A stretch of DNA of 64,000 nucleotides from positions 23,819 through 87,818 of the forward strand of contig JAGOPK010000015.1 in NCBI GenBank assembly GCA_017992055.1, written 5' to 3'. Shown piece by piece: positions 1 to 64,000 of this stretch (the stretch's first letter is position 1; every line of letters starts with the position of its first letter). The notes beneath the pieces are model-generated. The model did not search any database and was not told the origin of the DNA. It was given only the letters and a program-made list of their open reading frames with translations. A program made the translations under genes and the position numbers. This DNA is from Burkholderiaceae bacterium. Lineage in GTDB: Bacteria > Pseudomonadota > Gammaproteobacteria > Burkholderiales > Burkholderiaceae_C.

Positions 1-319
1 CTTCCAGCGTGCTGTTCAAGAAGGCCGCCGGCACGCCCAGCTCGTCGAGTGCGCCCACCTGGTCCTGCATCAGCGCGATCAGCGGGCTGACCACCAGGGT
101 CACGCCCTGGCCGGCGCGGTGGCGGGCAATCGCCGGCACCTGGTAGCACAGGCTCTTGCCACCGCCGGTGGGCATCAGCACCAGGGCATCGCCGCCGGCC
201 GCGGCATGGTCCACGATGGCCGCCTGCTGGCCGCGGAAGTTGGCATAGCCAAACACCTGCTGCAGGATCTGCAGCGGGTCGGTGGAACGGAGTTCGGAGT
301 CGGTGCGGGTGGCGGGCAT
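1..319 (-). CDS. recQ: ATP-dependent DNA helicase RecQ, N-terminal part (cut by window edge)
   Basis: Only the first ~106 residues are in the window; the rest lies beyond base 1. RecQ is a 3'-5' superfamily-2 DNA helicase acting in recombination and replication-fork repair. Visible motifs: motif 0 with FRGQQ (conserved Gln contacting adenine), Walker A read as MPTGGGKSLCYQVPA, and motif Ia with VVSPLIALMQDQV, all in the RecQ arrangement. The start is the ATG at 319; no upstream in-frame ATG was seen. It heads the minus strand upstream of nothing visible here. Identification rests on these motifs and is firm; completeness cannot be judged. Confidence 0.9.
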   Translation of the reverse strand, partial: MPATRTDSELRSTDPLQILQQVFGYANFRGQQAAIVDHAAAGGDALVLMPTGGGKSLCYQVPAIARHRAGQGVTLVVSPLIALMQDQVGALDELGVPAAFLNSTLE

Positions 320-363
320 GAAGGCGCCGATGGTAACGACGGCGGCCGCCACCGCCCGGCAAC

Positions 364-1848
364 TCAGGGATGCGCCGCGATCACCTGCGCCACCGCCGCG
401 GTCAGCTTCTTGGCATAGGGCACGTGCAGGAACTCGTTGGGGCCGTGGGCATTGCTCTTGGGGCCCAGCACGCCGCAGACCATCATCTGCGCCGCCGGAA
501 AGCCCTGCTGCAGCATGCTCATCAGCGGGATGGTGCCGCCCTGGCCGATGTAGGCCAGCGGCGCGCCGTAATGGGCCAGGCTGGCCTCGTTGAGCACCCG
601 CTCCAGCCAGGGCGTCAGCTCGGGCGCGTTCCAGCCGGTGGCGCCCAGCTGGCCGGCGCGGCCGTCGGGGTGGAAGGTGACCTTGGCGTTGTAGGGCGCG
701 TTGTCTTCCAGCAGGGCCTTCAGCTGCAGGCTGGCTTGGTGGCCGTCCACCAGCGGCGGCAGGCGCAGGCTGAGCTTGAACGCGGTGTAGGGCCGCAGCA
801 CATTGCCGGCGCTCTTCAGCTCCGGGAAGCCGTCGACGCCGGTGACGCTGAGCGTGGGCCGCCAGGTGCGGCGCAGCAGGCCTTCGGTGGGATCGGTGGT
901 GGTCGGCAGCGTGGGGCCGCCGTCGGCACCGCAGGCCCAGGGCATGTTCTTCCACACCCGCTCGCCGAGGATCTGCGCCGCCGCCTGGGCCTGGGCCAGG
1001 CGCGAGGCCGGGATCTCGCAGTGGAAGCTCTCGGGCAGCAGCCGGCCGCTGTGGCTGTCTTCCAGCCGGTCCAGCACCTGGCGCAGGATGCGGAAGCTGC
1101 TGGGCACCAGGCCGCTGGCATCGCCCGAATGGATGCCCTCGGTGAGGATCTCGACCTTCAACACGCCCGAGACCATGCCGCGCAGGCTGGTGGTCAGCCA
1201 CAGCTGGTCGTAGTTGCCGGCACCCGAGTCCAGGCACACCACCAGGCCGACCTGGCCCAGCCGCGGCTTCAGCAGGTCCAGATAGGGCGGCAGGTCGTGC
1301 GAGCCGCTCTCCTCGCAGGTCTCGATCAGGCCGACGATGCGCGGATGGGCCAGGTTCTGGCGCTTCAGCGCCTCCACCGCGGTGATGGCGGCATAGATGG
1401 CATAACCGTCATCGGCGCCGCCGCGGCCGTAGAGCAGGCCGTCCTGGTACTTGGGCGTCCACGGCCCCAGGTCGGAACGCCAGCCGCTGAACTCGGGCTG
1501 CTTGTCGAGGTGGCCGTACATCAGCACGGTGTCGGTGCTGCCGCTTCCGGCCGGGCGGGTGGCCGGGATCTCGAAGAAGATCACCGGCGTGCGGCCCGGC
1601 AGGCGCACCACCTCCAGCTGCAGGCCCGGAACCTTGCGCGACTCCACCCATTGCGCGGCGTCGCGCACCACCCGCTCGATCAGGCCGTTGGCCTGCCAGT
1701 CGGCATCGAACATCGGGCTCTTGGCCGGCACCGCGATGTAGTCGGTCAGCGCGGGCACGATGGCCTCGTCCCAGCGCGCAGCGCTGTAGTCGGCCAGGGC
1801 GCTGGCCTCGTCGCGGGTCAGGGGTTGCAGCGGGTCGCGGGCGTTCAT
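364..1848 (-). CDS. M20-family metallopeptidase (dipeptidase-like)
   Basis: 494-residue zinc peptidase of the M20/ArgE/DapE/carnosinase group, probably cytoplasmic (no signal peptide). Metal and catalytic signatures are present in order: MYGHLDKQPE (first metal His and the Asp), GRGGADDGYA (bridging Asp), ETCEESGS (general-base Glu plus metal Glu), CLDSGAGNY (metal Asp), and a late His in the NAHGPNEF segment. The length fits CNDP-type dipeptidases. I chose the ATG at 1848 because GGAGG lies at the right distance; the open frame extends much further upstream but without peptidase similarity. Substrate unknown. The next minus-strand gene upstream (lipase-like) is 50 nt away, so co-transcription is possible. 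Confidence 0.88.
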   Translation of the reverse strand: MNARDPLQPLTRDEASALADYSAARWDEAIVPALTDYIAVPAKSPMFDADWQANGLIERVVRDAAQWVESRKVPGLQLEVVRLPGRTPVIFFEIPATRPAGSGSTDTVLMYGHLDKQPEFSGWRSDLGPWTPKYQDGLLYGRGGADDGYAIYAAITAVEALKRQNLAHPRIVGLIETCEESGSHDLPPYLDLLKPRLGQVGLVVCLDSGAGNYDQLWLTTSLRGMVSGVLKVEILTEGIHSGDASGLVPSSFRILRQVLDRLEDSHSGRLLPESFHCEIPASRLAQAQAAAQILGERVWKNMPWACGADGGPTLPTTTDPTEGLLRRTWRPTLSVTGVDGFPELKSAGNVLRPYTAFKLSLRLPPLVDGHQASLQLKALLEDNAPYNAKVTFHPDGRAGQLGATGWNAPELTPWLERVLNEASLAHYGAPLAYIGQGGTIPLMSMLQQGFPAAQMMVCGVLGPKSNAHGPNEFLHVPYAKKLTAAVAQVIAAHP

Positions 1849-1898
1849 GGCGGGGCCTCCGGCAAGTGATCGGGACTGGTCGGGAAGGATCGGCCAGT

Positions 1899-2789
1899 TT
1901 AGGCCGCAGCGGGAAAACGGGCCTCCAGCCAGGCCAGCAGATCGGCCAGCACCTGGGCGCGCTCGGGCTCGTTGTAGATCTCGTGGGCCAGGTCGGCATA
2001 GCGCCGCGACTGCAGCCACTGCGGCGGCGCGGCGGCGGCAAAGGCCGCGCTGCCGGCCGGCGCCACGCAGCGGTCGGCGCCGGCGTATTGCAGCAGCGTG
2101 GGCAGCCGCCACTGCGGCGCGCGCTGGCGCACCAGGGCGCCGGCCTCGACGATGAAGCGCACCAGCCGCGGCGCGATGCGGTCGTGCACCAGCGGATCGG
2201 CGACATAGGCGCGCACCACGGCCGCGTCGCGGCAGATCCAGTCGGGCTGGAGGCCGTTGTGCACCGCCAGGTTCGGCGCAAACCTGGACGACAAGGGGCC
2301 CAGCACCGCCAGCAGCAGCTTCTGCGCCGCATTCATGCCGGCGTCCAGCGCCGGCGACGACATCACCAGGCCGTCCACCGCCTGCCACCAGGCGGCGGGC
2401 TGCGCCGCCAGGCCCTCGGCCACATAGCGCCCGGCCACCAGGCCGCCCAGGCTGTGGCCCAGCAGCAGCAGCGGCCCCTGGGGCTGCTTGGGCTGCTGGG
2501 CGCGGCGGTGGGCGATCACCGCGCCCAGGTCGGCCAGCAGGCTGGACTCGGCCGGGATCACGCCGCGCGGCCCGTCGCTGCCGCCATGGCCGCGGTGGTC
2601 GTGCGCGGTCACCTGCCAGCCGCGGGCCGCCAGGTGGCGGGCCAGCGCGGTGTAGCGGCCGGCGTGCTCGCCCAGGCCGTGCACGATCAGGATCTGGCCG
2701 CGTGGCGGCGCGGTCGAGGGGGCGGCAAAGTCGGTCAGCAGCAGCCGGCAGCCGTCCGGCAGGCTGAGCATGGCGGGGGTTGACGGCAT
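1899..2789 (-). CDS. Alpha/beta hydrolase, monoacylglycerol-lipase / serine aminopeptidase S33 type
   Basis: 296-residue soluble hydrolase. Sequence features: VHGLGEHAGRY (oxyanion-hole loop), DHRGHGGSDGPRG (typical of bacterial and human monoglyceride lipases), the nucleophile elbow GHSLGG, the acid near YAGADRCVAP and the catalytic His in LAHEIYNEPER. Family knowledge suggests it releases fatty acids from monoglycerides or related lipids; the real substrate is not shown. Start at 2789 gives a short leader before MLSLPDG; the ATG at 2771 is an equally fair start. It is divergent from the lipoprotein gene that begins at about 2879, leaving a short shared promoter region. Confidence 0.85.
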   Translation of the reverse strand: MPSTPAMLSLPDGCRLLLTDFAAPSTAPPRGQILIVHGLGEHAGRYTALARHLAARGWQVTAHDHRGHGGSDGPRGVIPAESSLLADLGAVIAHRRAQQPKQPQGPLLLLGHSLGGLVAGRYVAEGLAAQPAAWWQAVDGLVMSSPALDAGMNAAQKLLLAVLGPLSSRFAPNLAVHNGLQPDWICRDAAVVRAYVADPLVHDRIAPRLVRFIVEAGALVRQRAPQWRLPTLLQYAGADRCVAPAGSAAFAAAAPPQWLQSRRYADLAHEIYNEPERAQVLADLLAWLEARFPAAA

Positions 2790-2878
2790 CGTGGCAGTCT
2801 ACGGGCGGCGACGGGGCAGCGACGGCAGCCGGCATCGACGGCGCGCCTACACTGGCCCTCCTCCCAGCCGCAGCGCCC

Positions 2879-3598
2879 ATGCCATGCATGGGCCGTGATC
2901 GCATGCCCTGCCGTACCGCCCCTGCCCTTGCCGCGCCGGCCCTACGCCACGCCGCTGCCCTGGTCGCCGGCGCGCTGCTGCTGGGCCTGGCCGGCTGCCC
3001 GGCCACCGCGCCCACCACGGTGGCCCCGCCCACGCCGGCGGCCAGCACCAGCGCGGGCCTGCCTGCGCCGCTGGCCCGGCTGCCGGCGGCGCCCGCGGCC
3101 AGCGGGCCGTCGGCGCGGCTGCTGCTGCGCGCGGCCGTGCCCACCGGCCACCATGCGGTGCTGGTGCAGCTGATGGAGCAGGAGCAGTGCAAGGCGCCGC
3201 ACCGGCTGGGCAGCGCCGCCATCGGCCGCAATCCGCCGACGGCGCTGTCGCTGCCGGCCGGCCAGCCGGTGACGCTGGACTTCGTCTTCGCCGATGCCAA
3301 CCGCGTGGTCTGCGGCCTGCGCTGGAGCTTCACGCCGCAGTCCGGCCGCCAGTACCTGGTGCAGGGCGGGCTGCTGGGCGCGATGTGCCCGTCCACGCTG
3401 ACCGACGTGACCCAGGCCGACCGGCCGCGCACGCCCGAGGACCTGCGCTACCGCATGGAGCCCGGCAAGCCCTGTGTGCCCAGTGCCCAGGCCAAGCGCG
3501 TGCCGCCGGGCATGCTGGAAGGCGGCCAGATCGACGGCGAGGCCGTGCTGCGGCCGCTGGCCACCGACGAGGACCTGAAAGGACTGATCACGCCATGA
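2879..3598 (+). CDS. Putative lipoprotein of unknown function
   Basis: About 239 residues. The N-terminus has a hydrophobic stretch ending in the lipobox LLGLAGC, so it should be lipidated and exported. A Pro/Ala/Thr-rich linker follows, then a domain with four further cysteines that could form disulfides in the periplasm. No family recognised. Starts at 2879, 2888 and 2903 are all possible; the last would give the most compact signal peptide and the frame is open back to 2780. Its stop overlaps the start of the downstream protease gene (ATGATG with TGA inside), which implies translational coupling and perhaps a shared envelope role. Function not assigned. Confidence 0.7.
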   Translation: MPCMGRDRMPCRTAPALAAPALRHAAALVAGALLLGLAGCPATAPTTVAPPTPAASTSAGLPAPLARLPAAPAASGPSARLLLRAAVPTGHHAVLVQLMEQEQCKAPHRLGSAAIGRNPPTALSLPAGQPVTLDFVFADANRVVCGLRWSFTPQSGRQYLVQGGLLGAMCPSTLTDVTQADRPRTPEDLRYRMEPGKPCVPSAQAKRVPPGMLEGGQIDGEAVLRPLATDEDLKGLITP

Positions 3599-4302
3599 TG
3601 CGCGCCGCCCGATTGCACCGGTCCACGCTGGCCGGCCTGGCCCTGGCCCTGTCGGGTCTGGCCCCGGCGGCCCAGGCGCTGACGCCGGCCGAGGTGTTTG
3701 CCCAGGTCTCGCCCAGCGTCTGGCGGGTGCAGACCTTCGACGCCAGCGGCCTGCTGCTGGGCCAGGGCAGCGGCGTGGTCACCGCGGCCCAGCAGCTGGT
3801 GACCAACTGCCATGTGCTGGCGCGGGCCAAGCGCGTGCAGGTGCGGCGCGAGGCGCGGGATGCGCCGCTGCCGGCGACGCTGCTGCAATGGGACCCGCAG
3901 CGCGACCTGTGCCTGCTGGCGGTGCCGGCCCTGCAGGCGCCGGCGGTGCCGCTGGCCCGGCTGGCCGATGCCGGCATCGGCCAGCCGGCCTATGCCATCG
4001 GCCATCCGCAGAACCTGGACCTGACGATGAGCTCGGGCCTGGTGTCCTCGTTCCGGCGCAACGACGCCGGCCAGGTGTTCCTGATCCAGACCTCGGCGGC
4101 CATCTCCGGCGGCTCGTCGGGCGGCGGCCTGTTCAACGAGCGCGGCGAGCTGCTGGGCCTGACCACGCTGGCCTCGGTGCTCGGCTCGGTGCAGAACCTG
4201 AACTTCGCCGTGCCGGCCGACTGGATCGCCGAGCTGCCGCGCCGGCACCAGGCGGCGCTGGCCAAGGCGGCACCGGCACCTGGTCCGGCAGCATCGCGCT
4301 GA
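3595..4302 (+). CDS. Secreted trypsin-like serine protease (S1 family, PDZ-less)
   Basis: 235 residues with an N-terminal signal peptide ending near AAQALTP. The chymotrypsin-fold triad is visible: His in VTNCHVLA, Asp in PQRDLCLL, Ser in SGGSSGGGLF. No PDZ domain follows, so it is shorter than DegP/HtrA proteins and resembles stand-alone periplasmic trypsin-like peptidases. Start ATG at 3595 (or 3598) overlaps the stop of the preceding lipoprotein gene. The stop is directly adjacent to the convergent metW stop at 4303, leaving no room for a separate terminator. Likely periplasmic protein processing or quality control; substrate unknown. Confidence 0.85.
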   Translation: MMRAARLHRSTLAGLALALSGLAPAAQALTPAEVFAQVSPSVWRVQTFDASGLLLGQGSGVVTAAQQLVTNCHVLARAKRVQVRREARDAPLPATLLQWDPQRDLCLLAVPALQAPAVPLARLADAGIGQPAYAIGHPQNLDLTMSSGLVSSFRRNDAGQVFLIQTSAAISGGSSGGGLFNERGELLGLTTLASVLGSVQNLNFAVPADWIAELPRRHQAALAKAAPAPGPAASR

Positions 4303-4881
4303 TCAACCGCGCTCGAACTTGAACACCGCCACGCTGGCCAGCAGATTGGGGTGGCGGCGCACCACTTGGCCGGCGTGCAGGCCGAAGCTGTCCAGCACCT
4401 GCAGGCCGTTGCGCCGCGCCAGCACCTCGAAGTCGGCATGCGTGCCGACGCGGATGTTGGGCGTGTCGTACCACTCGTAGGGCAGGGCCCGCGTCACCGG
4501 CATGCGCCCGCGCAGCACGGCCAGGCGGTTGGGCCAGTGCGCAAAGTTGGGAAAGCTGACGATGCCGATGCGGCCCACGCGCGCGGTCTCGCGCAGCATC
4601 TTCTCGGTGTTGCGCAGGTGCTGCAGGGTCTGCAGCTGCAGCACCACGTCGAAGCTGCGGTCCTCGAACAGCGCCAGGCCTTCTTCGAGGTTCAGCTGGA
4701 TGACGTTGACGCCGCGGCGCGCACAGGCCAGCACGTTGTCGTCGTTGATCTCCACGCCATAGCCGCTGCAGCCCTTGCTGGCCTGCAGATGGGCCAGCAG
4801 CTCGCCCGAGCCGCAGCCCAGGTCGAGCACGCGCGAGCCGGCGGGCACCAGGCTGGCGATGACGTCCAGTTCGTGGCTCAT
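4303..4881 (-). CDS. metW: MetW, partner methyltransferase-like protein of methionine biosynthesis
   Basis: 192 residues, the usual MetW length. The SAM-binding glycine motif [12 protein letters not shown] lies near residue 20, followed by [11 protein letters not shown] and the MetW-typical QLNLEEGL and SFPNFAHW segments. In many betaproteobacteria MetW is required together with MetX for homoserine acylation. The ATG at 4881 overlaps the metX stop by four bases (ATGA), so translation is coupled and the gene falls under the SAM-II riboswitch that precedes metX. Identification is firm from motifs and neighbourhood. Confidence 0.95.
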
Positions 4882-6014
4882 CCGGCGATCCCCCGCGCAA
4901 TGCGCTCGAACGTGGCGCGCAGCACACCGTGGTAGCGCGGATCTTCGAGCAGAAAGGCGTCGTGGCCATGCGGCGCATCGATCTCGGCATAGCTGACGGC
5001 GATGCGCTGGTCGACCAGGGCCTTGACGATCTCGCGGCTGCGCGCCGGCGAAAACCGCCAGTCGGTGGTGAAGCTGACCACGGTGAAGCGGATGCCGGCG
5101 GCCGGCGCAAAGGCCGCGGCCAGGTCGCCGCCATGGGCGCGCGCGGGATCGAAGTAGTCCAGCGCCCGCGTGATCAGCAGGTAGGTGTTGGCGTCGAAGT
5201 ACTCGCTGAACTTGTCGCCCTGGTGGCGCAGATAGCTCTCGATCTGGAACTCGATGTCCTGCGTGCTGTAGGCCAGCTCGGCCTCGCGCATGGCGCGGCC
5301 GAACTTGGCCTCCATCGAGTCGTCGCTGAGGTAGGTGATGTGGCCGATCATGCGCGCCACGCGCAGGCCGCGCCGCGGCAGCACGCCATGGGCATAGAAG
5401 TGGCCGCCGTGGAACTCGGGGTCGGTGACGATGGCGCGGCGCGCCACCTCGTTGAAGGCGATGTTCTGCGCGCTGAGGTTGGGCGCGGTGGCCACGGCCA
5501 CGCATTCACCCACGCGCTCGGGGTGGCGCAGCGTCCAGCTCAGCGCCTGCATGCCGCCCAGGCTGCCGCCCAGCACGGCGGCCAGGCGGGTGATGCCCAG
5601 GCGGTCGAGCACACGGGCCTGGGCATCGACCCAGTCTTCCACCGTCACCACCGGAAAGCCGGCTCCCCAGGGCGCGCCGGTGGCCGGGTTGACGTGCATG
5701 GGCCCGGTGGAGCCGAAGCACGAGCCCAGGTTGTTGACGCCGATGACGAAGAAGCGGTTGGTGTCCAGCGGCTTGCCGGGCCCGACCAGGTTGTCCCACC
5801 AGCCCTCGCTGCGCTCCTGGCCTTCGTAGGTGCCGGCCACATGGTGGCTGGCATTCAGCGCATGGCACACCAGCACCGCATTGCTCTTGTCGGCGTTCAG
5901 GCGGCCATAGGTCTCGACCATCAGGTCGTAGGCCGGCATCACCGCGCCGCTGCGCAGCGGCAGCGGCTGGTCGAAGTGCAGGAGCTGGGGCGTGACATGC
6001 CCGATCGAGGCCAT
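4878..6014 (-). CDS. metX: Homoserine O-acyltransferase MetX
   Basis: 378 residues, alpha/beta-hydrolase fold, cytoplasmic. It acylates L-homoserine with acetyl- or succinyl-CoA as the first committed step of methionine synthesis. Catalytic residues: Ser in [11 protein letters not shown], Asp in [10 protein letters not shown], His in PHGHDAFLL. The [12 protein letters not shown] segment is family-typical. The acyl donor cannot be settled by eye; many betaproteobacterial MetX-MetW systems use succinyl-CoA. ATG at 6014 is preferred because the frame upstream runs through an intrinsic terminator and riboswitch aptamer. No strong Shine-Dalgarno sequence is seen. It forms an operon with metW. Confidence 0.95.
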
Positions 6015-6030
6015 GGCTGGAAACCGTCCG

Positions 6031-6071
6031 TAAAAACAAAACCCGGTGCCGCAGCAAGGGCGGACACCGGG
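6031..6071 (-). terminator. Intrinsic terminator in the metX leader (expression platform)
   Basis: On the minus strand a GC-rich hairpin with outer arms CCCGGTG and CACCGGG (6042-6070), extended by CCGC/GCGG inside, is followed at once by the U-rich run TTTTGTTTTT. It lies between the SAM-II aptamer and the metX start, so it would stop transcription before the gene. This is a textbook rho-independent terminator in form and the likely output of the riboswitch. Confidence 0.85.
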
Positions 6072-6079
6072 TCGGGCGT

Positions 6080-6132
6080 CCCTCTTTAGCGGCATTTGAT
6101 AAAGCGCCCGCAATCCGGAACAAATCGGCGCT
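6080..6132 (-). ncRNA. SAM-II (SAM-alpha) riboswitch aptamer upstream of metX
   Basis: Read on the minus strand. P1 arms AGCGCC (6132-6127) and GGCGCT (6108-6103) pair perfectly. The loop begins GATTTG, contains CCGG and ends ATTGC, as in the published SAM-II aptamer from an alphaproteobacterial-type metX leader. The pseudoknot strand CAAAT (6098-6094) pairs with ATTTG (6125-6121). The conserved 3' element GCTAAAGAGGG (6090-6080) matches the SAM-II GCUAAAAAGGG consensus. SAM-II binds S-adenosylmethionine and switches off metX/metA expression, which fits the gene here. Identified from recalled consensus, not from a covariance-model search. Confidence 0.88.
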
Positions 6133-6140
6133 GGGGCGGA

Positions 6141-6146
6141 AGTATA
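6141..6146 (-). promoter_or_regulatory. Probable -10 element of the metX-metW promoter
   Basis: Minus-strand TATACT stands out in a GC-rich intergenic region. A start site about seven bases downstream (near 6134) would begin the transcript immediately before the riboswitch P1 stem, so the whole leader would be aptamer plus terminator. No convincing -35 hexamer is seen at 17 bp. Confidence 0.6.
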
Positions 6147-6235
6147 GCCAGCGGACTGCCCCACTGTTCGGCGCATCAAGCCGGGCCGCGGCAGCGCCCA
6201 ATGCAGGCCATCGCCGCACCGCGAGGAGACTTCGC

Positions 6236-7927
6236 ATGCCGCATTGGCTGATGACCCTGGACCGTCTGTTTCCCGTGCGCTATCTGACGCTGGCCCTGGC
6301 CCTGGGCGGCGCGCTGGGCGGCCTGGCGCTGGCCGTTGCCGGCCAGCCGTCGGGCCCCTGGCTGGCGGCGCTGGGCCTGGGCGCCACCCTGCTGGGCCTG
6401 CGCGACCTGCGCCAGACCCGCCATGCCATCCTGCGCAACTACCCGGTGCTGGGCCATCTGCGCTTTCTGCTGGAGTGGGTGCGGCCCGAGATCCGCCAGT
6501 ACTTCATCGACTCGGACCGCGATGCCGTGCCGTTTTCGCGCCAGCAGCGCAGCCTGGTCTACCAGCGTGCCAAGGGCGAGAGCGACAAGCGCCCGTTCGG
6601 CACCCAGCTGGACGTGCGCCACGACAGCCACGAGTGGATCAACCACTCGATCGCGCCGACGCAGATCGCCGGCCACGACTTCCGCGTCAGCATCGGCGAT
6701 GCGAGCCGCTGCACCCAGCCCTATTCGGCCAGCCTGTTCAACATCTCGGCGATGAGCTTCGGCGCGCTCAGCGCCAACGCCATCCTGGCGCTGAACTCGG
6801 GCGCGCGCCAGGGCGGCTTCATGCACGACACCGGCGAGGGCTCGATCAGCGCCCACCACCGCGTGCATGGCGGCGACCTGGTATGGGAGATCGGCTCGGG
6901 CTACTTCGGCTGCCGCCACGACGACGGCACGTTCAGCGCCGAGAAGTTTGCCGCCACCGCCGCCGATGCCCAGGTCAAGCTGATCGAGCTGAAGCTCAGC
7001 CAGGGTGCCAAGCCCGGCCATGGCGGCGTGCTGCCCGGGCCCAAGGTCACGCCCGAGATCGCCGCCGCCCGCGGCGTGCCGGTGGGCGTGGACTGCGTCT
7101 CGCCGGCCGCGCACAGCGCCTTTGCCACGCCGGTGGAACTGCTGCGCTTTCTGGACCGGCTGCGCCTGCTGTCGGGCGGCAAGCCGGTGGGCTTCAAGTT
7201 CTGCGTCGGCCATCCCTGGGAATGGTTTGCCATCGCCAAGGCCATGCTGGAGACCGGATTGCTGCCCGACTTCATCGTGATCGATGGTGCCGAGGGCGGC
7301 ACCGGCGCGGCGCCGCTGGAGTTCACCGACCATGTGGGCGCGCCGCTGCAGGAAGGCCTGCGCCTGGTGCACAACACCCTGGTCGGCCTGGGCCTGCGCG
7401 AGCGCATCAAGCTCGGCGCCTCGGGCAAGATCGTCAGCGCCTTCGACATCGCCCGCGCCCTGGCCCTGGGCGCCGACTGGTGCAATTCGGCGCGTGGCTT
7501 CATGTTTGCGCTGGGCTGCATCCAGGCCCAGCACTGCCACACCGGCGCCTGCCCCACCGGCGTGGCCACCCAGGACGCGCTGCGCCAGCGCGCCCTGGTG
7601 GTGCCCGACAAGGCCCAGCGCGTGGCGCGCTTCCATGGCCACACGCTGGAGGCGCTGCGCGAGCTGCTGCAGGCCGCCGGCCTGCAGCATCCGTCGCAGA
7701 TCCGGCCGCAGCACATCATGCAGCGCCAGGCCGACCACGGCGTGCGCTCGCTGGAATCGGCCCTGCCCACCGTGGCCCCCGGCGCCCTGCTGGCCGCCGA
7801 GCAGGGCGCGGCCGACTGGCCCGGCCATGTGTTCGCCCGCCACTGGCCGCTGGCCACGGCGCACAGCTTCCAGCCGCTGGCCCGGCCACCGGCGCGCACG
7901 GCATCGCTGCAGGCCAGCCCGGCCTGA
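6236..7927 (+). CDS. FMN-binding glutamate-synthase-like protein (GltB2-type domain, membrane anchored)
   Basis: 563 residues. Two N-terminal hydrophobic segments (roughly residues 14-35 and 42-60) suggest membrane anchoring. The rest is the FMN-binding TIM-barrel domain of glutamate synthase: [21 protein letters not shown], a long GQGAKPG-like loop (here [10 protein letters not shown]), [19 protein letters not shown], and the Cys cluster [15 protein letters not shown] expected to bind a [3Fe-4S] centre. It lacks the amidotransferase domain and so is not a complete glutamate synthase; stand-alone proteins of this family have no firmly settled role. GAGGAG precedes the ATG at 6236. Transcribed divergently from metX. 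Confidence 0.88.
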
Positions 7928-7941
7928 GCGCACGGGGCCAC

Positions 7942-7997
7942 CCAGCCCCGCGACCCGGCCCCGCGACCGATGGGGCCACCCCCGGCTGCGGGGCTGG
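7942..7997. repeat. GC-rich inverted repeat between two plus-strand genes
   Basis: Arms CCAGCCCCGC (7942-7951) and GCGGGGCTGG (7988-7997) are perfect complements separated by 36 bases, and a GGGGCCACCC motif occurs twice within and beside it. It could fold into a large hairpin after the glutamate-synthase-like gene, but there is no T tract, so a REP-like element is as likely as a terminator. Confidence 0.5.
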
Positions 7998-8022
7998 CGC
8001 CAGCCGGTCAATCGCTAAAAAT

Positions 8023-8057
8023 GATTCCCAATAAAAGACCTTTGAGTCGTTGGGATC
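8023..8057 (+). promoter_or_regulatory. Near-palindrome overlapping the ribosome-binding region of the response-regulator gene
   Basis: GATTCCCAA (8023-8031) and TTGGGATC (8050-8057) are complementary with one bulged base, in an AT-rich patch that ends exactly at the start codon. It could be an operator for autoregulation or an RNA hairpin that hides the GGGA ribosome-binding bases. Only symmetry and position support this. Confidence 0.3.
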
Positions 8058-8699
8058 ATGAGCGTATTGATGCTGGCCACGCGCGACCGCCACCGTGCCG
8101 AGCGCTGGACCGAAGAACTGCGTGCCGCCGGCCATGCCGAGCTGCTGCCGGCGGTGCATTCCAGCAGCGCCGCGCGCAGCCTGCTGGCGCGCCAGCAGCC
8201 GGTGCTGCTGATCACCGAACCGCAGCTGCAGGACGGCCCGGCCACCGAGCTGGTGCGCCTGCTGCAGCTGCGGCCGCGGGACCGCCGCATGCTGAGCTTG
8301 GTGGTGAGCCCATGCGCCGACGATCCGGCGCTGCTGGACCTGCTGCAGGCCGGTGCCGACAGCCTGGTCGAGCAGAGCGAGACCGGTGGCGCCCTGGTGC
8401 AGGCGGTGCGTGACACGCTGGCCGGCGGCGCCGACATCCTGCCCTGGGTGGCGCAGCGGCTGCTGGAGCACTTTGGCGTCAGCGGCCGCGAGGCCGGCTC
8501 GCGGGTGGAAGACCTGGTCAATCCGCTGGCGCTGAGCCCCGAGGACCGCCAGCTGCTGCGCCTGCTGGCGCTGGGCAGCCGGGTGCACGAGCTGGCGCCG
8601 GGCCTGGGCCTGGGCCCACGCGAGCTGACCGCCCGCGTGCGCGGCATCTATCACAAGATGCAGTGGGCGCTGCGCGCCGGTGACCTGAGCCTGGCCTGA
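8058..8699 (+). CDS. Atypical response regulator with LuxR-like C-terminus
   Basis: 213 residues. The N-terminal ~120 residues look like a receiver domain but without its active site: the acidic pair that normally follows the first strand is absent (MLATRDRH), and the phospho-acceptor position in LLITEPQLQDG is Glu54 rather than Asp. The C-terminus (about 150-210) with LSPEDRQLLRLLALG and ELTARVRGIYHKMQ resembles a divergent LuxR/NarL helix-turn-helix. Glu at the acceptor site may mimic phosphorylation, so the protein may act constitutively or respond to another signal. No sensor kinase gene is adjacent. It converges with the GST gene, stops 9 bp apart. Confidence 0.7.
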   Translation: MSVLMLATRDRHRAERWTEELRAAGHAELLPAVHSSSAARSLLARQQPVLLITEPQLQDGPATELVRLLQLRPRDRRMLSLVVSPCADDPALLDLLQAGADSLVEQSETGGALVQAVRDTLAGGADILPWVAQRLLEHFGVSGREAGSRVEDLVNPLALSPEDRQLLRLLALGSRVHELAPGLGLGPRELTARVRGIYHKMQWALRAGDLSLA

Positions 8700-8708
8700 G
8701 CCGGGCCC

Positions 8709-9323
8709 TCAGGCCGGCGGCGCGGTGTCGATGAAGCTCTGGCGCGTGGCCAGCTTGGCCGCCAGCTTGGCCAGGTTGGGATGCTCGCCGCGCCAGTCGA
8801 TCTGCGCGAAGCGGAAGTCCAGATAGGCCAGCGACACGCCCACGGCCACATCGGCCAGCGTGAAGTGGTTGCCGCTGCACCAGGGCTTGTCGCCCAGGCC
8901 CAGGCTCATGGCCTTCAGCGAGCTGTGCACGCGGCTGAGCTGGCGCTCGATCCAGGCGGGGCTGCGCGCGCCCTCGCGCGGGCCCCAGGTGGCCTCCAGC
9001 CGGGCCAGGATGGCGGCGTCGTTGACGCCATCGGCCAGCGCCTCCCAGGTGCGCACCTCCACCCGCTCGCGGCCCGACGGCGGGATCAGCTTGCCCACCG
9101 GCGACAGCGTGTCCACGTACTCGACGATGACGCGGGAATCGAAGACGGCCTCGCCGCCTTCCATGATCAGGCAGGGCACCTTGCCCAGCGGATTGGACTT
9201 GAGGATCGTCTCCTGGGCCCACACGTCCTCGAGCACCAGCTCGTAATCGAGCTTCTTCTCGGCCATCACGATGCGCACCTTGCGCACGTAGGGGCTGGTC
9301 AGCGATCCGATCAGTTTCATCAT
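8709..9323 (-). CDS. Glutathione S-transferase family protein
   Basis: 204 residues. N-terminal thioredoxin-like domain starts KLIGSLTSPYVRKVRIV with the SPYVRK segment at the glutathione site, the cis-Pro in LGKVPCLI and the ESR-equivalent FDSRVIVEYVD. The helical C-terminal domain carries FTLADVAVG, the conserved N-capping motif of GSTs. Cytoplasmic; substrate cannot be predicted. Start ATG 9323 or the adjacent ATG 9320. It lies 69 nt downstream of the cytosine-deaminase-like gene on the same strand and may be co-transcribed. Confidence 0.9.
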   Translation of the reverse strand: MMKLIGSLTSPYVRKVRIVMAEKKLDYELVLEDVWAQETILKSNPLGKVPCLIMEGGEAVFDSRVIVEYVDTLSPVGKLIPPSGRERVEVRTWEALADGVNDAAILARLEATWGPREGARSPAWIERQLSRVHSSLKAMSLGLGDKPWCSGNHFTLADVAVGVSLAYLDFRFAQIDWRGEHPNLAKLAAKLATRQSFIDTAPPA

Positions 9324-9392
9324 GCGCGTTGTGGTTCTGGCGGCCCGGACGGGCGAGGACTTCCCTGGCGGCAGATTCTAGCCAGCGGTGTT

Positions 9393-10688
9393 TCAGAGCG
9401 TGTCGGCCGGCCGCGCCAGCGTGAAGTCGACGCTGGCCGGCCGGCCCGGCAGGGCCAGCGCCGCGCTGGCCGGCGCCATGCGCGACAGCACCTGGCCGCG
9501 CCGCAGCACCAGCAGGCGCGGCGGGCGCAGGCGCAGCGCCTCGACCGGGCTGCGTGCCTGCAGCAGCACGAAGCTGGCGTCGCAGCCGGGCTCCAGGCCA
9601 TAGCGCTCCAGCCCCAGCACGCGTGCGGCATTCACCGTCACCGCGTCAAAACACTGGCGCATCGCCGCCTGGCCGGTCATCTGGGCCACATGCAATCCCA
9701 TGGATGCGACCTCCAGCATGTCGCCCGACCCCAGGCTGTACCAGGGGTCCATCACGCAGTCGTGGCCGAAGGCCACGTTCACGCCCGCGGCCAGCAGCTC
9801 GGGCACGCGGGTCATGCCGCGACGCTTGGGGTAGCTGTCGTGGCGGCCCTGCAGCGTGATGTTGATCAGCGGGTTGGCCACCGCGTGCACGCCCGCCTCG
9901 GCGATCAGCGGCAGCAGCTTGCTGACGTAATAGTTGTCCATGGAATGCATGGACGTCAGGTGCGAGCCGGTGACGCGGCCCTGCAGGCCCAGGCGCTGGG
10001 TGTGGAAGGCCAGGGTCTCGATGTGGCGCGAGTGCGGGTCGTCGCTTTCGTCGCAGTGCATGTCCACGCGCAGGCCGCGCTCGGCCGCCAGCTCGCACAG
10101 GATCTTCACGCTCTCGGCGCCATCGGCCATGCTGCGCTCGAAGTGCGGGATGCCACCGACCACGTCCACGCCGCGGTCGAGGGCGCGCTTCAGGTTGTCC
10201 AGCGCGCCGGCGCAGCGCAGCACGCCATCCTGCGGAAAGGCCACCAACTGCAGATCGAGGTAGGGCGCCACGCGGCGCTTGACCTCCAGCAGCGCGTCCA
10301 CCGCCAGCAGACGCGGGTCGCACACGTCCACGTGGCTGCGGATGGCCAGCAGGCCGCGGGCCACGGCCCAGTCGCAGTAGGCCAGCGCGCGCTCGATCAG
10401 GGCCTCGGGTGTCAGCAGCGGCTTGAGCTCGCCCCACAGCGCGATGCCCTCCAGCAGCGTGCCGCTGCCATTGACCCGCGGCAGGCCGTAGCTCAGTGTG
10501 GCGTCCATGTGGAAATGCGCGTCGACGAAGGGCGGGCTGAGCAGCCAGCCCTGGGCATCGATGACTTCACAACCGGCCGGCGGGCCCTCGGGGCATAGGC
10601 CGGGGCCCAGCTCGGCGATGCGGCCATCGCGCACCAGCACATCGATGCCGGTGCGCCCGTCGGGCAGGGTGGCGTTGCGGATCAGCAT
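9393..10688 (-). CDS. codA: Cytosine-deaminase-family amidohydrolase
   Basis: 431 residues, close to E. coli CodA (427). Family landmarks in order: FVDAHFHMD (metal His pair), RSHVDVCDP, LQLVAFPQDG (the Gln that reads the cytosine edge in CodA), DMHCDESDD (metal His and catalytic Glu), TGSHLTSMHS, NPLINITLQGRHDSYPKRRG and FGHDCVMDPWYSLG. The catalytic Asp is kept (Asp310) but the next residue, Asp314 in E. coli CodA, is Cys311 here; that position is known to affect substrate choice. It may therefore deaminate a different pyrimidine or related ring. No codB permease is beside it. The symbol indicates the family only. Confidence 0.8.
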   Translation of the reverse strand: MLIRNATLPDGRTGIDVLVRDGRIAELGPGLCPEGPPAGCEVIDAQGWLLSPPFVDAHFHMDATLSYGLPRVNGSGTLLEGIALWGELKPLLTPEALIERALAYCDWAVARGLLAIRSHVDVCDPRLLAVDALLEVKRRVAPYLDLQLVAFPQDGVLRCAGALDNLKRALDRGVDVVGGIPHFERSMADGAESVKILCELAAERGLRVDMHCDESDDPHSRHIETLAFHTQRLGLQGRVTGSHLTSMHSMDNYYVSKLLPLIAEAGVHAVANPLINITLQGRHDSYPKRRGMTRVPELLAAGVNVAFGHDCVMDPWYSLGSGDMLEVASMGLHVAQMTGQAAMRQCFDAVTVNAARVLGLERYGLEPGCDASFVLLQARSPVEALRLRPPRLLVLRRGQVLSRMAPASAALALPGRPASVDFTLARPADTL

Positions 10689-10754
10689 GGGCGGTCAGGT
10701 CTCCGGCGGGTGCAGCGCAGCGAGCATCGCACGCCGCGATGGCATCATCGTCCG

Positions 10755-11606
10755 ATGCTCACCCCAGAACAGCAAGCCCGATACCAGGCCGACGGCTACC
10801 TGGTGCTGCCCGGCTTCCGCCCGGCCGACCGCATCGCCGCGCTGCGCCAGCGCGCGCTCGAGATCGTCGAGGCCTTCGACGCCGACCGCCATCGCACCAT
10901 CTTCAGCACCCAGGACCAGGCGCGGCGCAGCGCCGACGCGGTGTTCATGGCCTCGGCCCAGGGCATCGAGTGCTTCTTCGAGGAAGAGGCCTTTGACGAC
11001 CAGGGCCGGCTGAAGCAGGCCAAGGCCTTGTCGATCAACAAGATCGGCCATGCCATGCACGACCTGGACCCGGTGTTCGCCGAGTTCTCGCACGGTGCCG
11101 ACCTGGATGCGCTGGCGCGCGACCTGGGGCTGCGCCAGCCGCAGCTGTGGCAGTCGATGTACATCTTCAAGCAGCCGGCCATCGGTGGCGAGGTCAAGTG
11201 GCACCAGGACTCGACCTTCCTGGACACCACGCCGTCCAGCGTGGTGGGCTTCTGGTTCGCGCTCGAGGATGCCAACCGCGACAACGGCTGCCTGTGGGTG
11301 CAGCCGGGCGGCCACCGCGGCCCGCTGCGCGAGCGCTTTGTGCGCCGGCCCGAGCTGGGGCCCGATGCCGCCGGCATGCAGGCGCTGGACGCCACGCCCT
11401 GGCCCACCACCGAACAGGCGCTGCCGGTGGAGGTGAGCGCCGGCACCCTGGTGGTGTTTGACGGCATGCTGCCCCACTACAGTGCACCGAACCGCTCGGC
11501 GGTGTCGCGCCACGCCTACACGCTGCACGCCACCGATGCGTCGGCTGCGTACTCCGGGCTGAACTGGCTGCAGCGTCCGACGCTGCCCTTGCGCGGCTTT
11601 GTGTGA
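10755..11606 (+). CDS. Phytanoyl-CoA dioxygenase (PhyH) family Fe(II)/2-oxoglutarate oxygenase
   Basis: 283 residues, soluble. PhyH features: an opening TPEQQARYQADGYLVL, then WHQDSTFL with the first His and the Asp of the HxD iron triad, an Asn/Asp-rich substrate loop NRDNGCLWV, and distal His in DGMLPHYSAPN followed by the Arg/Ser that binds 2-oxoglutarate. Such enzymes hydroxylate branched acyl chains or small molecules; the substrate is not evident. The ATG at 10755 begins the recognisable domain. It is divergent from the cytosine-deaminase-like gene and converges with the secreted lipoprotein gene (9 nt between stops). Confidence 0.85.
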   Translation: MLTPEQQARYQADGYLVLPGFRPADRIAALRQRALEIVEAFDADRHRTIFSTQDQARRSADAVFMASAQGIECFFEEEAFDDQGRLKQAKALSINKIGHAMHDLDPVFAEFSHGADLDALARDLGLRQPQLWQSMYIFKQPAIGGEVKWHQDSTFLDTTPSSVVGFWFALEDANRDNGCLWVQPGGHRGPLRERFVRRPELGPDAAGMQALDATPWPTTEQALPVEVSAGTLVVFDGMLPHYSAPNRSAVSRHAYTLHATDASAAYSGLNWLQRPTLPLRGFV

Positions 11607-11615
11607 CCGCGCGGA

Positions 11616-13427
11616 CTACAGCGACGTCACCCGCGCGCTGATCGTGAAGCTGGACGACAGCGCCGTGCCCCCCGTGTGCGTGCCCGGGTTCTGCACCAGG
11701 CCGTTGAACTCGGTGCCGCCGGCCGCCAGCGTGCCGCCCAGCACCGCCGTGTAGCTGCTGCCGGTGGCCAGCAGCGGACTGCCCAGCAGCACGGCCGTGG
11801 CCGCGCTGGGCAGCGTGAAGGCAAAAGCGGCGCGGCCGCTGCTGTCGCGCAGCACCAGCAGGCCGCTGGACACGCTGCGCAGCGTGACGCAGTTCTGCGT
11901 GGCCAGGCTGGCCGTGACCGAACTGTTGCGCCCGCCGATGCCGATGAAGGTGCCGCCGGTCACCGTGAAGGCATTGCTGTCGCAGTCCAGCCCACCCTCG
12001 GCGCCGCTGGCGCCATTGGCCACCACCACGCCGCCGGTGAGGCTGAGTGTGCCGTTGCTGTCGATTGCGTCATTCTTGCTGGCCCTGGCGTAGACGAAGC
12101 CGCCGTTGATGACCAACGCCTTGCCGGCGTTCAGCGCGTCGTCGGTGCTGTTGATGACCAGGGTGCCGCCATTGATGGTGAGCGTGGACTTGGCCTCGAT
12201 GCCCTCGGGCGACAGCGAGCTGTCGCCATCGGCGGTATTGGTGTCCTCGTAGGGCGTGCCGGTGGTGGTGATGGTGATCGCCCCGCCGTTGATGGTGACG
12301 CGCGGGTCGGGATCGTCGGCGCTGGTGGTGGTGTCGCCGTCCTCGTCGCCTTCCCAAGAGGCGGTGATGGCCTTGTCGTGGCTGGTGATGGCCAGCGTGC
12401 CGGCATTGATGGCGATGAAGCCCACCGCTGCGGTCGTGCTCTCCTTGCCCTCGACCTTGATGCCCTTGCCGGCCGGCGTGGCGATGGTCAGCGCGCCGCC
12501 GTCCATCACGAAGGCGTTGTTGGCGCGCAGGCCGTCCTTCTTGGCGGCGCTCAGCGTCAGGCTGCCGGCACTCAGGCGCACATGGGCATCGCTGGCCAGC
12601 GCATGCTTGCTGGCCGCGCTGACCGCCAGGCTGCCGCTGCCCGACAGCAAGATGGGCCCCTCGGCAAAGCAGCAGGCCTTGAGGTCCATGCTGGCACCCG
12701 ATGGCGTGCTGCGCGCGCTGTAGCTGCTGCTGTCGCTGAGGGTGTTGCTGCCCACCAGCAGCACGTGGGCGCGCTGCTCGGACTGCAGGTTCAGCGCCGG
12801 GCCGTCGGCGCTGGCGATGCTGACGCCTTCGAGCGACAGGCGGTAGTCGCGGTCGCTGTAGACGGTGACGGTCTTGTTGCCGCTGCCGGTGAGCGCCAGC
12901 TCAAGATTGCGTCCGCTGGGCAGGGTGGCGGTGACGGTCCAGCCCAGGCTGTCCTCCACCACCCGCACCACGGTGCTGCTGTCCAGCGTGACCGGGATGC
13001 CGCTGCCATCGGCCGCGCCCACCACCAGGCTGCTGCTGCCGCTGCTGAGCGTGCCGCTGTCCAGTGCCAGCACCAGGCGCAGCAGGCTCAGCGCGGCGCT
13101 GCTGGCGCTGTCGTCGGTGTTGGCACCGGTCTCCAGCCGCCAGGCCCCCACCGTGGTGGTGGTGGCTGGCGCCACGCCGAGGCCGTTGGTGTCGGTGGCC
13201 GTGCTGCCCGAGCTGCCGCTGCTGCCCGATCCGCTGCTGCTGTCGGTGCCGCTGCTGGACCCGGTGCTGGCGGCTGCCGCCTCCGATCCACCGCCGCCGC
13301 CACAGCCGGCCAGCGACGCGGCGGCCGCCAGGCCCAGCAGCAGGGCCTGGCGCCGGTGGGCGGTGGCAGTGGCGATGCCGGCGGCGGCGACCGGAACAAC
13401 ACAGCGCGGATCGGGCAGGACAGGCAT
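11616..13427 (-). CDS. Secreted carbohydrate-binding-domain lipoprotein (DUF4353-like, repeat-rich)
   Basis: 603 residues. A signal region ends in the lipobox SLAGC, followed by a Gly then Ser/Gly/Thr low-complexity linker (about residues 42-80). The remainder is a beta-rich protein made of repeated units such as TINGGAITI, TINGGTLVI, VINGGFVYA and LTGGVVVANG, consistent with a right-handed beta-helix, as in the carbohydrate-binding domain family often called DUF4353. An Asp-rich segment (EGDEDGD, residues ~360) may bind calcium. Probably surface-exposed or periplasmic. The family and fold are from recalled pattern and moderately sure; ligand unknown. Only one start is plausible. Confidence 0.72.
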   Translation of the reverse strand: MPVLPDPRCVVPVAAAGIATATAHRRQALLLGLAAAASLAGCGGGGGSEAAAASTGSSSGTDSSSGSGSSGSSGSTATDTNGLGVAPATTTTVGAWRLETGANTDDSASSAALSLLRLVLALDSGTLSSGSSSLVVGAADGSGIPVTLDSSTVVRVVEDSLGWTVTATLPSGRNLELALTGSGNKTVTVYSDRDYRLSLEGVSIASADGPALNLQSEQRAHVLLVGSNTLSDSSSYSARSTPSGASMDLKACCFAEGPILLSGSGSLAVSAASKHALASDAHVRLSAGSLTLSAAKKDGLRANNAFVMDGGALTIATPAGKGIKVEGKESTTAAVGFIAINAGTLAITSHDKAITASWEGDEDGDTTTSADDPDPRVTINGGAITITTTGTPYEDTNTADGDSSLSPEGIEAKSTLTINGGTLVINSTDDALNAGKALVINGGFVYARASKNDAIDSNGTLSLTGGVVVANGASGAEGGLDCDSNAFTVTGGTFIGIGGRNSSVTASLATQNCVTLRSVSSGLLVLRDSSGRAAFAFTLPSAATAVLLGSPLLATGSSYTAVLGGTLAAGGTEFNGLVQNPGTHTGGTALSSSFTISARVTSL

Positions 13428-13553
13428 GCAGCACCAGGGCGTGACACGGGCATGACGCCCGTGTGAAGCATGTGCTGCCGCTGTTTCCGCGCTGTTGCCT
13501 GGCGGTGTCCGGCTGTTGCACCGGCTGACCAGGCGACCGCTCAGACGCCCCCG

Positions 13554-14507
13554 TCAGGCAGCGGCCGGCGCCAGCCCCAGCATCGCACGCGCCTCGGCCG
13601 GCGTGGCCACGGCGCGGCCGGCGTGGTGCGCACACTGAGCCAGGGCCTCAATCAGCGCGCCATTGCCCGCGGCGCGTGCGCCACCCGGCAGGTAGAAGGT
13701 GTCCTCCAGGCCCGTGCGCAACATGCCGCCCAGCTCGGCGGTCTTCTGATGCACCGGCCAGATCTCGGCGCGGCCGATCAGCGTGGTCTGCCACACCGCG
13801 TTCTCGGGCAGCCAGCGCGGCAGCAGGGCCAGCAGGTCGGCATCGCAGGGCATGCCGCTGGCCACGCCCATCACGAAGTTCAGCTCGGGAATGTAGGGCG
13901 ACCCCTGGGCCGCGGCGTTGCCGCGCCCGTCCCCCGAGGGGAGCGCGCCGGCTTGGGACGGCCCGGCGCCGGCGCTGACCATGCCGTTCTTCAGGTACAT
14001 GGCCACGCTGCGCACGATGCCGACGTCGAAGCACTCGAACTCGGGGTGGATGCCCAGCTCGTTCATCACGGCCAGCATGGCCTGGATCTTCTCGACCGGG
14101 TTGTCGAACACCATCGGCGGCCAGGCCCACTGGCCGTCTTCCTTGAGCTTCAGGTAGTTCAGGCTGCCGGCGTTGCAGGCCGCGGCCTCGGGGCGCACGC
14201 GGCGCAGGCAGTCCAGCGGGCCGGACAGGTCCTTGCCGATGATGCCGGTGGTGAGGTTGATCACCACGCCCGGGCAGGCGGCACGGATGGCCTCGGTGAC
14301 CTGCCAGGCCACCTCGGGGTCCCAACTGGGCAGGTGGCCCAGGCCCGGCTCCTGCCGTCGCAGGTGCACGTGCATGATACTGGCGCCGGCGTTGTAGGCG
14401 TCGCGCGCCTCGGCCGCCATCTGCGCGGGCGTGACCGGCACCGGGTGCTGGGCCGGGTTGGTGAGCACGCCGGTCAGCGCGCAGGTGATGATGGCCTTGT
14501 CGCTCAT
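13554..14507 (-). CDS. BKACE family beta-keto acid cleavage enzyme (DUF849)
   Basis: 317 residues. TIM-barrel enzyme of the Kce/BKACE family that splits beta-keto acids with acetyl-CoA into acetoacetate and a new CoA thioester using zinc. Landmarks: IITCALTGVLTNP at the start, ASIMHVHLR with the metal His pair, NLTTGII, CFDVGIVRS and NFVMGVASGMP. Between NGM (~residue 176) and the conserved PELNFVMG there are ~25 extra residues rich in Ala/Gly/Ser encoded by a GC-rich repeat, which look foreign to the fold. It is the last gene of the minus-strand carboxylase cluster, 109 nt after the alpha subunit, and might supply the cleavage step of that pathway. ATG at 14507 lies at the edge of a second repeat copy. 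Confidence 0.82.
   Translation of the reverse strand: MSDKAIITCALTGVLTNPAQHPVPVTPAQMAAEARDAYNAGASIMHVHLRRQEPGLGHLPSWDPEVAWQVTEAIRAACPGVVINLTTGIIGKDLSGPLDCLRRVRPEAAACNAGSLNYLKLKEDGQWAWPPMVFDNPVEKIQAMLAVMNELGIHPEFECFDVGIVRSVAMYLKNGMVSAGAGPSQAGALPSGDGRGNAAAQGSPYIPELNFVMGVASGMPCDADLLALLPRWLPENAVWQTTLIGRAEIWPVHQKTAELGGMLRTGLEDTFYLPGGARAAGNGALIEALAQCAHHAGRAVATPAEARAMLGLAPAAA
13897..13973. repeat. GC-rich repeat copy B, inside the BKACE coding sequence
   Basis: A ~77-base segment that parallels the intergenic copy at 14507-14583. The most similar core, 13925-13968, differs from the core at 14536-14581 at about five positions by eye (shared runs include GCCCGTCCCCCG, GCCGGCTTGGG and GGCCCGGCG). It keeps the reading frame and encodes the Ala/Gly/Ser-rich insert of the enzyme. 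Confidence 0.7.
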
Positions 14508-14583
14508 GGCCGCCCCTGGCCCGACGCCAGCGTCGGCCCGTCCCCCGCGGGGATGCGGGCCGGCTTGGGCGCGGCCCGGCGCT
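14507..14583. repeat. GC-rich repeat copy A, upstream of the BKACE gene
   Basis: Same element and orientation as the copy at 13897-13973. It fills most of the gap between the carboxylase alpha gene and the BKACE start and supplies the purine-rich bases just before the ATG. CCCCCGCGGGG and the CCGACGCCAGCGTCGG dyad could form hairpins, as in REP-type elements. Confidence 0.65.
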
Positions 14584-14616
14584 CGGCCCGCCGCACGGGC
14601 CACCTGTCCTGTGTCG

Positions 14617-16665
14617 TCATTCCACGGTCTCCTCGCTCGTCGTCTCGTCGGTATCCAGCTCCACCAGCAGCGCGCCGGCGGCCACGCTGTCCTTGGGCTG
14701 CACATGCACGGCCGTCACCCGGCCGGCGGCGCGGGCGTTCAGCCACATCTCCATCTTCATGGCCTCCACGCACACCAGCGGGGCGCCCGCGGCCACCCGG
14801 TCGCCCACCGCCACGGCCAGCGCGGCCACGGTGCCGGCCAGCGGGGCGCGCGTGCGGCGCGGGTCGGCCGCGTCGTCGCGTCGCGGCCAGGCCGACACCT
14901 CGGCGACGGTCCAGCCCAGGCCGGCGTCCACGGGCCTGGCCAGGTGCAGCTGGGGCTGACCGTCATCGCCCACGCCCGCGCAGGCCACGGCCTGCCGGCG
15001 CACGCCATCGACGTCGTAGCGCAGACCGTGGTCGTGCCAGCCCAGACACTGCAGCGTGAGCACGGCATCGCCCAGCGTCACGCTGACGCGGCCGGCGCCG
15101 GCCAGCGCCACGCGCAGCCGGCGCCGGGTGCCGCCCAGGCTCAGGTGCAGGTCGCGCGCGGCCACGGCCGCCGGGCGCAGCGGGCGCTCGGCGCCTGCGG
15201 CCGGCCCGTCCGCACCGGCCAGGCTGGCGCCCCAGACCCAGGCTGCCGCGGCCAGGGCCCACAGGGCCTCGTCGGGCTCGGGCGGCCGCAGCGGCGCCGG
15301 ACGCTCGCCCGCCGGCAGCGCCGCCCAGTCGTCCAGCAGGCCGGTGTGCAGACGCGCGCTGCGGAACTCGTCCCGGTCCAGCAGCTGGTGCAGGAAACGC
15401 GCGTTGTGCGCCAGGCCCAGCAGCGGCGCGTCGGCCAGGGCCGCGCGCAGGCGGCGGATGGCGTCGTCGCGGTCGCGGCCATGGGCAATCAGCTTGGCCA
15501 CCATCGCGTCGTAGTGCGGCGTGACCTGGCCGCCCTCGGCGATGCCGGCATCGATGCGCACGCCGTCGCGCAGCGCCGCCTGCGGACGCCAGTGCCGCAC
15601 CGGCCCGGTCTGCGGGAGAAAGCCCAGGTACGGATCCTCGGCATACAGCCTCACCTCGATGGCATGGCCGTCCAGGCACAGCTGCTCCTGCGCGATCGGC
15701 AGCGGCTCGCCGGCGGCGATGCGCAGCTGCCAGGCCACCAGGTCCAGGCCGGTGACGGCCTCGGTGACTGGGTGCTCGACCTGGAGCCGCGTGTTCATTT
15801 CCAGGAACCAGTGGTTCATCGCCGCATCGACGATGAACTCCACCGTGCCGGCACCCACATAGCCCACGGCGCGGGCGGCGGCCACCGCATCGGCGCCCAG
15901 GCGCGCGCGCATCGCGGCATCGACCACCGGCGATGGCGCCTCCTCGATCACCTTCTGGCGCCGACGCTGGGCCGTGCAGTCGCGCTCGCCCAGGTGGATG
16001 CAGTGGCCGTGGCTGTCGGCGAACACCTGCACCTCGATGTGGCGGCCGCGCTCGATCAGGCGCTCGAGCATCAGCGTGGCGTCGCCAAAGGCGCCCAGGG
16101 CCTCGCGGCGCGCGCCGGCCAGGGCCGCCGGCAGATCGGCCAGGTCGTGCACCAGGCGCATGCCGCGGCCGCCGCCGCCGGCCACGGCCTTGACCAGCAG
16201 CGGCGCACCCAGCGCCCGGCCCTCGGCGACGAGGCGCTCATCGCTCTGGTCGTCGCCCAGGTAGCCGGGCGCGCAGGGCACGCCGGCCGCGTGCATGCGG
16301 CGCTTGGCCGCCGCCTTGTTGCCCATGGCGGTGATGGCCGCCGGCGGCGGGCCGATGAACACCAGGCCGGCATCGGCGCAGGCCTGGGCGAAGTCGGCGC
16401 GCTCGGACAGGAAGCCATAGCCCGGGTGCACCGCATCGGCACCGGTGGCGCGCGCCGCGGCCAGCAGGGCCGGGATGCTCAGGTAGCTGTCGGCCGCCGG
16501 CGCCGGGCCGATGGCCACGGCCTCGTCGGCCTGCGCCACGTGCGCGGCGTCGGCATCCGCCGCGCTGAACACCGCCACCGTGCGGTAACCCAGCGTGCGC
16601 GCGCTGCGCATCACGCGGCACGCGATCTCGCCGCGGTTGGCGATCAGGATCTTGTGGAAGCCCAT
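14617..16665 (-). CDS. atuF: Acyl-CoA carboxylase alpha subunit (biotin carboxylase + biotin carrier; AtuF-like)
   Basis: 682 residues. Biotin carboxylase domain (1-~450): ANRGEIACRV, HPGYGFLSE, the ATP-grasp glycine loop KAVAGGGGRGM, EEAPSP and LEMNTRLQVEHPVTE. A middle BT-like region follows, and the C-terminus carries the biotinyl-Lys motif EAMKMEM. It carboxylates an acyl-CoA together with the beta subunit encoded at 18793-20430. Gene order (beta, acyl-CoA dehydrogenase, hydratase, alpha) is that of atuCDEF for geranyl-CoA, not of the leucine liu operon, whose beta subunit looks different. Substrate is inference. Starts 7 nt after the hydratase stop, so it is in the operon. Confidence 0.8.
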   Translation of the reverse strand: MGFHKILIANRGEIACRVMRSARTLGYRTVAVFSAADADAAHVAQADEAVAIGPAPAADSYLSIPALLAAARATGADAVHPGYGFLSERADFAQACADAGLVFIGPPPAAITAMGNKAAAKRRMHAAGVPCAPGYLGDDQSDERLVAEGRALGAPLLVKAVAGGGGRGMRLVHDLADLPAALAGARREALGAFGDATLMLERLIERGRHIEVQVFADSHGHCIHLGERDCTAQRRRQKVIEEAPSPVVDAAMRARLGADAVAAARAVGYVGAGTVEFIVDAAMNHWFLEMNTRLQVEHPVTEAVTGLDLVAWQLRIAAGEPLPIAQEQLCLDGHAIEVRLYAEDPYLGFLPQTGPVRHWRPQAALRDGVRIDAGIAEGGQVTPHYDAMVAKLIAHGRDRDDAIRRLRAALADAPLLGLAHNARFLHQLLDRDEFRSARLHTGLLDDWAALPAGERPAPLRPPEPDEALWALAAAAWVWGASLAGADGPAAGAERPLRPAAVAARDLHLSLGGTRRRLRVALAGAGRVSVTLGDAVLTLQCLGWHDHGLRYDVDGVRRQAVACAGVGDDGQPQLHLARPVDAGLGWTVAEVSAWPRRDDAADPRRTRAPLAGTVAALAVAVGDRVAAGAPLVCVEAMKMEMWLNARAAGRVTAVHVQPKDSVAAGALLVELDTDETTSEETVE

Positions 16666-16672
16666 GTCCGCC

Positions 16673-17476
16673 TCAGCCCTGCGGCATCCAGCGCGCCGGA
16701 CGCTTCTGCAGAAAGGCCAGCGTGCCCTCGGCACCTTCGGGCCCCAGGGCGGCCTGCGAGAACAGCGCCGCGGCCTCGGGCACCAGGCCGGCCGCGGGCT
16801 CCCAGCGCGCGCGGGCCAGCAGGGCCTTGGTGGCGGCCACGGCCGCCGGCGCGGCTTGCAACAGGCCGCGCAGCACGCGGGCCAGCGTGGCCTCCAGCTG
16901 ATCGGGCGCGCAGGCCTCGTGCACCAGGCGCAGCGCCAGCGCGGCGCGCGCATCCAGCCGCTCGCCGCCAAGGGCCAGGCGCTTGGCCTCGCTGTAGCCC
17001 AGGCGCTCGACCAGGAAGGGCGCGATCTGCGCCGGCACCAGGCCCAGCGAGGTTTCGGGCAGGCGGAACTGGGCGCCGTCCACCGCGATGGCCACGTCGG
17101 CCACGCAGGCCAGGCCGAAGCCGCCACCCATCACCGTGCCCTCGGCCACCACCACCACGGCCAGCCCGGTGCAGGCATAGGCCAGGCACAGCTCGCCAAA
17201 CTCGGCATTGGTGCGGGCCAGCGCATCGGGCTCCGCGGCCAGCCGGGCACGGGCCGCGGCCATGTCGGCGATGTCGCCGCCGGCGCAGAAATGGCCGCCG
17301 GCGCCGCGCAGCACCACCACGCGCGTGGCCGCATCGTGCTCGGCCGCCTGCAGCGCCGCGCGCAGCTCGCGCACCATCTGCAGCGACATGGCATTGCGCT
17401 GCGCCGGACGGTTGAGTGTGAGGTGCAGCACCGGGCCGTCCTGATGCAGGACAACGACAGGGGCAGATGCGTTCAT
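16673..17476 (-). CDS. atuE: Enoyl-CoA hydratase/isomerase family protein (AtuE-like)
   Basis: 267 residues, crotonase fold, cytoplasmic. Oxyanion-hole segments GHFCAGGDIADM and GGGFGLACVADVA are present, as is the Glu-bearing FRLPETSLGLVP (the second catalytic Glu position). In the atu pathway this enzyme hydrates isohexenylglutaconyl-CoA. The ATG at 17476 is chosen because homology starts there; an open frame continues upstream through a repeat region. A 109-nt gap with a REP-like element separates it from the acyl-CoA dehydrogenase gene upstream. Confidence 0.82.
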   Translation of the reverse strand: MNASAPVVVLHQDGPVLHLTLNRPAQRNAMSLQMVRELRAALQAAEHDAATRVVVLRGAGGHFCAGGDIADMAAARARLAAEPDALARTNAEFGELCLAYACTGLAVVVVAEGTVMGGGFGLACVADVAIAVDGAQFRLPETSLGLVPAQIAPFLVERLGYSEAKRLALGGERLDARAALALRLVHEACAPDQLEATLARVLRGLLQAAPAAVAATKALLARARWEPAAGLVPEAAALFSQAALGPEGAEGTLAFLQKRPARWMPQG

Positions 17477-17519
17477 GCGAACAGTCCTCCGACTACCAAG
17501 CACGCGCCGCGGATCCGGC

Positions 17520-17583
17520 TCCGCCGGTCCGCAGGGCGCGGCCCCCTTGAGGGGGAGCGCCGAAGGCGCAACGGGGGTGGGCC
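17520..17583. repeat. REP-like cluster of small hairpins in the carboxylase operon
   Basis: Three adjacent small dyads: CCGGCTCCGCCGG, CCCCCTTGAGGGGG and GCGCCGAAGGCGC, followed by GGGGGTGGGCC. They lie between the acyl-CoA dehydrogenase and hydratase genes of one operon. Elements of this sort are scattered in Burkholderiales genomes and can act in mRNA stability or transcription attenuation; here only the structure is seen. It is a different sequence from the 13897/14507 repeats. Confidence 0.6.
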
Positions 17584-17585
17584 AT

Positions 17586-18740
17586 TCAATGCGCACCTTT
17601 TGGCAAGGTGCCTTCGAGCTTGGCGATGATGCCCAGCATCACCTCGTCGGCGCCGCCGCCGATCGAGACCAGGCGGCTGTCGCGGTAGGCGCGCGAGACC
17701 AGGTTGTCGATGGTGTAGCCCATGCCACCCCAGTACTGCAGGCAGGCGTCGGTGACTTCGCGCGACAGCCGGCCGCACTTGAGCTTGGCCATCGAGGCCA
17801 GCTTGGTGACGTCCTTGCCGCCCACATAGGCCTCGACCGCGCGGTAGGTCAGCGCGCGCAGCGCCTCGACCTCCGTGCGCAGCTCGGCCAGGCGGAAGTG
17901 GATGACCTGGTTGTCCAGCAGGGGTTTGCCGAAGACCTTGCGCTCGCGCGTGTAGGCGATGGTGATGTCGATCAGGTGGTCCAGGCTGCGCAGCGAGCCG
18001 GCCGCGCCCCACAGCCGCTCTTCCTGGAACTGCAGCATCTGGAACATGAAGCCCATGCCCTCCTGGCCGATCACGTGGCGCTGCGGCACGCGCACGTTGT
18101 CGAAGAACAGCTGGGCCGTGTCGGAGCTGTTCATGCCGATCTTGTGGATCTTCTGGCGGCTGATGCCGGCGGCATCCATCGGCACCATGATCAGGCTCTT
18201 GTTCTTGTGCGGCGCGCCCTCGCTGGTGTTGGCCAGCAGACAGCACCAGTCGGCCTTCAGGCCGTTGGTGATCCACATCTTGCTGCCGTTGATCACATAG
18301 TCGCCGCCTTCCTTGCGCGCGGTGGTCTTGACCGCGGCCACGTCGCTGCCGCCGCCGGGCTCGCTGACGCCGATGCAGCCCACCACGTCGCCGGCAATGG
18401 CCGGGGCCAGGAACTCGCGCCGCAGCTCGTCGGAGCCAAAGCGCGCCAGCGCCGGCGTGCACATGTCGGTGTGCACGCCGATGGCCATGGGCACGCCGCC
18501 GCAGTGGATGGCGCCCAGCGCCTCGGCCATCACCATCGAATAGCTGAAGTCCAGCCCGGCGCCGCCGTATTCCTCGGGGTACTTCAGGCCCAGCAGGCCC
18601 AGGTTGCCCAGCTTCTTGAACACCTCGTGGCTGGGAAACTCCTGCGCCCGCTCCCATTCGTCGACGAAGGGGTTGATCTCGTTGTTCACGAAGCGGGTGA
18701 CGGTGTCGTCGAGCTGGCGGTGCTGGTCGGTGAACTGCAT
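17586..18740 (-). CDS. atuD: Acyl-CoA dehydrogenase (AtuD-like, citronellyl-CoA type)
   Basis: 384 residues, FAD flavoprotein. Landmarks: EEYGGAGLDFSYS, CIGVSEPGGGSD (flavin contact), NGSKMWITNG, the FDNVRVPQRHVIG segment, and the C-terminal CLQYWGGMGYTIDN with SIGGGADEVMLGII. The CGGVPMAIGVHTDM stretch is characteristic of AtuD-type enzymes as I recall them and is absent from isovaleryl-CoA dehydrogenases. In the atu pathway it would oxidise citronellyl-CoA to geranyl-CoA. GGAGA precedes the ATG at 18740. Electrons should go to ETF, whose genes are not in the window. Confidence 0.83.
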   Translation of the reverse strand: MQFTDQHRQLDDTVTRFVNNEINPFVDEWERAQEFPSHEVFKKLGNLGLLGLKYPEEYGGAGLDFSYSMVMAEALGAIHCGGVPMAIGVHTDMCTPALARFGSDELRREFLAPAIAGDVVGCIGVSEPGGGSDVAAVKTTARKEGGDYVINGSKMWITNGLKADWCCLLANTSEGAPHKNKSLIMVPMDAAGISRQKIHKIGMNSSDTAQLFFDNVRVPQRHVIGQEGMGFMFQMLQFQEERLWGAAGSLRSLDHLIDITIAYTRERKVFGKPLLDNQVIHFRLAELRTEVEALRALTYRAVEAYVGGKDVTKLASMAKLKCGRLSREVTDACLQYWGGMGYTIDNLVSRAYRDSRLVSIGGGADEVMLGIIAKLEGTLPKGAH

Positions 18741-18792
18741 GGGTCGGTCTCCGGGTGGTGTGGTGTGTTGTGCCGTTGCGGAGGGCGCGGGC

Positions 18793-20426
<1,634 letters not shown>

Positions 20427-20430
<4 letters not shown>

Positions 20431-21314
20431 TTCAGCACCTCGGGCAGGGCGGCGCGGTGGAAGCCGTCGAAGGGGGCCGAGCGCGCCTCCTTGCCCGCCG
20501 GCCAGATGGCGCTGCCGATCGAGGCACCGCCGTCGATCTGCAGCGTGACACCGGTGACGAAGGCCGCCGCCGGGCTGAGCAGGAAGACGATGGCCGCGCT
20601 GATCTCGGCCTCGGCCGCCAGCCGGCGCAGCGGCACATGGGCCTTGAGCATCGGGATAATGCTGCGCGCCATGCCGCCATAGCTGTCCAGGCCCGACGAG
20701 GCCACCCAGCCCGGCGCCACGGCATTGACGCGCACGCCGGCCTGGGCCCATTCGAAGGCCGCGGTCATGGTCAGGTTGCTCATGCCGGCGCGCGCCGCGC
20801 CCGAATGCGCCATGCCCGGCATGCCGTTGCGGAAGTCGGCCGTCATGTTGACGATGGCGCCGCCGGTCTTCTCCATCGCCTGGGCATAGACCTCGCGCAT
20901 CATCAGAAAGCCGCCGGTCAGGTTGTTGGCCACCACCGCCTCGAAGCCACGCTTGCTGATGGCCTGCAGCGGCGCCGGAAACTGGCCACCGGCGTTGTTG
21001 ACCAGGCCGTCGATGCGGCCATGGCGCGCCAGCCCCTGGGCCACGGCGGCCTTGACCGCGTCTTCGTCGCGGATGTCGAAGGCCAGCGTGTCGCAGAGGC
21101 CACCGTCGGCGGCGATCTCGGCCGCGACCGCGTCCAGCTTGGCCTGGGTGCGGCCGCTGATCAGCACCTGGGCGCCCAGCGCCGCCAGCTCGTGCGCCAC
21201 GCAGCGGCCGATGCCGCTGCCACCGCCGGTGATCCAGACCACCTGGCCGGCAAACAGGCCGGGACGGAACACGCTGCGGTAGCCCGGCGGTGCAGCAGAT
21301 GAAGCATCGGTCAT
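20427..21314 (-). CDS. Short-chain dehydrogenase/reductase-like protein with altered active site (AtuB/AtuG-like)
   Basis: 295 residues. Rossmann motif TGGGSGIGR, NNAGGQFPAPL and the VNAVAPGWVASSG segment place it in the SDR superfamily, closest in pattern to peroxisomal trans-2-enoyl-CoA reductase and the Atu SDRs. Where that group has the catalytic Tyr and Lys (AGVYNLTK), this protein reads AGMSNLTM, so Ser179 and Met183 replace them. It may use another mechanism or act non-catalytically. First gene of the minus-strand operon, downstream of a MerR-type promoter. ATG 21314 is preferred over upstream frames that cross the promoter. Confidence 0.75.
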
Positions 21315-21358
21315 GCGGCTGGGCCGGCGATGGCCGCCGGCATGGATCGAAACGTGCC

Positions 21359-21390
21359 GCATTAGGCTGCAGGGTGACGTTAACGTCAAC
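21359..21390 (-). promoter_or_regulatory. Promoter of the atu-like operon with 19-bp spacer and palindromic operator
   Basis: Minus strand: -35 TTGACG (21389-21384) and -10 TAATGC (21364-21359) are 19 bp apart, the long spacing typical of MerR-controlled promoters. The perfect 14-bp palindrome TGACGTTAACGTCA (21375-21388) overlaps the -35 and the upstream part of the spacer. The MerR regulator gene begins 400 bp away on the plus strand. The ACGT-rich half sites recall those described for LiuR-type MerR regulators. The palindrome is certain; its function is inference. Confidence 0.65.
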
Positions 21391-21480
21391 CAGATATCTG
21401 ATAGGGAATTTCCCGGAACCGCACGGTACCAGATGGCCTTAGCATGCCGACCTCATCGCACACACGAGGATCAGCGCACC

Positions 21481-21777
21481 ATGGATCTCCAGCAATGCAC
21501 CGAGGCCCTGCGCGGCAAGGTCGGCGACAACAGCGGCCTGGGCGCCGTGCTCAAGTTCGACTGCGGCAGCGACGGCGTGGTGATCATCGACGGCCGCGCC
21601 ACGCCCAACACCGTGGACAACAACGACCGCGAGGCCGACTGCACCGTGGCCATCACGCTGGACAACCTGAACAGGCTGCTCAGCGGCGAGCTGGAGCCGG
21701 TGACCGGCTTCATGAGCGGCAAGTTCAAGGTCAGCGGCGACATGAGCGTGGCGATGAAGCTGCAGCGGGTGGTCTGA
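21481..21777 (+). CDS. SCP2 sterol-transfer-domain protein
   Basis: 98 residues, almost exactly one SCP-2 domain: DCTVAITLDNLNRLLSGEL followed by GFMSGKFKVSGDMSVAMKL, the usual C-terminal signature. SCP2 proteins bind lipids or fatty acyl-CoA in a hydrophobic pocket and may deliver acyl-CoA to beta-oxidation enzymes. Cytoplasmic, no signal peptide. GAGGA lies ten bases before the ATG at 21481. Directly followed (2 nt) by the MerR regulator gene, and divergent from the atu-like operon, so it probably belongs to the same regulon. Confidence 0.88.
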   Translation: MDLQQCTEALRGKVGDNSGLGAVLKFDCGSDGVVIIDGRATPNTVDNNDREADCTVAITLDNLNRLLSGELEPVTGFMSGKFKVSGDMSVAMKLQRVV

Positions 21778-21779
21778 GC

Positions 21780-22268
21780 ATGGCCGAGGCCCGCGCGCCG
21801 CGGCGCGCCGCCGGCGGCCTGGCGGCCGGCGCGGCCGCGGCCACCACCGCCCAGGAGGCGGTGGCCGCCCACCGCGACGACGCCACCAGCGAGCTGTTCG
21901 GCATCACCGAGCTGTGCGCGCAGTTCGGCATCACGCCACGCGCCATCCGCTTCTACGAGGACAAGGACCTGCTGCAGCCGCGGCGCGTCAACGGCACGCG
22001 GGTCTACACCCGGCGCGACCGCGCGCGCCTGGCGCTGATCCTGCGCAGCAAGGCCATCGGCGCCTCGCTGGCCGAGATCAAGCAGTACCTGGACCTGTAC
22101 GGCCAGCATGGCGAGGGCCGCGCCCAGCAGCTGAAGTGGGTGCTGCAGCGCACCGATGCGGCGATTGCCGAGCTGGAGCAGAAGAAGGCCCACATCGACG
22201 CCACGCTGGCCGAGCTGCGGCTGATCAACGGCACGGTGCGCCAGCAGCTGCCGGCGGGCAGGGGCTGA
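21780..22268 (+). CDS. MerR-family transcriptional regulator
   Basis: 162 residues. After a ~38-residue Ala-rich leader the winged-helix domain reads FGITELCAQFGITPRAIRFYEDKDLL, followed by YTRRDRARLALILRSKAIGASLAEI and a coiled-coil dimerisation helix with ELEQKKAHIDATL. No Cys pair typical of metal sensors is present, so an acyl-CoA or other organic ligand is likely, as for LiuR-type regulators. Starts 2 nt after the SCP2 gene. Presumed to bind the palindrome at 21375-21388 and control both divergent operons. The long N-terminal leader is unusual; a downstream start is possible but no ATG is seen before the domain. Confidence 0.85.
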   Translation: MAEARAPRRAAGGLAAGAAAATTAQEAVAAHRDDATSELFGITELCAQFGITPRAIRFYEDKDLLQPRRVNGTRVYTRRDRARLALILRSKAIGASLAEIKQYLDLYGQHGEGRAQQLKWVLQRTDAAIAELEQKKAHIDATLAELRLINGTVRQQLPAGRG

Positions 22269-22364
22269 GGCTGGGGCTGAGAGCCCACTCCAGAACGCGC
22301 GCCGCCGCGGCCCCACACTGGTAGGCCAAGCCCACGGCCCAGCCCAGCACTGCACCGCCCGACC

Positions 22365-23798
22365 ATGAACCCCAACGACCTGCCGCCCGCCCAGCAACAG
22401 CAGGCCGGCCTGCGCGCCGCACTGGCGCTGCAGCGCCAGGCCCACCAGGCGCATCCGCTGCCCTCGCTGGCCGAGCGCCGCGAACTGCTGCTGGCCCTGC
22501 AGGCCTTTGCGCGCGAGCACCGCGAGGCGCTGTGCCAGGCCATCAGCGCCGACTTCGGCCACCGCTCGCGCCACGAGACCCTGCTGTGCGAGGTGGCGCC
22601 GGTGGTCGACGGCGTCTCGCACACCCTCAAGCACCTGGCCGAGTGGATGAAGCCGCAGCGCCGCCATGTGGATGTGCGCGCCTTTCCCGGCGCCAGCAAC
22701 CGCGTGCTGCCGCAGCCGCTGGGCGTGGTGGGCGTGATCGTGCCGTGGAACTTTCCGCTCAACCTGAGCCTGGTGCCGCTGATCTGCATCCTGGCCGCCG
22801 GCAACCGCGCCATGCTGAAGATGAGCGAGCATTCGCGCCGCCTGGCCGCGCTGATGATGGCCACGCTGCCGCGGTACCTGCCGGCCGAGCAGGTGCAGGT
22901 GTTCGACGAGACCGGCGGCGTGGGCCAGGCCTTCTCGCGCCTGCCCTTCGACCACCTGCTGTTCACCGGCTCGGGCGCCACCGGCCGCCGGGTGATGGCC
23001 GCCGCCGCCGCCAACCTGTGCCCGGTGACGCTGGAACTGGGCGGCCAGTCGCCGGCCATCGTGGCGGCGGACTTTCCGCTGCGCACGGCGGCCGAGCGCA
23101 TCCTGTTCGCCAAGTGCCTGAACGCCGGCCAGATCTGCACCACGGTCGACCATGCCTGGCTGCCGCACGACCGGGTGGACGAGTTTGTGCGCCTGGCGCT
23201 GCAGATCGTGCCGGCGCGCTACCCGTCGCTGGAATCGCCGGACTACAGCTCGATCATCGATGCGCGCTCGTTCGAGCGCCTGCGCGCGGCGCTGGAAGAA
23301 GCCAGCGACCGTGGCGCCAGCGTGCTGCCGCTGCTGCCCGGGCCCAGCTTCGATGCGGCCACGCGCAAGATCGCGCCGCATCTGGTGATCGACGCGCCGG
23401 AAGACTGCGCGCTGATGCAGCGCGAGATCTTCGGCCCCATCCTGCCGCTGCGCCGCTACCACCGGCTGGAGCAGGTGATCCAGCACATCAACGCCGGTGA
23501 GCGGCCGCTGGCCGTCTACCCGTTCAGCCACGATGCGGACTTTGTCGACACGGTGATCGAGCGCGTGATGTCCGGTGGCGTCTCGGTCAACGACGCGCTG
23601 CTGCATGTGGGCCAGCACGACCTGCCGTTTGGCGGCGTGGGCGCCTCGGGCATGGGCCACTACCACGGGCGCGATGGCTTCCTGAACTTTTCCAAGCTGA
23701 GGCCGGTGTTCCACCAGGCCCGCTTCTCGGCCATGAAGCTGATCGGCCCGCCCTATGGCAAGCCGATCGAGCTGCTGCTGAAGCTGCTGATCAAGTGA
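22365..23798 (+). CDS. Aldehyde dehydrogenase, coniferyl-aldehyde-dehydrogenase type
   Basis: 477 residues, NAD(P)-dependent. Landmarks: VIVPWNFPLNLSL, the cofactor loop FTGSGATGRRV, catalytic Glu in LELGGQSP and nucleophile Cys in NAGQICTTVDH, then EIFGPILPL. The short length and C-terminal hydrophobic tail (LIGPPYGKPIELLLKLLIK) fit the coniferyl aldehyde / fatty aldehyde dehydrogenase subgroup, and the tail may associate with membrane. In this setting it could oxidise citronellal or geranial to the acid feeding the atu-like pathway, an inference from neighbours. It follows the MerR gene after 96 nt. Confidence 0.88.
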   Translation: MNPNDLPPAQQQQAGLRAALALQRQAHQAHPLPSLAERRELLLALQAFAREHREALCQAISADFGHRSRHETLLCEVAPVVDGVSHTLKHLAEWMKPQRRHVDVRAFPGASNRVLPQPLGVVGVIVPWNFPLNLSLVPLICILAAGNRAMLKMSEHSRRLAALMMATLPRYLPAEQVQVFDETGGVGQAFSRLPFDHLLFTGSGATGRRVMAAAAANLCPVTLELGGQSPAIVAADFPLRTAAERILFAKCLNAGQICTTVDHAWLPHDRVDEFVRLALQIVPARYPSLESPDYSSIIDARSFERLRAALEEASDRGASVLPLLPGPSFDAATRKIAPHLVIDAPEDCALMQREIFGPILPLRRYHRLEQVIQHINAGERPLAVYPFSHDADFVDTVIERVMSGGVSVNDALLHVGQHDLPFGGVGASGMGHYHGRDGFLNFSKLRPVFHQARFSAMKLIGPPYGKPIELLLKLLIK

Positions 23799-23829
23799 GC
23801 CCTTTCATCAACCGGCCCGGAGACCGCCG

Positions 23830-25035
23830 ATGAGCACCGCCTACCTGTACGACCATGTGCGCACGCCGCGCGGCAAGGGCAAAAAGGACGGTGGCCTGCA
23901 CCAGGCCACGCCGGTGTGGCTGCTGCGCACGCTGCTGCAGGCGCTGCAGCAGCGCCTGGCGCTGGACACGGCCCTGGTCGACGACCTGGTGATCGGCTGC
24001 GTCACGCCGGTGGGCGAGCAGGGGGCCGACATCGCCCGCACCGCGGTGCTGGACGCCGGCTGGGCGCAGACGGTGGCCGGCGTCACGCAGAGCCGCTTCT
24101 GCGCCTCGGGCCTGGAATCCATCAACCTGGCCGCGGCCAAGGTGGCCTCGGGCTATGAAGACCTGGTGGCCGCCGGCGGCGTGGAAAGCATGAGCCGCTG
24201 GCCCATGGGCAGCGATGGCGGCGCCTGGTTCATGGACCCGCGGCTGAACCAGTCGCTGGGCTTTGTGCCCCAGGGCGTGGGCGCCGACCTGATCGCCACG
24301 CTGGAAGGCTTTGGCCGCCAGGATGTGGACGCCTTTGCGCTGCGCTCGCACCAGCGCGCGGCCGCGGCCCAGGCCGAGGCGCGCTTTGCCCGCTCCATCG
24401 TGCCGGTGCGCGATCTGAACGGCCTGCCGCTGCTGGACCGCGACGAGACCGTGCGCGCCAATGCCAGCCTGGAGGCCCTGGCCAGGCTGGACCCCAGCTT
24501 CGCGATGATGGGGGCGATGGGCTTCGACGCCACCGCGCTGCGCAAGTACACGACGGTGGAGCGCATCGCCCATGTGCACCATGCCGGCAACTCGTCGGGC
24601 ATCGTCGACGGCGCGGCGCTGATGCTGGTGGGCTCCAGGGACGGCGGCGCCCGTGCCGGGCTCAAGCCACGCGCACGCATCCGCGCCGCGGCGGTGATCG
24701 GCAGCGAGCCGACCATCATGCTCACCGGCCCCACGCCGGCCTGCCGCAAGGCCCTGGCCAAGGCCGGCATGCAGGCCGCCGACATCGACCTGTGGGAGAT
24801 CAACGAGGCCTTTGCCGTGGTGCCGATGAAGACCGCGCGCGACCTGGGCGTGGACCCCGAGCGTATCAACGTCAACGGCGGCGCCATCGCGCTGGGCCAC
24901 CCACTGGGCGCCACCGGCTGCATGCTGCTGGGCACCCTGCTCGACGAGCTGGAACGCCGCGACCTGGCCACCGGCTGCGCCACGCTGTGCGTGGGCGCCG
25001 GCATGGGCATCGCCACCATCATCGAACGCGTCTGA
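23830..25035 (+). CDS. Acetyl-CoA C-acyltransferase (thiolase)
   Basis: 401 residues. All thiolase residues are visible: nucleophile Cys in [15 protein letters not shown] (~residue 92), NEAFAVVP, His in [15 protein letters not shown] and the second Cys in CVGAGMG. It cleaves 3-ketoacyl-CoA to acetyl-CoA. GGAGA precedes the ATG. The FadB-like gene follows after 24 nt, so the two should form the trifunctional beta-oxidation complex, taking up the products of the carboxylase pathway or general fatty acids. Confidence 0.92.
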
Positions 25036-25059
25036 ACACCGGCCACGAGGACATCCACC

Positions 25060-27198
25060 ATGAGCGACGCGATGCGTTTTGAACTCGACAGCGCCGGCAT
25101 CCTGCTGGCCACGCTGGACCTGCCCGGCCGGTCGATGAACGTGCTCAATGCCAGCACCGGTGCGGCGATTGCGGCCATGGTCGAGCGGGTCGAATCCGAC
25201 CCGGCGGTCAAGGGCCTGGTGCTGACATCGGGCAAGAAGGACTTCCTGGCCGGCGCCGACCTGGAGGGCATCCGCGACATCCAGCAGGCCGCCGATGCGG
25301 CGCTGCAGGCCTATGAGCTGTCGCTGGTGCTCAAGGGCCAGCTGCGCCGGCTGGAGCGCTGCGGCAAGCCGGCGGTGGCGGTGGTCCACGGCCAGTGCCT
25401 GGGCGGCGGGCTGGAACTGGCCCTGGCCTGCCACCACCGCATCGTGGTCGACGACGGCCGCGCCCGCCTGGGCCTGCCCGAGGTCAAGCTGGGCCTGCTG
25501 CCCGGCGGCGGCGGCACCCAGCGCCTGCCGCGCCTGGTGGGCATGCAGACCGCGCTGCAGATGATGGGCGAGGGCAACGACATCCGCGCCGACAAGGCCC
25601 TGGCCATCGGCCTGGTGGGCGAGAAGGCCGCCGACCGCGAGGCCGCCATCGCCCAGGCCCGCGCCTGGTGCCTGGCCCATCCCAAGGCCCAGCAGCCCTG
25701 GGACGCGCCCAAGTTCCGTTATCCCGGCGGCGACTCGCGCTCGCCGCAGGCGGTGCAGATGCTGTCCATCGCGCCCTCGATGGCCAGCGCCAAGAGCTAT
25801 GGCAACTACCCGGCCGTGACCCACATCATGAGCTGCGTGTACGAGGGCGGCCTGGTCGACTTCGACAACGCGCTGCAGATCGAGAGCCGCTATTTCGCCG
25901 CCTGCGTGGCCAGCCCCGAGGCGCGCAACATGCTGGGCACGCTGTGGTTCCAGCTCAATGCCATCAAGAAGGGCGCGTCGCGGCCGGCCGGCGTGCCGCC
26001 GTCCAAGCTGCGTCGCCTGGGCATCCTGGGCGCCGGCATGATGGGCGCCGGCATCGCCCATGTGTCGGCCCAGGCCGGCATCGAGGTGGTGCTGCTGGAC
26101 ACCACGCAGGAGGCCGCCGAGCGTGGCAAGGCCTACGGCCAGGGCCTGCTGGACGCGGCGGTCAAGAAGGGCCGGCGCACGGCCGCCCAGCGCGACGAGC
26201 AGCTGGCGCGCATCACGGCCACCACCGACTACGCGGCGCTGGCCGGCTGCGAGCTGGTGATCGAGGCGGTGTTCGAGGACCGCGCGGTCAAGGCCGAGGT
26301 CACGGCCCGGGCCGAGGCGGTGCTGGGCGCCGACGCGGTGTTCGCCTCCAACACCAGCACGCTGCCGATCACCGGCCTGGCCCGCGCCAGCCAGCGGCCG
26401 GCCCAGTTCATCGGCCTGCACTTCTTCAGCCCGGTGGACAAGATGCCGCTGGTCGAGATCATCGTCGGCGCGCAGACCGACGAGGCCACGCTGGCCCGCG
26501 CCTTCGACTATGTGCTGCAGATCGGCAAGACGCCCATCGTCGTCAACGACCGCCGCGGCTTCTACACCAGCCGGGTGTTCGGCACCTATGTGATGGAAGG
26601 CATTGCCATGCTGGCCGAGGGCGTGCACCCGCGCCACATCGAGCAGGCCGGGCTGCAGGCCGGCATGCCGATGCCGCCGCTGGCGCTGCAGGACGAGGTG
26701 TCGCTGAGCCTGGCCGTGCACGTGGCCGACCAGACGCGCAAGGACCTGGCCGCCGAGGGCACGCCCTACTCCGAGCACCCCGGCATGGCCGTGGTGCGCG
26801 CACTGGCCGAGCAGGGCCGGCTGGGCAAGAAGGCCGGCGCCGGCTTCTACGACTACGGCGGCGACAAGCAGCTGTGGCCCGGCCTGGCGAAGCAGTTCCC
26901 GCCCGCCGCCAGCCAGCCGCCGCAGCAGGAGCTGATCGATCGGCTGATGATCGCCCAGGCCAACGAGGCCGCGCGCTGCCTGCACGAAGGCGTGCTGCGC
27001 TCGGTGGCCGACGGCAACATCGGCTCGATCTTCGGCTGGGGCTTTGCGCCCTTCCAGGGCGGCGCGCTGCAGTACATCAACGCCATGGGCGCGAAGCGCT
27101 TCGTTGATCGCGCGCGCGAATTGGCCGCCCGCCATGGCCCGCGCTTCGAGCCGGCGCCGAATGTGGTGGCGCTGGCGGAGAGCGGCGGGCGGTTCTGA
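25060..27198 (+). CDS. fadB: FadB-like multifunctional enoyl-CoA hydratase / 3-hydroxyacyl-CoA dehydrogenase
   Basis: 712 residues, the usual FadB/FadJ size. N-terminal crotonase domain (1-~200): [28 protein letters not shown] and [17 protein letters not shown] with both catalytic Glu residues. NAD-binding domain (~315-500): [16 protein letters not shown] and catalytic His in [17 protein letters not shown]-terminal HADH domain ends near the stop. It hydrates enoyl-CoA and oxidises the hydroxyacyl-CoA. GAGGA precedes the ATG. Partner of the upstream thiolase. Its stop abuts the stop of the convergent DUF4143 gene. Confidence 0.92.
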
Positions 27199-28380
27199 TC
27201 AGGCCGGCCCAGCCGGACCCGCCAGCTGGCGCAGCGCATCGCGCCAGTGGACCAGGCCCACGCCCTGCACTCGCTGGTTGCCCGGTGCCGCACTGATCAG
27301 CAGCGGCTCAGCCTGGGCCGCCGCCGCAGCGTGGCGCTGCCAGGTGTGCAGGGGCTTCAGCCATTCCGGCTGGAAGGTGGCGCCGGACTTGAACTCCACC
27401 GGCTGCAGCACGCCGGCGCGCTCGATCAGCAAGTCGACCTCGTTGCCGATGTTGTCGCGCCAGAAGTACGGCGTGCCGGCCGCGCCGCTGTGGCGCAGGT
27501 GCTTGATGAACTCGGTGATGCCCAGGTTCTCGAACAGCGCACCGCGCATCGGGTGGATGTTCAGCGTGGCGGCATCGCTGATGCCCAGCAGCCAGGCGGC
27601 CAGGCCGGTGTCGTGGAAGTACAGCTTGGGCGTCTTCACCAGGCGCTTGCCGAAGTTGACGTGATAAGGCGGCAGGCGGAAGGCCACGTAGGTGGCCTCC
27701 AGCACCGCCAGCCAGTCGCGCGCCGTGGTCTGGGCGATGCCCAGGTCGTTGGCCACGGCATTGAGGTTGAGCAGCTGGCCGCAGCGCGCGGCCATGATGC
27801 GCAGAAAGCGCTGGAACTGCAGCAGGTCGGTGATGCGGCTGACCTGGCGCACGTCACGCTCCAGGTAGCTGGCAACATAAGCGGCATGCCAGTCGGCGGG
27901 CTCGACCTCGCTGGCATGGATGGCAGGGTAGGCGCCGCGCAGCAGCAGCCGATCCAGGCTCAGGGCATCGAAGGCCGCTGCGCCCTCGGTGTAGGACAGC
28001 GGCAGCAGCTCCAGAAAGCCGGCGCGGCCGGCCAGGCTCTGCGTCACCGCCTGGGCCAGCAGCAGATTCTGCGAGCCGGTGACGATGTAGCGGCCGGGAC
28101 GCCGGTCGGCATCCACGGCGGTCTGCAGATAGGACAGCAGCTCGGGCAGGCGCTGGGCTTCATCGAGCACCACGCCCTGCGCATGGGCGGCCAGAAAGCC
28201 GCGCGGATCGACCGCCACGCGCTGTCGCACATCGGGGTCTTCCAGCGAGACATAGGCATGCCCGGCAAAGGCCTGGCGCGCCAGCGTGGTCTTGCCCGAC
28301 TGCCGCGGCCCGGTGATCACCAGCACCGGAAAGCCGCGCGCCAGGTGCAGCAGCCGGGCGTGGGCGGTGCGGGCGAACAT
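27199..28380 (-). CDS. DUF4143 AAA-type ATPase (orphan)
   Basis: 393 residues. Walker A GPRQSGKTTLARQ (~residues 24-36), Walker B-like GVVLDEAQRLPEL, sensor region VTGSQNLLL, then the DUF4143 winged-helix and nuclease-like C-terminus with NEVDLLIERAG and PVEFKSG, an Asp...Glu-x-Lys pattern resembling restriction-type nucleases. Cellular function of the family is not settled; it has been linked loosely to mobile or defence-type genes, though nothing mobile surrounds it here. A 7-bp dyad sits just upstream of the start. Transcribed alone, convergent with fadB. Confidence 0.88.
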   Translation of the reverse strand: MFARTAHARLLHLARGFPVLVITGPRQSGKTTLARQAFAGHAYVSLEDPDVRQRVAVDPRGFLAAHAQGVVLDEAQRLPELLSYLQTAVDADRRPGRYIVTGSQNLLLAQAVTQSLAGRAGFLELLPLSYTEGAAAFDALSLDRLLLRGAYPAIHASEVEPADWHAAYVASYLERDVRQVSRITDLLQFQRFLRIMAARCGQLLNLNAVANDLGIAQTTARDWLAVLEATYVAFRLPPYHVNFGKRLVKTPKLYFHDTGLAAWLLGISDAATLNIHPMRGALFENLGITEFIKHLRHSGAAGTPYFWRDNIGNEVDLLIERAGVLQPVEFKSGATFQPEWLKPLHTWQRHAAAAAQAEPLLISAAPGNQRVQGVGLVHWRDALRQLAGPAGPA

Positions 28381-28390
28381 GGATTTGCTG

Positions 28391-28411
28391 TTTCAGCTTG
28401 TGAGGCTGAAA
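28391..28411. promoter_or_regulatory. Inverted repeat in the promoter of the DUF4143 gene
   Basis: TTTCAGC and GCTGAAA are perfect 7-base arms around a 7-base centre, in the most AT-rich patch of the area, 11 bases before the start codon at 28380. On the minus strand a -10-like TACAAT (28416-28411) overlaps its upstream arm, so a protein bound there would block transcription. It could also form a short mRNA hairpin. Confidence 0.5.
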
Positions 28412-28471
28412 TTGTAAAACCTCTTGGCCGCTGCGGCCATGCCGCCCCATGCCAAGGCTTCAGCGGCTCGA

Positions 28472-30106
<1,635 letters not shown>

Positions 30107-30240
30107 GGCGGGCGGGGGCTGGGGCGCCGGGCGGGCGCAATCCGCGATTATCCGGCCCGCCGCGCTGCCAGGTGCTAAGGTCCTGGCTGCCACGGCGGAG
30201 GGCCGCGGCAGCTGTACCCATTCCAACAGGAGGATGTCCC

Positions 30241-30801
30241 ATGAAGGACTTGATGCGCCCGGCCTGGGCGCTGCTGGGCGTGGCCGCCCTCAGCGGCTGC
30301 GCGATGACCGCCCCCAACTACTCACCGTCGATCGACAACCTCGAGATCCTCAAGCGCTCGGCCGCACCGATGGCGCTGGGCGCATTCACGCTGCAGTCCG
30401 GCCTGGCCGGCGGCACCTCGATCGGCCTGCGTGGCAACTCGATGAACTCGTCGGTCGGTGGCGACTATGCCGCCTACCTGGCCGAGGCCCTGCGCCAGGA
30501 GCTGGCGCTGGCCGGCAAGCTGGACCCGAAGAGCCGCATCGTCATCAGCGGCCTGCTGCTGAAGAACGACATCGCCGCGGCCGGCATGGCCACCAACAGC
30601 GGCGAGATCGAGGCCCGCTTCAGCGTCAGCCGCGACGGCCAGCCGCGATATGCCAAGGCCCACCGCGTCGAGATGAGCTGGGAGTCGTCCTTCGCCGGCG
30701 CCGTGGCCATCCCCAAGGCCATGCAGCAATACCCGCTGATGGTGCAGAAGCTGATCGGCCAGCTGCTGGCCGACCCCGAGTTCATCGCCGCGCTGAAGTG
30801 A
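30241..30801 (+). CDS. Putative outer-membrane lipoprotein, first of a pair
   Basis: 186 residues with signal peptide and lipobox AALSGC (cleavage near residue 20). The mature part holds a domain of alternating strands and helices (LAEALRQELALAGKL, IVISGLLLKNDI, GEIEARFSV) resembling the YajG/LpoB-like class of small lipoproteins, though I cannot assign a family. GGAGGATG stands before the ATG at 30241. The second lipoprotein gene follows after 22 nt with its own GGAGAG site, so the pair is an operon. Function unknown. Confidence 0.8.
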   Translation: MKDLMRPAWALLGVAALSGCAMTAPNYSPSIDNLEILKRSAAPMALGAFTLQSGLAGGTSIGLRGNSMNSSVGGDYAAYLAEALRQELALAGKLDPKSRIVISGLLLKNDIAAAGMATNSGEIEARFSVSRDGQPRYAKAHRVEMSWESSFAGAVAIPKAMQQYPLMVQKLIGQLLADPEFIAALK

Positions 30802-30823
30802 CGCGCACCGCACAGGAGAGTCC

Positions 30824-31429
30824 ATGTTTGCCAAACTGAATCGCTGGGCGGCCGGGCTGGCCGCCGTCGCCGTGGTGCTGGTGCTGGGCGGCTGCGCCCA
30901 TCCAATCTCGCTGGCGCCCAATGTCGCCAACATCGCCGGCGCCGGCAGTGGCGGCGCCGGCAAGATCGACAAGCGCGTGGGCCTGGTCATCACCGATGCC
31001 GACAAGGCGCGCGAGGTCATCACGCCCGGCGGCGGCGGCGACAAGGTCAGCTACTTTCCCTACCGCGACCTGGAAGCTGGCCTGTACTTCGCGCTGGCCG
31101 AGTCCTTTGCCAGCGTCACCAAGGTCAGCGGCGTGGCCGATGCCAAGGTCAAGGGCGACCGGCTCAACCTGATCATCACGCCGGAGATCAGGACCACGTC
31201 CTATTCCGACAGCATCCTGACCTGGCCGCCGACGCTGTTCAACATCGAGCTGACCTGCAAGGTGGTCGACGACAGCGGCAAGGCGGTGACCGAGCTGCGC
31301 GTGGTCGGCGACGGCCGCGCCAGCTTCGACGAGTTCAGGAGCGACTTCTCGCTGTCGGCCAAGCGCGCCTCGGACGACCTGTTGAAGAAGCTGGTGAAGG
31401 CGCTGGGCGAGGCCAAGGAGCTGCGCTGA
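30824..31429 (+). CDS. Putative outer-membrane lipoprotein, second of a pair
   Basis: 201 residues. Signal peptide with lipobox VLGGC near residue 25, then a Gly/Ala segment and an alpha/beta domain containing GLVITDADKAREVI, YFALAESFASV and LNLIITPEIRT. The layout resembles the preceding lipoprotein, so the two may be distant paralogues or partners. No enzyme motif is seen. A strong intrinsic terminator follows 40 nt after the stop, closing the two-gene operon. Confidence 0.8.
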   Translation: MFAKLNRWAAGLAAVAVVLVLGGCAHPISLAPNVANIAGAGSGGAGKIDKRVGLVITDADKAREVITPGGGGDKVSYFPYRDLEAGLYFALAESFASVTKVSGVADAKVKGDRLNLIITPEIRTTSYSDSILTWPPTLFNIELTCKVVDDSGKAVTELRVVGDGRASFDEFRSDFSLSAKRASDDLLKKLVKALGEAKELR

Positions 31430-31467
31430 GGCGGCCACCAACGCCCACCCACGCCACCAGATGCAGC

Positions 31468-31492
31468 AAGGGGCCCATGCGGGCCCCTTTTT
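31468..31492 (+). terminator. Intrinsic terminator after the lipoprotein pair
   Basis: Perfect hairpin AAGGGGCCC, loop ATGC, GGGCCCCTT, running into five T residues. It ends the plus-strand operon and lies 20 nt before the stop of the convergent dps gene. On the opposite strand the tail is too T-poor to act well. Confidence 0.9.
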
Positions 31493-31511
31493 CATCGTCG
31501 CGCGCCGGCGC

Positions 31512-32027
31512 TCACTCCTCCAGCAGCGACCTCAGCATCCACGCCGTCTGCTCGTGCACCGTCAGGCGCTGGGTCAGCAGGTCGGCGGTGGGCTCGTCGT
31601 TGGCCGCGTCGGCCAGCGGGAAGATGCTGCGCGCGGTGCGGGCCACGGCCTCGTGGCCTTCGACCAGGATCTTCACCATCTCCAGCGCCTTGGGCGGCGT
31701 GGCCGGCGCATCGGGCAGTGACGACAGCTGCTTGAACTGGGCATACGAGCCCGGCGCCGCATGGCCCAGCGAGCGGATGCGCTCGGCCACCGGGTCCACC
31801 GCATTCCACAGCTCGGTGTACTGGGCCATGAACATGGTGTGCAGGGTGTTGAACATCGGCCCCGTCACGTTCCAGTGGAAGTTGTGCGTGGTCAGGTACA
31901 GCGTATAGGTGTCGGCCAGCAGCTTGGCCAGGCCGCCGGTGATGGCGCTGCGGTCCTTGTCGCTGATGCCGATGTTGATCGCCGTGCCGCCGGTGGCGGA
32001 TGCGGCCGGTTTCTTGGCCTTGGCCAT
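31512..32027 (-). CDS. dps: Dps-family DNA-binding ferritin
   Basis: 171 residues. Dps forms a dodecameric shell that oxidises and stores iron and coats DNA under stress. The ferroxidase signature [13 protein letters not shown] and [22 protein letters not shown] (shown in two parts of the helix) are present with the catalytic His, Asp and Glu residues; the N-terminus MAKAKKP is Lys-rich, as needed for DNA binding. CAGGAG precedes the ATG at 32027. Many dps genes are OxyR-controlled; oxyR is encoded 6 kb away, but no OxyR site could be confirmed. Confidence 0.95.
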
Positions 32028-32076
32028 GGGGTTGCTCCTGCAGGATGGAAAGCGGGTTGCAGCAAGCTTAGCCGCT

Positions 32077-33108
32077 TCAGCGGCCACCCAGCCTGGCCTT
32101 GACGTCTTGTCCGACCTTCTTGTTGACGAACTGCAAGTTCGCCACCTGGGACAGGTCGACCTCGCCCGGCTTGTACAGCCCGGCCTTGACCATCTGGCCG
32201 TAGAAGTCGGCGATGCGTGCCGCGCTCATCGCACCGATGCCGTTGGCCAGGGCCTCGCCCGAGTCGACGATGCCCTGGCTCTTCATCAGCGCCACGCTGG
32301 CCTCGATCTCGGCCTCGCTCATCTCGGGGTTGTCCTTGATCATCAGCACATTGGCCGGCTTGCGGTTGCCGTACAGGTAGTTGACCCAGCCGAGGATGGA
32401 CGCGTCCACAAAGCGCTGCACCAGCTCGGGCTTGTTCTTGACGGTGTCGGTGCGCGCCTCGATCACCGTGCTGTAGGTGGAGAAGCCGTGGTCGGCCAGC
32501 AGGTGCACCACCGGCTTGAACTTGCCCTGGTTCTCGGCATAGATGGGCTCGGCCACCGAATAGCCCTGCTGGATGGCCTTGGGGTTGGCCAGCCAGGGGC
32601 CGAGGTTGTAGTTGTAGGGCTTGAGCGCCTCGTCCTTGAAGCCGTGCACCGCCTTCAGCCACTGCCACCAGCTGAACTGGCCGTCCTTGGCCACCAGGGC
32701 CAGCGGCGCGTTCTTCAGCGTCTCCCACTTCTCGTAGCCCTGGCCGGGATGGGCCATCAGCGCCTGCGGGTCCTTCTGGAACATCGCGGCGACGACGACG
32801 GTCGGCACCTTGTTCTTGACGTTGTCAAAGCTGTGCAGCAGGTTGCCGGTCATCAGGAAGTCGATCTTGCCGGCCGGCAGCAGCGGCCGGTTGTTGACCT
32901 GCGGGCCGCCCTGCTGCAGCGTGACCTCCAGGCCGTACTTCTTGTAGGTGCCGTCGGCCACGGCCTGGTAGAAGCCACCGTGAGCGGCCTGGGCCTTCCA
33001 GTTGGTGGCGAAGATCACCTTGTCCGGCGTCGCGGACTGGGTCTGGGCCGAGGCCGGGGCCCAGGCGAGGACGGTGGCGGTACAGGCCGCGATCAGCGAA
33101 AGGCGCAT
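32077..33108 (-). CDS. ABC transporter periplasmic receptor, NMT1/THI5-like
   Basis: 343 residues with a signal peptide ending at ASAQT. The NMT1/SsuA-like fold is shown by [19 protein letters not shown] at the start of the mature protein, [10 protein letters not shown], and [11 protein letters not shown]. Ligands of this family include thiamine precursors, riboflavin, taurine and nitrate; the CCCFC-type thiamine-precursor motif is absent, so the ligand is open. It is the last gene of an ABC operon whose ATPase and permease lie upstream, separated from them by a diguanylate cyclase gene. Confidence 0.86.
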
Positions 33109-33171
33109 GGCAGGGGCTCCGGGAGAGTCGCTCGTGATGCGCGGATTCTGTCGCCTCCGGCGCGGCCTGGC

Positions 33172-34983
33172 TCAGTGCAGGTCCATCGCCGCCGCCTGTT
33201 GAACCTCGGCGGCGCCGGCGGGCGGGCCGACGCGGTTCTTGCCGCCCAGCTTGCCGGCATACAGCGCCCGGTCGGCCAGGCGCAGCAGCTCGGCCGGGTC
33301 GCGCGTGTCCAGCGGCGCCAGCGCCAGGCCCACGGTCACGCCCACGTTCACGCTCACCGGCAGCGCGCCACGGCGCAGCACAAAGGCCGGCCGGCACACC
33401 TGCAGCAGCTGCTCGCCCAGCTGGCGCGCCTGGGCCGGGCCGGCCAGGTCGCCGGCGACCACCACGAACTCGTCGCCGCCCAGGCGGGCCACCAGGTCGC
33501 TGCTGCGCACCGCGGCGCGCAGGCGCAGCGCAAACTGCAGCAGCAGCTCGTCGCCGGCATCGTGGCCATGCTGGTCGTTGACCGCCTTGAAGCCGTCCAG
33601 GTCCAGCAGATAGGCGGCCAGCGGACGGTCGGGCGTGCTGCGCGCCACCCGCTCGCCCAGCTGGCGCTGCAGGCCGCGGCGGTTGCCCAGGCCGGTCAGC
33701 GCATCGGTGTGGGCCGCGTCGTCCAGCCGCTGGGCCTCGCGCCGCGTGGCCTTGGCCTGCTCGCTGTGCCGGCGCATCTGCAGCTGCAGCATCACCGCCC
33801 AGGCCAGCAGCTGGCCCATCGAGCCGATCTGCAGGCTGTGGTCGTTCCACCAGCTGGCCGGCAAGCGGCCCAGGTGCATCAGCGTGGTGGTGGCCGTGCC
33901 CCAGCCATAGACCAGCCAGCCGAGCAGCATCCAGGCGGCGCCGCCGTCGCCGTCGCGCAGCCGCAGCAGCGCGGCCGGCACCGCCACCAGGAGGGGCAGC
34001 AGCCCCAGCAGGGCGCCATGGCGTGCCACCGCGCCATAGCCCAGCCAGCCGGCCAGCTGGGCCAGCACCAGGCCCAGCCCGGCCAGGCTGGTGGCCCACA
34101 GCAGGTGGCTGGCCCAGGGCCAGCGCCGGTGGATCTGCAGCGCATGGTCGACGAAGCGGGCGCCGCTGGCGATGATCAGCACGCCCAGCATCGGCGTGCC
34201 GTTGGCGATCAGCCAGGGGTTGGCGGGCCACAGGTACTGGGCCGCCAGGCCATGGTAGGCGGCCAGGTAGAGCAGCGAAAACAGCCCGGCGACGGCGTAC
34301 CACAGCGGCACGGCCTGGCCCGAGGCCAGGCCATGGATCAGCGCAAACACCAGCGTGGCCAGGCCGATGCCCATGCACAGGCCTTGCAGCGCCTGCTCGG
34401 CCGACTCGGCCTGGAACAGCGCATCGCTGCGCTTGAAGGCCAGCGGCACGGTCATCGGCCCGGCATTGCGGGCGCGCAGCACCAGCATGCAGTCCTGGCC
34501 GGGCGGCAGGGCCAGCGCCACCTGGTGGCTGCGTGGTGGACCGTGGCGCTCGGCCATCGGCCGCTGGTCGCCCAGCGTCGCCTGCTGCACCAGCCGGCCG
34601 CCGCAGAAGGCCCACAGCAGGGCCTCGTCCAGCGGCGGATAGTCCAGCTGCAGCCACCAGTCGCGCGCACCATCGTCGGCCAGGCGCAGCGGGATGCGCA
34701 GCCACAGCAGCTGGCCGGCCTGGCGGCCGAAGCTGGCCCGCGGGCCGGTGGGCGCGGCAAAGCCCTCGCCCTGCAGCGCCACCTGCAGCGGGTCCAGCGC
34801 CGCGGCCGTGGCCGGCTGCAGGCGCACCTGGGCGGCGCTCCAGGCGTCCAGCTGCGGCTGCGCTGCCTGCAGCTCCAGCACGGCCGGTGCCGCCATGGCC
34901 TGGGCCAGGCCGGCCCAGGCCAGCAGCCACAGCCCGGCCAGCCACGCGGCGGTGCGGGCAAGGGAAGACGCTCGACGCAACAT
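33172..34983 (-). CDS. Membrane diguanylate cyclase (7TMR-DISM sensor + GGDEF)
   Basis: 603 residues. Signal peptide, a periplasmic 7TMR-DISM extracellular domain (~30-175), seven membrane segments (~185-395), then a GGDEF domain (~430-590). The active site GGDEF is intact at residues 502-506, and RSSD five residues before it is a proper inhibitory I-site, so it should make cyclic di-GMP with product feedback. The sensor domain type binds carbohydrates or small ligands. It sits between permease and receptor genes of an ABC importer with gaps of 67 and 63 nt, so it may be co-expressed and could sense the same solute. Confidence 0.9.
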   Translation of the reverse strand: MLRRASSLARTAAWLAGLWLLAWAGLAQAMAAPAVLELQAAQPQLDAWSAAQVRLQPATAAALDPLQVALQGEGFAAPTGPRASFGRQAGQLLWLRIPLRLADDGARDWWLQLDYPPLDEALLWAFCGGRLVQQATLGDQRPMAERHGPPRSHQVALALPPGQDCMLVLRARNAGPMTVPLAFKRSDALFQAESAEQALQGLCMGIGLATLVFALIHGLASGQAVPLWYAVAGLFSLLYLAAYHGLAAQYLWPANPWLIANGTPMLGVLIIASGARFVDHALQIHRRWPWASHLLWATSLAGLGLVLAQLAGWLGYGAVARHGALLGLLPLLVAVPAALLRLRDGDGGAAWMLLGWLVYGWGTATTTLMHLGRLPASWWNDHSLQIGSMGQLLAWAVMLQLQMRRHSEQAKATRREAQRLDDAAHTDALTGLGNRRGLQRQLGERVARSTPDRPLAAYLLDLDGFKAVNDQHGHDAGDELLLQFALRLRAAVRSSDLVARLGGDEFVVVAGDLAGPAQARQLGEQLLQVCRPAFVLRRGALPVSVNVGVTVGLALAPLDTRDPAELLRLADRALYAGKLGGKNRVGPPAGAAEVQQAAAMDLH

Positions 34984-35050
34984 CCCAGGGCTATCGGACG
35001 CCGCGCCGCCGGCTTGAGCGCCACGCGCCGCCGGTATCGCCCGGGGGCGA

Positions 35051-35839
35051 TCAGCTGCTGCGGCCGGACTCGCTGGCGTGCCAGGAGCCGAGCACGGCGC
35101 GCGACAGCAGGTTCAGCCCGGCGAAGATCAGCACGCCGGTGGCCACCAGCAGGCTCAGCGCGGCAAACATCTTCGGCGTCTCGGTGCGGAAGCTGGCCTC
35201 CAGGATGCGCGAGGCCAGGCCGGTCTCGCGGCCGGCGGCGCCGGCCACCATCTCGGCGGTGACGGCGCCGATCAGCGCCAGCCCGCCCGAGACCTTGAGC
35301 CCGGCGATGAAGTACGGCAGTGCCGACGGCATGCGCAGCAGGGCCAGGCGCTGCCAGGGCGTGGCCCGGTACAGGCGGAACAGGTCCTGCAGATGCACAT
35401 CGGCGGCGCGCAGGCCGATCACGGTGTTGGACAGGATCGGGAAGAAGGCCACGATCCAGGCGCACAACAGCAGGGCCGCGGTGGTGCTGTCCAGGTAGAT
35501 CAGGATCAGCGGCGCCACCGCGACGATGGGCGTGACCTGCAGCACCACGGCCAGCGGGAACAGCGCCCGCTCCAGACTGGGCGACAGCGCAAATGCCGCG
35601 GCGATGGCCACGCCGCCGGCGCAGGCCAGGGCCAGCGCGCCGGCCGTGACCTTGAGCGTGAACCACCAGCTGCCCAGCAGCGACAGGCCGTGCTGCTGCA
35701 GGGCCTGGGCGATGCGGCTGGGCGCGGGCAGGGTGTAGTCGGGGATGCCGGCCCAGCGCACGCCCAGCTCCCACAGCAGCAGCAGGCCCAGCAGGGTGGC
35801 GGTGGGCAGCAGCGCGGCCGCGCGCCGGCCGGGCCTCAA
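35051..35839 (-). CDS. ABC transporter permease, SsuC/TauC type
   Basis: 262 residues with about six membrane helices; the EAA-type cytoplasmic loop appears around LFRLYRATPWQRLALLRMPSA, followed by ALPYFIAGLKVS and GLIGAVTAEMV-like residues typical of BPD_transp_1 permeases. I place the start at a TTG (35839) that overlaps the TGA of the ATPase gene (TTGA), since no ATG fits before the first helix. This implies translational coupling. Works with the ATPase at 35836-36657 and the NMT1-like receptor at 32077. Confidence 0.84.
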   Translation of the reverse strand: MRPGRRAAALLPTATLLGLLLLWELGVRWAGIPDYTLPAPSRIAQALQQHGLSLLGSWWFTLKVTAGALALACAGGVAIAAAFALSPSLERALFPLAVVLQVTPIVAVAPLILIYLDSTTAALLLCAWIVAFFPILSNTVIGLRAADVHLQDLFRLYRATPWQRLALLRMPSALPYFIAGLKVSGGLALIGAVTAEMVAGAAGRETGLASRILEASFRTETPKMFAALSLLVATGVLIFAGLNLLSRAVLGSWHASESGRSS

Positions 35840-36657
35840 GCCGCGTCCCCGGCGGTTGCAGCCGGCGTGGCCGCGGCCTGCAGCGCCTGCGACAGCCGCC
35901 GGCACAGCGCACCGAAGTCCGGCGCATGGCGCCAGTCGGCCGGGCGCGGATAAGGCGCCGGCACCGCCAGCTCGGCGACGATGCGGCCCGGCCGCGCCGC
36001 CATCACCAGCACGCGCTGGCTCAGGAACACCGCCTCGGCGACGCTGTGGGTGACGAACAGCACCGCCATGCGCTGGGCCTGCCACCACTGCAGCAGGTCA
36101 TCGTTGAGGCGCTGGCGGGTGATGTCGTCCAGCGCCGCAAAGGGCTCGTCCATCAGCAGCACCCGCGGCTCGGTGGCCAGGGCGCGGGCGATGGAGGCGC
36201 GCATCTTCATGCCGCCGGACAGCGCCGCCGGCCGCGCCTGGGCAAAGTCGGCCAGGCCCACGCGCTGCAGCACGCCCTGCACATGGGCCAGGCGCCGCGC
36301 CCGCGGCCAGCCCTGCAGGCGCAGCGGCAGGGCCACGTTGTCGGCCACCGTGGCCCAGGGCATCAGCGTCGCCTCCTGGAACACGAAGGCCGTGTCCAGG
36401 CCCGGCCCGGCGGCCGGCGCGGGCCGGCAGGCCGGTGCGTCGACCGTGCCGGCGCTGGCCTGCTCCAGCCCGGCCACCAGGCGCAGCACCGTGCTCTTGC
36501 CGCAGCCCGACGGGCCGAGCAGCGTGACGAATTCGCCGGGCGCCAGCGCCAGGTCCAGGTCCACGCCGGCCAGCGCCAGCGCGCCACCGGGGTACTGCTT
36601 GTGCACGCCGCGCAGCCGGATCAGCGGCGGGGCGGATGAGGGTTCAGCGTCGGCCAT
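35836..36657 (-). CDS. ABC transporter ATPase, SsuB/TauB type
   Basis: 273 residues. Walker A LLGPSGCGKST (~45), Q-loop VFQEATLMPW, signature LSGGMKMRASIARAL, Walker B VLLMDEPFAALD and H-loop VTHSVAEA, all characteristic of nitrate/sulfonate/taurine-type importers. A longer upstream frame exists but lacks homology; ATG at 36657 fits. A small predicted membrane peptide gene lies 59 nt upstream on the same strand and may lead this operon. Confidence 0.93.
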   Translation of the reverse strand: MADAEPSSAPPLIRLRGVHKQYPGGALALAGVDLDLALAPGEFVTLLGPSGCGKSTVLRLVAGLEQASAGTVDAPACRPAPAAGPGLDTAFVFQEATLMPWATVADNVALPLRLQGWPRARRLAHVQGVLQRVGLADFAQARPAALSGGMKMRASIARALATEPRVLLMDEPFAALDDITRQRLNDDLLQWWQAQRMAVLFVTHSVAEAVFLSQRVLVMAARPGRIVAELAVPAPYPRPADWRHAPDFGALCRRLSQALQAAATPAATAGDAA

Positions 36658-36716
36658 CGGGCCGCAGTGTGCCCTGTCGCTGCAGGCCGCGCCGCGCAGG
36701 GCCCGGCCAGGGCGGC

Positions 36717-36842
36717 TCAGCCGTGGCTCAGCATCCAGCGCGCGGCGTCGCCCAGGCCCAGCAGGCTGCCGGCGGCAAACAGGGCCCAGCCGCCGAGCTG
36801 ACGCAGCGAGACGGCGGAAGTGGACGAAGGTGCATCGCTCAT
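36717..36842 (-). CDS. Small hypothetical membrane peptide
   Basis: 41 residues with one hydrophobic segment (LGGWALFAAGSLLGLGDAA) and charged ends. GGAGACC is placed at a fair distance before the ATG at 36842. It precedes the ABC transporter ATPase gene on the same strand. No family known. The evidence is a good ribosome-binding site and a plausible single-pass membrane helix; it may still be chance. Confidence 0.45.
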   Translation of the reverse strand: MSDAPSSTSAVSLRQLGGWALFAAGSLLGLGDAARWMLSHG

Positions 36843-37003
36843 GGTCGGTCTCCGTGGGGGTGGATGCGCGCGGATGGCAGGGCCCGATTCTGCGGATCGG
36901 CCTCCGCGCCGGCCAATTGAATGAGGCTGTGGCCGCCATAGCCTCGCCGGCATGGCCTGCTGCACACTCGCCGCATCGGCGACAGGCAGCGGGAGAGACG
37001 GCG

Positions 37004-37399
37004 ATGGTGGTGCGGGTGGTGCAGCTGGGCAGCCAGCGCAGCGAGGGCGAGGGCCTGCGCATCGGCACGGTGCGGCGTCCGCCACGCGGCGTGCCCAAGA
37101 GCGAGTTCGCCAGCGGCAACTGGTACGACCTCTGGTATCCCAACCTGGCGCCCAGCGTCGAGACCATGAAGCTGGGCCAGGCCGCGCTGTCCGGCGACGA
37201 CGCGGCCGGCTGGACCGCCTTCGTGCGCCGCTACCGCCAGGAGATGGCCCAGCCCGAGGCGGCGCGCAGCATCGCGCTGCTGGCTGCGCTGTCGCACAGC
37301 GCCGACTTCTCGGTGGGCTGCTACTGCGCCGACGAGGCCCGCTGCCACCGCGGCCTGCTGCGCGGCCTGCTGGCCGAGCAGGGCGCAGCCCTGGGCTGA
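37004..37399 (+). CDS. DUF488-family protein
   Basis: 131 residues. DUF488 features: RIGTVRRPPRGVPKSEFASGNWYDLWYPNLAPS in outline (start RIGTVRRPP, then YDLWYPNLAPS), and CYCADEARCHRGLL near the C-terminus with the conserved Cys/His pattern. Function of this family is not established. The ATG at 37004 follows GGGAGAGACGG, a good ribosome-binding site. The HD-domain gene follows after 12 nt, so both are likely co-transcribed. Confidence 0.82.
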   Translation: MVVRVVQLGSQRSEGEGLRIGTVRRPPRGVPKSEFASGNWYDLWYPNLAPSVETMKLGQAALSGDDAAGWTAFVRRYRQEMAQPEAARSIALLAALSHSADFSVGCYCADEARCHRGLLRGLLAEQGAALG

Positions 37400-37411
37400 G
37401 CGGGGCCAGCG

Positions 37412-37996
37412 ATGCAGCCGCTGATCGACTTCATCTACGAGATCGACCGCCTGAAGGGCGTGGAGCGCAAAACCCGGCCGCTGGGCCTGGCGCGGGCCGA
37501 GAACTCGGCCGAGCACAGCTGGCAGATCGCGCTGGCGGCCCAGGCCCTGGCGCACCTGGCGGCCGAGCCGGTGGACATCGCCCGCGTGGTGCAGATGCTG
37601 CTGGTGCACGACCTGGGCGAGATCGACACCGGCGACACCCTGGTCTATGTCAGCGAGGGCTGGGCCGAGCGCAAGGCGGCCGAGCGCGCCGCCATCGAGC
37701 GCATGGCCGCCCGGCTGACGCCCGGGGCCGGCGCCGCGCTGCTGGGCGCCTGGCAGGAGTTCGAGGACGAGGCCACCGCCGAGGCGCGCTTTGCCCATGC
37801 CATCGACCGTGCGCTGCCGGCGCTGCTGAACCTGGCCAACCACGGCCAGAGCTGGCGCGAGCACGGCATCCGCCATGCCCAGGTGGTGGCGCGCATCGGC
37901 CCGCCGATCGCCGCCGGCTGCCCGGCGCTGTGGGACTACATGCGGCAGCGGCTGGACGCCGCCCAGGCCGAGGGCTGGTTCGGCCTGGAGGGCTGA
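37412..37996 (+). CDS. HD-domain hydrolase (YfbR/HDDC2-like)
   Basis: 194 residues. The HD metal motif is split as AEHSWQIALAA (first His) and LLVHDLGEIDTGD (HD pair), followed by the distal Asp in HAIDRALPALLN. YfbR-like members are deoxyribonucleoside-5'-monophosphatases; HDDC2 proteins are close relatives, so nucleotide cleansing is a fair guess. Cytoplasmic. It shares an operon with the DUF488 gene and converges with oxyR, one base between the stops. Confidence 0.82.
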   Translation: MQPLIDFIYEIDRLKGVERKTRPLGLARAENSAEHSWQIALAAQALAHLAAEPVDIARVVQMLLVHDLGEIDTGDTLVYVSEGWAERKAAERAAIERMAARLTPGAGAALLGAWQEFEDEATAEARFAHAIDRALPALLNLANHGQSWREHGIRHAQVVARIGPPIAAGCPALWDYMRQRLDAAQAEGWFGLEG

Positions 37997-37997
37997 C

Positions 37998-38918
37998 TCA
38001 GGACAGCCGCTCGACCCCGTTCAGCTTGCAGGCGTAAACCGCATTGCGCAGCGCGGCAATGGCCTCGTAGCGCGGAAAGCTGCGCCGCCAGGCCAGCACC
38101 ACGCGGCGCGTCGGCGCCGGCGGGATGAAGGGGATGTAGCGCACATGCTCCGAGGGCTCCTTGGGGATGCTCAGCACCGGCACCACGGTGATGCCCATGC
38201 CCGAGGCCACCATGTGCTTGATGGTCTCCAGCGAGCTGCCCTCGAAGCTCTTGCGGATGCCCTCGGTCTGGCTGGAGAAGCGGGCGAACTCGGGGCAGAC
38301 CTCCAGCACCTGGTCGCGGAAGCAGTGGCCATTGCCCAGCAGCAGCATGGTCTCGGCCTTCAACTCCTCGGCGCTGATGGCCTGGCGCTGCGCCAGCGGG
38401 TGGTGCACCGGCACGGCCACCGCAAACGGCTCGTCGTACAGCGGCGCAATGGCCAGGCCGGTGTCCGGAAAGGGCTCGGCCATGATGGCGCAGTCCAGCT
38501 CGCCGGTGCGCAGCATCTCCAGCAGCTTGACGGTGAAGTTCTCCTGCAGCATCAGCGGCATCTGCGGCGTCTGCGCGATGGCGTGCTTGACCAGCTCGGG
38601 CAGCAGATAGGGGCCGATGGTGTAGATGATGCCCAGGCGCAGCGGCCCGGCCAGCGGGTTCTTGCCGCGCTTGGCGATCTCCTTGATGGCCTGGGCCTGC
38701 TCCAGCACCTGCTGGGCCTGGCGCACGATCTCGTCGCCCAGCGGCGTGACGCTGACCTCGGCCCCGCCACGCTCGAACAGCTTGACGTCCAGCTCCTCCT
38801 CCAGCTTCTTGATGGCCACGCTGAGCGTGGGCTGGCTGACGAAGCAGGCCTCGGCGGCACGGCCGAAGTGCTTCTCGCGGGCGACGGCGACGATGTAGCG
38901 CAGCTCGGTGAGGGTCAT
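37998..38918 (-). CDS. oxyR: Hydrogen-peroxide-responsive LysR regulator OxyR
   Basis: 306 residues. LysR winged helix MTLTELRYIVAVAREKHF... with FVSQPTLSVAIKKLEEEL as recognition helix. The OxyR redox segment GNGHCFRDQVLEVC carries both cysteines equivalent to Cys199 and Cys208 of E. coli OxyR, and the following SSQTEGIRKSFEGSSLETIKHM is typical. Oxidation by peroxide makes the disulfide and activates catalase, peroxiredoxin and dps genes. The recG neighbour common in betaproteobacteria is absent. A small hypothetical gene ends 8 nt upstream on the same strand. Confidence 0.95.
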   Translation of the reverse strand: MTLTELRYIVAVAREKHFGRAAEACFVSQPTLSVAIKKLEEELDVKLFERGGAEVSVTPLGDEIVRQAQQVLEQAQAIKEIAKRGKNPLAGPLRLGIIYTIGPYLLPELVKHAIAQTPQMPLMLQENFTVKLLEMLRTGELDCAIMAEPFPDTGLAIAPLYDEPFAVAVPVHHPLAQRQAISAEELKAETMLLLGNGHCFRDQVLEVCPEFARFSSQTEGIRKSFEGSSLETIKHMVASGMGITVVPVLSIPKEPSEHVRYIPFIPPAPTRRVVLAWRRSFPRYEAIAALRNAVYACKLNGVERLS

Positions 38919-38926
38919 GCGACCGA

Positions 38927-39229
38927 TTATGTGAGCGCCCGCCGAGCCGCTTGGGCCGCTTGAGCGGCGCTGCGGCATTGCACCGCGGCCGCCCATTCGG
39001 CAGCGGTCCAGTCCTCCAGCGAGCATTCGGCCACCGCCAGGCCCTGGCGCAGCTCCAGGCTGGAGTCGAACCAGCCGCAGGCGCCGCTGCGCTGGGCGTC
39101 GGCCGCGGCCTCGTCGTCGGCCAGCTCGGCGAACACCGTGTCCTCCCAGTCCGGGTGAAAGCGCCGCGGCGCGGCGGGCGCAGCGCAACGGGACAGGGCC
39201 TGGAACCAGCGGGCGGGCAGCATGCTCAT
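38927..39229 (-). CDS. Small hypothetical protein upstream of oxyR
   Basis: 100 residues, acidic and Ala-rich in the C-terminal half (ADDEAAADAQ; SAAQAAQAARRAL), with an N-terminal amphipathic stretch MSMLPARWFQALSR. AGGAGACC precedes the ATG at 39229. No family recognised. It ends 8 nt before the oxyR start and probably shares its transcript. Confidence 0.6.
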   Translation of the reverse strand: MSMLPARWFQALSRCAAPAAPRRFHPDWEDTVFAELADDEAAADAQRSGACGWFDSSLELRQGLAVAECSLEDWTAAEWAAAVQCRSAAQAAQAARRALT

Positions 39230-39415
39230 GGCGGTCTCCTGGGGTCGTCGGTGGGCGGTGGACCGTCCTGGTGACGGCATGGCGCCATGGTCGGCCGCCG
39301 CCGCCGTCCGGCCCATCACCCCGCGGCGGGGGACGGGCAGGGGCCCGGGGTGGACGGTGGGGGAAGCCCCCCGTCCGGGGGACACCCCCCACCCGCGCTA
39401 TGCTCGCCACCCCCC

Positions 39416-39760
39416 ATGCGCCGCCGTCCCATTGCCACCGCCCTGCTTGCGCTGCTGCTGCTGATCACGCAGCAGCTGGCGCTGCTGCATGTGCATCCGG
39501 CGGCCGGCGGCCATGGGACCGGCGTCGCCGCCAGCGCTGCAGCGGACACCGGCGAGGCCGACGCCGCCGCCGATCTGCTGTGCGCGCCCTGCCTGGCGCT
39601 GAGCCAGCTGGCCACGCTGCTGCCCCCGGCCGACTGGCCGCCGCTGCCCGGCGACGCGGCCCAGGCCGCACCAGCCCAGCCGCGCGTGGCCGCGGCCGGC
39701 GGCCACGGCGGCGCGCCCTACCAGGCCCGTGCACCGCCCCGGCTTTCTGCCCTGAGCTGA
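39416..39760 (+). CDS. DUF2946-like small exported protein
   Basis: 114 residues. N-terminal hydrophobic helix (IATALLALLLLITQQLALL), then HVHPAAGGHG and a CAPC pair, the layout of DUF2946-type proteins that are often found beside TonB receptors or copper/zinc genes. The CxxC and His residues could bind a metal in the periplasm. A -10-like TATGCT lies only 12 bases before the ATG, so the leader would be very short if that promoter is real. The ZnuD-like receptor gene starts 82 nt downstream, probably one operon. Confidence 0.68.
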   Translation: MRRRPIATALLALLLLITQQLALLHVHPAAGGHGTGVAASAAADTGEADAAADLLCAPCLALSQLATLLPPADWPPLPGDAAQAAPAQPRVAAAGGHGGAPYQARAPPRLSALS

Positions 39761-39842
39761 CCTGCCGCCTGCTGCTGCGGCCGCTGTTGTTCCAGCGGCG
39801 CGGCGCGGGCGTGTTCCCGTTCATTGCCAGAAAGCTGTTTCC

Positions 39843-42077
39843 GTGACCCAGTCTTCCCTGCCCCGTGGCCGGGTGCCGGCCGCCGTGCCGGCGCGCCCGC
39901 GCCCTGCCTGCCCGTCCCCGTTGTTCGTGGCCCTGAGCCTGTCGGCGCTGCCGCTGCTGCCGGCCCAAGCCCAGACCCAGACCCCAGCCCCGGCCGCCAC
40001 CAGCGTGCTCATCACCGGCAGCCCGCTGCGTGGCGACAGCCTCAATCCGCCGGCCCAGGTGCTGGCCGGCGAAGGCCTGGCGCTGCGCCGCGCCGGCACA
40101 CTGGGCGAAACCCTGGCCGGCCTGCCCGGCGTGGCCGCCAGCGGCTTTGGCCCGCAATCCAGCCGGCCGGTGATCCGTGGCCTGGACGGCGACCGCATCC
40201 GCCTGCTGGACAACGGCGCCGGCGCGCCCGATGCCTCCAACCTCAGCTTCGACCATGCGGTGGCCATCGATCCGCTGGTGATCGAGCGCCTGGAGGTGCT
40301 GCGCGGCCCGACCGCCCTGCTCTACGGCGGCAATGCCACCGGCGGCGTGGTCAATGCCATCGACAACCGCATCCCGCGCCGGCCGCTGGGCCCGCTGTCG
40401 GGCCGGCTGGAGCTGCGCGCCGGCGGCGCCGCGTCCGAGCGCGCCGGCGCCGCGGTGCTGGAGGCCGGCAGCCCCGGCAGCGGCCTGAGCTGGCATGTGG
40501 ACCTGGCCGAGCGCCGCAGCCGCGACCTGCGCACGCCGGCGTTCACGCCGCCGGCCGAGGAGCATGACCACGAGCACGAAGACCATGCAGCGGAGGCCGA
40601 CGCCGCCAGCCCCGTGCGCCGCGTGGCCAACAGCGCCGGCCGCAGCCGCGCCGGGGCGCTGGGCCTGTCCTGGGCCGACCACGACGGCTTCGTCGGCGTC
40701 TCGGTCGACCAGCTGCGCAACAACTACGGCGTGGTGGTCGACCCCGAGGTCAGCATCCGGCTGAAGCGCGAGCGCCTGGCGCTGGCCGGTGAGCGCCGCG
40801 GCCTGGCCGGTCCGCTGGCCAGCCTGTCCTTCCAGGCCAGCCACACCCGCTACCAGCACGAGGAGGTGGAAGGCACGGGCGAGGTCGGCACCACCTTCCG
40901 CAGCCGCGGCCAGGAGCTGCGCCTGCTGGCCCGCCAGGCCGCCACCACGCTGGGCGGCTGGCGGCTGGACGGCGCGGCCGGCCTGCAGGCCGAGCGGCTG
41001 GACTTCTCGGCCCTGGGCGAGGAGGCCTTCGTGCCCGGCACGCAGACGCGCAGCCAGGCGCTGTTCCTGCTGCAGGAGCTGAGCCGGCCCGGCAGCGAAG
41101 GCACCGGCGGCGACATCGGCTTCAGCGCCGGCCTGCGCAGCGAGCGTGTGCGCGTGGCCTCCGACGGCGATGCGCCCGAGGCCGACGAGGCCCGCTTCGG
41201 CGTCGACGCCAGCCGCCGCTTCACGCCCTTCAGCGCCATGCTCGGCGCGGCCCTGCCGCTGGGCCGCAGCGCCGGCGGCGCCTGGCGGCTGCGTGGCACG
41301 CTGGGCCACACCGAGCGCGCGCCGGCCTATTACGAGCTGTATGCCAACGGCCTGCATGTGGCCACCGGCGTGTTCGAGGTCGGCGATGCGCAGCAGGCGC
41401 TGGAGCGCAGCCGCCATGCCGAGCTGGGCCTGCAGTGGCAGCACGCCGCCAGCCGGACCCAGCTCCAGGCCAGCCTGTGGCACACCCGCTTTGCCAACTA
41501 CATCGCGCTGGATGCCACCGGCCGGGACGTGACGGTCGAGGACCACCACACAGGCGGCAGCACCACCGTGCCCGAATACCGCTTCAACGGCGTGCCGGCG
41601 CGGCTGCAAGGCCTGGAGCTGGAGGCGCGCACCGCCGGCCGCGGCCTGCCCGGGCTGGCCGGACTGGCGGCCTGGGACTGGACCGCCAGCGCCAGCCTGG
41701 ACTGGCTGCGCGGCGACAACCTGGCCAGCGGCGAGCCCTTGCCGCGGCTGGCGCCGTGGCGCCTGGCGCTGGCGCTGGAAGCCCGCCGCGGCGACTGGCA
41801 ATGGGCGCTGGCGCTGCGCCACCAGGGCGAGCAGAACCGCGTGCCGGCCACCGACCGCGCCACGCCGGCGGCCACCGTGGCCGACCTGGCGCTGGGCTAC
41901 CGCCAGGCCCTGGGGCGCAGCGGCGGCAGCGGCGAGCCCGCCGAGGCACTGTGGACGCTGAAGCTCAGCAACCTGGGCAATGCGCTGGCCTACAACGCCA
42001 GTGCGGTGCTGCCGGCCCGTGAGCGCTCACCCACCGGCGCGCGCGCGCTGACCGCCGGCCTGCGTCTGACGTTCTGA
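39843..42077 (+). CDS. TonB-dependent outer-membrane receptor, ZnuD-like
   Basis: 744 residues, GTG start. Signal peptide ends near PAQAQTQ. Plug domain (~50-165): VLITGSPLRGDSL as TonB-box region, LPGVAASGFGPQSSRPVIRG, LEVLRGPTALLYGGNATGGVVN. A beta-barrel follows and ends in Phe (LRLTF), as needed for outer-membrane assembly. An extracellular-loop segment EEHDHEHEDHAAEAD (~240) is His/Glu-rich, as in the zinc receptor ZnuD. Zinc uptake is likely; copper or another metal is possible. No Zur box was seen upstream. Co-oriented with the DUF2946-like gene. Confidence 0.87.
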   Translation: MTQSSLPRGRVPAAVPARPRPACPSPLFVALSLSALPLLPAQAQTQTPAPAATSVLITGSPLRGDSLNPPAQVLAGEGLALRRAGTLGETLAGLPGVAASGFGPQSSRPVIRGLDGDRIRLLDNGAGAPDASNLSFDHAVAIDPLVIERLEVLRGPTALLYGGNATGGVVNAIDNRIPRRPLGPLSGRLELRAGGAASERAGAAVLEAGSPGSGLSWHVDLAERRSRDLRTPAFTPPAEEHDHEHEDHAAEADAASPVRRVANSAGRSRAGALGLSWADHDGFVGVSVDQLRNNYGVVVDPEVSIRLKRERLALAGERRGLAGPLASLSFQASHTRYQHEEVEGTGEVGTTFRSRGQELRLLARQAATTLGGWRLDGAAGLQAERLDFSALGEEAFVPGTQTRSQALFLLQELSRPGSEGTGGDIGFSAGLRSERVRVASDGDAPEADEARFGVDASRRFTPFSAMLGAALPLGRSAGGAWRLRGTLGHTERAPAYYELYANGLHVATGVFEVGDAQQALERSRHAELGLQWQHAASRTQLQASLWHTRFANYIALDATGRDVTVEDHHTGGSTTVPEYRFNGVPARLQGLELEARTAGRGLPGLAGLAAWDWTASASLDWLRGDNLASGEPLPRLAPWRLALALEARRGDWQWALALRHQGEQNRVPATDRATPAATVADLALGYRQALGRSGGSGEPAEALWTLKLSNLGNALAYNASAVLPARERSPTGARALTAGLRLTF

Positions 42078-42153
42078 TCGGCGCAAACGCCGGCCCGGCC
42101 GGCGCTTGATCCACGGATCGCGCGGCCGGCCGCTGGCTACGCTTGCGATCACC

Positions 42154-42378
42154 ATGAACCTGCGCCGCTTCCGCCTGCCCAAGGACCCAGGCTGGGCCGA
42201 CACCGTGGCCCAGCCGGGCGACTCGCAGCTGGGCCGGCCCAGCGAATGGTCCGAGAGCCGGCTGGACCCCAGGCGCTGCGGCGACTTCCGCGGCGACCTG
42301 GACGGCCTGGAAGTGCAGGAGCTGGACAGCGAAACCGTGTTCGACCGCCTGTTCGGCCCGGCACCGCAGCGGCCCTAG
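42154..42378 (+). CDS. Small hypothetical protein
   Basis: 74 residues, hydrophilic, charged (RRFRLPKDPGWADTV; SEWSESRLDPRRCGD; LDGLEVQELDSETVFDRLF). No signal or membrane segment and no family recognised. No strong ribosome-binding site is seen, but the composition looks protein-like and the frame ends just before the convergent NnrU gene. Treat as probable. Confidence 0.5.
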   Translation: MNLRRFRLPKDPGWADTVAQPGDSQLGRPSEWSESRLDPRRCGDFRGDLDGLEVQELDSETVFDRLFGPAPQRP

Positions 42379-42389
42379 GGCCGTTCGAC

Positions 42390-42968
42390 CTAGCCGAAGG
42401 GCCGCACGCCGAACAGCCAGGCGTGGCCGCCAAAGGCCAGCGCCGCCCAGGCCGCCAGGCCCAGCACCAGGGTCAGCGCCGTGCCCGCCGGCGTGCCGGC
42501 CGCATAGACCGTGCCGGCCTGGCGGTCACGCGCCCGCGCGGCGCGGAAGGCCAGCACCGCCCAGACCAGGAAGCCGCCGAACAGCAGCCCATCGGCCAGC
42601 GTGTTGTTGGCCAGCAGATGGGCCAGGGCCCAGACCTTGACCGCCAGCAGCATCGGGTGGTGCAGCCGCGCCTTCAGCGCATTGCGCGGCACATAGGCCG
42701 CCACCAGCAGCAGCATGGCCAGCAGCACCAGCAGGGCCGCCAGATGGCGGGTCCAGGTCGGCGAGGCCCACAGCACCAGCGGTTCCAGCCGCGCCTGGCC
42801 ATAGCCCCAGACGATCAGCGCAAAGCCGGCCAGCGAGACCAGCGTATACAAGCCCTTGTAGGCGCCTTCGCCGCGCCGGGCGATGAAGCGCCCCCGCCAG
42901 CCCTCGGCCACGATGCGCAGCGAGTGCACGCCCAGAAACAGCAGCAGGCCCAGGATCAGCGCGGTCAT
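42390..42968 (-). CDS. NnrU-family membrane protein
   Basis: 192 residues with about five to six hydrophobic helices. FLGVHSLRIVAEGWR at the start, RHLAALLVLLAMLLL and RHPMLLAVKVWALAHLLANN-like residues (here HHPMLLAVKVWALAHLL) are characteristic of NnrU, a protein first seen beside denitrification genes and related to methyltransferase-like isoprenylcysteine proteins. Function is not settled. No denitrification genes are near. GGAGAGACC precedes the ATG at 42968. The TPR-like gene lies 27 nt upstream on the same strand. Confidence 0.87.
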   Translation of the reverse strand: MTALILGLLLFLGVHSLRIVAEGWRGRFIARRGEGAYKGLYTLVSLAGFALIVWGYGQARLEPLVLWASPTWTRHLAALLVLLAMLLLVAAYVPRNALKARLHHPMLLAVKVWALAHLLANNTLADGLLFGGFLVWAVLAFRAARARDRQAGTVYAAGTPAGTALTLVLGLAAWAALAFGGHAWLFGVRPFG

Positions 42969-42995
42969 GGCGGTCTCTCCAGCGTCAGTGGTGGC

Positions 42996-44270
42996 TTACT
43001 TGCGCGCCGGGCTCTTCAGGTACAGCAGCCACAGCCGGGCCACGTCGGCGCTGCCGTCCGTGCCCTTGACCGCGGCAAAGCTCTGCTGGGCCTCGTCGGC
43101 CTTGCCGGCACGCACCTGGGCCAGGCCCAGGCGCAGCTGGGCCTCGTCGGGCTGGCGCAGGCCGCCCTTGGCGATGCCGGCGGCCATCAGCGACAGCGCA
43201 CGCTCGTGCTGGTCCATGCCCGACAGCGCAAAGCCCAGGCGCAGCGCGGCATTGCCGTCCTTGGCATTGCGCGCCGCGGTTTCGTCGGCAGCCAGCGTGC
43301 CGCGGTCGGCATTGGCGGCCTTGACGATGGCGTCGCGCAGCTTGCGCTCGTCGGCGGCATCGCCCAGGGCCTTGCTGGCAAAGGCCGCCTCGATGACCTT
43401 CTGCGCCTCGCCGGGCAGGCCGGCGCGCATCGCCCGCTCGGCCCAGTCGGCCTGCTCGCCGGCATTCAGCGGCACGCCCACGGCCTGGCGCAGGCGGTAC
43501 AGGTCCAGCCGCCATTTGTCGGCGGCAAAACCTTCCTTCTGCAGCTGGCGCTGCACCAGCTCGCGCCAGTATTCGGGCTTGCCGGTCAGGCTGGCCAGCT
43601 GCGTCAGCGTGGCCAGATAGCCCGCGTCGTCCTTGCTCTCGGCCTGGCTGCCGGCCAGCAGGCGCAGCGTGGCCTCGGTGGCCGGGCGGCCGGCGGCCTG
43701 CTCGGCGGCGATCTGGGCCAGCATCTCGCGCGCCGCGCCGGCATGGTCGCCGGTGACGGCCAGCAGCTGCGGATACAGCCGGCGCAGCTCGGCGCTGGGG
43801 CCCTGGGCGTCCAGATAGGCCTTGACCCACTTCAGCGCACGCGGATAGTCCTTCAGCTGCAGCGCCAGCTTGACCGTGGTCTCGGTCAGCGACTGGCGGT
43901 CGTCGGCCGGCAGAAAGCTCGATGCGAGGGTCGACTCGAACAGCGACACCGAGCCGGCCACGTCGCCGGTGCTGAAGCGGGCCACGGCCTTCATGCGGGC
44001 GATCAGATAGGCCTCGTAGGGCGTGGTGCCGGCCACGGCCTCGGCTTCGGCCAGGCGGGCCAGCGCATCGGCATGCTGGCCGGCGCGCAGCGCTTCCTGC
44101 GCCGCCTGCAGCGGCTTGGCGGTTTCAGCGCGCACGGTGGGCGCAGCGGCCGCAGAAGCCGGCACGGCCGGCGCAGCGGCCTGGGCCGAGGCCAGCGCGG
44201 GCAGGGCCAGCAGGGTCGCCAGCGCCAGCGGGCGCAGCAGGCCGGAAGAGAGGGGGGAGAAACGGGTCAC
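42996..44270 (-). CDS. Exported TPR-like repeat protein
   Basis: 424 residues, GTG start at 44270 with GAGG upstream. Signal peptide ends near ALASAQA. The mature protein is all-helical with repeated A/L-rich hairpins (LQAAQEALRAGQHADALARLAEAE; AQLRLGLAQVRAGKADEAQQSFAAV in shorter parts) typical of tetratricopeptide-like repeats. Probably a periplasmic scaffold protein; partner unknown. A strong terminator separates it from the Tim44-like gene upstream, so it has its own promoter. Confidence 0.8.
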   Translation of the reverse strand: MTRFSPLSSGLLRPLALATLLALPALASAQAAAPAVPASAAAAPTVRAETAKPLQAAQEALRAGQHADALARLAEAEAVAGTTPYEAYLIARMKAVARFSTGDVAGSVSLFESTLASSFLPADDRQSLTETTVKLALQLKDYPRALKWVKAYLDAQGPSAELRRLYPQLLAVTGDHAGAAREMLAQIAAEQAAGRPATEATLRLLAGSQAESKDDAGYLATLTQLASLTGKPEYWRELVQRQLQKEGFAADKWRLDLYRLRQAVGVPLNAGEQADWAERAMRAGLPGEAQKVIEAAFASKALGDAADERKLRDAIVKAANADRGTLAADETAARNAKDGNAALRLGFALSGMDQHERALSLMAAGIAKGGLRQPDEAQLRLGLAQVRAGKADEAQQSFAAVKGTDGSADVARLWLLYLKSPARK

Positions 44271-44310
44271 AGGCAGGCCTCGCTGAACTCGCTGGAGCGG
44301 CGGCGGGATG

Positions 44311-44352
44311 AAAAAAGGCGAAGCCGCGAGTGTAGTCAGCGCGGCTTCGCCT
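44311..44352 (-). terminator. Strong intrinsic terminator after the Tim44-like gene
   Basis: Minus strand: a perfect 13-bp stem (AGGCGAAGCCGCG with its exact complement, 44316-44328 and 44340-44352) around an 11-base loop, followed by six T residues. It lies 41 nt after the stop of the Tim44-like gene at 44394 and before the start of the TPR-like gene at 44270. Confidence 0.93.
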
Positions 44353-44393
44353 GTGGGTACGGCCGGGGTACGGCCTGGCAGGGGCGGCTGCCG

Positions 44394-45395
44394 TCAGTGC
44401 GTGGCGGCCTCCAGCGGCGTGATGCCGGCAATGGCCCAGTCGCCACCGGCGGCCGGGCGCACCAGGTGCCACAGCTCGTCGAAGGGCTGGGCGCCGGCCT
44501 CGGCCTGCTCGCGCACCAGGCCGCGGAAGCGCACGCTGACGATGTCCTGGCCAGCGTCGTGGGCCACGTCGGCGATCTCGGCATCGAGCTGCACCACATC
44601 GGTCTGCTGGGCCGCGGCGCCGCGGTCCTGCAGGTCCAGGCGCAGCGAGGCAAACAGCTCGGGCGTGGTGAACTTGCGCAGATCGTCGACATTGGCCGCG
44701 TCATTGGCCGCCTGCATGCGGATGAAGACCATCTTGGCCAGGCGCACGAAGTCGGCGCGGTCCATGCCACTCGGCAGGGCCGGAGCGGCGGGCTGGGCGC
44801 TGCCGCCCACCGGCGCGGCCGCCGACTGCGGCGTCTGCGGCGTCACCGGCGCCTGCGCGCTGCGCTGCAGCGGCTGCTGCTCCAGCGGACGCTGGCCGAA
44901 CGGCGTGGCCGAGGCAGCGGCACCCGCGCCGGCACCAGCCATCGCCAGCTGGCCGTCGCGGCGCTGACCGCCGCCGGCAAAGCGCCGCATCACGAAGCGG
45001 ATGGCCACCACCGCCAGCACGGCCAGCAGCGCAATCATCACGAAGTTGGCCAGGCCTTCACCCCAGCCCAGATGGCTGAACAGCGCCGCCAGGCCGATGC
45101 CGGCGGCCAGGCCGGCAATCGGCCCCAGCCACGAGCGCTTGCCGGCGGCGGCCGCGGCGGCCGGAGCGGCGGCGGCAGCGCCGGCCATGGCCGGGTTGGC
45201 CGCCGGCGCCTGGCCCGGCGTCTGTGCCGGGCTGGCGGGGGTGTTGGGCGTGGTGTCGGCGGGCTTGGCCGGCATCTGGCGCTGCATGCCGGCGGGCTTG
45301 CCTCCGCCCAGGCGCTTGGCATCGGCATCCGCCGGATGCAGGGCCAGGCCCAGCGCGGCAACCGACATCGACAGGGCGACCAGCAGGTGTTTCAA
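44394..45395 (-). CDS. Tim44-like-domain membrane protein
   Basis: 333 residues. Start set at TTG 45395, with GGAG eight bases upstream; it gives the signal peptide MKHLLVALSMSVAALGLAL. An ATG eight codons further in would shorten that signal. Then come a Pro/Ala-rich linker, one or two membrane helices (LGPIAGLAAGIGLAALFSHLG; MIALLAVLAVVAIRFV, each within 60-140), and a C-terminal Tim44-like domain (~205-330) with FVRLAKMVFIRMQAAND and FDELWHLVRP. Bacterial Tim44-like proteins are inner-membrane proteins of unclear role. Ends in a strong terminator. Confidence 0.83.
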   Translation of the reverse strand: MKHLLVALSMSVAALGLALHPADADAKRLGGGKPAGMQRQMPAKPADTTPNTPASPAQTPGQAPAANPAMAGAAAAAPAAAAAAGKRSWLGPIAGLAAGIGLAALFSHLGWGEGLANFVMIALLAVLAVVAIRFVMRRFAGGGQRRDGQLAMAGAGAGAAASATPFGQRPLEQQPLQRSAQAPVTPQTPQSAAAPVGGSAQPAAPALPSGMDRADFVRLAKMVFIRMQAANDAANVDDLRKFTTPELFASLRLDLQDRGAAAQQTDVVQLDAEIADVAHDAGQDIVSVRFRGLVREQAEAGAQPFDELWHLVRPAAGGDWAIAGITPLEAATH

Positions 45396-45513
45396 GGGAT
45401 GTGCTCCGTGAATGGACAGGGAAAGGAACGCATTCTGAGTGCTGTCGGCCGGCCATGGTTCCCTGGGGTTCCCCCGGAGCGTGACGGGCGGCCGGCGCAG
45501 GCAGCATGACTGC

Positions 45514-46569
45514 ATGACCTCCCGCCGCTGGACCCAACGCCCCGCCGGATCGACCTGGGGCGACTTCGGCGCCGACGACCAGCTGGGCCGCCTGAACCTG
45601 CTGACGCCCGAACGCCGCCGCGCCGCCGCCGCCGAGGTGCGCGAAGGCCTGGCCTTCTGCCTGAGCCTGCCGCTGGACTATCCGGGCGGCTCGGTGCTGA
45701 ACCCTCGCCGCAAGCCGCCGCTGCTGCAGCCGACCACGCTGCGCGGCCAGCCGTTCATGAACCAGGCGCTGCGCCAGTTCGATGCCCGCAACACCGACAT
45801 CATCTGCGACGACCAGGTGACGATGAGCCTGCAGTACAGCACGCAGTGGGACAGCTTTGCCCACGTTGGCAGCTGGTTCGACGCCGATGGCGACGGCGAG
45901 CCGGAGAAGGTGTATTACAACGGCTGGCGCGCCCACGAGCACATCCTGGGCCCCGGCGACCGCCTGCTGGCCGACTGCGGCTGCGCCGAGGGCGCGTCCA
46001 AGGCGCTGGCCCTGGGCATCGAGAACTTCGCCACCAGCGCACTGCAGGGCCGCGGCGTGCTGGTCGACCTGGCGGCGCACACCAACCACGACGGCCACCA
46101 CCCGCGTGTGGCGGTCGACCATGCGCGGCTGATGCAGATCCTGCAGGCCGACGGCGTGGTGGTCGAGCCCGGCGACATCCTGCTGCTGCACACCGGCTTT
46201 GCCGAGGTGCTGCTGGCCATGCAGCGCGAGCCCGACGGGGAGCGCCTGCATGCCAGCGGCGCGGTGCTGGACGGCCGCGACCCGGCCCTGCTGCAGTGGA
46301 TCAGCGACAGCGGCGTGGCCGCGATCTGCGCCGACAACTATGCGGTCGAGGCCTATCCGGCGCGCGACGTGCCCGGCGAGCGCGCGGCCCTGCCGCTGCA
46401 CGAGCACTGCCTGTTCAAGCTGGGCGTGCCGCTGGGCGAGCTGTGGTGGCTGGGCGAGCTGGCGACCTGGCTGCGCGCGCACGGCCGCTCGCGCTGCCTG
46501 CTGACCGCGCCGCCGCTGCGCCTGCCCGGCGCCGTGGGCTCGCCGGTGACGCCGGTGGCCACGGTCTGA
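45514..46569 (+). CDS. Cyclase-family (kynurenine formamidase-like) hydrolase
   Basis: 351 residues. Belongs to the PF04199 cyclase family: DQLGRLNLLTPE at the start, TMSLQYSTQWDSFAHVG where the metal-binding HxGTHxD-type site would be but with an altered sequence, then GVLVDLAAH and LPLHEHCLFKLGVPLGE near the end. The longer size and changed motif fit the large-cyclase subgroup rather than KynB proper; the reaction (amide or lactone hydrolysis) is unproven. Divergent from the Tim44-like gene; convergent with the hybrid kinase gene (5 nt between stops). Confidence 0.8.
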   Translation: MTSRRWTQRPAGSTWGDFGADDQLGRLNLLTPERRRAAAAEVREGLAFCLSLPLDYPGGSVLNPRRKPPLLQPTTLRGQPFMNQALRQFDARNTDIICDDQVTMSLQYSTQWDSFAHVGSWFDADGDGEPEKVYYNGWRAHEHILGPGDRLLADCGCAEGASKALALGIENFATSALQGRGVLVDLAAHTNHDGHHPRVAVDHARLMQILQADGVVVEPGDILLLHTGFAEVLLAMQREPDGERLHASGAVLDGRDPALLQWISDSGVAAICADNYAVEAYPARDVPGERAALPLHEHCLFKLGVPLGELWWLGELATWLRAHGRSRCLLTAPPLRLPGAVGSPVTPVATV

Positions 46570-46574
46570 GCTTG

Positions 46575-53497
<6,923 letters not shown>

Positions 53498-53669
53498 CCA
53501 GATCTCCTGCGCCACACAGCGGCGATGCGGGATCCCGAACGGAGGGTACGGCTGGACCGGCCGGGGACTAGACCTGCATGCTAGGACAAAGCGGGGCCAT
53601 CCCTCCCGGTCTGCAGGCCGGCAACGCGGGCCGGGCGTGCAAAAACTCCGCGACCGCCCCGGGCCGGGC

Positions 53670-54638
53670 TCATTTGGCGGCCAGCCCCAGGCGCTCGATC
53701 AGCGCCCGGTCCTTGACGAAGGTGTCGCGCGCCCATTGCAGGTAGTCGGGGCCGCTCTTGTACCAGCCGGCCTGGTTCAGCTGGTCCAGCACCTTCTGGT
53801 GCTCGGGATCGTCCATGGCCTTCTTGAAGGCGTCGTGCAGGGTCTTCACCACCGCCGGGTCCATGCCCTTGGGGCCGACCAGGCCATAGGGCGAGTTGCC
53901 GACCACGTTGTAGCCCAGCTCCCGGGCCGTGGGCACCTGCGGCCAGCGCTTGGTGCGCTGCTCGCCAAAGGTGACCAGCAGGCGCATCTGGCCGCCGTCG
54001 ACGAACTTGTCCCAGCCGCTGGCATCGCTGGCGGCCATCACATGGCCGCCCAGCAGGGCCTGCATCTGGTCGGCATTGCCCTTGAACGGGATGTGGTTGA
54101 GCTGCACCTTGGCGGCGTCGGCCAGCTCCTCCAGCAGCAGGTGCGGGCTGGTGCCGCTGCCGGTGGAGCCAAAGTCGATCTTGCCGGGCTGCTTGCGCGC
54201 GGCCTCGATGTAGTCGTTGAAGCTCTTGTACGGCGAGTCGGCGCGCACCACGAAGCCGAAGGTGTAGCCCGACACGCCGAGGATGAAGCTGAAGTCGTTG
54301 ATCGGGTGCCAGGGCACCTTCTGCATGTGCGGCAGGCGCAGCATGCCCATCGGGTACTGGGCGATGGTGTAGCCGTCGGGCCGGGCGTTCAGCGCCATCG
54401 TTCCCGGGCCGTTGGTGCCGCCGCCGCCGGGCTGGTTCTGCACGATCACCGGCTGGCCCAGGTGCTTGGCGGCCAGCTCGGCCAGCGCCCGCAGGTGGCG
54501 GTCGGTGGAGCCGCCGGCCGGCCAGGGCACGATCAGCGTCACCGGCCGCGACGGATAGGCCGGCGCCTGGGCCGGGGCCGCCAGCGGGGCCAGCAGGCCG
54601 ATGGCCAGGGCGGTGGACAGCAGGTGGCGGCGGTGCAT
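53670..54638 (-). CDS. Bug-family periplasmic solute receptor (tripartite tricarboxylate transporter type)
   Basis: 322 residues with signal peptide ending near APAQAPAYP. Bug landmarks: PSRPVTLIVPWPAGGSTD at the mature start, QNQPGGGGTNG, GSTGSGTSPHL, HIPFKGNADQM and GGHVMAASDA. These bind carboxylates, amides or similar ligands; most Bug proteins in Burkholderiales stand without TctAB membrane partners, as here. GGAGACC precedes the ATG. Divergent from the IclR regulator, which may control it. Confidence 0.92.
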   Translation of the reverse strand: MHRRHLLSTALAIGLLAPLAAPAQAPAYPSRPVTLIVPWPAGGSTDRHLRALAELAAKHLGQPVIVQNQPGGGGTNGPGTMALNARPDGYTIAQYPMGMLRLPHMQKVPWHPINDFSFILGVSGYTFGFVVRADSPYKSFNDYIEAARKQPGKIDFGSTGSGTSPHLLLEELADAAKVQLNHIPFKGNADQMQALLGGHVMAASDASGWDKFVDGGQMRLLVTFGEQRTKRWPQVPTARELGYNVVGNSPYGLVGPKGMDPAVVKTLHDAFKKAMDDPEHQKVLDQLNQAGWYKSGPDYLQWARDTFVKDRALIERLGLAAK

Positions 54639-54751
54639 GGACGGTCTCCTGGATCATGTTGCGCAGCAGCATTCCGCTGCCTGGAACGGATCAGTCTATG
54701 CAGGCCACGCCCGGCTTGACAACGCCATTGAGGGAAAACGACCAGCGCTTT

Positions 54752-54767
54752 TGTCGCTGCTGCGACA
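54752..54767. promoter_or_regulatory. Palindrome in the Bug receptor / IclR intergenic region
   Basis: TGTCGC and GCGACA flank a four-base centre, midway between the divergent starts at 54638 and 54841. IclR regulators often bind such dyads to control both themselves and the neighbour. A second weaker dyad, TTCC-N7-GGAA, lies near 54672. Symmetry and location are the only evidence. Confidence 0.4.
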
Positions 54768-54840
54768 GGTTCCGGCCCGCCGGCCGGCGCACCATTTCTC
54801 AGCGCGGAATAACGGAACAACAAGCGGCGGAGGACGGCAG

Positions 54841-55677
54841 ATGGGACGGCAACGCGACCAGGCGATGGACCATGGCAGCGAGGACGCCAGCAGCGACCGG
54901 CGCTTCGTCACCGCGCTGGCGCGCGGGCTGGAGCTGCTGCGCTGCTTCAAGCCCACCGACCGCTGGCTGCCGCACCAGGAGCTGGCGCGCCGCACCGGCC
55001 TGCCCCAGGCCACGGTGTCGCGGCTGAGCTTCACGCTCACCGCGCTGGGCTATCTGCGCCACCGCGGCCCGCGTGGCGAGTACGCGCTGGCGCCGGGCGT
55101 GCTGGCGCTGGGCTTTTCGATGCTCGGCAACTTCGACGTGGCGCGCATCGCCCGGCCGCACATGCAGGCCCTGGCCGACCTGGCGCAGGCCGCGGTGTCG
55201 CTGGGCGTGCGCCGCGAGCTGGGCATGGTCTATGTGGCGCACTGCCGCAGCAGCGCGCCGCTGACCCTGGGCCTGGACGTGGGCACCCAGCTGCCGCTGG
55301 CCACCACGGCCATGGGCCGGGCGCTGTACGTGGCCCTGCAGCCCGACGAGCAGGCGCGGCTGGATGCGCGCCTGCAGGCCCAGGCCCAGCAGCGTGGCGG
55401 CATTCCCTGGGCGGTGCAGCAGCAGGGCCTGGAGCGCGCCCGCGCCCAGCAGCGGCTGCAGGGCTTCGTCACCAGCGAGGCCGAGTGGGAAAGCGACATC
55501 AGCGCCGCCGGCGTGGCGGTGGACCTGAACGACGGCCGCGAGCCGCTGTCGCTGACCGTGGGCGGCCCGGCGGCGCGGCTGCAGGGCGCCTTTTTGCAGC
55601 AGACCGCCGGCCCGGCCCTGGTGCGCACCGCGGCGGCGATCCGCGATGCCATCCATGCCGGCGGCTGGGCCGACTAG
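54841..55677 (+). CDS. IclR-family transcriptional regulator
   Basis: 278 residues. N-terminal winged helix (~18-80): RRFVTALARGLELLRCF, LARRTGLPQATVSRLSFTL as recognition region, YLRHRGPRGEYALAPG as wing. The C-terminal effector domain (~95-270) has LGLDVGTQLPLATTAMGRA, typical of IclR. The ligand is probably an aromatic or carboxylic acid. GGAGGACGGC stands before the ATG. Divergent from the Bug receptor gene, its likely target. Confidence 0.92.
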   Translation: MGRQRDQAMDHGSEDASSDRRFVTALARGLELLRCFKPTDRWLPHQELARRTGLPQATVSRLSFTLTALGYLRHRGPRGEYALAPGVLALGFSMLGNFDVARIARPHMQALADLAQAAVSLGVRRELGMVYVAHCRSSAPLTLGLDVGTQLPLATTAMGRALYVALQPDEQARLDARLQAQAQQRGGIPWAVQQQGLERARAQQRLQGFVTSEAEWESDISAAGVAVDLNDGREPLSLTVGGPAARLQGAFLQQTAGPALVRTAAAIRDAIHAGGWAD

Positions 55678-55693
55678 GGCGGATTAGGGCCGA

Positions 55694-56116
55694 TCAGGGC
55701 CGGTACAGCTCGATCAGCGCCGCCGTGTCCACATAGGGGCGGAAGCGGATGGCCAGGCCGCGGTCCACCGTCCAGTGGTGCAGCTCGGCACTGCTGATGC
55801 TGCGGCCGTTGCCGCGGTGGCGGGCCTCGAACTCGATCTCGGTGACCACCACCTCCTGGTCGGCCAGGAAGCGGCCGACCTCGAAGCGCAGGAACTCCAG
55901 CCGCGCCACGCCGGCAAAGTAGCGCTGCACGGCCTCGTGGCCCACGCCATGGCGCAGCATGGGCACCTGCTCGGCGCCGGGCGCGGCGACGCTGACACCC
56001 CAGTCGATCTGCGGATGCAGCTGGGCCAGCAGGCCGAGCAGATCGCCGCGGCCGAAGGCGGCGTAGATCGCCCGCACGGTATCGAGCGGCTGGCGCAGGG
56101 GGTTGTGCGTGTCCAT
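55694..56116 (-). CDS. NTF2-like / SnoaL-like protein
   Basis: 140 residues from ATG 56116 (an ATG at 56131 would add five). The alpha+beta cone fold of SnoaL-like proteins is suggested by VRAIYAAFGRGDLLGLLAQL, the Trp-containing IDWGVSV strand, VQRYFAGV and AELHHWTVDRGLAIRFRPYVDTA in part. Members act as isomerases, cyclases or ligand binders; no specific role can be given. Divergent from the alcohol dehydrogenase gene. Confidence 0.82.
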   Translation of the reverse strand: MDTHNPLRQPLDTVRAIYAAFGRGDLLGLLAQLHPQIDWGVSVAAPGAEQVPMLRHGVGHEAVQRYFAGVARLEFLRFEVGRFLADQEVVVTEIEFEARHRGNGRSISSAELHHWTVDRGLAIRFRPYVDTAALIELYRP

Positions 56117-56216
56117 GGCCGCACCATGCACGGCCGCCGGGCCAGCGTCATCGGCAACAGTCCCGATGGCAGGATCGCGGGCGCCTGGCGGGGGGGTGGG
56201 CGCGATGGGCTGCGGG

Positions 56217-56257
56217 GTTGATGCCAGTCAACTGCAGCGGCCGGATCTGCCGCTGCA
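56217..56257. promoter_or_regulatory. Two adjacent dyads upstream of the alcohol dehydrogenase gene
   Basis: GTTGA-N6-TCAAC (56217-56232) is followed directly by TGCAGCGGC-N7-GCCGCTGCA (56233-56257), a perfect nine-base inverted repeat. They lie 66 to 106 bases before the ATG at 56323, in the region shared with the divergent SnoaL-like gene. A DNA-binding regulator site or a leader hairpin are both possible; no regulator gene is adjacent. Confidence 0.45.
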
Positions 56258-56322
56258 ATCGGGGTTTGGGTGGCCGGTGTGCGGCCGCCCTGACCCAGCC
56301 GCCAGCCGGCCAGGAGTTGTCC

Positions 56323-57420
56323 ATGTCCCAGCGCATGAGGGCCGCCGTGTTCGTCGAACCCGGCCGCATCGAACTCACCGACAAGCCCATTCCCGACGTG
56401 GGCCCCAACGATGCGCTGCTGCGCATCACGCTGACCACCATCTGCGGCACCGATGTGCACATCCTGAAGGGCGAGTACCCGGTGGCGCCGGGCCTGACCG
56501 TGGGCCACGAGCCGGTGGGCGTGATCGAGAAGCTGGGCAGCGCGGTGAGCGGCTACCACGAGGGCCAGCGCGTCATCGCCGGCGCCATCTGCCCGAACTT
56601 CAACTCCTATGCCGCGCAAGATGGCGCGCCGTCGCAGGACGGCAGCTACCTGGTGGCCTCGGGCCGCTGCGGCTGCCATGGCTACAAGGCCACGGCCGGC
56701 TGGCGCTTCGGCAACCTGATCGACGGCACCCAGGCCGAATACGTGCTGGTGCCCGATGCCCAGGCCAATCTGGCGCCCATTCCCGACGGCCTGACCGACG
56801 AGCAGGTGCTGATGTGCCCCGACATCATGTCCACCGGCTTTGCCGGCGCCGAAAACGCCAACATCCGCATCGGCGACACGGTGGCGGTGTTCGCCCAGGG
56901 GCCGATCGGCCTGTGCGCCACCGCCGGCGCCAGGCTGCGCGGGGCCAGCACCCTCATCGCCATCGACGGCAACGACCACCGGCTGGAAATGGCGCGTCGG
57001 CTGGGCGCCGACGTGACGCTGAACTTCCGCAGCCAGGACGTGGTGGCCGAGGTGATGAAGCTCACCGGCGGCCGCGGCGTCGACGCCTCCATCGAGGCGC
57101 TGGGCCTGCAAAGCACCTTCGAGCAGGCGCTGCGTGTGCTCAAGCCCGGCGGCACGCTGTCCAGCCTGGGCGTCTACAGCAGCGACCTGAAGATCCCGCT
57201 GGATGCCTTTGCCGCCGGCCTGGGCGACCACCGCATCCACACCGCGCTGTGCCCCGGCGGCAAGGAGCGCATGCGCCGGCTGATGAACGTGCTGGCCAGC
57301 AGCCGGCTGGACCTGCGTCCGCTGGTGACGCACCACTACGCGCTGGACGACATCGTCAGCGCCTACGAGCTGTTTGCCCACCAGCGCGACGGCGTGCTGA
57401 AGGTGGCGATCCGGCCTTGA
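56323..57420 (+). CDS. Zinc-dependent secondary alcohol dehydrogenase (isopropanol-dehydrogenase type)
   Basis: 365 residues, medium-chain dehydrogenase. Catalytic zinc residues: Cys in TTICGTDVH, His-Glu in GHEPVG and Asp in MCPDIMSTGF. The four-Cys structural zinc loop is missing, and the GWRFGNLIDGTQAEYV segment resembles the tetrameric secondary ADHs of Thermoanaerobacter and Clostridium. At the end of the second Rossmann strand the sequence is IAIDGNDHR, with Asp where NADP enzymes have GSR, so NAD is the likely cofactor. AGGAG precedes the ATG. The substrate is probably a secondary alcohol/ketone. Convergent with the arginine operon. Confidence 0.88.
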   Translation: MSQRMRAAVFVEPGRIELTDKPIPDVGPNDALLRITLTTICGTDVHILKGEYPVAPGLTVGHEPVGVIEKLGSAVSGYHEGQRVIAGAICPNFNSYAAQDGAPSQDGSYLVASGRCGCHGYKATAGWRFGNLIDGTQAEYVLVPDAQANLAPIPDGLTDEQVLMCPDIMSTGFAGAENANIRIGDTVAVFAQGPIGLCATAGARLRGASTLIAIDGNDHRLEMARRLGADVTLNFRSQDVVAEVMKLTGGRGVDASIEALGLQSTFEQALRVLKPGGTLSSLGVYSSDLKIPLDAFAAGLGDHRIHTALCPGGKERMRRLMNVLASSRLDLRPLVTHHYALDDIVSAYELFAHQRDGVLKVAIRP

Positions 57421-57424
57421 GGGC

Positions 57425-58198
57425 TCAGAGCGCCGCCGCCTGGGCCGGCAGCGCATCCAGCGCCAGCTCGAACACCGGCCCGCCGTCGTCCACCGTGATG
57501 TGGTGGCTGTAGCGAAAGCCCGCCTGCCACAGCAGTTCCAGCAGCACGCGCGCGCCCGGCGCCACCTGGGCGATGGCGGCCTGGGCCGGCGCCGGCAGAA
57601 AGGCGGTGTAGACCGGCTGGCGCGGCAGCAGGGCCGCCACATGGCTGCGCCAGGCCGGGCCGAAGCGCTCGGCCGCGGCCCGCGTATCGCCGCTGTAGAA
57701 GTGCCGGCCCAGGCCCTGCCAGAACGGGCTGGCGCCGTCGCCATCGCGCAGCCCGGGCAGCTCGACGATCAGCGTGGCCGCATGCTCGTCGCGCCGGGCC
57801 TGGATGCGCGCCAGCGCCGCCGCCAGCAGGGCCTGCAGGGCCGCGGCCTGCTCGGGCAGCGGCAGGGCCGGGTCCCAGGCGATGTCGGCCAGCTCGCTGG
57901 CGCCGCTGTGGTCGTGGCCCAGTTGCAGCCGCGTCAGCCGGTGGAACAGCGCCAGCGCCGGCGCCGCATGCACCACGCAGCCCACGTGATACCAGGGCCG
58001 CGGCAGCTGCAGGCCGATGCGCTGGCGCAGGCGCAGCGCGGCGCACAGGCCGGCATCGTCGCCCGGGCCCTGCACGCCCAGCCAGGCCTCGGGGTCGCCG
58101 GGCTGCGGCAGCTCGCGGGCCGCGCCGGGCGTCAGCCAGGGCAGCACGCGGTCCAGGTCGGCGGCGCGCAGCTCGCGCACGGTGTGGGGCGCGGTCAT
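57425..58198 (-). CDS. aruF: Arginine N-succinyltransferase paralogue AruF, C-terminally short
   Basis: 257 residues against about 340 for AruF/AstA proteins. It aligns with the family through SPFWQGLGRHFYSGD, VYTAFLPAPAQAAI and the FRYSHHITVDDGGP segment, but stops soon after this point, so the last ~85 residues of a normal subunit are absent. Pseudomonas makes the enzyme as AruF plus AruG. Here the pair would be a full AruG and a short AruF, perhaps a structural subunit. ATG 58198 overlaps the aruG stop (ATGA). Last gene of the operon. Confidence 0.75.
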   Translation of the reverse strand: MTAPHTVRELRAADLDRVLPWLTPGAARELPQPGDPEAWLGVQGPGDDAGLCAALRLRQRIGLQLPRPWYHVGCVVHAAPALALFHRLTRLQLGHDHSGASELADIAWDPALPLPEQAAALQALLAAALARIQARRDEHAATLIVELPGLRDGDGASPFWQGLGRHFYSGDTRAAAERFGPAWRSHVAALLPRQPVYTAFLPAPAQAAIAQVAPGARVLLELLWQAGFRYSHHITVDDGGPVFELALDALPAQAAAL

Positions 58199-59274
58199 GG
58201 CCTTGCTCCATCCAGCAGCGCGCACCAGGCGCGGCCATCGGCAAAGGCCGGGCGGTCGGCGGCGGCCAGGGACAGGGCCGGCGAGCCGGCACCCGCGGCC
58301 GGCGCCGCGGCCAGCAGGGCCACGAAGCCGTCGCCGCCGCCGTTGTCCACCAGGGCCAGGCCGGATGGGCTGCGGGCCGGCGGCGCGCCGTCGGCGGCCA
58401 GTGCCACCGGGCGGCGCCGACGCACCGTCTTCAGCGCCGCGACGCGGCCTTCGGCGGTGGGCCCGCCATCGAACAGGTTGAGGTGGCTGTCGCCGTCCAG
58501 GCCCTCGTCGAGCAGGATGGAAAACGGCAGCTCGCCCACCGGATGCAGCTGGCCCAGCGCCCACTGCGCCTCGTCGGGCAGCAGCGGCACATAGATCGGG
58601 CTCTGCGGCATCAGCTCGGCGATCCAGGCCTTGGGATGGTGGCCGCCGCTGCTGCGCTCGGCCTCCGGATAGGCCATGCCGAAGAAGCGCTGGCCCACCG
58701 CCTCCCAGAACGGGCAGCGGCCGCTGTCGTCGGCCAGGCCCGGGTTCTCGGCGGCGATGCGCTCCGAGAAGCGCTCGGGATGGGCGGCGATGAAGGCCAG
58801 GCGGCCGCGCGACAGCAGCTGCGGCGCGGCGCTGTCGGCCAGCGCAGCATCGATGTGAAAGCCGGTGAGCAGGGTGGCGCCGGTCAGCTCATGGCACAGG
58901 TGCAGGGTGTGGATGCGGTTGCGCGCGCCCAGCTCGGCGCTGGCCTGCACGATGAACTCGTTGCGGTAGCTGTAGAAGCGGTCGTTGAAGCCGGCCGCCG
59001 CGGTGATGCCGGCGGTGCCGACCAGGGCGCCGCCCCGCGCCTGGTCCTGCAGCACGAACAAATAGACCTCCTCGCCGCTGGCATCGTCGCCGCTGGCCAT
59101 GGCGGCAAAGGCGGCGCAGCTGCGCGCCAGGGCCTGGGCCAGCAGGGCGCGGTCCTCGGGCAGCGAGGTGATGCCGATGGCGCTGGCCTGGGCCAGCGCG
59201 TCCAGCGCATCCAGGTCGGTCTCGCGCGCCGGGCGCAGGCGCCAGCGGCTGCTGCCGTCGTGCAGAAAGGTCAT
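58195..59274 (-). CDS. aruG: Arginine N-succinyltransferase AruG/AstA
   Basis: 359 residues, GNAT-like fold. It transfers succinyl from succinyl-CoA to L-arginine, the first step of the arginine succinyltransferase (AST) pathway. Family segments: FYSYRNEFIVQASAELGARN, GRLAFIAAHPERFSERI, CPFWEAVGQRFFGM, AELMPQSPIYVPLLP and HLNLFDGGPTAE. ATG at 59274; it overlaps the argR stop by four bases. The later AST genes (astB, D, E, C) are not in the window and may lie elsewhere. Confidence 0.88.
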   Translation of the reverse strand: MTFLHDGSSRWRLRPARETDLDALDALAQASAIGITSLPEDRALLAQALARSCAAFAAMASGDDASGEEVYLFVLQDQARGGALVGTAGITAAAGFNDRFYSYRNEFIVQASAELGARNRIHTLHLCHELTGATLLTGFHIDAALADSAAPQLLSRGRLAFIAAHPERFSERIAAENPGLADDSGRCPFWEAVGQRFFGMAYPEAERSSGGHHPKAWIAELMPQSPIYVPLLPDEAQWALGQLHPVGELPFSILLDEGLDGDSHLNLFDGGPTAEGRVAALKTVRRRRPVALAADGAPPARSPSGLALVDNGGGDGFVALLAAAPAAGAGSPALSLAAADRPAFADGRAWCALLDGARP

Positions 59275-60353
59275 GGGCTCTCCTGCGGATCGGGGCATGG
59301 ATCGGTGGCCGCCTCGGCGGCCTCGCCGCTGCGCCAGGCGGCGGCGCGTGGGCTGCGCTCCTCGCGCGGCGTGCGGCCGAAGTGCGCGCGGTAGGCATTG
59401 CTGAAGTGCGGGCCCGAGGCGAAGCCGCAGCCGAGCGCGATCTGCAGCACCGACTGCGGCGTCTGGCGCAGCAGGCGCTGGGCGCGCGCCAGGCGCAGCG
59501 CGATGTACCAGCGCGAGGGCAGCGCATCGAGGTGCTGCTTGAACAAGCGTTCGAGCTGGCGCCGCGACACGCCGACCAGGCGCGCGATCTCCTCGGTGGG
59601 CAGGGGCTCGGCCAGGTTGGCCTCCATCAGCGCCACGGCCTCGGCCAGCTTGGCCGAGCCGCCGCCCTGCTGGGCCACCAGGCGCGCGCCCAGCGGCACG
59701 CTCTGGCGCTCGTCGGCGGCCGGCACATGGGCCAGGCCCAGCTGGGCCGCCAGCTCCTGGGCCAGGCGCTCGCCGTGGCGCCGGCCCAGCCAGGCCACGA
59801 ACAGGTCGCGTCCGGCCTGGTGGCCGGCGGCGGTGAGGCGCTGGCGGTCGATCTCCCACTGGCGCTGCGACACCAGCACCTCGGGATGGCGCTCGGCCAG
59901 CGGGCCGATCTGCGGCCAGTGCACGGTGGCGCGGTGGCCACGCAGCAGGCCGGCCTCGGCCAGCCAGGCGGCGCCGCCGCCCACGCCGGCCAGCACATGG
60001 CCGGCGGCGGCGGCGCGCCGCAGCAGGGCCAGCAGGGCCGCGGCCGGGGCCTGCAGCGCGCCGGGCGGCGGCGCGCCCTCGGCCACCACCACCCACAGCG
60101 CGGCGGCACCGCCGGCATCGCCGACATCGGCCAGCACGGCCTGCAGCGGCTGGGCCTGCACCACCACGCCGCCGGCCGCGGCCACCGGGCCCGGCCCTTC
60201 GGCGGCCACCAGCTGCAGCGCATAGGCCGGCGCCGCGCCGGGCAGGGCCAGCAGCGCATTGGCGGCCTGCAAGGCCTCGACCACGCCGGCCAGGGCCGAC
60301 AGCGCAAAGCCGGGCAGCAGCAGCAGCGCGCAGCGCTGCGGCGGCTGGGTCAC
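59271..60353 (-). CDS. argR: AraC/GlxA-type arginine-responsive regulator (ArgR of the aot operon)
   Basis: 360 residues. N-terminal DJ-1/PfpI-like ligand domain (~1-190; CALLLLPGFALSALAG, AGVGGGAAWLAEAG) and C-terminal AraC domain (~245-335) with EEIARLVGVSRRQLERLFKQ and the second helix pair LQIALGCGFASGPHFSNAYR. Same architecture and position as Pseudomonas aeruginosa ArgR at the end of aotJQMOP, which activates arginine uptake and catabolism. Start is a GTG at 60353 overlapping the ATPase stop (GTGA); both flanking junctions are four-base overlaps, so it is tightly coupled. Confidence 0.85.
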   Translation of the reverse strand: MTQPPQRCALLLLPGFALSALAGVVEALQAANALLALPGAAPAYALQLVAAEGPGPVAAAGGVVVQAQPLQAVLADVGDAGGAAALWVVVAEGAPPPGALQAPAAALLALLRRAAAAGHVLAGVGGGAAWLAEAGLLRGHRATVHWPQIGPLAERHPEVLVSQRQWEIDRQRLTAAGHQAGRDLFVAWLGRRHGERLAQELAAQLGLAHVPAADERQSVPLGARLVAQQGGGSAKLAEAVALMEANLAEPLPTEEIARLVGVSRRQLERLFKQHLDALPSRWYIALRLARAQRLLRQTPQSVLQIALGCGFASGPHFSNAYRAHFGRTPREERSPRAAAWRSGEAAEAATDPCPDPQESP

Positions 60354-61126
60354 TTCAATCCGCCCGACAGGAACTGGCGCAGCCGCTCGCTGCGCGGCGC
60401 GGCCAGCACCTCGCGCGGCACGCCCTGCTCCTCGACGCGGCCCTGGTGCAGGAACAGCAGCTGGCTGGCCACCTCGCGCGCAAAGCCCATCTCGTGCGTG
60501 ACCACCAGCATGGTGCGGCCCTCGGCGGCCAGCTCGCGCATCACCGCCAGCACCTCGCCCACCAGCTCGGGGTCCAGCGCCGAGGTCGGCTCGTCGAACA
60601 GCATCACCTCGGGGTCCATGGCCAGCGCGCGGGCAATGGCCACGCGCTGCTGCTCGCCGCCCGACAGCTGGGCCGGGTGCACGTCGCGGCGGTGCATCAG
60701 GCCGACACGGGCCAGCAGCGCATCGGCGCGGGCCACGGCCTCGTCGCGCGAGCGGCCCAGCACATGGATGGGCGCCTCGGTGATGTTCTGCAGCACGGTG
60801 CGGTGGCTCCACAGGTTGAAGCCCTGGAACACCATCGACAGCCGCGTGCGCCAGCGGCGCAGCTGGGCAGCGTCGGCGGCGGTGAGGCTGCCGTCGCGGT
60901 CGGGCTTCAGCGCCAGCGTCTCGTCGCCCAGGCGCAGCGTGCCGGCATGGGGCTGCTCCAGCAGGTTCAGGCAGCGCAGAAAGGTGCTCTTGCCCGAGCC
61001 GCTGGAGCCGATGATGGCCACCACGTCGCCGGGGCGCGCGGTCAGCGACACGCCACGCAGCACCTCGCGCTGGCCGAAGCGCTTGTGCAGCTCGCTGACT
61101 TGGAGGACTTGTCCACTCATGGTCAT
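60350..61126 (-). CDS. aotP: Arginine/ornithine ABC transporter ATPase AotP
   Basis: 258 residues. Polar amino acid ATPase of HisP/AotP type: Walker A IIGSSGSGKSTFLR, Q-loop VFQGFNLWSH, signature LSGGEQQRVAIARAL, Walker B VMLFDEPTSALDPE, H-loop VTHEMGFA. HisP-like proteins have the same FNLWSH segment. ATG at 61126 or 61120. Energises the two permeases encoded upstream; followed by argR with overlap. Confidence 0.93.
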   Translation of the reverse strand: MTMSGQVLQVSELHKRFGQREVLRGVSLTARPGDVVAIIGSSGSGKSTFLRCLNLLEQPHAGTLRLGDETLALKPDRDGSLTAADAAQLRRWRTRLSMVFQGFNLWSHRTVLQNITEAPIHVLGRSRDEAVARADALLARVGLMHRRDVHPAQLSGGEQQRVAIARALAMDPEVMLFDEPTSALDPELVGEVLAVMRELAAEGRTMLVVTHEMGFAREVASQLLFLHQGRVEEQGVPREVLAAPRSERLRQFLSGGLK

Positions 61127-61160
61127 GGCTGCGGATCGTCGCATGCCGGGACGGCGACGA

Positions 61161-62291
61161 TCACGGAGACAGCAGGGCGCCGTCGCGCCGCGCCTCGTGG
61201 CCGGCGACCTTGCCGATGGACATGCCGGCGGTGGCAAAGCGCCGGTTCTCGCGGGCGAAGAACAGGCCGTCGACCGGTGCGGTGATGGGTGTGAGCGCGC
61301 CGGTGAACGGGTCGATCAGGTCGGCGATCGTGTCGCCGGCCTTCACCCGTTCGCCCGGCGCACGCACGAAAACAACCATGCCGCCCTGGGGCACGTGCAG
61401 CGGCATCGAGCCGGCCAGCGGCAGGCCGTCGCAGTCCAGCGGCGGCAGCGGTGGCGGCGGCTCGGCGGCCGGCGCGGCCACGCCACGCTCGACCAGGAAG
61501 CGTTCGATGGCCAGCGCATCGCCGGCGGCCAGGCCATGGTCCACGTCGGCCTCGCCGCGCAGCTCGATGGTCACCGCCAGGCAGGCCTGGGGCAGCGGCG
61601 TGGCCTGCAGGTCCAGCCGCGCCGCCAGCCGCGCCCAGGGCATGGAGCAGGCTTCGTCGAAGGGATCGCCGCCCGACTGCTCGGCCAGCAGGGCCAGGCG
61701 CGCGCCCATGGCCTGGGCCAGCGGCTGGAGGCCGGGCCAGCAGGCCGGCGTGGTGTAGAAGTGCAGCAGACCCTCGCCGTCGCAGTGCAGGTCCAGCACC
61801 AGGTCGGCGTCGATGGCCAGGCCGTAGAGGGTGTGGCGCAGGCTGTCCAGCGTGCCGGCCACCGGCAGCGCGGCCACCGCCTGGCGCAGCGCGGCGCGCA
61901 CCAGGGCCACATTGGCCGCGGCATCGGCGCCCAGGCGGCCGGCCACGGCGGCCTGCACCGCATCGCTCAGATCCAGATAACCGCGGTTGAAGTTCTCGCC
62001 GCTGCCCTGGTGGAAGCGGCCCAGGTGGCTGCGCAGCAGCCACTGGCCCAGGCCGGGCGGATTGGCCGCCGGCACCAGCACCACCTCGCCGCGCAGCCGG
62101 CCGCCGGCCTCCAGCGCCGCCAGGCGGCCACGCAGGTGGTGGGCCACCAGCATGCCCGGCACCTCGTCGGCATGCAGCGAGCCCTGGATGTAGACCTTGC
62201 CGCCGGGGCCGGGGGCGCCGAAGTGCAGGCTGGTCAGCGTGTGGACGGTGCCGGGCGTGCTGGCGGCGAGGGAATGGTGGACGGTGCGCAT
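61161..62291 (-). CDS. aotO: Succinylglutamate desuccinylase/aspartoacylase-like protein AotO
   Basis: 376 residues. Zinc carboxypeptidase-type fold of the AstE/ASPA family: YIQGSLHADEVPG gives the first metal His and Glu, ANPPGLGQW, NFNRGYLD, and DLHCDGEG the second metal His. In Pseudomonas, aotO lies at the same place in the arginine transport operon and its role is not known. It might hydrolyse an acylated amino acid. 34 nt separate it from aotP and 23 nt from the upstream permease gene. Confidence 0.88.
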   Translation of the reverse strand: MRTVHHSLAASTPGTVHTLTSLHFGAPGPGGKVYIQGSLHADEVPGMLVAHHLRGRLAALEAGGRLRGEVVLVPAANPPGLGQWLLRSHLGRFHQGSGENFNRGYLDLSDAVQAAVAGRLGADAAANVALVRAALRQAVAALPVAGTLDSLRHTLYGLAIDADLVLDLHCDGEGLLHFYTTPACWPGLQPLAQAMGARLALLAEQSGGDPFDEACSMPWARLAARLDLQATPLPQACLAVTIELRGEADVDHGLAAGDALAIERFLVERGVAAPAAEPPPPLPPLDCDGLPLAGSMPLHVPQGGMVVFVRAPGERVKAGDTIADLIDPFTGALTPITAPVDGLFFARENRRFATAGMSIGKVAGHEARRDGALLSP

Positions 62292-62314
62292 GCAGGACGG
62301 GAAACGAGAAAGGC

Positions 62315-63043
62315 TCAGGTCTTGGCCGCGGACGGCGCGGTTGGCGACTGGCGGCCGGCGGCGGCCGTCAGCGGCGCCAGCCAGCGCCGCTCGGCGGCAT
62401 GGAAGCCGGCCACCAGGACCACGGTGACCGCGATGTAGAACAGCGCCGCGGTGATGAAGGCCTCGAACGGCAGGTAGTGCACCGAGTTGACCTCGCGGGC
62501 CACGCCGGTCAGGTCGTGCAGGGTCACCACGCTGGCCAGGGCCGTGGCATGCAGCATCAGCACCACCTCGTTGCTGTAGGCCGGCAGCGCACGGCGCAGC
62601 GCCTGCGGCAGCACGATGTGGCGGAAGCTGGCCCAGCGCGAGAAGCCGTAGGCCCGCGCCGCCTCCACCTCGCCGGCCGGCACGGCCTTGATCGCGCCAT
62701 GCAGGATCTCGCAGCTGTAGGCCGCGGTGTTGATGGCCAGCGCCGCCACCGCGCAGAACCAGGGCGAGCTGAGCGCGCCCCAGGCCACGCTGTCGCGCAC
62801 GGCCTGGAACTGGGCCAGGCCGTAATACAGCAGGAACAGCTGCACCAGCAGCGGCGTGCCGCGGATCACATAGGTGAACAGCCACACCGGCCGCCACAGC
62901 CAGGGCGAGGGCAGGCTGCGCAGCACGGCCAGCGGCAGGGCCGCCGCGCCGCCGGCCAGCAGGGCCGCGGCCAGCAGCTGCAGCGTGGTGCCCAGGCCGC
63001 CCAGGTACAGCGGCAGGTTGTCGACGATGACCTGCAGGTTCAC
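62315..63043 (-). CDS. aotM: Polar amino acid ABC permease AotM
   Basis: 242 residues, about five membrane helices. HisM/AotM pattern: VIRGTPLLVQLFLLYYGL, AYSCEILHGAIKAVPAGEVEAARAYG in part (EAA loop), LPQALRRALPAYSNEVVLML. Forms a heterodimer with the permease encoded just upstream (13 nt gap). Ligand by context arginine/ornithine. The ATG at 63043 fits the first helix. Confidence 0.92.
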   Translation of the reverse strand: MNLQVIVDNLPLYLGGLGTTLQLLAAALLAGGAAALPLAVLRSLPSPWLWRPVWLFTYVIRGTPLLVQLFLLYYGLAQFQAVRDSVAWGALSSPWFCAVAALAINTAAYSCEILHGAIKAVPAGEVEAARAYGFSRWASFRHIVLPQALRRALPAYSNEVVLMLHATALASVVTLHDLTGVAREVNSVHYLPFEAFITAALFYIAVTVVLVAGFHAAERRWLAPLTAAAGRQSPTAPSAAKT

Positions 63044-63056
63044 AGCACCGCCACCG

Positions 63057-63749
63057 TCATAACACCGCCACCTTCTGACCCACCGCCAGGCGCCGGCCCA
63101 GCCAGGCGAAAAACGCCTCGGACAGCGAGGTGAAGGCCAGATAGACCGCGGCCACCGCCAGGTAGAAGGTGAAGGGCTCGCGGGTGGCGCCGGCGGCCTG
63201 GGCGCCGCGCGCCATCAGGTCCGACAGGCCGATCACCGAGACGATGGCCGTGCTCTTGACCATCACCAGCCAGTTGTTCGACAGCCCCGGCAGCGCATGG
63301 CGCAGCATCTGCGGGCCGACGATGCGCGCCAGCACCTGGCCGCGGCTGAAGCCATAGGCCAGCGCCGCCTCGCGCTGGCCGGCCGGCACGGCCAGGAAGG
63401 CGCCGCGCAGCACCTCGGTGAAATAGGCGCCGAAGATGAAGCCGATGGTCAGCACGCCGGCGACGAAGGGGTCGATGTCCACATAGTCCCAGCCCAGGCG
63501 CTCGCCCAGCGCATTGACCGCCGTCTGGCCGCCGTAGAACACCAGCAGCATCAGCACCAGGTCGGGCACGGCGCGGATCAGCGTGGTGTAGGCCAGCGCC
63601 GGCCACTGCAGCAGGCGGTGCTGCGACAGCTTGGCCAGCGCGCCGGCCAGGCCCAGCACCAGCGCAATCGCCAGCGAGCCAAAGGCCACTGCCAGCGTCA
63701 GCAGCGCGCCTTGCAGCAGGCTCAGGCCGTAGCCGTGCAACAGGTCCAT
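63057..63749 (-). CDS. aotQ: Polar amino acid ABC permease AotQ
   Basis: 230 residues, about five membrane helices. HisQ/AotQ pattern: TTLIRAVPDLVLMLLVFYGGQ, FGAYFTEVLRGAFLAVPAGQ, the EAA loop AALAYGFSRGQVLARIVGPQ and LSNNWLVMVKSTAIVSVIGL in part. Partner of AotM. It begins 15 nt after the stop of the receptor gene, part of the same operon. Confidence 0.92.
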   Translation of the reverse strand: MDLLHGYGLSLLQGALLTLAVAFGSLAIALVLGLAGALAKLSQHRLLQWPALAYTTLIRAVPDLVLMLLVFYGGQTAVNALGERLGWDYVDIDPFVAGVLTIGFIFGAYFTEVLRGAFLAVPAGQREAALAYGFSRGQVLARIVGPQMLRHALPGLSNNWLVMVKSTAIVSVIGLSDLMARGAQAAGATREPFTFYLAVAAVYLAFTSLSEAFFAWLGRRLAVGQKVAVL

Positions 63750-63764
63750 GGCCGTGGCTCGGAC

Positions 63765-64000
63765 TTACTTCGTTTCCGGACCGTAGATGTCGAAGTCGAA
63801 GTACTTGTCCTGCAGCTTCTTGTACTGGCCGTTGGCACGCAGCGCTTTGATGGCGGCATTGAACTTCTGCGCCAGCGCCTCGTCGGCCTTGCGCACGGCG
63901 ATGCTGGAGCCGGTGCCGAAGTACTTGGTGTCGTTGAACGCCGGGCCGAAGAACGCAAAACCCTTGCCCTGCGGCTTCTTCAGGAAGCCGCCGTCCAGCG
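63765..64000 (-). CDS. aotJ: Arginine/ornithine-binding periplasmic receptor AotJ, C-terminal part (cut by window edge)
   Basis: About 77 C-terminal residues are visible, ending in DFDIYGPETK. Segments DGGFLKKPQGKGFAFFGPAF, IAVRKADEALAQKFNAAI and LRANGQYKKLQDKYFDFD are typical of HisJ/ArgT/AotJ receptors (family SBP_bac_3). The signal peptide and the first domain lie beyond base 64000. As the first gene of the aot operon, its promoter is outside the window. Confidence 0.88.
   Translation of the reverse strand, partial: LDGGFLKKPQGKGFAFFGPAFNDTKYFGTGSSIAVRKADEALAQKFNAAIKALRANGQYKKLQDKYFDFDIYGPETK

Follow-up and report, generated by a model that had tools for sequence, protein, structure and literature searches.

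The locus examined here raises the question of which RNA element precedes the metX-metW gene pair of a Burkholderiaceae bacterium (GCA_017992055.1), and how it may act on transcription of these genes. The window, i.e. the whole stretch of DNA that was analysed, comprises 64,000 nucleotides of contig JAGOPK010000015.1 (positions 23,819-87,818, forward strand), and coordinates below are positions within it. The minus strand before metX reads TATACT-TCCGCCCC-AGCGCC-GATTTG-TTCCGG-ATTGC-G-GGCGCT-TTATCAAATGCC-GCTAAA-GAGGGACGCCCG-ACCCGGTGTCCGCCCTTGCTGCGGCACCGGGT-TTTGTTTTT..ATG, and the following features were assigned to it and to the genes downstream:

6141-6146, minus strand: -10-like hexamer TATACT of the putative metX promoter (sequence; TANRNT scan of leaders)
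6127-6132, minus strand: P1 5' strand, AGCGCC (RF00521 alignment; leader comparison)
6121-6126, minus strand: L1 core, GATTTG (parse of 89 leaders)
6110-6118, minus strand: P2 5' strand of the pseudoknot, CCGGATTGC, including CCGG (6118-6115) and ATTGC (6114-6110) (covariation in the wider set; family set unsupportive)
6103-6108, minus strand: P1 3' strand, GGCGCT (RF00521 alignment; leader comparison)
6091-6102, minus strand: L3, the 3' end of which could base-pair with the 3' arm of the terminator in the predicted SAM-free fold (folding; extended permutation test)
6080-6090, minus strand: P2 3' strand, GCTAAAGAGGG, the putative SAM-pocket strand if P2 is formed and otherwise the antiterminator strand (permutation tests; covariation)
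6054-6090, minus strand: predicted antiterminator, GGGACGCC (6082-6075) with GGTGTCC(G)C (6068-6060) plus outer pairs (duplex, folding and permutation tests)
6032-6072, minus strand: predicted intrinsic terminator, a 12-bp hairpin with one bulge (6072-6041) and a U-rich tract to 6032 (terminator scan; -22.5 kcal/mol)
4878-6014, minus strand: metX, homoserine O-succinyltransferase type, start at 6014 (NF047916, 650.6 bits, cut-off 560)
4303-4887, minus strand: metW, overlapping the end of metX (TIGR02081, 236.9 bits, cut-off 189.5)

An earlier note on this DNA had proposed a SAM-II riboswitch controlling metX-metW in a betaproteobacterial-type genome. The target genes are upheld by the two profile matches above cut-off, and the kind of genome by the MetX proteins nearest among the matches listed for the 119 named loci (described below), which are those of Rubrivivax gelatinosus and one beta-proteobacterial metagenome-assembled genome (83% identity). 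All of the motifs that it quoted (AGCGCC/GGCGCT, GATTTG, CCGG, ATTGC and GCTAAAGAGGG at 6090-6080) are present on the minus strand. Its placement of a promoter and start site close to the aptamer edge is also backed: TATACT (6146-6141) ends 8 nt 5' of P1, and a TANRNT hexamer lies 3-12 nt 5' of P1 in 87 of 89 related leaders, the window's included (gaps of 5-12 nt), versus 43 of 1780 mononucleotide shuffles. The divergently transcribed gene at 6236-7927 (plus strand) encodes a glutamate-synthase-like domain, matching NF008730 with 129.6 bits, a score far short of the cut-off of 1047.

Assignment to SAM-II and distribution among relatives

By homology, the window element is a predicted SAM-II riboswitch (RF00521). 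Covariance-model scanning of the whole window with cmscan gave no matches at Rfam gathering thresholds. At a permissive threshold, RF00521 (SAM_alpha) aligned to 6141-6065 on the minus strand over model positions 1-79 of 79 with 33.5 bits, versus a gathering score of 36, and it is the genome's sole credible match (5.9 Mb searched; E 2e-5, followed by matches with E 0.81 and 5.2). Taken literally at the Rfam cut-off, this is the lack of a covariance-model hit that the earlier note had named as counting against SAM-II; it is outweighed, however, because the sub-threshold match is full-length and unique in the genome, and because 69 of 299 genomes of the same family exceed the threshold. The permissive scan of the window also returned BcKCsr2 (RF02883, 17.5 bits) and mir-497 (14.6 bits), which are weak and were taken as chance matches. 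Elsewhere in the window's genome, two SAH riboswitches on one contig score above the cut-off (61.2 and 47.5 bits).

Copies of RF00521 in four genomes of the same genus score 39.9, 39.6, 38.4 and 30.8 bits, three of them over the cut-off. Matches at E <= 0.01 were found in 212 of the 299 same-family genomes and in none of 14 control genomes, and a class-wide sample yielded 89 of 274 at E <= 0.001, with 24 of 274 over the cut-off. SAM-II, which the earlier note called best known from alpha-proteobacteria, is not unusual in beta-proteobacteria: it is common in this family, and beta-proteobacterial cases were already described in part of a 2007 survey (PMC2258182). One genome of the same class (G543) contains five SAM-II copies, all exceeding the Rfam cut-off. 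The SAM-II_long_loops model (RF01726) matched none of 120 same-family genomes, the window's own included, at E <= 0.01.

Two sets of leaders were compared. The family set consists of 91 loci, namely the window, the 30 best-scoring loci and 60 others picked down to E 2.5e-4 from the 212 matching genomes, the weakest matches being excluded; the core lies at most 300 nt upstream of metX in 89 of the 91, and the other two (L030 and L086), with metX absent from the fetched stretch, were left out. The named set, collected with an exact pattern in which P1, L1 and GCTAAA are largely fixed, comprises at least 119 loci, 118 of which were parsed for structure tests; genera may overlap between the two sets. 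Among the matches listed for the exact pattern are Thalassospira, Bradyrhizobium and Bosea, which we take to be alpha-proteobacteria, Rubrivivax, Variovorax and Herbaspirillum, presumably beta, and Halomonas, presumably gamma. The next gene in the at least 119 named loci is metX in 49, metZ in 33 (30 of these within 400 nt) and neither in 37 (including Bradyrhizobium and Halomonas). A looser core pattern matched 249 of the 299 same-family genomes, and its reversed control none among the matches listed; two of the looser-pattern matches (G287 and G155) do not resemble SAM-II and were rejected.

Several single loci differ in what adjoins the SAM-II core. It precedes metK at L184 (NCBIfam match), metH-like open reading frames, judged by eye, at L140 and L185, and a gene for a MetN-like transporter at L099 (348.6 bits, below the cut-off of 499.7). 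In Variovorax guangxiensis, the SAM-II element is preceded, at a distance of about 0.7 kb, by a manganese riboswitch (RF00080, L139:1072-1258, plus strand, 64 bits).

Helices of the aptamer

In the 89 family leaders, the outer pair of P1 is A-T in 73, T-A in two, C-G in two, T-G in two, G-C in one and not standard in nine; the inner pair is C-G in 70, T-G in 16 and T-A in three, and the four middle pairs are constant. Variation at the outer and inner pairs is mostly compensated. Non-standard outer pairs occur in 40 of the 118 parsed leaders in the named set, whose other pairs are fixed by the search pattern. All 89 family leaders can be parsed by a rule that requires ATTTG, TTGC, GCG and GCTAAA; the first base of L1, which the rule leaves free, is G in 88 of 89. 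The same parse of the named set is not independent, those loci having been chosen by a similar pattern. SAM-contacting bases are numbered as, we assume, in 2QWY. Their identities in SAM-II were taken from part of PMC11508383.

The pseudoknot drawn in the earlier note, between ATTTG and CAAAT, joins the wrong strands. The base facing its G is C in 30, T in 29, A in 18 and G in 12 of 89 leaders, the G itself undergoing no compensating change, and all five pairs are possible, with G-U allowed, in only 55 of 89 family and 75 of 118 named leaders; this pairing was rejected because it is not conserved among leaders. The SAM-II pseudoknot is instead CC..ATTGC with GCTAAAGAGG. Among 111 distinct leaders of a wider set, positions 16-50 are paired in 91 versus a permuted mean of 86.2 (reached in 1 of 2000 permutations) and positions 15-51 in 75 versus 60.3 (0 of 2000), and P2 pairs slid by one position show no covariation in the same 111 leaders. 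Within the family at fixed register, the P2b pairs 16-50 and 15-51 are formed in 53 and 67 of 86 leaders and neither beats permutation, the slid pair 15-52 (46 of 2000) doing better than those of the true register. Positions 14-52 are unsupported in both the family set and the wider set, and an energy test of the P2b loop with the tail was null or worse. The 5' side of P2 is nearly constant in the family and the tail is variable; shifted registers or a second role of the tail may perhaps lie behind the null result for P2b in the family.

Terminator and antiterminator

Of the regulatory unit described in the earlier note, the aptamer stands, but a terminator and an antiterminator had been missed. 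Downstream of the aptamer, 77 of 89 family leaders have a hairpin with a U-rich run behind it (dG <= -12), compared with 42 of 445 dinucleotide shuffles, and the remaining 12 leaders have none at this threshold. In the named set, the counts are 91 of 119 leaders and 33 of 476 shuffles. No terminator was returned by a simple scan of 5900-6400, on our reading because its unbroken-stem rule bars the bulged hairpin. GCTAAA is separated from the metX start by a median of 69 nt (70 nt in the window), and the presence of a terminator between aptamer and metX makes it most likely that the switch is transcriptional.

The pairing energy of the aptamer 3' strand (GCTAAA plus tail) with the 5' arm and loop of its own terminator was compared with that for permuted partners, the test being restricted to leaders in which a terminator was detected (78 of 89, 77 of them distinct, in the family set; 96 of 119 in the named set). 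In the family set, the own pairing averaged -12.68 versus -11.18 (sd 0.25) for permuted partners, a value reached in 0 of 10,000 permutations (n=77), and 62 of the 77 leaders preferred their own terminator over the average foreign one; the median fraction of foreign partners that paired better was 0.34/0.28. The first test on 11 strict representatives was weak (211 of 10,000; reversed control 713), and the comparison was therefore repeated with the named set, which gave -10.85 versus -9.88 (0 of 10,000, n=96) and 25 of 10,000 for 25 representatives. When the end of L3 and the whole hairpin were included, the preference reached z -7.6 (n=77) and -6.2 (n=95), with 2 of 10,000 (n=12) and 5 of 10,000 (n=23) for representatives (reversed controls 494 and 6200 of 10,000). 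Thus the aptamer 3' strand fits its own terminator better than foreign ones; the preference persists, though less strongly, when each similarity cluster contributes a single representative.

Controls in the family set showed no comparable preference with the reversed strand (z 0.1), the terminator 3' arm (z 1.1) or composition shuffles (z -0.5, -1.6 and -0.9), and those in the named set (n=96) were likewise null. The L1/P2/P1-3' strand showed no own-terminator preference in the full sets, and neither the P1 5' strand with GATTTG (z -1.4) nor L3 (z +2.0) showed such a preference when paired with the terminator 5' arm and loop. The motif TTT[AG]GC, the complement of GCUAAA, occurs in 23 of 78 and 31 of 96 hairpins, whereas shuffles average 3.2 and 4.3 (at most 8 and 10).

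In the window, the antiterminator helix would be formed by GGGACGCC with GGUGUCC(G)C, using bases shared with the terminator 5' arm. When the growing transcript was folded, the antiterminator was part of the optimal structure for every 3' end tried from 6062 down to 6041; at 6036 and 6031 the terminator prevailed. Because the best full-length folds, calculated with the pseudoknot and SAM left out, differ by only 0.5 kcal/mol (antiterminator -37.9, terminator -38.4; -37.9 and -38.2 with P1 kept), the two states of the window element are nearly balanced in the model. P1 with one helix alone favours the terminator state by 8 kcal/mol (-32.5 versus -24.5). As a whole, the leader folds no more stably than its shuffled versions do (z -0.84).

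Proposed switch and alternative readings

The element is very probably a SAM-II riboswitch that turns transcription of metX-metW off when S-adenosylmethionine is plentiful. The computed elements of this reading are the homology to SAM-II, the terminator, the mutually exclusive pairings and the better-than-permuted fit of strand and terminator. Binding of SAM and the direction of switching would follow by analogy with the class, and use in vivo is likewise presumed; part of PMC1273637 reports that the SAM-II member of Agrobacterium (A. tumefaciens) binds SAM. RNA polymerase would start at P1 or just 5' of it. With SAM present, L1 and P2 would close around the ligand and P2 would keep GCUAAAGAGG, leaving the hairpin 6072-6041 free to form and, with the U-rich tract, to end transcription before metX (OFF). 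With SAM absent, GCUAAAGAGG extended to GGGACGCC would pair with GGUGUCC in the terminator 5' arm, with outer pairing to the terminator loop and 3' arm, and the blocked terminator would permit transcription of metX-metW (ON).

A translational SAM-II element is an unlikely alternative, in which GAGGG would be a Shine-Dalgarno-like site hidden by P2 in the presence of SAM and acting at a distance, and the terminator would merely limit expression. The distance permits this, the 70 nt of the window being close to the 74 nt of metA of S. meliloti (Sinorhizobium), for which part of PMC9373788 describes an aptamer Shine-Dalgarno sequence that serves a start codon 74 nt downstream with a terminator between. 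Four leaders (L026, L105, L180 and L189) have a start codon 5-6 nt past GCTAAA and no terminator, an apparent shift from transcriptional to translational control, and their tail resembles a Shine-Dalgarno sequence, in the manner of SAM-II members that act on translation. However, the tail deviates from GAGG in many relatives (GACAG, GACGG, GCGAG) while the own-terminator fit is kept, and a terminator independent of the switch would have no need of complementarity to the aptamer strand. Transcriptional control by a SAM-II switch is preferred for the window element.

It is considerably less probable that the leader belongs to a separate RNA class, the metXZ element of Leyn et al. 2014, perhaps sensing some other compound of the methionine pathway. 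Against this, RF00521 matches seven of eight named leaders at E <= 0.01 (the miss being Herminiimonas, L142), including the metZ (O-succinylhomoserine sulfhydrylase) leaders of Nitrosospira sp. (32.1 bits) and Novimethylophilus (Methylophilaceae; 36.9 bits), and one exact core pattern is common to alpha-, beta- and gamma-proteobacterial genomes; moreover, the helix order of metXZ (1 with 4, 2 with 6), compared by description in part of the published account, corresponds to an H-type pseudoknot, the kind that SAM-II forms. Chance resemblance, with a plain terminator and no sensor, deserves almost no credence: the window match lies below the gathering score and nothing reaches Rfam thresholds, but this reading is refuted by conservation of the core in the same position before metX in 89 of 91 loci, together with the looser pattern in 249 of 299 genomes and its reversed control in none of the matches listed. 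The SAM-II reading thus retained makes the window element a new case of a known kind, SAM-II with a terminator in beta-proteobacteria, such cases having been in print since 2007.

A form of SAM-II with a hairpin in L3

L3 contains a hairpin in 18 (L248-L265) of a further 20 looser-pattern loci fetched. All 18 lie before metX, and all have a terminator at dG <= -8; in one of them, L256, part of metX is masked or unresolved. The hairpin stems show compensation (CGGAAC/GTTCCG, CGAAAC/GTTTCG, CGAAAGCC/GGCTTTCG). None of the 17 copies scanned matches RF00521 or RF01726 at E <= 1. Pooled with both other sets, representatives gave 25 of 10,000 in the extended permutation test (n=35; reversed 3017); for the L3-hairpin subset alone the result is not clean (extended strand 59 of 10,000, reversed control 145 of 10,000, five representatives 1722 of 10,000). 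Genomes G002 and G123 seemingly possess two SAM-II cores each, of which one has the L3 hairpin and the other lacks it.

An sRNA family apparently antisense to SAM-II

The family RF02424, filed as 'Burkholderia sRNA' Bp2_287, was placed before methionine genes in most genomes by Khoo et al. 2012, in part of whose account a cis-acting element is suggested (PMC3521395), and Bp2_287, RIT77 and BTH_s31 are given as expressed in part of a review (PMC10987360). The reverse complement of its consensus, TGCGTC-GATTTG-ATTTCAG-CTTGC-GGACGC-..-CAGCTAA (37 model positions are missing from the print), appears to be a SAM-II aptamer in which both strands of P1 are altered (GCGTC/GACGC); a short L3 hairpin can also be made out by eye. 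The model matches the opposite strand of the Novimethylophilus element (L096:3876-3989, minus) with 39.3 bits, runs antisense to the SAM-II core at G035:C34 with 27.9 bits, and is antisense on four L3-hairpin loci (L260, L255, L262 and L251) with 29.5-21.2 bits (E 0.0033-0.47, three of them only E 0.27-0.47). All RF02424 matches placed on SAM-II cores are antisense, and all are below the cut-off of 70. On sequence grounds, this sRNA family appears to be the antisense strand of the SAM-II aptamer.

In 150 same-family genomes, RF02424 matched 11 places in nine genomes at E <= 0.001, and it had no match at that threshold in the window's own genome. The model is unfit for finding the switch, because the five places that were fetched lack a SAM-II core and the match at G035:C34 is on the other strand.

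Comparison with known systems

Published surveys differ on the reach of SAM-II. The 2007 survey, in the part available, records SAM-II with terminators in beta-proteobacteria and terms the mechanism of termination not yet established (PMC2258182), and a portion of Meyer et al. 2009 names beta-proteobacteria too (PMC2704228). As far as the portion available of Leyn et al. 2014 extends, SAM_alpha is placed only in Rhizobiales and Rhodobacterales, and metXZ is a novel beta-proteobacterial element found before metXW, and before metZ in Methylophilales, Nitrosospira and Thiobacillus (PMC4239095). In its gene context and its terminator, the metXZ element matches SAM-II; it appears to be the same switch, an equation that removes the apparent contradiction between the surveys; no paper making it was found in the literature searched, most subscription journals lying outside the reach of that search. 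The antiterminator suggested by Leyn et al. (GC-rich regions 3 and 4, guessed to be the CCGG/P1-3' stretch, pairing with the terminator) was tried in a matched-pair test and rejected (null, z +1.3 and -0.6).

Taken alone, the element of the window is an ordinary regulator; the comparison around it has the wider bearing. It is likely that the pocket strand serves as the antiterminator throughout proteobacterial SAM-II, with its complement in each terminator, that metXZ and RF02424 are both SAM-II, and that part of the Burkholderiaceae has an L3-hairpin form missed by RF00521 and RF01726. If so, SAM-II would be a main sensor for methionine genes in beta-proteobacteria and not a speciality of the alpha-proteobacteria. 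An sRNA family in Rfam, reported to be expressed in Burkholderia, appears to be the other strand of this switch. The base-pair model of termination control by SAM-II is testable; in the literature consulted, such control has only partial experimental support, in S. meliloti.

With SAM-II as defined by RF00521, the window element shares P1, L1 GATTTG, the P2 pseudoknot strands, GCTAAA, a promoter adjoining P1, a methionine gene downstream and an intrinsic terminator, as described for many members in part of PMC1273637. It differs in its sub-threshold score, in an L1/P2 loop shorter than the consensus, and in its target, metX-metW in a beta-proteobacterium. SAM-II_long_loops (RF01726) belongs to the same class, with enlarged loops to judge by its name, whereas the window element has no match to that model. 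RF02424 is filed as an sRNA, and its matches on SAM-II cores run antisense. The metXZ element, compared by gene context and by the description in part of PMC4239095, shares with the window element its occurrence in beta-proteobacteria, metXW or metZ downstream, a proposed pseudoknot and a terminator that follows, whereas it was published as novel and apart from SAM_alpha.
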